Both the position numbers and the translations under genes were made by a program. A stretch of 12,893 nucleotides of DNA from NCBI GenBank assembly GCA_913031335.1, contig CAJWGI010000011.1, positions 1 through 12,893 of the forward strand, read 5' to 3'. Under the pieces are notes generated by a model. It did not search any database, was not told the DNA's origin, and saw only the letters and a list, made by a program, of their open reading frames with translations. Every line of letters starts with the position of its first letter. Within the stretch, counting starts at the first letter, position 1. Origin of the DNA: an uncultured Anaerolineales bacterium. Lineage in GTDB: Bacteria > Chloroflexota > Anaerolineae > Anaerolineales > UBA11657. Shown piece by piece: positions 1 to 12,893 of the stretch.

Positions 1-478
1 AATTGCGAGAGTCATCGTCCCATCCCAGCCGGATTTTTGCGCTGACCGGAATCTCCACAGCCGTGACCAGTCGTTCCATCAACCGCGTAATCAGGCGCGG
101 GTCGCGCATCATTCCAGCGCCAGCTCCCCGTTGAGCGATCTTCTTCACAAAACAGCCCATGTTGATATCGATAATGTCGGGGCCGAGATCCTGCAGCCAC
201 TGCGCGGTATCCACAATGCGTTCCACATCATGCCCGTAAAGCTGAAACACAACCGGGCGCTCGTGCTTGCGGAAGCGCAGCTTCTGCTTGGCGCGCAGGC
301 TGCCGCCGCGCCGCCCTTGCAGCTCGTCCACGTTGATGAATTCGGTGTAGCTCAAAGACGAGCCCAGCGTTCGGCAGATAGACCGAAAAGGCAAATCGGA
401 GAATCCCGCCATCGGAGCGAGAATCAAATCTCCGAACACCGGAACAGCACCGACGTGGAAGACAGGCTGCGCAGCCAT
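1..478 (-). CDS. dus: tRNA-dihydrouridine synthase (Dus family), N-terminal part, cut by window edge
   Basis: Flavin-dependent, NADPH-using reduction of uridine to dihydrouridine in tRNA loops is the family role. The visible 159 residues begin at the ATG at 478-476 and run off the left edge, so roughly the last half of a normal protein of 320-350 residues is missing. Seen: the TIM-barrel FMN-binding start LAPMAGFSDLPFR at 20-32, the QLYGHD strand at 79-84, DINMGC at 104-109 with the expected catalytic cysteine C109, GAGAGMMRDP at 118-127, and SAKIRLGWD at 146-154 with the conserved lysine K148. The usual proline after the catalytic cysteine is phenylalanine (F110). The gene diverges from the fusion gene at 598. 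A TATAAT lies 7 bases upstream of the ATG, so the transcript is probably leaderless. I am confident of the family but not of the Dus subtype. Confidence 0.93.
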   Translation of the reverse strand, partial: MAAQPVFHVGAVPVFGDLILAPMAGFSDLPFRSICRTLGSSLSYTEFINVDELQGRRGGSLRAKQKLRFRKHERPVVFQLYGHDVERIVDTAQWLQDLGPDIIDINMGCFVKKIAQRGAGAGMMRDPRLITRLMERLVTAVEIPVSAKIRLGWDDDSRN

Positions 479-485
479 GGGCACG

Positions 486-491
486 ATTATA
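486..491 (-). promoter_or_regulatory. -10 element (TATAAT) of dus, suggesting a leaderless mRNA
   Basis: On the minus strand a perfect TATAAT occupies 491 to 486, and the ATG of dus begins at 478. Transcription starting the usual 6-8 bases downstream of the -10 would begin at or within a base of the A of the ATG, leaving no room for a ribosome-binding site. No convincing -35 element is seen at 16-18 bases. It lies in the 119-base gap (479-597) between two divergent genes, which otherwise holds only the weaker plus-strand signals listed separately. Confidence 0.55.
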
Positions 492-538
492 ACATTTGGG
501 GGGTCTGTACCCGTTGAAACGAAAACCCGGCCGCACCC

Positions 539-567
539 GTGACAAAACGCAAAATATGAACGAGAAT
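539..567 (+). promoter_or_regulatory. possible promoter of the fusion gene operon
   Basis: GTGACA at 539-544 (5 of 6 to the -35 consensus) is followed after 17 bases by GAGAAT at 562-567 (4 of 6 to the -10 consensus). This would place the transcript start near 574, just before a GGAGG at 579-583. The -10 match is modest, and the assignment rests on position in the divergent gap and on correct spacing. Confidence 0.35.
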
Positions 568-597
568 AAGGGCAAGCTGGAGGCAGACTGAAACCAC

Positions 598-2283
598 ATG
601 AGCGCCGCCAAACCACACGTTCTCATCGCATGTCGCTTTGATGATGCTGCCGTCACGCAGCTGCGCGAGCACGCGGACGTTGATCTGCGCCCAAATCTCG
701 CCGCGGAGGAGCTTGAGAATTGCATCGGCGAATACGATGCGCTCATCGTAGATAGCGAGACATATGTGCCCGACCGCACCATTGAATATGGCTACCGCCT
801 GCAGGTCATCGGGGTAGCCGGGCCAGCGCTCGACAACATCAGCGTCAGCGCCGCCCGCGCTGTGGGCGTCGAGGTCATCAACGTCCCCGACCCGCAGACT
901 TTGGCTGCCGCCGAGCAGACTATGGGCGCGCTGCTAACGCAGGCGCATAGCCACGGGCCGGTGGGGCTGGCCGGGCACACGCTGGGTATCATTGGGTTCG
1001 GCGGGGTCGGGCACCAGGTGGCGCTGCGCGCCCGTGCCTTCGATATGCACGTGCTTGTGCACCAGCCGAGATTGACTCCAGAACTTGCGCTGACCGTTGG
1101 CGTGGAGCTGCGCGACCTGCCCGACCTGCTGACCGAAGCCGATTTCATCAGTGTTCATCTACCAGAATCTCCAGAGACGAAAGGGCTACTCGGCGCAGAT
1201 GAACTGGCGCTCTGCCGGGAAAGCGCGGTGCTCATCAACGTCGGTAACCACCATGCACTAGATTTGGACGCTGTGCAGAACGCGCTGGCCGACGAGCAGC
1301 TGGCCGGGGCTGTAATCCGTGTGGGATCGGATAGCGCTTTGCCGGTGACGCACGACCGCCTGCAGACAGTGCCACACGCAGGCGCCAGCCGCTCCGAGGT
1401 GCGCCGCGACGTCGCTCTTAATCTGGTCGAGCGTTTGCATGAACTGATACGCAGCCACCGGCGCGGAAACCCGCTGGCGCTGCGCGTGGTGCCCGTGGAA
1501 CAGATTCTCCCTCACGAACATTACGACCCAGAACGCGTCGCCGACCTGGCCGATAGGCTGGCGCACGACACGGACCTTGTCAACCCGCCGGTGGTGACCG
1601 AGTGGGACGGAAAGTATGTAGTGCTGGACGGTGCCACGCGCACCAGCGCTTTCACGCGCCTTGGTTACCCGCATATTGTGGTGCAACTAGTACCACACGA
1701 ATCCGAAGACCTAGTTCTTCACACCTGGTACCATGCTGTATGCGGCCCAAAACCAGATGCGCTGCTGGAACGCCTGCGCGAACTTTCGGGCGTGGTGCTG
1801 GAAGAAGCCCCGCACGACCGGCTGCAACAGGAATTAGATAGCGGCACAGCGCTTTGCAGCCTCATCACTCGCGATGGGAATAGCTTCCTCGCACGCACCG
1901 CTACAGAAACTGCAGACACCTTGGCCCCGCTGAAGGAAATCGTGGGCGCATACACCGAGCTCGGCAGCGTCACACGCACCCTCAACACCGATCTGGAAAT
2001 GCTGCGAACCGAGGCTCCGGACCTGTGCGCGTTGATAATCTTTCCCCAGTTCGCGCTCCGGGACGTACTCGATGCGGCCGTCACTAAGACCGTGCTCCCG
2101 GCCGGCATCACTCGCTTCCTGATACCTGGGCGCGTGCTCCATCTTAATGTCAGTCTCGACCGTCTGCGCTCGGATGAATCGCTGGCGCGGAAAAACACGT
2201 GGCTGAACAAAATGCTGGCGGAGAAGTTGACCCATCGCAACGTGCGTTACTATCAGGAACCGGTCATTCTGCTGGACGAATAA
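598..2283 (+). CDS. fusion: degenerate PGDH-like NAD-binding domain + SerK/SbnI (ParB-fold) serine kinase-like domain
   Basis: 561 residues in one uninterrupted frame. Residues 1-285 resemble D-2-hydroxyacid dehydrogenases of the 3-phosphoglycerate dehydrogenase type: substrate-domain start, GPALDNISVSAARAVGV at 75-91, and a Rossmann loop GFGGVG at 133-138. Of the catalytic Arg/Glu/His, only the histidine (H260) is kept; Arg aligns with N217 and Glu with about S246. Residues 295-561 resemble the ParB/SerK/SbnI fold: LPHE (E307), PPVV at 330-333, VVLDGATR at 341-348 (D344), and an ending with TRFLIPGRVL at 505-514. E307 and D344 are spaced like the phosphotransfer Glu and the Asp reported for SbnI and SerK, which make O-phosphoserine from free serine. 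The start ATG follows an in-frame TGA at 589-591; GGAGG lies 14 bases upstream, which is rather far. It leads a tight group with folK and folC. The product may be a serine kinase or a regulator; the fold calls are firmer than the activity. Confidence 0.8.
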   Translation: MSAAKPHVLIACRFDDAAVTQLREHADVDLRPNLAAEELENCIGEYDALIVDSETYVPDRTIEYGYRLQVIGVAGPALDNISVSAARAVGVEVINVPDPQTLAAAEQTMGALLTQAHSHGPVGLAGHTLGIIGFGGVGHQVALRARAFDMHVLVHQPRLTPELALTVGVELRDLPDLLTEADFISVHLPESPETKGLLGADELALCRESAVLINVGNHHALDLDAVQNALADEQLAGAVIRVGSDSALPVTHDRLQTVPHAGASRSEVRRDVALNLVERLHELIRSHRRGNPLALRVVPVEQILPHEHYDPERVADLADRLAHDTDLVNPPVVTEWDGKYVVLDGATRTSAFTRLGYPHIVVQLVPHESEDLVLHTWYHAVCGPKPDALLERLRELSGVVLEEAPHDRLQQELDSGTALCSLITRDGNSFLARTATETADTLAPLKEIVGAYTELGSVTRTLNTDLEMLRTEAPDLCALIIFPQFALRDVLDAAVTKTVLPAGITRFLIPGRVLHLNVSLDRLRSDESLARKNTWLNKMLAEKLTHRNVRYYQEPVILLDE

Positions 2284-2289
2284 CGCCCT

Positions 2290-2787
2290 GTGCCCACCGT
2301 GTTGCTGGCACTTGGATCGAACCTGGGACAGCGAATCGATCATCTGCGCGCTGCCCGGCAGGCGCTGGCCACGCGAGTGACCATCGGCGCGACCTCGCCA
2401 ATCTACGAGACCGAACCGCTTTACGTTACCGAACAGCCCGCCTTTCTCAATATGGTGCTGCGCGGCGATGTCGGCCTTTCGCCAGAAGAGCTGCTCGCGT
2501 TCATCAAAAAAACCGAACGTGACTTAGGTCGAGCAGCCTCGGTTCGGTTTGGGCCCCGCGTGATTGACATCGACATCATCGATTACGATGGACGCCAGCT
2601 GCAGCGCCCCGACCTCGTCATCCCACACCCGAGGGTGCACGAGCGCGCATTTGTGCTGCGGCCGCTGGCCGACGTTGCGCCACGCTGGAGCCACCCTCGC
2701 AGCGGGAAAACCGCGCTGCAACTGCTGCGCACGCTTCCGGACAAGCAGGGAATCCGCCCGTACGCTGAAGCCCCCGTCGCGCCATAG
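2290..2787 (+). CDS. folK: 6-hydroxymethyl-7,8-dihydropterin pyrophosphokinase (HPPK)
   Basis: Transfers pyrophosphate from ATP to 6-hydroxymethyl-dihydropterin in cytoplasmic folate synthesis. The 165 residues are of usual family length. Seen: LALGSNLGQR at 6-15, SPIYETEPL at 36-44, the FLN pterin-side motif at 52-54, ERDLGR at 76-81, and GPRVIDIDI at 88-96 with the Mg-binding aspartates D93 and D95, then IPHPRVHERAFVLRPL at 111-126. The start is GTG at 2290, because the conserved first strand (VLLALGSN) follows at once and no suitable ATG precedes it. The gap from the upstream stop is 6 bases, and folC follows after another 6, so the three genes are very probably co-transcribed and translationally linked. 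No folP, folB or folE is in the window. Confidence 0.95.
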   Translation: MPTVLLALGSNLGQRIDHLRAARQALATRVTIGATSPIYETEPLYVTEQPAFLNMVLRGDVGLSPEELLAFIKKTERDLGRAASVRFGPRVIDIDIIDYDGRQLQRPDLVIPHPRVHERAFVLRPLADVAPRWSHPRSGKTALQLLRTLPDKQGIRPYAEAPVAP

Positions 2788-2793
2788 GCGTCA

Positions 2794-4131
2794 ATGGACT
2801 ATCAATCCGCGCTTGATTACCTATACAGTTTTGTCGATTTCGAGGCAAAACCTGCCGATGTATACGCGCCCGAACGCTTCAACCTCGAGCGTGTGCGCGG
2901 GCTGCTGGAGCGTCTCGGCAATCCCCACGGGCGTTACGCCAGCGTGCACATTGCTGGCACAAAGGGCAAGGGTTCGCTGGCTGCTATGGTGGAATCGGTG
3001 CTTCGTGCGGCCGGGCACAGCACCGGACTGTTCACTTCCCCCCACCTGCAGGATTTCCGCGAGCGCATTCGGGTTGACAGGAAAATGATTGCACATGATT
3101 CTCTTGCCGCACTCATCGCCGAGCTGCGCCCGCACATTCCAGCCACTGCGGACATCACTTTCTACGAAATCAGCACGGCGCTCGCTCTGGAATGGTTCGC
3201 CCGCCAAGGAGTCGAGATTGCCGTTCTCGAGGTCGGGCTCGGGGGCCGCCTTGACGCCACCAATGTGGTCGCGCCGGCGGTGTGTGCGATCATGCCGATC
3301 AGCTTTGACCATGTGGAATTGCTTGGGGATACTATCGAATCCATCGCAGTCGAAAAGGCCGGCATCATTAAGTGCGGGGTGCCAGTTGTCGTGGCGCCTC
3401 AGCCAGTCGCAGCCCAATCGGTGCTGCGTGAGCGAACGGCCGCTATTAGAGCGCCGCTGATAGATGTGGATGCAGCATGGGCATGGAATTGTGAAGAGTC
3501 CAGCGCCGCCGGGCAGCAGTTCGCACTTTGGCCGACTGCCCGACCACAGGATAAATGTAACTATCAGCTGCCACTCCTAGGTACCCATCAAGTGGAAAAT
3601 GCCGCCGTCGCAGTAGCGTTAGTGCAGCAGCTGCGCGAACAGGGATGGAGTATTCCTCAACGCGCAATTGCCCGGGGTCTCAAAACCGTGCAATGGCCGG
3701 CGCGCTGCGAGGTCTTGCCGGGTGAGCCACCCGTGATGCTCGATTGCGCGCACAACCGCGCCTCGGCCAAGCGGCTGGCAGAGACGCTGCAAGACTTTTT
3801 TCCCGGCCTGCCACGGGTACTGGTCTTCGGCGCAATGCGCGACAAAGACGTGGCCGGAATGTTCGCGGAACTTCTCCCCGGTTGCAGCACAGCCATCATG
3901 ACCTCCGCCGGGACGCCGCGCGCCATGCGCCCGCGCGATCTGGTTCAAACAGCGGCGGAGTACGATTTCCCGACTTCCCCGGCTGCCGACCTGTCGAGCG
4001 CACTCGCACAGGCAAAACAGGCGGCCACTCCTGCGGCCGTGATTGTGGTAACCGGCAGCGTCGCCCTGGCGGGCGCAGTGCGCGCCGCTATGCTCGAAGA
4101 CGCGGCCCTTTCAGCAGGCGCGCCGCTATAA
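2794..4131 (+). CDS. folC: bifunctional dihydrofolate synthase / folylpolyglutamate synthase
   Basis: Mur-ligase-family enzyme that ATP-dependently adds glutamate to dihydropteroate and to folates. The 445 residues match the usual 420-450. Seen: P-loop AGTKGKGS at 54-61, TSPHL at 81-85, EVGLGGRLDATNVV at 146-159, FDHVELLG at 171-178, EKAGIIK at 187-193 with the lysine that is carbamylated in the family (K188), the WPAR linker at 301-304, and DCAHN at 317-321. The last motif is usually DGAHNP; here it has Cys and is followed by Arg, a mild deviation within the ligand-binding loop. The ATG at 2794 gives the expected N-terminus and sits 6 bases after the folK stop. Its stop codon lies inside a TATAAT at 4127-4132 that may serve the next gene. 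Whether both activities are present cannot be told from sequence alone. Confidence 0.95.
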   Translation: MDYQSALDYLYSFVDFEAKPADVYAPERFNLERVRGLLERLGNPHGRYASVHIAGTKGKGSLAAMVESVLRAAGHSTGLFTSPHLQDFRERIRVDRKMIAHDSLAALIAELRPHIPATADITFYEISTALALEWFARQGVEIAVLEVGLGGRLDATNVVAPAVCAIMPISFDHVELLGDTIESIAVEKAGIIKCGVPVVVAPQPVAAQSVLRERTAAIRAPLIDVDAAWAWNCEESSAAGQQFALWPTARPQDKCNYQLPLLGTHQVENAAVAVALVQQLREQGWSIPQRAIARGLKTVQWPARCEVLPGEPPVMLDCAHNRASAKRLAETLQDFFPGLPRVLVFGAMRDKDVAGMFAELLPGCSTAIMTSAGTPRAMRPRDLVQTAAEYDFPTSPAADLSSALAQAKQAATPAAVIVVTGSVALAGAVRAAMLEDAALSAGAPL

Positions 4132-4132
4132 T
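4127..4132 (+). promoter_or_regulatory. possible -10 element overlapping the folC stop
   Basis: A perfect TATAAT that contains the folC TAA stop. Transcription from it would start near 4139, some 38 bases before the ATG of the VKOR-like gene. No recognisable -35 is present at 16-18 bases upstream, so it may be coincidence, with the VKOR gene simply read through from folC. Confidence 0.3.
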
Positions 4133-4147
4133 TGCCGCGCAGCCGCC

Positions 4148-4180
4148 ATGAGCATCGACCCAACGGCCAAAAAAACATGA
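4148..4180 (+). CDS. possible 10-codon leader ORF before the VKOR-like gene
   Basis: ATG at 4148 opens a frame encoding MSIDPTAKKT and ends with TGA at 4178-4180. This stop overlaps the ATG of the VKOR-like gene (4177-4179) as ATGA, the arrangement typical of translational coupling. The VKOR ATG lacks a Shine-Dalgarno sequence of its own (it is preceded by AAAAAAC), which would fit reinitiation. The small ORF has no strong ribosome-binding site either, and its peptide resembles nothing I know, so chance is a real alternative. Confidence 0.2.
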   Translation: MSIDPTAKKT

Positions 4181-4608
4181 ACCGCCGACAGCGCGCCATC
4201 GGCCTACTCGCCGCACTGGGCAGCATCGATGCGCTCTATCTCACCTGGATTAAGATTGCCGGCGGAAAGGCAGCTTGTGCTGGCGTCGGAGATTGCGAGG
4301 CAGTCAACGCCAGCGTTTATTCTGAAATTGCCGGGGTGCCGGTAGCGGCGCTCGGAGTGGCAATGTATGCGCTCATCGGCGTTCTGGTGTGGCTTGGGGC
4401 CCGCCGACCAGCCCTGACCGAGTGGGCGCAGCTGGCAGTGTTCGGGTTGGCGCTGGTGGGGCTAGTTTTCTCTGGCTGGTTAACCTACGTGGAGATCGAA
4501 ATCCTGCAGGCGATTTGCCCGTATTGCGTAGTCTCGGCGGTACTCATTGGCGCGATATTCCTGCTGTCGGTGATTGGCCTTTTGCATGGGTCCCAGCTAA
4601 GGGATTGA
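4177..4608 (+). CDS. VKOR-family (vitamin K epoxide reductase-like) thiol-redox membrane protein
   Basis: Bacterial VKOR homologues reoxidise DsbA-like periplasmic oxidases and pass electrons to quinone, supporting disulfide formation outside the cytoplasm. The 143-residue product has four hydrophobic segments (about 7-27, 54-74, 84-104 and 116-137). It has all four family cysteines: the loop pair C34 and C40 in CAGVGDCEAVNAS, and the active-site pair CPYC at 114-117. The conserved loop serine is S46, and GVPVAALGVAMY at 53-64 matches the second helix region. There is no fused thioredoxin domain. I chose the ATG at 4177; an in-frame TTG at 4132 would add 15 polar residues that look non-homologous. 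It lies 45 bases after folC and faces the S1 gene, its stop 26 bases from that gene's stop. No DsbA-like partner is in the window. Confidence 0.88.
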   Translation: MNRRQRAIGLLAALGSIDALYLTWIKIAGGKAACAGVGDCEAVNASVYSEIAGVPVAALGVAMYALIGVLVWLGARRPALTEWAQLAVFGLALVGLVFSGWLTYVEIEILQAICPYCVVSAVLIGAIFLLSVIGLLHGSQLRD

Positions 4609-4634
4609 CCCCGCCTCCCCAGAGCAGGCAACGG

Positions 4635-5345
4635 TCATTCGTCGCGACGGTTTTCAAGGGTGCGCTGCAACAACTTCTCCCGCGTATTGCTCCCTTTTTT
4701 CTTCCGCTTTGTTCGCATTAAGCGCTCCCGCTGGGGCTGACCTTCCATAGCGGCGCGCAGCGCAAGCTCCATCGCCGTAGCGGGCGGCGCTTCGTCCTCG
4801 TCCTCATCCACGACCTGCTGCTCCAGCGCCCGCATGCTTAAGTCGATCTGTCGTTTCTTGCGATTGACCCCGATCACCTGCGCTTCCACTTCCTCGCCCA
4901 ACGTAACCACCTCATCCGGGTGCGCCACCCGGCCGGTCGTGATCTCGCGCACATGCACCAGTCCGGGGCGTTCCGCGCCAACATCAACAAAGGCGCCAAA
5001 CTTCTCCAGCCGCACCACTTTGCCCGAGCGAATCTGGCCGGGCTTCAGCTCGTGCCACTCCACCGCAAGCGGCTCCTGCAACGTGAGCGTCACACGATTG
5101 GCTTTCTTCTCCACCTGCTTTACCCACACCGTGACTGCCTGTCCAATCTGGAACGCGTCATTCCCCTGTCCACCCTTCGTCTCGCCAAGTTCGGAGATGT
5201 GCACCAATCCATCCCGGCCAATACCGACGTCAACGAGAATGCCGAACATCTCCAGGCTGCTGACGGTACCCTGCAGCCGCATTTTTGGGCACAAGTCTGC
5301 GACATTATCCGGTTGGCTGGTTGCAGCGGATATTTCTTCGGTCAC
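4635..5345 (-). CDS. S1 RNA-binding protein with two S1 domains and charged tail
   Basis: 236 residues, cytoplasmic, presumably binding RNA. Two OB-fold S1 domains are visible: about 20-91 (LQGTVSSLEMFGILVDVG, then DGLVHISEL at 45-53) and about 102-172 (SGKVVRLEKFGAFVDVG at 107-123, then PGLVHVREI at 127-135). These are followed by an acidic stretch DEDEDE at 180-185 and a basic C-terminus rich in Lys and Arg (about 206-234). It is far shorter than ribosomal protein S1 (4-6 domains) and lacks a nuclease domain, so it is not RNase E/G, PNPase or full rpsA. The start is GTG at 5345-5343; an in-frame TGA lies eight codons upstream. It is transcribed alone, away from the rmd-like gene, from the strong promoter at 5453-5481 with a leader of about 100 bases. 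The exact role (translation or RNA metabolism) is unknown. Confidence 0.88.
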   Translation of the reverse strand: MTEEISAATSQPDNVADLCPKMRLQGTVSSLEMFGILVDVGIGRDGLVHISELGETKGGQGNDAFQIGQAVTVWVKQVEKKANRVTLTLQEPLAVEWHELKPGQIRSGKVVRLEKFGAFVDVGAERPGLVHVREITTGRVAHPDEVVTLGEEVEAQVIGVNRKKRQIDLSMRALEQQVVDEDEDEAPPATAMELALRAAMEGQPQRERLMRTKRKKKGSNTREKLLQRTLENRRDE

Positions 5346-5452
5346 AATGCGGGTAGTCTCTAGGATTCACGCTGTTCGAGAGGCGTCAAGGTGCGCTTCG
5401 GAAAACGGGCCCCAATCCAGCCGCCGGCGCCCATATGCCGTTACGCGCACAG

Positions 5453-5481
5453 ATTATACTGAGACGCGCCCGCGCTGTCAA
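5453..5481 (-). promoter_or_regulatory. perfect consensus sigma70-type promoter of the S1-domain gene
   Basis: Read on the minus strand, TTGACA occupies 5481 to 5476, then 17 bases, then TATAAT at 5458 to 5453. Both hexamers and the spacing match the consensus exactly. Transcription would start near 5446, giving a leader of about 100 bases before the GTG at 5345. The 221-base gap 5346-5566 holds this promoter, the plus-strand -10 at 5507-5512 and the ribosome-binding site at 5556-5562; I see no RNA gene in it. Confidence 0.8.
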
Positions 5482-5506
5482 TTCCGCGTATTGCCCCGAT
5501 TCAAGG

Positions 5507-5512
5507 TATAAT
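5507..5512 (+). promoter_or_regulatory. -10 element of the glycan gene cluster
   Basis: TATAAT on the plus strand, placing the transcript start near 5519 and leaving about 48 bases before the TTG start at 5567. No good -35 hexamer is found 16-18 bases upstream (5484-5489 reads CCGCGT). Activation by a bound protein or a different sigma factor is therefore possible. It is back to back with the S1 promoter, whose -35 ends only 25 bases away. Confidence 0.5.
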
Positions 5513-5555
5513 CCGGCGGCGTGGCCACATGCCGCGCAGGTCAAAAAGGTCATTT

Positions 5556-5562
5556 GGAGAGA
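5556..5562 (+). promoter_or_regulatory. Shine-Dalgarno sequence that fixes the TTG start of the rmd-like gene
   Basis: GGAGAGA at 5556-5562, with its GGAG core 7 bases before the TTG at 5567. This is one of the best ribosome-binding sites in the window. Together with the Rossmann strand that follows at once (RVLITGAGG), it selects this TTG over a start 44 codons upstream at 5435. Confidence 0.75.
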
Positions 5563-5566
5563 AAAC

Positions 5567-6535
5567 TTGCGGGTATTAATCACCGGGGCGGGAGGGTTCG
5601 CGGGCAGCCACCTAGCCGAACAGCTGCTGCGCGACAGCGACCATCGCGTGTGGGGTTGCGGCCTCTCGCCGGAGCCGAAACTTTCTGCGGAGCGCCCCCT
5701 GCCCCACCGACGCCTGGACCTGACTGACGCGGCCGCCACCACTGATTACATGGCGGAAATCCAGCCGGACCGGATTTACCATCTCGCCGGGCAGCCGGCC
5801 GTGCACGCCAGCTGGGTTGAGCCATGGGGAAATTACGAGGGCAACGTGCTCGCCGCACTGAACGTGCTCCACGCGGTCTGGCGACTCAAGCTGAGTTGCC
5901 GCATGATGGTGGTGACATCGATGGAGGTTTACGGGGAGGTGCGCCCGGAGGACATGCCCGTCACAGAAGAACACCGCTTCAGGCCGAACAGCCCCTACAG
6001 CGCAAGCAAGGCGGCCGCGGATTTGCTGGCGCAGGCCTACCACCTCAGCCATGGCCTGGACATCGTGCGAGTGCGGCCGCTGAACCACATCGGACCCCGG
6101 CAGAGCGACCAGTTTGTGGCCACGGCATTCGCGCGCCAACTTGCGCGCATTGAGGCTGGCCTGCAATCGCCAGTGATGCGCGTGGGCAACCTTTCGAGCC
6201 GGCGCGATTTCACTGACGTGCGCGACATGACGCGCGCCTACGCGCTCGCGCTAGAGCATTGCGAACCCGGGCGCGCGTACAATATCGCCAGCGGCAATGT
6301 TCGCTCCGTGCAGAAGCTACTGGACATGCTGCTCGAACTTTCGCACGCGCATGTGACCGTCGAGGTGGACCCGGAGCGGGTGCGTGCATCCGGCACGCCG
6401 GCGCTTGTGGCCGACTGCACCCGCTTCCGCGCGTGCACAGGCTGGCAGCCGAAAATCCCATTCGGGCAGACTCTTTCCGATTTGCTCGATTACGAAAGGG
6501 ACAGATTGAAGACTCGAACTGAGGAACAGGCGTGA
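5567..6535 (+). CDS. rmd: GDP-4-dehydro-6-deoxy-D-mannose reductase (Rmd-like SDR epimerase family)
   Basis: Extended short-chain dehydrogenase that would reduce GDP-4-keto-6-deoxymannose, the product of the next gene, to GDP-D-rhamnose or an epimeric 6-deoxyhexose. From the TTG at 5567 the protein has 322 residues, the normal length. Seen: GAGGFAG nucleotide loop at 7-13, the conserved YHLAGQ at 71-76, TSMEVYG at 117-123, the catalytic pair Y144 and K148 in [15 protein letters not shown] at 171-180, and [15 protein letters not shown] at 206-220, the last two being characteristic of the Rmd group. A start at 5435 would prepend 44 non-homologous residues and lie upstream of the -10 at 5507. 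It is first in a co-directional cluster, with gmd 25 bases downstream. Alternatives are related reductases acting on other NDP-4-keto sugars; pairing with gmd favours the GDP form. Confidence 0.85.
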
Positions 6536-6560
6536 TGTCAGACCTCCGCCACTAAAAACA

Positions 6561-7565
6561 ATGCCAACCGCGCTCATCACTGGAATAACCGGACAGGACG
6601 GGTCGTATCTGGCCGAAAAGCTGCTGCAAGAGGGCTACGATGTTGTCGGCATGGTGCGTCGCACCAGCGTCATCAATCTCGACCGGTTGCAGCACATAGA
6701 GGATCGCATCACACTGGTACAAGGTGACCTTTTGGACGAGGTATCGCTCATCAGCGTTTTACGCGAATTCGAACCGACCGAGATATACAACCTGGCGGCC
6801 ATGTCGTTTGTACCAACCTCATGGCAACAACCGGTGCTCACGGGCGAGGCAACCGCGCTCGGCGTCACGCGCATGCTGGATGCCATCCGCATGACAAATA
6901 AGGCAATCCGATTCTACCAGGCCTCCAGCAGCGAGATGTTCGGTAAGGTGGTGGAGGTGCCCCAGCGCGAGAGCACGCCCTTCCACCCGCGCAGCCCCTA
7001 CGGCGTGGCCAAGGTTTACGGCCACTGGATTACGGTGAATTACCGCGAAAGCTACGACATGCACGCAAACTCGGGCATTCTCTTCAACCACGGCTCTCCG
7101 CGCCGCGGACTCGAGTTCGTCGAGCGCAAAATCAGCCTCGGGGTGGCAGCCATAAAACTCGGGCAGGCACAGGAGCTGCGCCTGGGAAACCTGGAAGCCC
7201 GCCGCGACATCGGGTTCGCCGGCGACTACGTGCGTGCAATGTGGCAGATGCTCCAACAGGACGAGCCTGGCGATTACGTCATCGCCACCGGCGAAACCCA
7301 CAGCATCCGCGAAATCTGCGAGACGGCGTTCGCGCACGTCGGGCTGGACTATCAGGATTACGTGGTCTCCGACCCGCGCTTCTACCGCCCCGCCGAGGTC
7401 GATCTGCTGGTGGGAGACGCAAGCCGGGCAAGAGAGACTATCGGGTGGGAGCCACAGATGACATTCCTGCAGCTGATGCAAGCCATGGTGGATGCAGACC
7501 TGCAGAAGCTCGAGTCCGGGGTGAAAATGCCCAACCTGGTGGAGTTCACCACGGTGCGGTACTGA
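6561..7565 (+). CDS. gmd: GDP-mannose 4,6-dehydratase
   Basis: Converts GDP-D-mannose to GDP-4-keto-6-deoxy-D-mannose using tightly bound NADP(H). The 334 residues match the shorter bacterial forms. Seen: [15 protein letters not shown] at 8-22, [17 protein letters not shown] at 41-57, catalytic-region ASSSEMFG at 121-128 (S123, E125), Y147 and K151 in [18 protein letters not shown] at 179-191, [10 protein letters not shown] at 219-228, and [11 protein letters not shown] at 276-286. Three near-invariant positions differ from the usual family motifs: the Glu of NHESPRRG is G178, the Trp of RDWGFA is I217, and the Gln of AAQSFV is M81. The overall match is still much closer to Gmd than to any other SDR I know. 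The ATG at 6561 has no evident ribosome-binding site. The phosphohexomutase gene follows 19 bases later. Confidence 0.93.
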
Positions 7566-7584
7566 CCCGCGCTGCCCAACGGCC

Positions 7585-9003
7585 ATGACAATAAAATTCG
7601 GTACGGACGGCTGGCGCGGCCGCATTGCGGAGGATTACACTTTTGACAACGTGCGCCGCTGCGCGCAGGCTTTTGCGCGCTACATACTGGAAGATGGTCA
7701 CGCCGGCGAATCAGTGGTGGTCGGTTACGACAAGCGCTTCGCCTCCGAACATTTCGCCGCCGCGGCAGCCGAGGTGTTGGCTGCTCACAATCTGCGCGTG
7801 TGGCTCACCGATGGTGCCACCCCCACGCCCGTAATTGCTTATGCGGTGCTCGATACGCAAGCCGTCGGCGCGATAAATATCACCGCATCTCACAATCCCC
7901 CCACCGACAACGGCTTCAAAGTACGCGACCACACCGGCGGCGCAATCGCCCCGGCCGGGTTAAAAGCCATCGAGGCGCACATCCCGCCTCCGGGTGCAGT
8001 GAAGCGCATTCCGCTGCCGGAGGCTACGGAGACCGGCGCCGTGCAGACATTCGACGCCGCACCAGCATACATTGAACATATTAATGACATCATTGACCTC
8101 GCGCCGATTAAGGATGCCGGCTTCAAGGTCATGGTCGACGCCATGTGGGGAAACGGCGCGGGCTGGTTCCCGCGCCTGCTTCAGGGCGGTCGCACCCAAG
8201 TATCCGAGGTGCACACCGCGCGCCATCCGCTTTTCCCGGAAATGAGCCGGCCGGAACCTATACCACCCAACGTGGATGTCGGCCTGCGCGCCACCGCGGA
8301 AGATAATGCAGATGTGTGCATCATCACCGACGGCGACGCCGACCGGTTGGGCGTTGGAGACGAGAACGGCCAGTTCATCAACCAGCTGCGCGTTTTCGGG
8401 CTGCTAGCATATTACCTACTGGAGGTGCGCGGCCAGCGCGGCGCGATAGTGAAAACGCTTTCCACCACCTCGCTTCTGGACAGATTGGGCGAGCTGTACA
8501 ACGTCCCTGTGTACGAAACCGGGGTGGGCTTCAAATACATCGCGCCAAAGATGACCGCCACCGACGCGCTCATTGGCGGAGAGGAATCAGGCGGCTTCGC
8601 CTTTCAGAACCACGTGCCTGAAAGAGACGGCATTCTGGCGGGATTGTTCATCCTCGACCTGATGCGTAACCTCGGCCAGAGCCCCTCGGAGCTGATAGAA
8701 ACCCTCTTTGCCCGAACGGGAAGGCAATCTTATTACCACAGGATCGACAGTGATTTTCCTGAGGACCAGAAGGAAAGCATAATGGAGCGGGTAGAGAGCA
8801 CCGCGCCTGAAAGCGTGGGGGGGCTGGCGCTGCTCTCGGTGGACAAAACTGATGGCTTCAAATTCAAACTGCAGGGAGGCAGCTGGCTGCTCATCCGTTT
8901 TTCCGGAACCGAACCGATCATCCGCGTGTATTGCGAAACCGACGACAAGAAGCGGGTGCAGCCTATCCTACGAGACGGGCTGCGCATTGCCGGTCTGCAG
9001 TAG
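7585..9003 (+). CDS. phosphoglucomutase / phosphomannomutase (alpha-D-phosphohexomutase family)
   Basis: Interconverts hexose 6-phosphate and hexose 1-phosphate, cytoplasmic. All four signature loops are intact in 472 residues: phosphoserine loop TASHNP (S102 is the phosphorylated serine), Mg-binding DGDADR at 249-254, sugar-specificity loop GEESGG at 332-337, and phosphate-binding RFSGTEP at 438-444. The N-terminal KFGTDGWRG at 4-12 is also typical. Chain length and these loops fit the family's full four-domain form. Its place after gmd suggests it may feed GDP-mannose through mannose 1-phosphate, but the GEESGG loop is shared by glucose- and mannose-preferring members, so substrate preference is open. 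No mannose-1-phosphate guanylyltransferase is in the window. The tatD-like gene starts 6 bases after its stop. Confidence 0.93.
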
Positions 9004-9009
9004 TCTGGT

Positions 9010-9792
9010 TTGCTTACCGACACGCACTGCCACTTGGATTTCCGGATTTTCGATGGGGACCGGGACCAGGTTCTGGCCCGCGCAGAGAAGTACGGAGTGC
9101 GCAGAATGCTCAATCCCGGTATTAATCTGGAAAGCAGCCGGGCAGCCGTCCAGTTGGCAGTCCGTTGCCAACCCGTGTACGCGGCGGTGGGCATACATCC
9201 GAATGAGCATGTACAATTGGGGCGGGAAACATTGCGGGAATTGCGTGCGCTGGCCGCGGAACCGGCCGTGGTGGCCATCGGTGAAATCGGGTTGGACTAT
9301 TATCACCACATGACGCCGCCCGGCGAACAGCAACGCCGTTTTCGCGCGCAACTCGATCTTGCAGCCGAACTGGAACTACCGGTGATCATCCATTGCCGCA
9401 ATGCGCACGCGGACGCACTTGGTATCATCAGCGCGTGGCAGGCAAGCGGCGGCGCAAAAGTGAACGCGGGCGTATTTCACTCTTTTGGCGGGGATGCAGT
9501 GCATGCCGAGACGGCGCGTGAACTGGGTTTCTATCTCGGGATTACCGGGCCGGTCACATTTCCCACGGCGGATGGCCTGCGGAAAATCGTGGCGCATATG
9601 CCTGAAGACCGGCTGCTGATCGAAACCGACGCGCCTTTCCTTGCGCCGCAGCCCCGGCGCGGGAAACGCAATGAGCCCGCGCATGTGCGCTGGGTGGCCG
9701 AAAAAATCGCCGCGGTGCGCGCGGCAAAGACGGAAGCCATTGCGCAGGCCAGCACGGAGAACGCGAACAGGCTTTTCGCCTGGGATGATTGA
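9010..9792 (+). CDS. tatD: TatD family metal-dependent hydrolase (DNase)
   Basis: TIM-barrel amidohydrolase-superfamily protein; family members act as metal-dependent DNases and, in some cases, D-aminoacyl-tRNA-related hydrolases. The 260 residues match the usual length. Metal ligands are all present: H6 and H8 in DTHCHLD, E92 in GEIGLDYY, H128 in IIHCRNA, H157 in FHSFGG, and D207 in ETDAPFLAP. The start is TTG at 9010, six bases after the previous stop, giving the standard N-terminus MLTDTHCHLD; no ATG is available. Its stop overlaps the start of the prenyl synthase gene as ATGATTGA. It looks functionally unrelated to its sugar-nucleotide neighbours and probably rides in the operon. Confidence 0.94.
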   Translation: MLTDTHCHLDFRIFDGDRDQVLARAEKYGVRRMLNPGINLESSRAAVQLAVRCQPVYAAVGIHPNEHVQLGRETLRELRALAAEPAVVAIGEIGLDYYHHMTPPGEQQRRFRAQLDLAAELELPVIIHCRNAHADALGIISAWQASGGAKVNAGVFHSFGGDAVHAETARELGFYLGITGPVTFPTADGLRKIVAHMPEDRLLIETDAPFLAPQPRRGKRNEPAHVRWVAEKIAAVRAAKTEAIAQASTENANRLFAWDD

Positions 9793-10783
9793 GATGTATG
9801 TAGACAGCACAACTTTGAGCGCCACAGATGAGTTGCTCGCGCCGGTCAGGGAACAGCTGACCGCCATGGAAGGCCGACTGCGAGAGTCTCTCAGCGGCCA
9901 GCACCAGGCCTTGACAGCTGCCACCGAGCACTTGCTCGACTCCGGCGGAAAGCGCGTGCGCCCCGCAGTGGCGCTGCTCAGCGCCGGGCTGTTCGCCGCC
10001 GATCGCGACCACGCGGTCTCGCTCGCAGCAGCGGTGGAGATGCTGCACACCGCTACTCTGGTGCACGACGACCTGATTGATAGAGCATTGTTGCGTCGCG
10101 GCATCCCCACTCTCAACGCCAAATGGTCGCCTGACGCCACCGTGCTCACCGGAGATTACCTTTTTGCCCGTGCCGCCAGTTTCGCAGCACAGACCGAAAG
10201 CGTGCGCGTGATGAACATTTTCGCGGAAACGTTGATGGTCATCGTCAACGGGGAAATCCGACAGAAGTTCGCCAACGAGGCCACCCTCAGTCGCGAGGGT
10301 TATTTCCAACGCATCCACGCCAAGACCGCATCGATGTTCGCGCTAGCCGCCGAAGCCGGCGCAGTGCTCGGCGCGACCAGCGAGACAGCCATTAGGAGCA
10401 TGCGCCGCTACGGGCGCGAAACCGGGATGGCGTTTCAGATAGTGGATGATGTGCTCGATTTCATCGGCAGCGCCGACCGCATTGGCAAGCCGGTGGGCAG
10501 CGACCTGCAGCAAGGTCTGCTCACTCTGCCGGCGTTGCACTACATCGAGGCCAATCCGCACGACCCGGATGTGGCCGCGCTGCTGAACGGACACCAGAGC
10601 GACCGACAGGTGCGCGAGCGGCTGCTGCAATCCATCCGCGCTTCTGACGCAATCGAAGCTTCGCTTGCCAAAGCCCGCGATTATGTGGCCAGCGCAAAAT
10701 CCGCCCTCTCTGCTGCCACCGCGGGCGAACACCTGCACACACTCCACGCCATCGCTGATTACGTGGTAGAGCGAGAGTTCTAA
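9785..10783 (+). CDS. trans-polyprenyl diphosphate synthase, probably long chain
   Basis: Condenses isopentenyl diphosphate onto allylic primers to build the side chain of quinones or another long polyprenyl product. 332 residues from the ATG at 9785; an ATG at 9794 is equally possible and gives 329. Seen: GGKRVRP at 54-60, first aspartate-rich motif HDDLID (D95, D96, D99), GDYLFARA at 123-130, KTASMF at 180-185, and second aspartate-rich motif FQIVDDVLDF (D221, D222, D225). The residue five before the first motif is Ala (A90), a small residue as in long-chain synthases rather than the bulky aromatic of short-chain ones, so I infer a product of C30 or longer. The start overlaps the tatD-like stop, implying coupled translation. 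Trans-type enzymes usually make quinone tails rather than the cis-type undecaprenyl glycan carrier. Confidence 0.92.
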   Translation: MIEMYVDSTTLSATDELLAPVREQLTAMEGRLRESLSGQHQALTAATEHLLDSGGKRVRPAVALLSAGLFAADRDHAVSLAAAVEMLHTATLVHDDLIDRALLRRGIPTLNAKWSPDATVLTGDYLFARAASFAAQTESVRVMNIFAETLMVIVNGEIRQKFANEATLSREGYFQRIHAKTASMFALAAEAGAVLGATSETAIRSMRRYGRETGMAFQIVDDVLDFIGSADRIGKPVGSDLQQGLLTLPALHYIEANPHDPDVAALLNGHQSDRQVRERLLQSIRASDAIEASLAKARDYVASAKSALSAATAGEHLHTLHAIADYVVEREF

Positions 10784-10802
10784 ATCGCCGCAGCCTGCTG
10801 AA

Positions 10803-11963
10803 ATGAAAATCGGCCTCATCACCGGCGAATACCCGCCCATGAAAGGCGGGGTCGGTGACTATACACGCGCCATTGCCGTCAGCCTGAGCGAGCGCGGCCA
10901 CAGTGTCCGCGTCATCACCGACCACCGCTGCGTACAGCCGGATAGCCATTCTGGCCGCCCGCGCGTGCGACCGGTAGTTTCCGCCCGTTGGGGCTGGCTG
11001 GATTTGTGGCGCGTGCGCCGGGCCAGCGCGGACCTCGACATTGTCAATATTCAATACCAAGCCGCCGCGTACGGCGCTATGCGCCTGCCGGTTCATTTTC
11101 TGCCGCGCCTCACCGTCCCGCCGGCTGCGGTCACCTTTCACGATCTGCGGTCGCCATATCTGTTCCCGAAAGCGGGCGTGCTGCGTGAACGCGCAATCTG
11201 GCACCTTGCGTCCGGCACAGCCGGGGTGGTGCTGACAAACGTGGAGGATTACCGGCGTTGCCGCGCCCGCGACCAACTGCCGCCGCTGGCCGAAATCCCC
11301 ATCGGCAGCAACATTCCCTGCGCGCCGCCGGAAACGTTTTCGGCATCAATATGGCGCGCCGAACGCGGCATTGGCACGGAGGAATCGCTGCTCGGTTACT
11401 TCGGGTTCCTGAACGCCAGCAAAGGGGGTGAAACGCTCATGCACGCGCTGGCCGCGCTGCGCTCCGATGGGATGCCGGCACGCCTAGTGCTCATAGGCGA
11501 CCAATCCGGCAGCAGCGACCCCACCAATACGGCCTACGCGCAGCGCGCAGATAATCTTGCGCAAGAACTCGGCATCACCAATCACATACTGCGCACAGGT
11601 TATCTCACCCCGCCGGAAACATCAGCTGCGCTGCTCAGTTGCGACCTGATGGTGATGCCCTATCGCGACGGCGTTTCCTTCCGGCGCGGGTCTTTCCTTG
11701 CCTGCCTGGCTCATGGCCGCGCCACGGTAACCACGCGGCCGCCATTGCGGCCGGCGGGGCTGCGGCCGCGCAAGAACGTGATGCTGGCGCGGCCGGAAGC
11801 CGGCGTTATCGCAGCAGCCGTGCGGGAATTGCACTCCGATCCCGCCCTGCGAAAAAACATCGAAACGGGTGCGCTGCGGCTTTCAAAGCAGTTTGAGTGG
11901 CCGCGCATCGCCGAACGGTTGGAAGCGTTTTTCGAGCAAACGCTTGGTCGGCATAAGGATTAG
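10803..11963 (+). CDS. GT4-like glycosyltransferase (GT-B fold)
   Basis: Predicted cytoplasmic glycosyltransferase of 386 residues. Seen: N-terminal acceptor-domain loop GEYPPMKGGVGDYT at 8-21, VTFHDLRSPYLF at 110-121, and the nucleotide-domain turn GYFGFLNASKGGETLMHAL at 198-216 containing the usual lysine after the first beta strand. The donor-site helix region reads PYRDGVSFRRGSFLACLAHG at 286-305. The classic EX7E motif of GT4 enzymes is not recognisable there; D289 or S292 stand where the first Glu would be expected. The N-terminal and central motifs still favour GT4. The ATG at 10803 starts 19 bases after the prenyl synthase stop. Donor and acceptor are unknown; in this cluster a GDP-6-deoxyhexose or GDP-mannose donor is a reasonable guess. 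No signal peptide or membrane segment is seen. Confidence 0.85.
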   Translation: MKIGLITGEYPPMKGGVGDYTRAIAVSLSERGHSVRVITDHRCVQPDSHSGRPRVRPVVSARWGWLDLWRVRRASADLDIVNIQYQAAAYGAMRLPVHFLPRLTVPPAAVTFHDLRSPYLFPKAGVLRERAIWHLASGTAGVVLTNVEDYRRCRARDQLPPLAEIPIGSNIPCAPPETFSASIWRAERGIGTEESLLGYFGFLNASKGGETLMHALAALRSDGMPARLVLIGDQSGSSDPTNTAYAQRADNLAQELGITNHILRTGYLTPPETSAALLSCDLMVMPYRDGVSFRRGSFLACLAHGRATVTTRPPLRPAGLRPRKNVMLARPEAGVIAAAVRELHSDPALRKNIETGALRLSKQFEWPRIAERLEAFFEQTLGRHKD

Positions 11964-11968
11964 CGTGC

Positions 11969-12893
11969 ATGCCTGCCATCTCCCGATTGCCGATTGCGCT
12001 GGTGCTTTCATTGTTCGTCATTGTCGGCGGCACGTTCGCGGTGACGACGCCCCTTTTCGAGGCTTCGGATGAATTATGGCATTACCCAGTAATCTGGCGA
12101 CTGGCGCGCGGGCAAGGGCTGCCCGTGCTCGACGCGAACAACCCCGGACCGTGGAGACAGGAAGCCGGACAACCTCCGCTCTATTATTACATCATGGCGC
12201 TGACCACCGGCTGGATTGACACTACCGACATGCGCGCCGTGCGTCAGCTGAATGCGCATGTGGACAATGGCGTGGTCACCGCAGACGGCAACACCAATCT
12301 CGCCATCCACAGCGCGGGCGAGAATTTTCCCTGGCGCGGCACCGTACTGGCCGTACGCCTGGTGCGCCTGCTTTCGGTGCTGCTAGGCGCCGGCACGGTC
12401 TATCTTACCTATCTTCTCGCGCTGCAGATTCGCCCGGACTGGCCGTGGCTCGCGGTGGGCGCCGCCGGGGTGCTGGCATTCACGCCGATGTTCGCGTTTA
12501 TCTCTGCAGCGGTCAACAACGACAATCTGGCCATGCTGCTCGCCAGCGCGGCCGTGCTGCTCATCACGCGCATGAGTGCGCGCGGCGACCCGGGCCGAAA
12601 GTTCAGGTTCGCGCTCAACTGGCAATGGGAACGGGTGCGCGGGCATATCAGCATTGCGCACCTGACTCTCGGGGGTTTGCTGGGCCTCGGCGCACTGACA
12701 AAACTATCGCTGCTAGCGCTGTTTCCTCTGGCAGCTGCGGTCATCGCCTACAACCAGGCAGCACGCTGGTGGCGCAATCCGCACCGCACCCGCGCGCACG
12801 TGTTCTGGCTGCACGCGCTGATTCTGCTACTGCAGTGCGGCGTCACCTTCGGGTTTGCAGCAACGATTTCCGGCTGGTGGTTCCGCCGCAACC
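11969..12893 (+). CDS. polytopic GT-C-like membrane protein (GT39/DUF2142-type), cut by window edge
   Basis: 308 residues are visible and the C-terminus lies beyond the right edge. Hydrophobic segments occur near 8-26, 127-151, 159-180, 186-200, 231-260 and 279-300. The first extracytoplasmic loop carries FEASDELWHY at 30-39 (E31, D34, E35) and QPPLYYYI at 68-75, and VNNDNLA at 182-188 follows the third segment. This pattern is shared by lipid-carrier-dependent GT-C glycosyltransferases and DUF2142 proteins, where the loop acidic residues are catalytic or metal-binding. It would move a sugar from a polyprenyl-phosphate donor to an acceptor outside the membrane. The ATG at 11969 has AAGGA at 11955-11959 (9 bases away) and lies 5 bases after the GT4-like stop. 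Assignment between GT39, GT83 and DUF2142 is not resolved. Confidence 0.8.
   Translation, partial: MPAISRLPIALVLSLFVIVGGTFAVTTPLFEASDELWHYPVIWRLARGQGLPVLDANNPGPWRQEAGQPPLYYYIMALTTGWIDTTDMRAVRQLNAHVDNGVVTADGNTNLAIHSAGENFPWRGTVLAVRLVRLLSVLLGAGTVYLTYLLALQIRPDWPWLAVGAAGVLAFTPMFAFISAAVNNDNLAMLLASAAVLLITRMSARGDPGRKFRFALNWQWERVRGHISIAHLTLGGLLGLGALTKLSLLALFPLAAAVIAYNQAARWWRNPHRTRAHVFWLHALILLLQCGVTFGFAATISGWWFRRN

Follow-up and report, generated by a model that had tools for sequence, protein, structure and literature searches.

The fusion gene and its surroundings

The window, i.e., the whole analysed stretch of 12,893 nucleotides, corresponds to positions 1-12893 of a contig in a 1.73 Mb assembly (351 contigs, 73% complete). 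It contains an open reading frame (598..2283, forward strand; ATG start, 561 codons without an internal stop) for a protein of 561 aa that consists of a 3-phosphoglycerate dehydrogenase (PGDH) derivative and a putative free-serine kinase, as assigned from the ORF listing, Pfam, NCBIfam and a homologue search. The folK gene (2290..2787, forward strand; TIGR01498 over cut-off) starts 6 nt past the stop codon of the fusion gene and is possibly cotranscribed with it; folC (2794..4131, forward strand; TIGR01499 over cut-off) follows downstream. The start of a tRNA-dihydrouridine synthase-like gene (window positions 1-520, reverse strand, recognized by eye) diverges from the fusion gene. Furthermore, a reverse-strand frame at positions 4635-5345, flanked by genes on the opposite strand, resembles by eye a protein with repeated S1 RNA-binding domains.

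In Pfam, the fusion protein matches PF02826 (110.1 bits) and PF00389 (53.5 bits). In NCBIfam, residues 8-288 match PGDH (TIGR01327, 183.4 bits), residues 294-560 match SbnI (NF033589, 79.6 bits, E 2.2e-22), the L-serine kinase and regulator of staphyloferrin B synthesis, and residues 298-423 match the ADP-dependent SerK of Thermococcus (NF053625, 37.4 bits). All three matches miss the equivalog cut-offs (454, 350 and 380, respectively), and the low SbnI and SerK scores imply that the kinase half represents a separate branch rather than SbnI or archaeal SerK itself. The original prediction had described a single frame joining a PGDH-like to a SerK/SbnI-like region, and the uninterrupted frame and the matches of both halves bear this out. 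In the full-length structure model (pTM 0.52) the arrangement of the domains is uncertain, and no conclusion rests on this arrangement.

The kinase half (residues 293-561; 1474..2280, forward strand, as are all positions in the gene) was assigned by NCBIfam, structure model and alignment. In the model, the two-part SerK/SbnI fold covers the whole domain, and the predicted structure is that of a complete kinase of this kind rather than a ParB clamp, with the key Glu and Asp in register. The closest known structure is SbnI (PDB 5ujd, 6nr6; 24% identity). SbnI is, however, only ~250 aa long and has no fused dehydrogenase; NCBI describes it as a bifunctional transcriptional regulator and O-phospho-L-serine synthase. 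SerK (PDB 5x0b; PMC5120207) is a separate protein with 17-18% identity, and the alignment with it ends at model residue 238, so that the longer C-terminal tail is missing. E307 in the motif LPHE (1516..1518) and D344 in the motif LDGATR (1627..1629) are aligned with E20 and D58 of SbnI and with E30 and D69 of SerK; they were located where the original prediction had put them, as was the ending TRFLIPGR. E30 is the catalytic glutamate of SerK. The importance of this residue is shown by the titles of the PDB entries for E30A and E30Q structures. E307 is identical in all 121 proteins compared and D344 in 120 of 121, and both residues are kept in 56 of 56 kinase domains, the stand-alone ones included. 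The computational findings named beforehand as speaking against the original prediction, a ParB fold lacking a serine pocket or poor conservation of E307/D344, were thus absent. The window protein has DGATR in place of the DGxHR of SbnI and SerK (DGVHR in SbnI), and its serine pocket is therefore not identical to theirs.

The similarity to SbnI is also an argument for a regulator or scaffold that responds to serine/O-phosphoserine, with a kinase fold that would bind nucleotide and serine without turnover. We regard this as very improbable: the catalytic Glu and Asp are invariant in the 56 kinase domains, Pfam revealed neither an HTH or ParB family nor any DNA-binding domain in the window protein at E up to 1, and the gene neighbourhoods, where a pattern is seen, consist of metabolic genes. 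In contrast to the ParB/Noc CTPase clamps, the protein has no HTH by Pfam and a C-terminal half that is SbnI/SerK-like. What remains of the regulator with an NAD(H)-binding head, as originally considered, is the non-catalytic dinucleotide-binding head, which is favoured, although its motif points indirectly to NADP(H) (see below). Kinases and PGDHs of these kinds are known; the fusion of the two, and its form with the dehydrogenase site lost, are new as far as literature and database searches reach. The ParB-fold survey PMC12704722 does not use the word 'dehydrogenase' in its main text.

A PGDH fold that has lost its catalytic residues

The N-terminal half (residues 6-285; 613..1452) is a D-2-hydroxyacid (3-phosphoglycerate) dehydrogenase-like domain according to Pfam, NCBIfam, structure model and alignment, and possesses the 2-hydroxyacid dehydrogenase fold as well as the dinucleotide-binding glycine motif (GFGGVG, residues 133-138; 994..1011). 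From the catalytic set of PGDH, only the histidine is present (H260; 1375..1377), a feature that the alignments added to the original prediction. The position of the substrate-binding Arg (RAGAG in intact relatives) is occupied by V73 (814..816), that of the catalytic Arg (ARGG in PGDH) by N217 (1246..1248), and that of the catalytic Glu by S246 (1333..1335), the latter in a loosely aligned stretch with a gap in one alignment. In comparison with SerA (TIGR01327; PDB 1wwk, 1ygy), the window protein thus lacks the substrate Arg, the catalytic Arg and the Glu, contains QPR for DPY (residues 156-158; 1063..1071) and has the kinase where SerA continues; the stretch before the Rossmann domain is shorter than in intact relatives. 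Throughout the window's clade, the catalytic Arg position is Asn or Ser (24/24 representatives), with no conservation at the Glu position, and the window protein is the sole representative with His at the catalytic His position. In the fused representatives as a whole, the Arg/Glu/His triad is intact in 33 of 125; for some odd triads (L034, L046, L093), inspection by eye confirmed that the residues are genuinely changed.

The dinucleotide site has fared differently. Among the 32 proteins of the window group, G133, G138, Q156, P157, T160 and D182 are invariant, R158 is kept in 31 and G135 in 29, i.e., the second Gly of GxGxxG is lost in three. Judged by these alignments, the dehydrogenase half is relaxed at the active site and held at the dinucleotide site. 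The QPR motif is near-invariant in the fusion family: separate PGDH genes (L029, L119, L161, L162, L164 and SerA of the window's own genome) have DPY, QPH and QPD are found in the fusions of L029 and L164, respectively, and most other fusions have QPR. Loss of the Asp at the DPY position hints at NADP(H) over NAD(H). The head motif suggests the same preference for the window protein, a reading that is indirect because QPR is also found in fusions with an intact triad.

The divergence of the two halves was compared for 109 of the 121 proteins (groups of 32, 12, 30 and 35, sorted by hand or length; 10 fragments, P0073 and P0108 were omitted). Pairs with a kinase identity of 0.55-0.60 had a mean N-half identity of 0.705 among intact proteins (15 pairs), 0.526 for the window group (168 pairs) and 0.488 for the two-domain H-x-H proteins (14 pairs). 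The mean identities of N half and kinase were 0.713 vs 0.605 in the intact group and 0.539 vs 0.580 in the window group, where their order is reversed. The N half of the window group evolves faster than in intact members. This faster evolution, together with the Asn or Ser at the Arg position of all 24 clade representatives and the unconserved Glu position, makes it unlikely that the N half is a dehydrogenase with a changed substrate and NADP(H) use that forms a new two-step enzyme with the kinase, even though Q156-P157-R158-T160 and the glycine motif are near-invariant in the degraded clades, H260 is kept in the window protein and most of the H-x-H group retains the His.

The same genome encodes a separate SerA (520.3 bits vs cut-off 454) with an intact triad and the motifs SRAEL, CQEP and PHLNQ; its gene adjoins a SerB-like gene (75.9 of 144.15 bits). 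In two further loci (L029, L164), intact PGDH and aminotransferase genes are located upstream of a lost-triad fusion on the same strand. Both arrangements imply that the fused half is probably not the main PGDH of the cell. The SerB-like and SerA genes of the own genome stand in a row behind a proA-like frame (L165, G000:C114; by eye).

We consider it likely that the window protein phosphorylates free serine in the manner of SerK and SbnI and carries an N-terminal pseudo-dehydrogenase derived from PGDH. It would convert L-serine and a nucleotide phosphate donor to O-phospho-L-serine: serine would bind beside the nucleotide in a SerK-like pocket, its hydroxyl would be activated by E307, the catalytic base by analogy, and the phosphate would be transferred. 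In the window's clade, the dehydrogenase has lost its substrate and catalytic residues and kept the dinucleotide-binding core, and this combination makes a structural or NADP(H)-sensing pseudo-dehydrogenase probable. Such a domain probably aids oligomerisation (dimerisation) or control of the kinase; an NADP(H)-linked control is speculative.

Distribution and descent of the fusion

A search for the same fusion, as suggested by the original prediction, was fruitful. With residues 285-561 as the query and 8000 candidates scored, 598 homologous proteins were found at E ≤ 1e-3, and 110 of the best 120 of these 598, which were examined, are at least 500 aa long. Relatives are encoded at 72 loci in named genomes, as fusions, kinase-only genes and pieces at contig ends. 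The fusion is thus not an assembly accident. By their record titles, the 72 loci belong mostly to Chloroflexota (many to Anaerolineae), with a few in Desulfobacterota, two in Acidimicrobiia and one each in Gammaproteobacteria and Eisenbacteria. Within the window's class, related kinase domains are present in 68 of 150 sampled genomes. The family was sampled by its kinase, so that a live PGDH half joined to a dead kinase would have escaped notice.

For a tree of the kinase domains, 276 rows were reduced to 243 by removal of identical ones, to 174 by clustering at 85% and to 161 by omission of 13 partial or doubtful ones. In this tree (quick search, midpoint root), 39 stand-alone kinases are set apart from a clade of 122 (support 99). 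This clade comprises 113 full fusions (every one in the tree), two kinases with a partial dehydrogenase half and seven without one. The earliest branches within the fused clade are intact fusions (L102, L103, L105, L104), with the first splits resting on a backbone node of support 13. The window's clade contains 24 members (support 98), and a clade of 51, mostly H-x-H (support 99), contains 29 three-domain proteins. With a midpoint root, we infer the direction of change, and its sense, from working to lost, supports it. The fusion probably originated as a working PGDH-SerK protein, since intact-triad fusions form the first branches of the fused clade and unfused PGDH and SerK genes occur as neighbours.

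At two loci (L068:2807-4006 and L072), the kinase is preceded by an N-terminal dehydrogenase piece only, and the Rossmann part is missing: L068 retains ~95 residues of the N-terminus, and in L072 the kinase follows 143 residues that do not include the triad region. Together with the tree, these proteins suggest that the kinase persists while the dehydrogenase decays, the opposite case being invisible under kinase-based sampling. In L027, the triad is lost by eye; its frame departs from the family after about residue 450 in the assembly, and it is absent from the tree.

Another group of proteins has ~900 aa and three domains, with an N-terminal PLP enzyme in front of a degraded PGDH half and the kinase (P0035 and 34 others of the 121; loci L010-L012, L015, L016, L018-L023 and others). 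The PLP domain of P0035 is closest to threo-3-hydroxyaspartate ammonia-lyase (418 of the 452-bit cut-off). L013, which has an intact triad, had been taken for a three-domain protein by its frame length; its extra N-terminal stretch is unlike PALP by eye, and it is regarded as a two-domain fusion. Ten loci have a HAD-family hydrolase gene behind the three-domain fusion, on its downstream side (L010:10208-10813 and nine others); 15 have a GNAT-like gene upstream and 14 a response-regulator-like gene (both by eye), the latter including the two-domain locus L042. Separate neighbours, intact-triad fusion, lost-triad fusion, loss of the Rossmann part and fusion to a third enzyme form a natural series for the change of an enzyme half into a pseudo-enzyme.

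Gene neighbourhoods and O-phosphoserine metabolism

Genes for serine and O-phosphoserine metabolism are found near several relatives. The serC gene adjoins the fusion of L007, a member of the window's clade, with a gap of 6 nt, and it lies downstream of the intact-triad fusion of L043 (TIGR01364 over cut-off in both). In L027, serC (by eye and genome search) is located 170 nt from a lost-triad fusion with a kinase frame that is broken in the assembly. Stand-alone kinases were surveyed for 13 reference genes in a range of ~5 kb at 47 loci from the class survey; in three of them (L119, L161, L162), aminotransferase, PGDH and kinase are encoded by separate genes in a row. Makino 2016 (PMC5120207) proposes conversion of serine to 3-phosphoglycerate via SerK, a transaminase and PGDH. 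In three Desulfurococcales species, serK is reported there in the vicinity of genes for PGDH and an aminotransferase, and in a fourth it adjoins the PGDH gene; in bacteria, according to the same paper, no clear-cut SerK homologue was found.

These arrangements, as well as the R, E and H kept in 33 of the 125 fused representatives, would fit a working two-enzyme protein, in which the PGDH route and the kinase both lead to O-phosphoserine or serine is returned to 3-phosphoglycerate via the transaminase. The original prediction had likewise proposed a single protein converging on O-phosphoserine, and for the intact-triad relatives this is plausible. For the window protein it is quite improbable, as V73, N217 and S246 replace the substrate Arg, the catalytic Arg and the Glu, the Arg position is Asn or Ser in its whole clade, the His occurs in the window protein alone among the 24 clade representatives, evolution of the N half is faster than in intact-triad proteins, and the genome encodes a separate intact SerA.

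In three Desulfobacterota loci, a joined GcvT and serine hydroxymethyltransferase-like gene lies 2, 18 and 2 nt upstream of the fusion (L046:5329-7980, L068:182-2788 and L076:4105-6813, respectively; assigned by family scores in L046 and by similarity in the others), and glycine-cleavage-like genes (GcvH and GcvP by eye) are nearby in L068 and L076. In L044, serine hydroxymethyltransferase is encoded downstream of the fusion, and in L008 and L009 a FAD/GcvT gene is located 50 nt upstream. Many other fusion loci show unrelated genes nearby. Among the 47 stand-alone kinase loci, nine possess trpB2 upstream on the same strand, eight of them within ~500 nt; trpB2 is followed by the kinase gene in L117, L118, L123, L124, L127, L131, L138 and L143, and in L119 aminotransferase and PGDH genes lie between. 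Downstream of the kinase, five of these nine loci (L118, L119, L124, L127, L143) carry an indolepyruvate-oxidoreductase-like gene (by eye), and this gene order may possibly represent an indole-salvage operon supplied with O-phosphoserine. A cystathionine-synthase-like gene is directly upstream of the kinase in 2 of the 47 loci, and a weaker cystathionine/cysteine-synthase match lies within 4 kb in three further ones. The reference genes of L109 and L112 are over cut-off for TIGR01415 (TrpB-like) and TIGR01137 (cystathionine beta-synthase). At 30 of the 47 loci, some of them on short contigs, none of the 13 reference genes is present within ~5 kb. In part of the family, the kinase is thus encoded close to enzymes that produce or consume O-phosphoserine.

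A search of the genome of the window itself (assembly 73% complete) revealed no SerC. Cysteine synthase was not found over cut-off, with matches to the cysteine-synthase family only to E 2.1e-15, nor was TrpB2 (cut-off 518.85), for which one match of 172.8 bits lies beside a TrpA-like frame; two further PALP frames look by eye like threonine synthase and threonine dehydratase. No O-phosphoserine partner is thus visible in this assembly, an absence that means little at 73% completeness; the genes downstream of the fusion gene are for folate synthesis.

Replacement of CysE by the fusion was considered and rejected, as the distribution of CysE is not strong evidence for it. In the 150 genomes, CysE over cut-off is present in none of the 21 with a full-length fusion, in 16 of 47 with the kinase domain only (one of which, G120, probably has a fusion cut by a contig end) and in 49 of 82 with neither (Fisher 2e-6 for CysE absence in fusion genomes vs the rest). 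However, the 21 fusion genomes fall in 7 families, CysE is also absent in seven of eight kinase-less genomes of two of these families (f17 and f36), and the L027 genome carries both fusion and CysE. In six genomes assigned to the same clade by tree or residues (L006, L007, L008, L009, L027, L051), CysE is over cut-off in one and SerC in four; the cysteine-synthase family is over cut-off in three and reaches at least 329 bits in all six.

O-phosphoserine made from free serine would join that formed from 3-phosphoglycerate via SerA and a transaminase, and in relatives it would feed cysteine/cystathionine synthases and TrpB2. Tentatively, and with much less confidence than in the kinase assignment itself, we suggest that Chloroflexota widely obtain O-phosphoserine by phosphorylating free serine and use it for cystathionine/cysteine synthases and for TrpB2, which would form tryptophan from salvaged indole. 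The decayed fused PGDH would then serve as a pseudo-subunit for NADP(H) sensing or docking and link the kinase to the active dehydrogenase/transaminase, so that O-phosphoserine supply would be set by the redox state. In the sources cited here, the free-serine kinases described come from a few archaea (SerK) and the staphylococcal siderophore pathway (SbnI). With kinase domains in 68 of 150 genomes of the class, some of them beside makers or users of O-phosphoserine, and with three architectures, a bacterial route from serine via O-phosphoserine to tryptophan or cysteine becomes directly testable.
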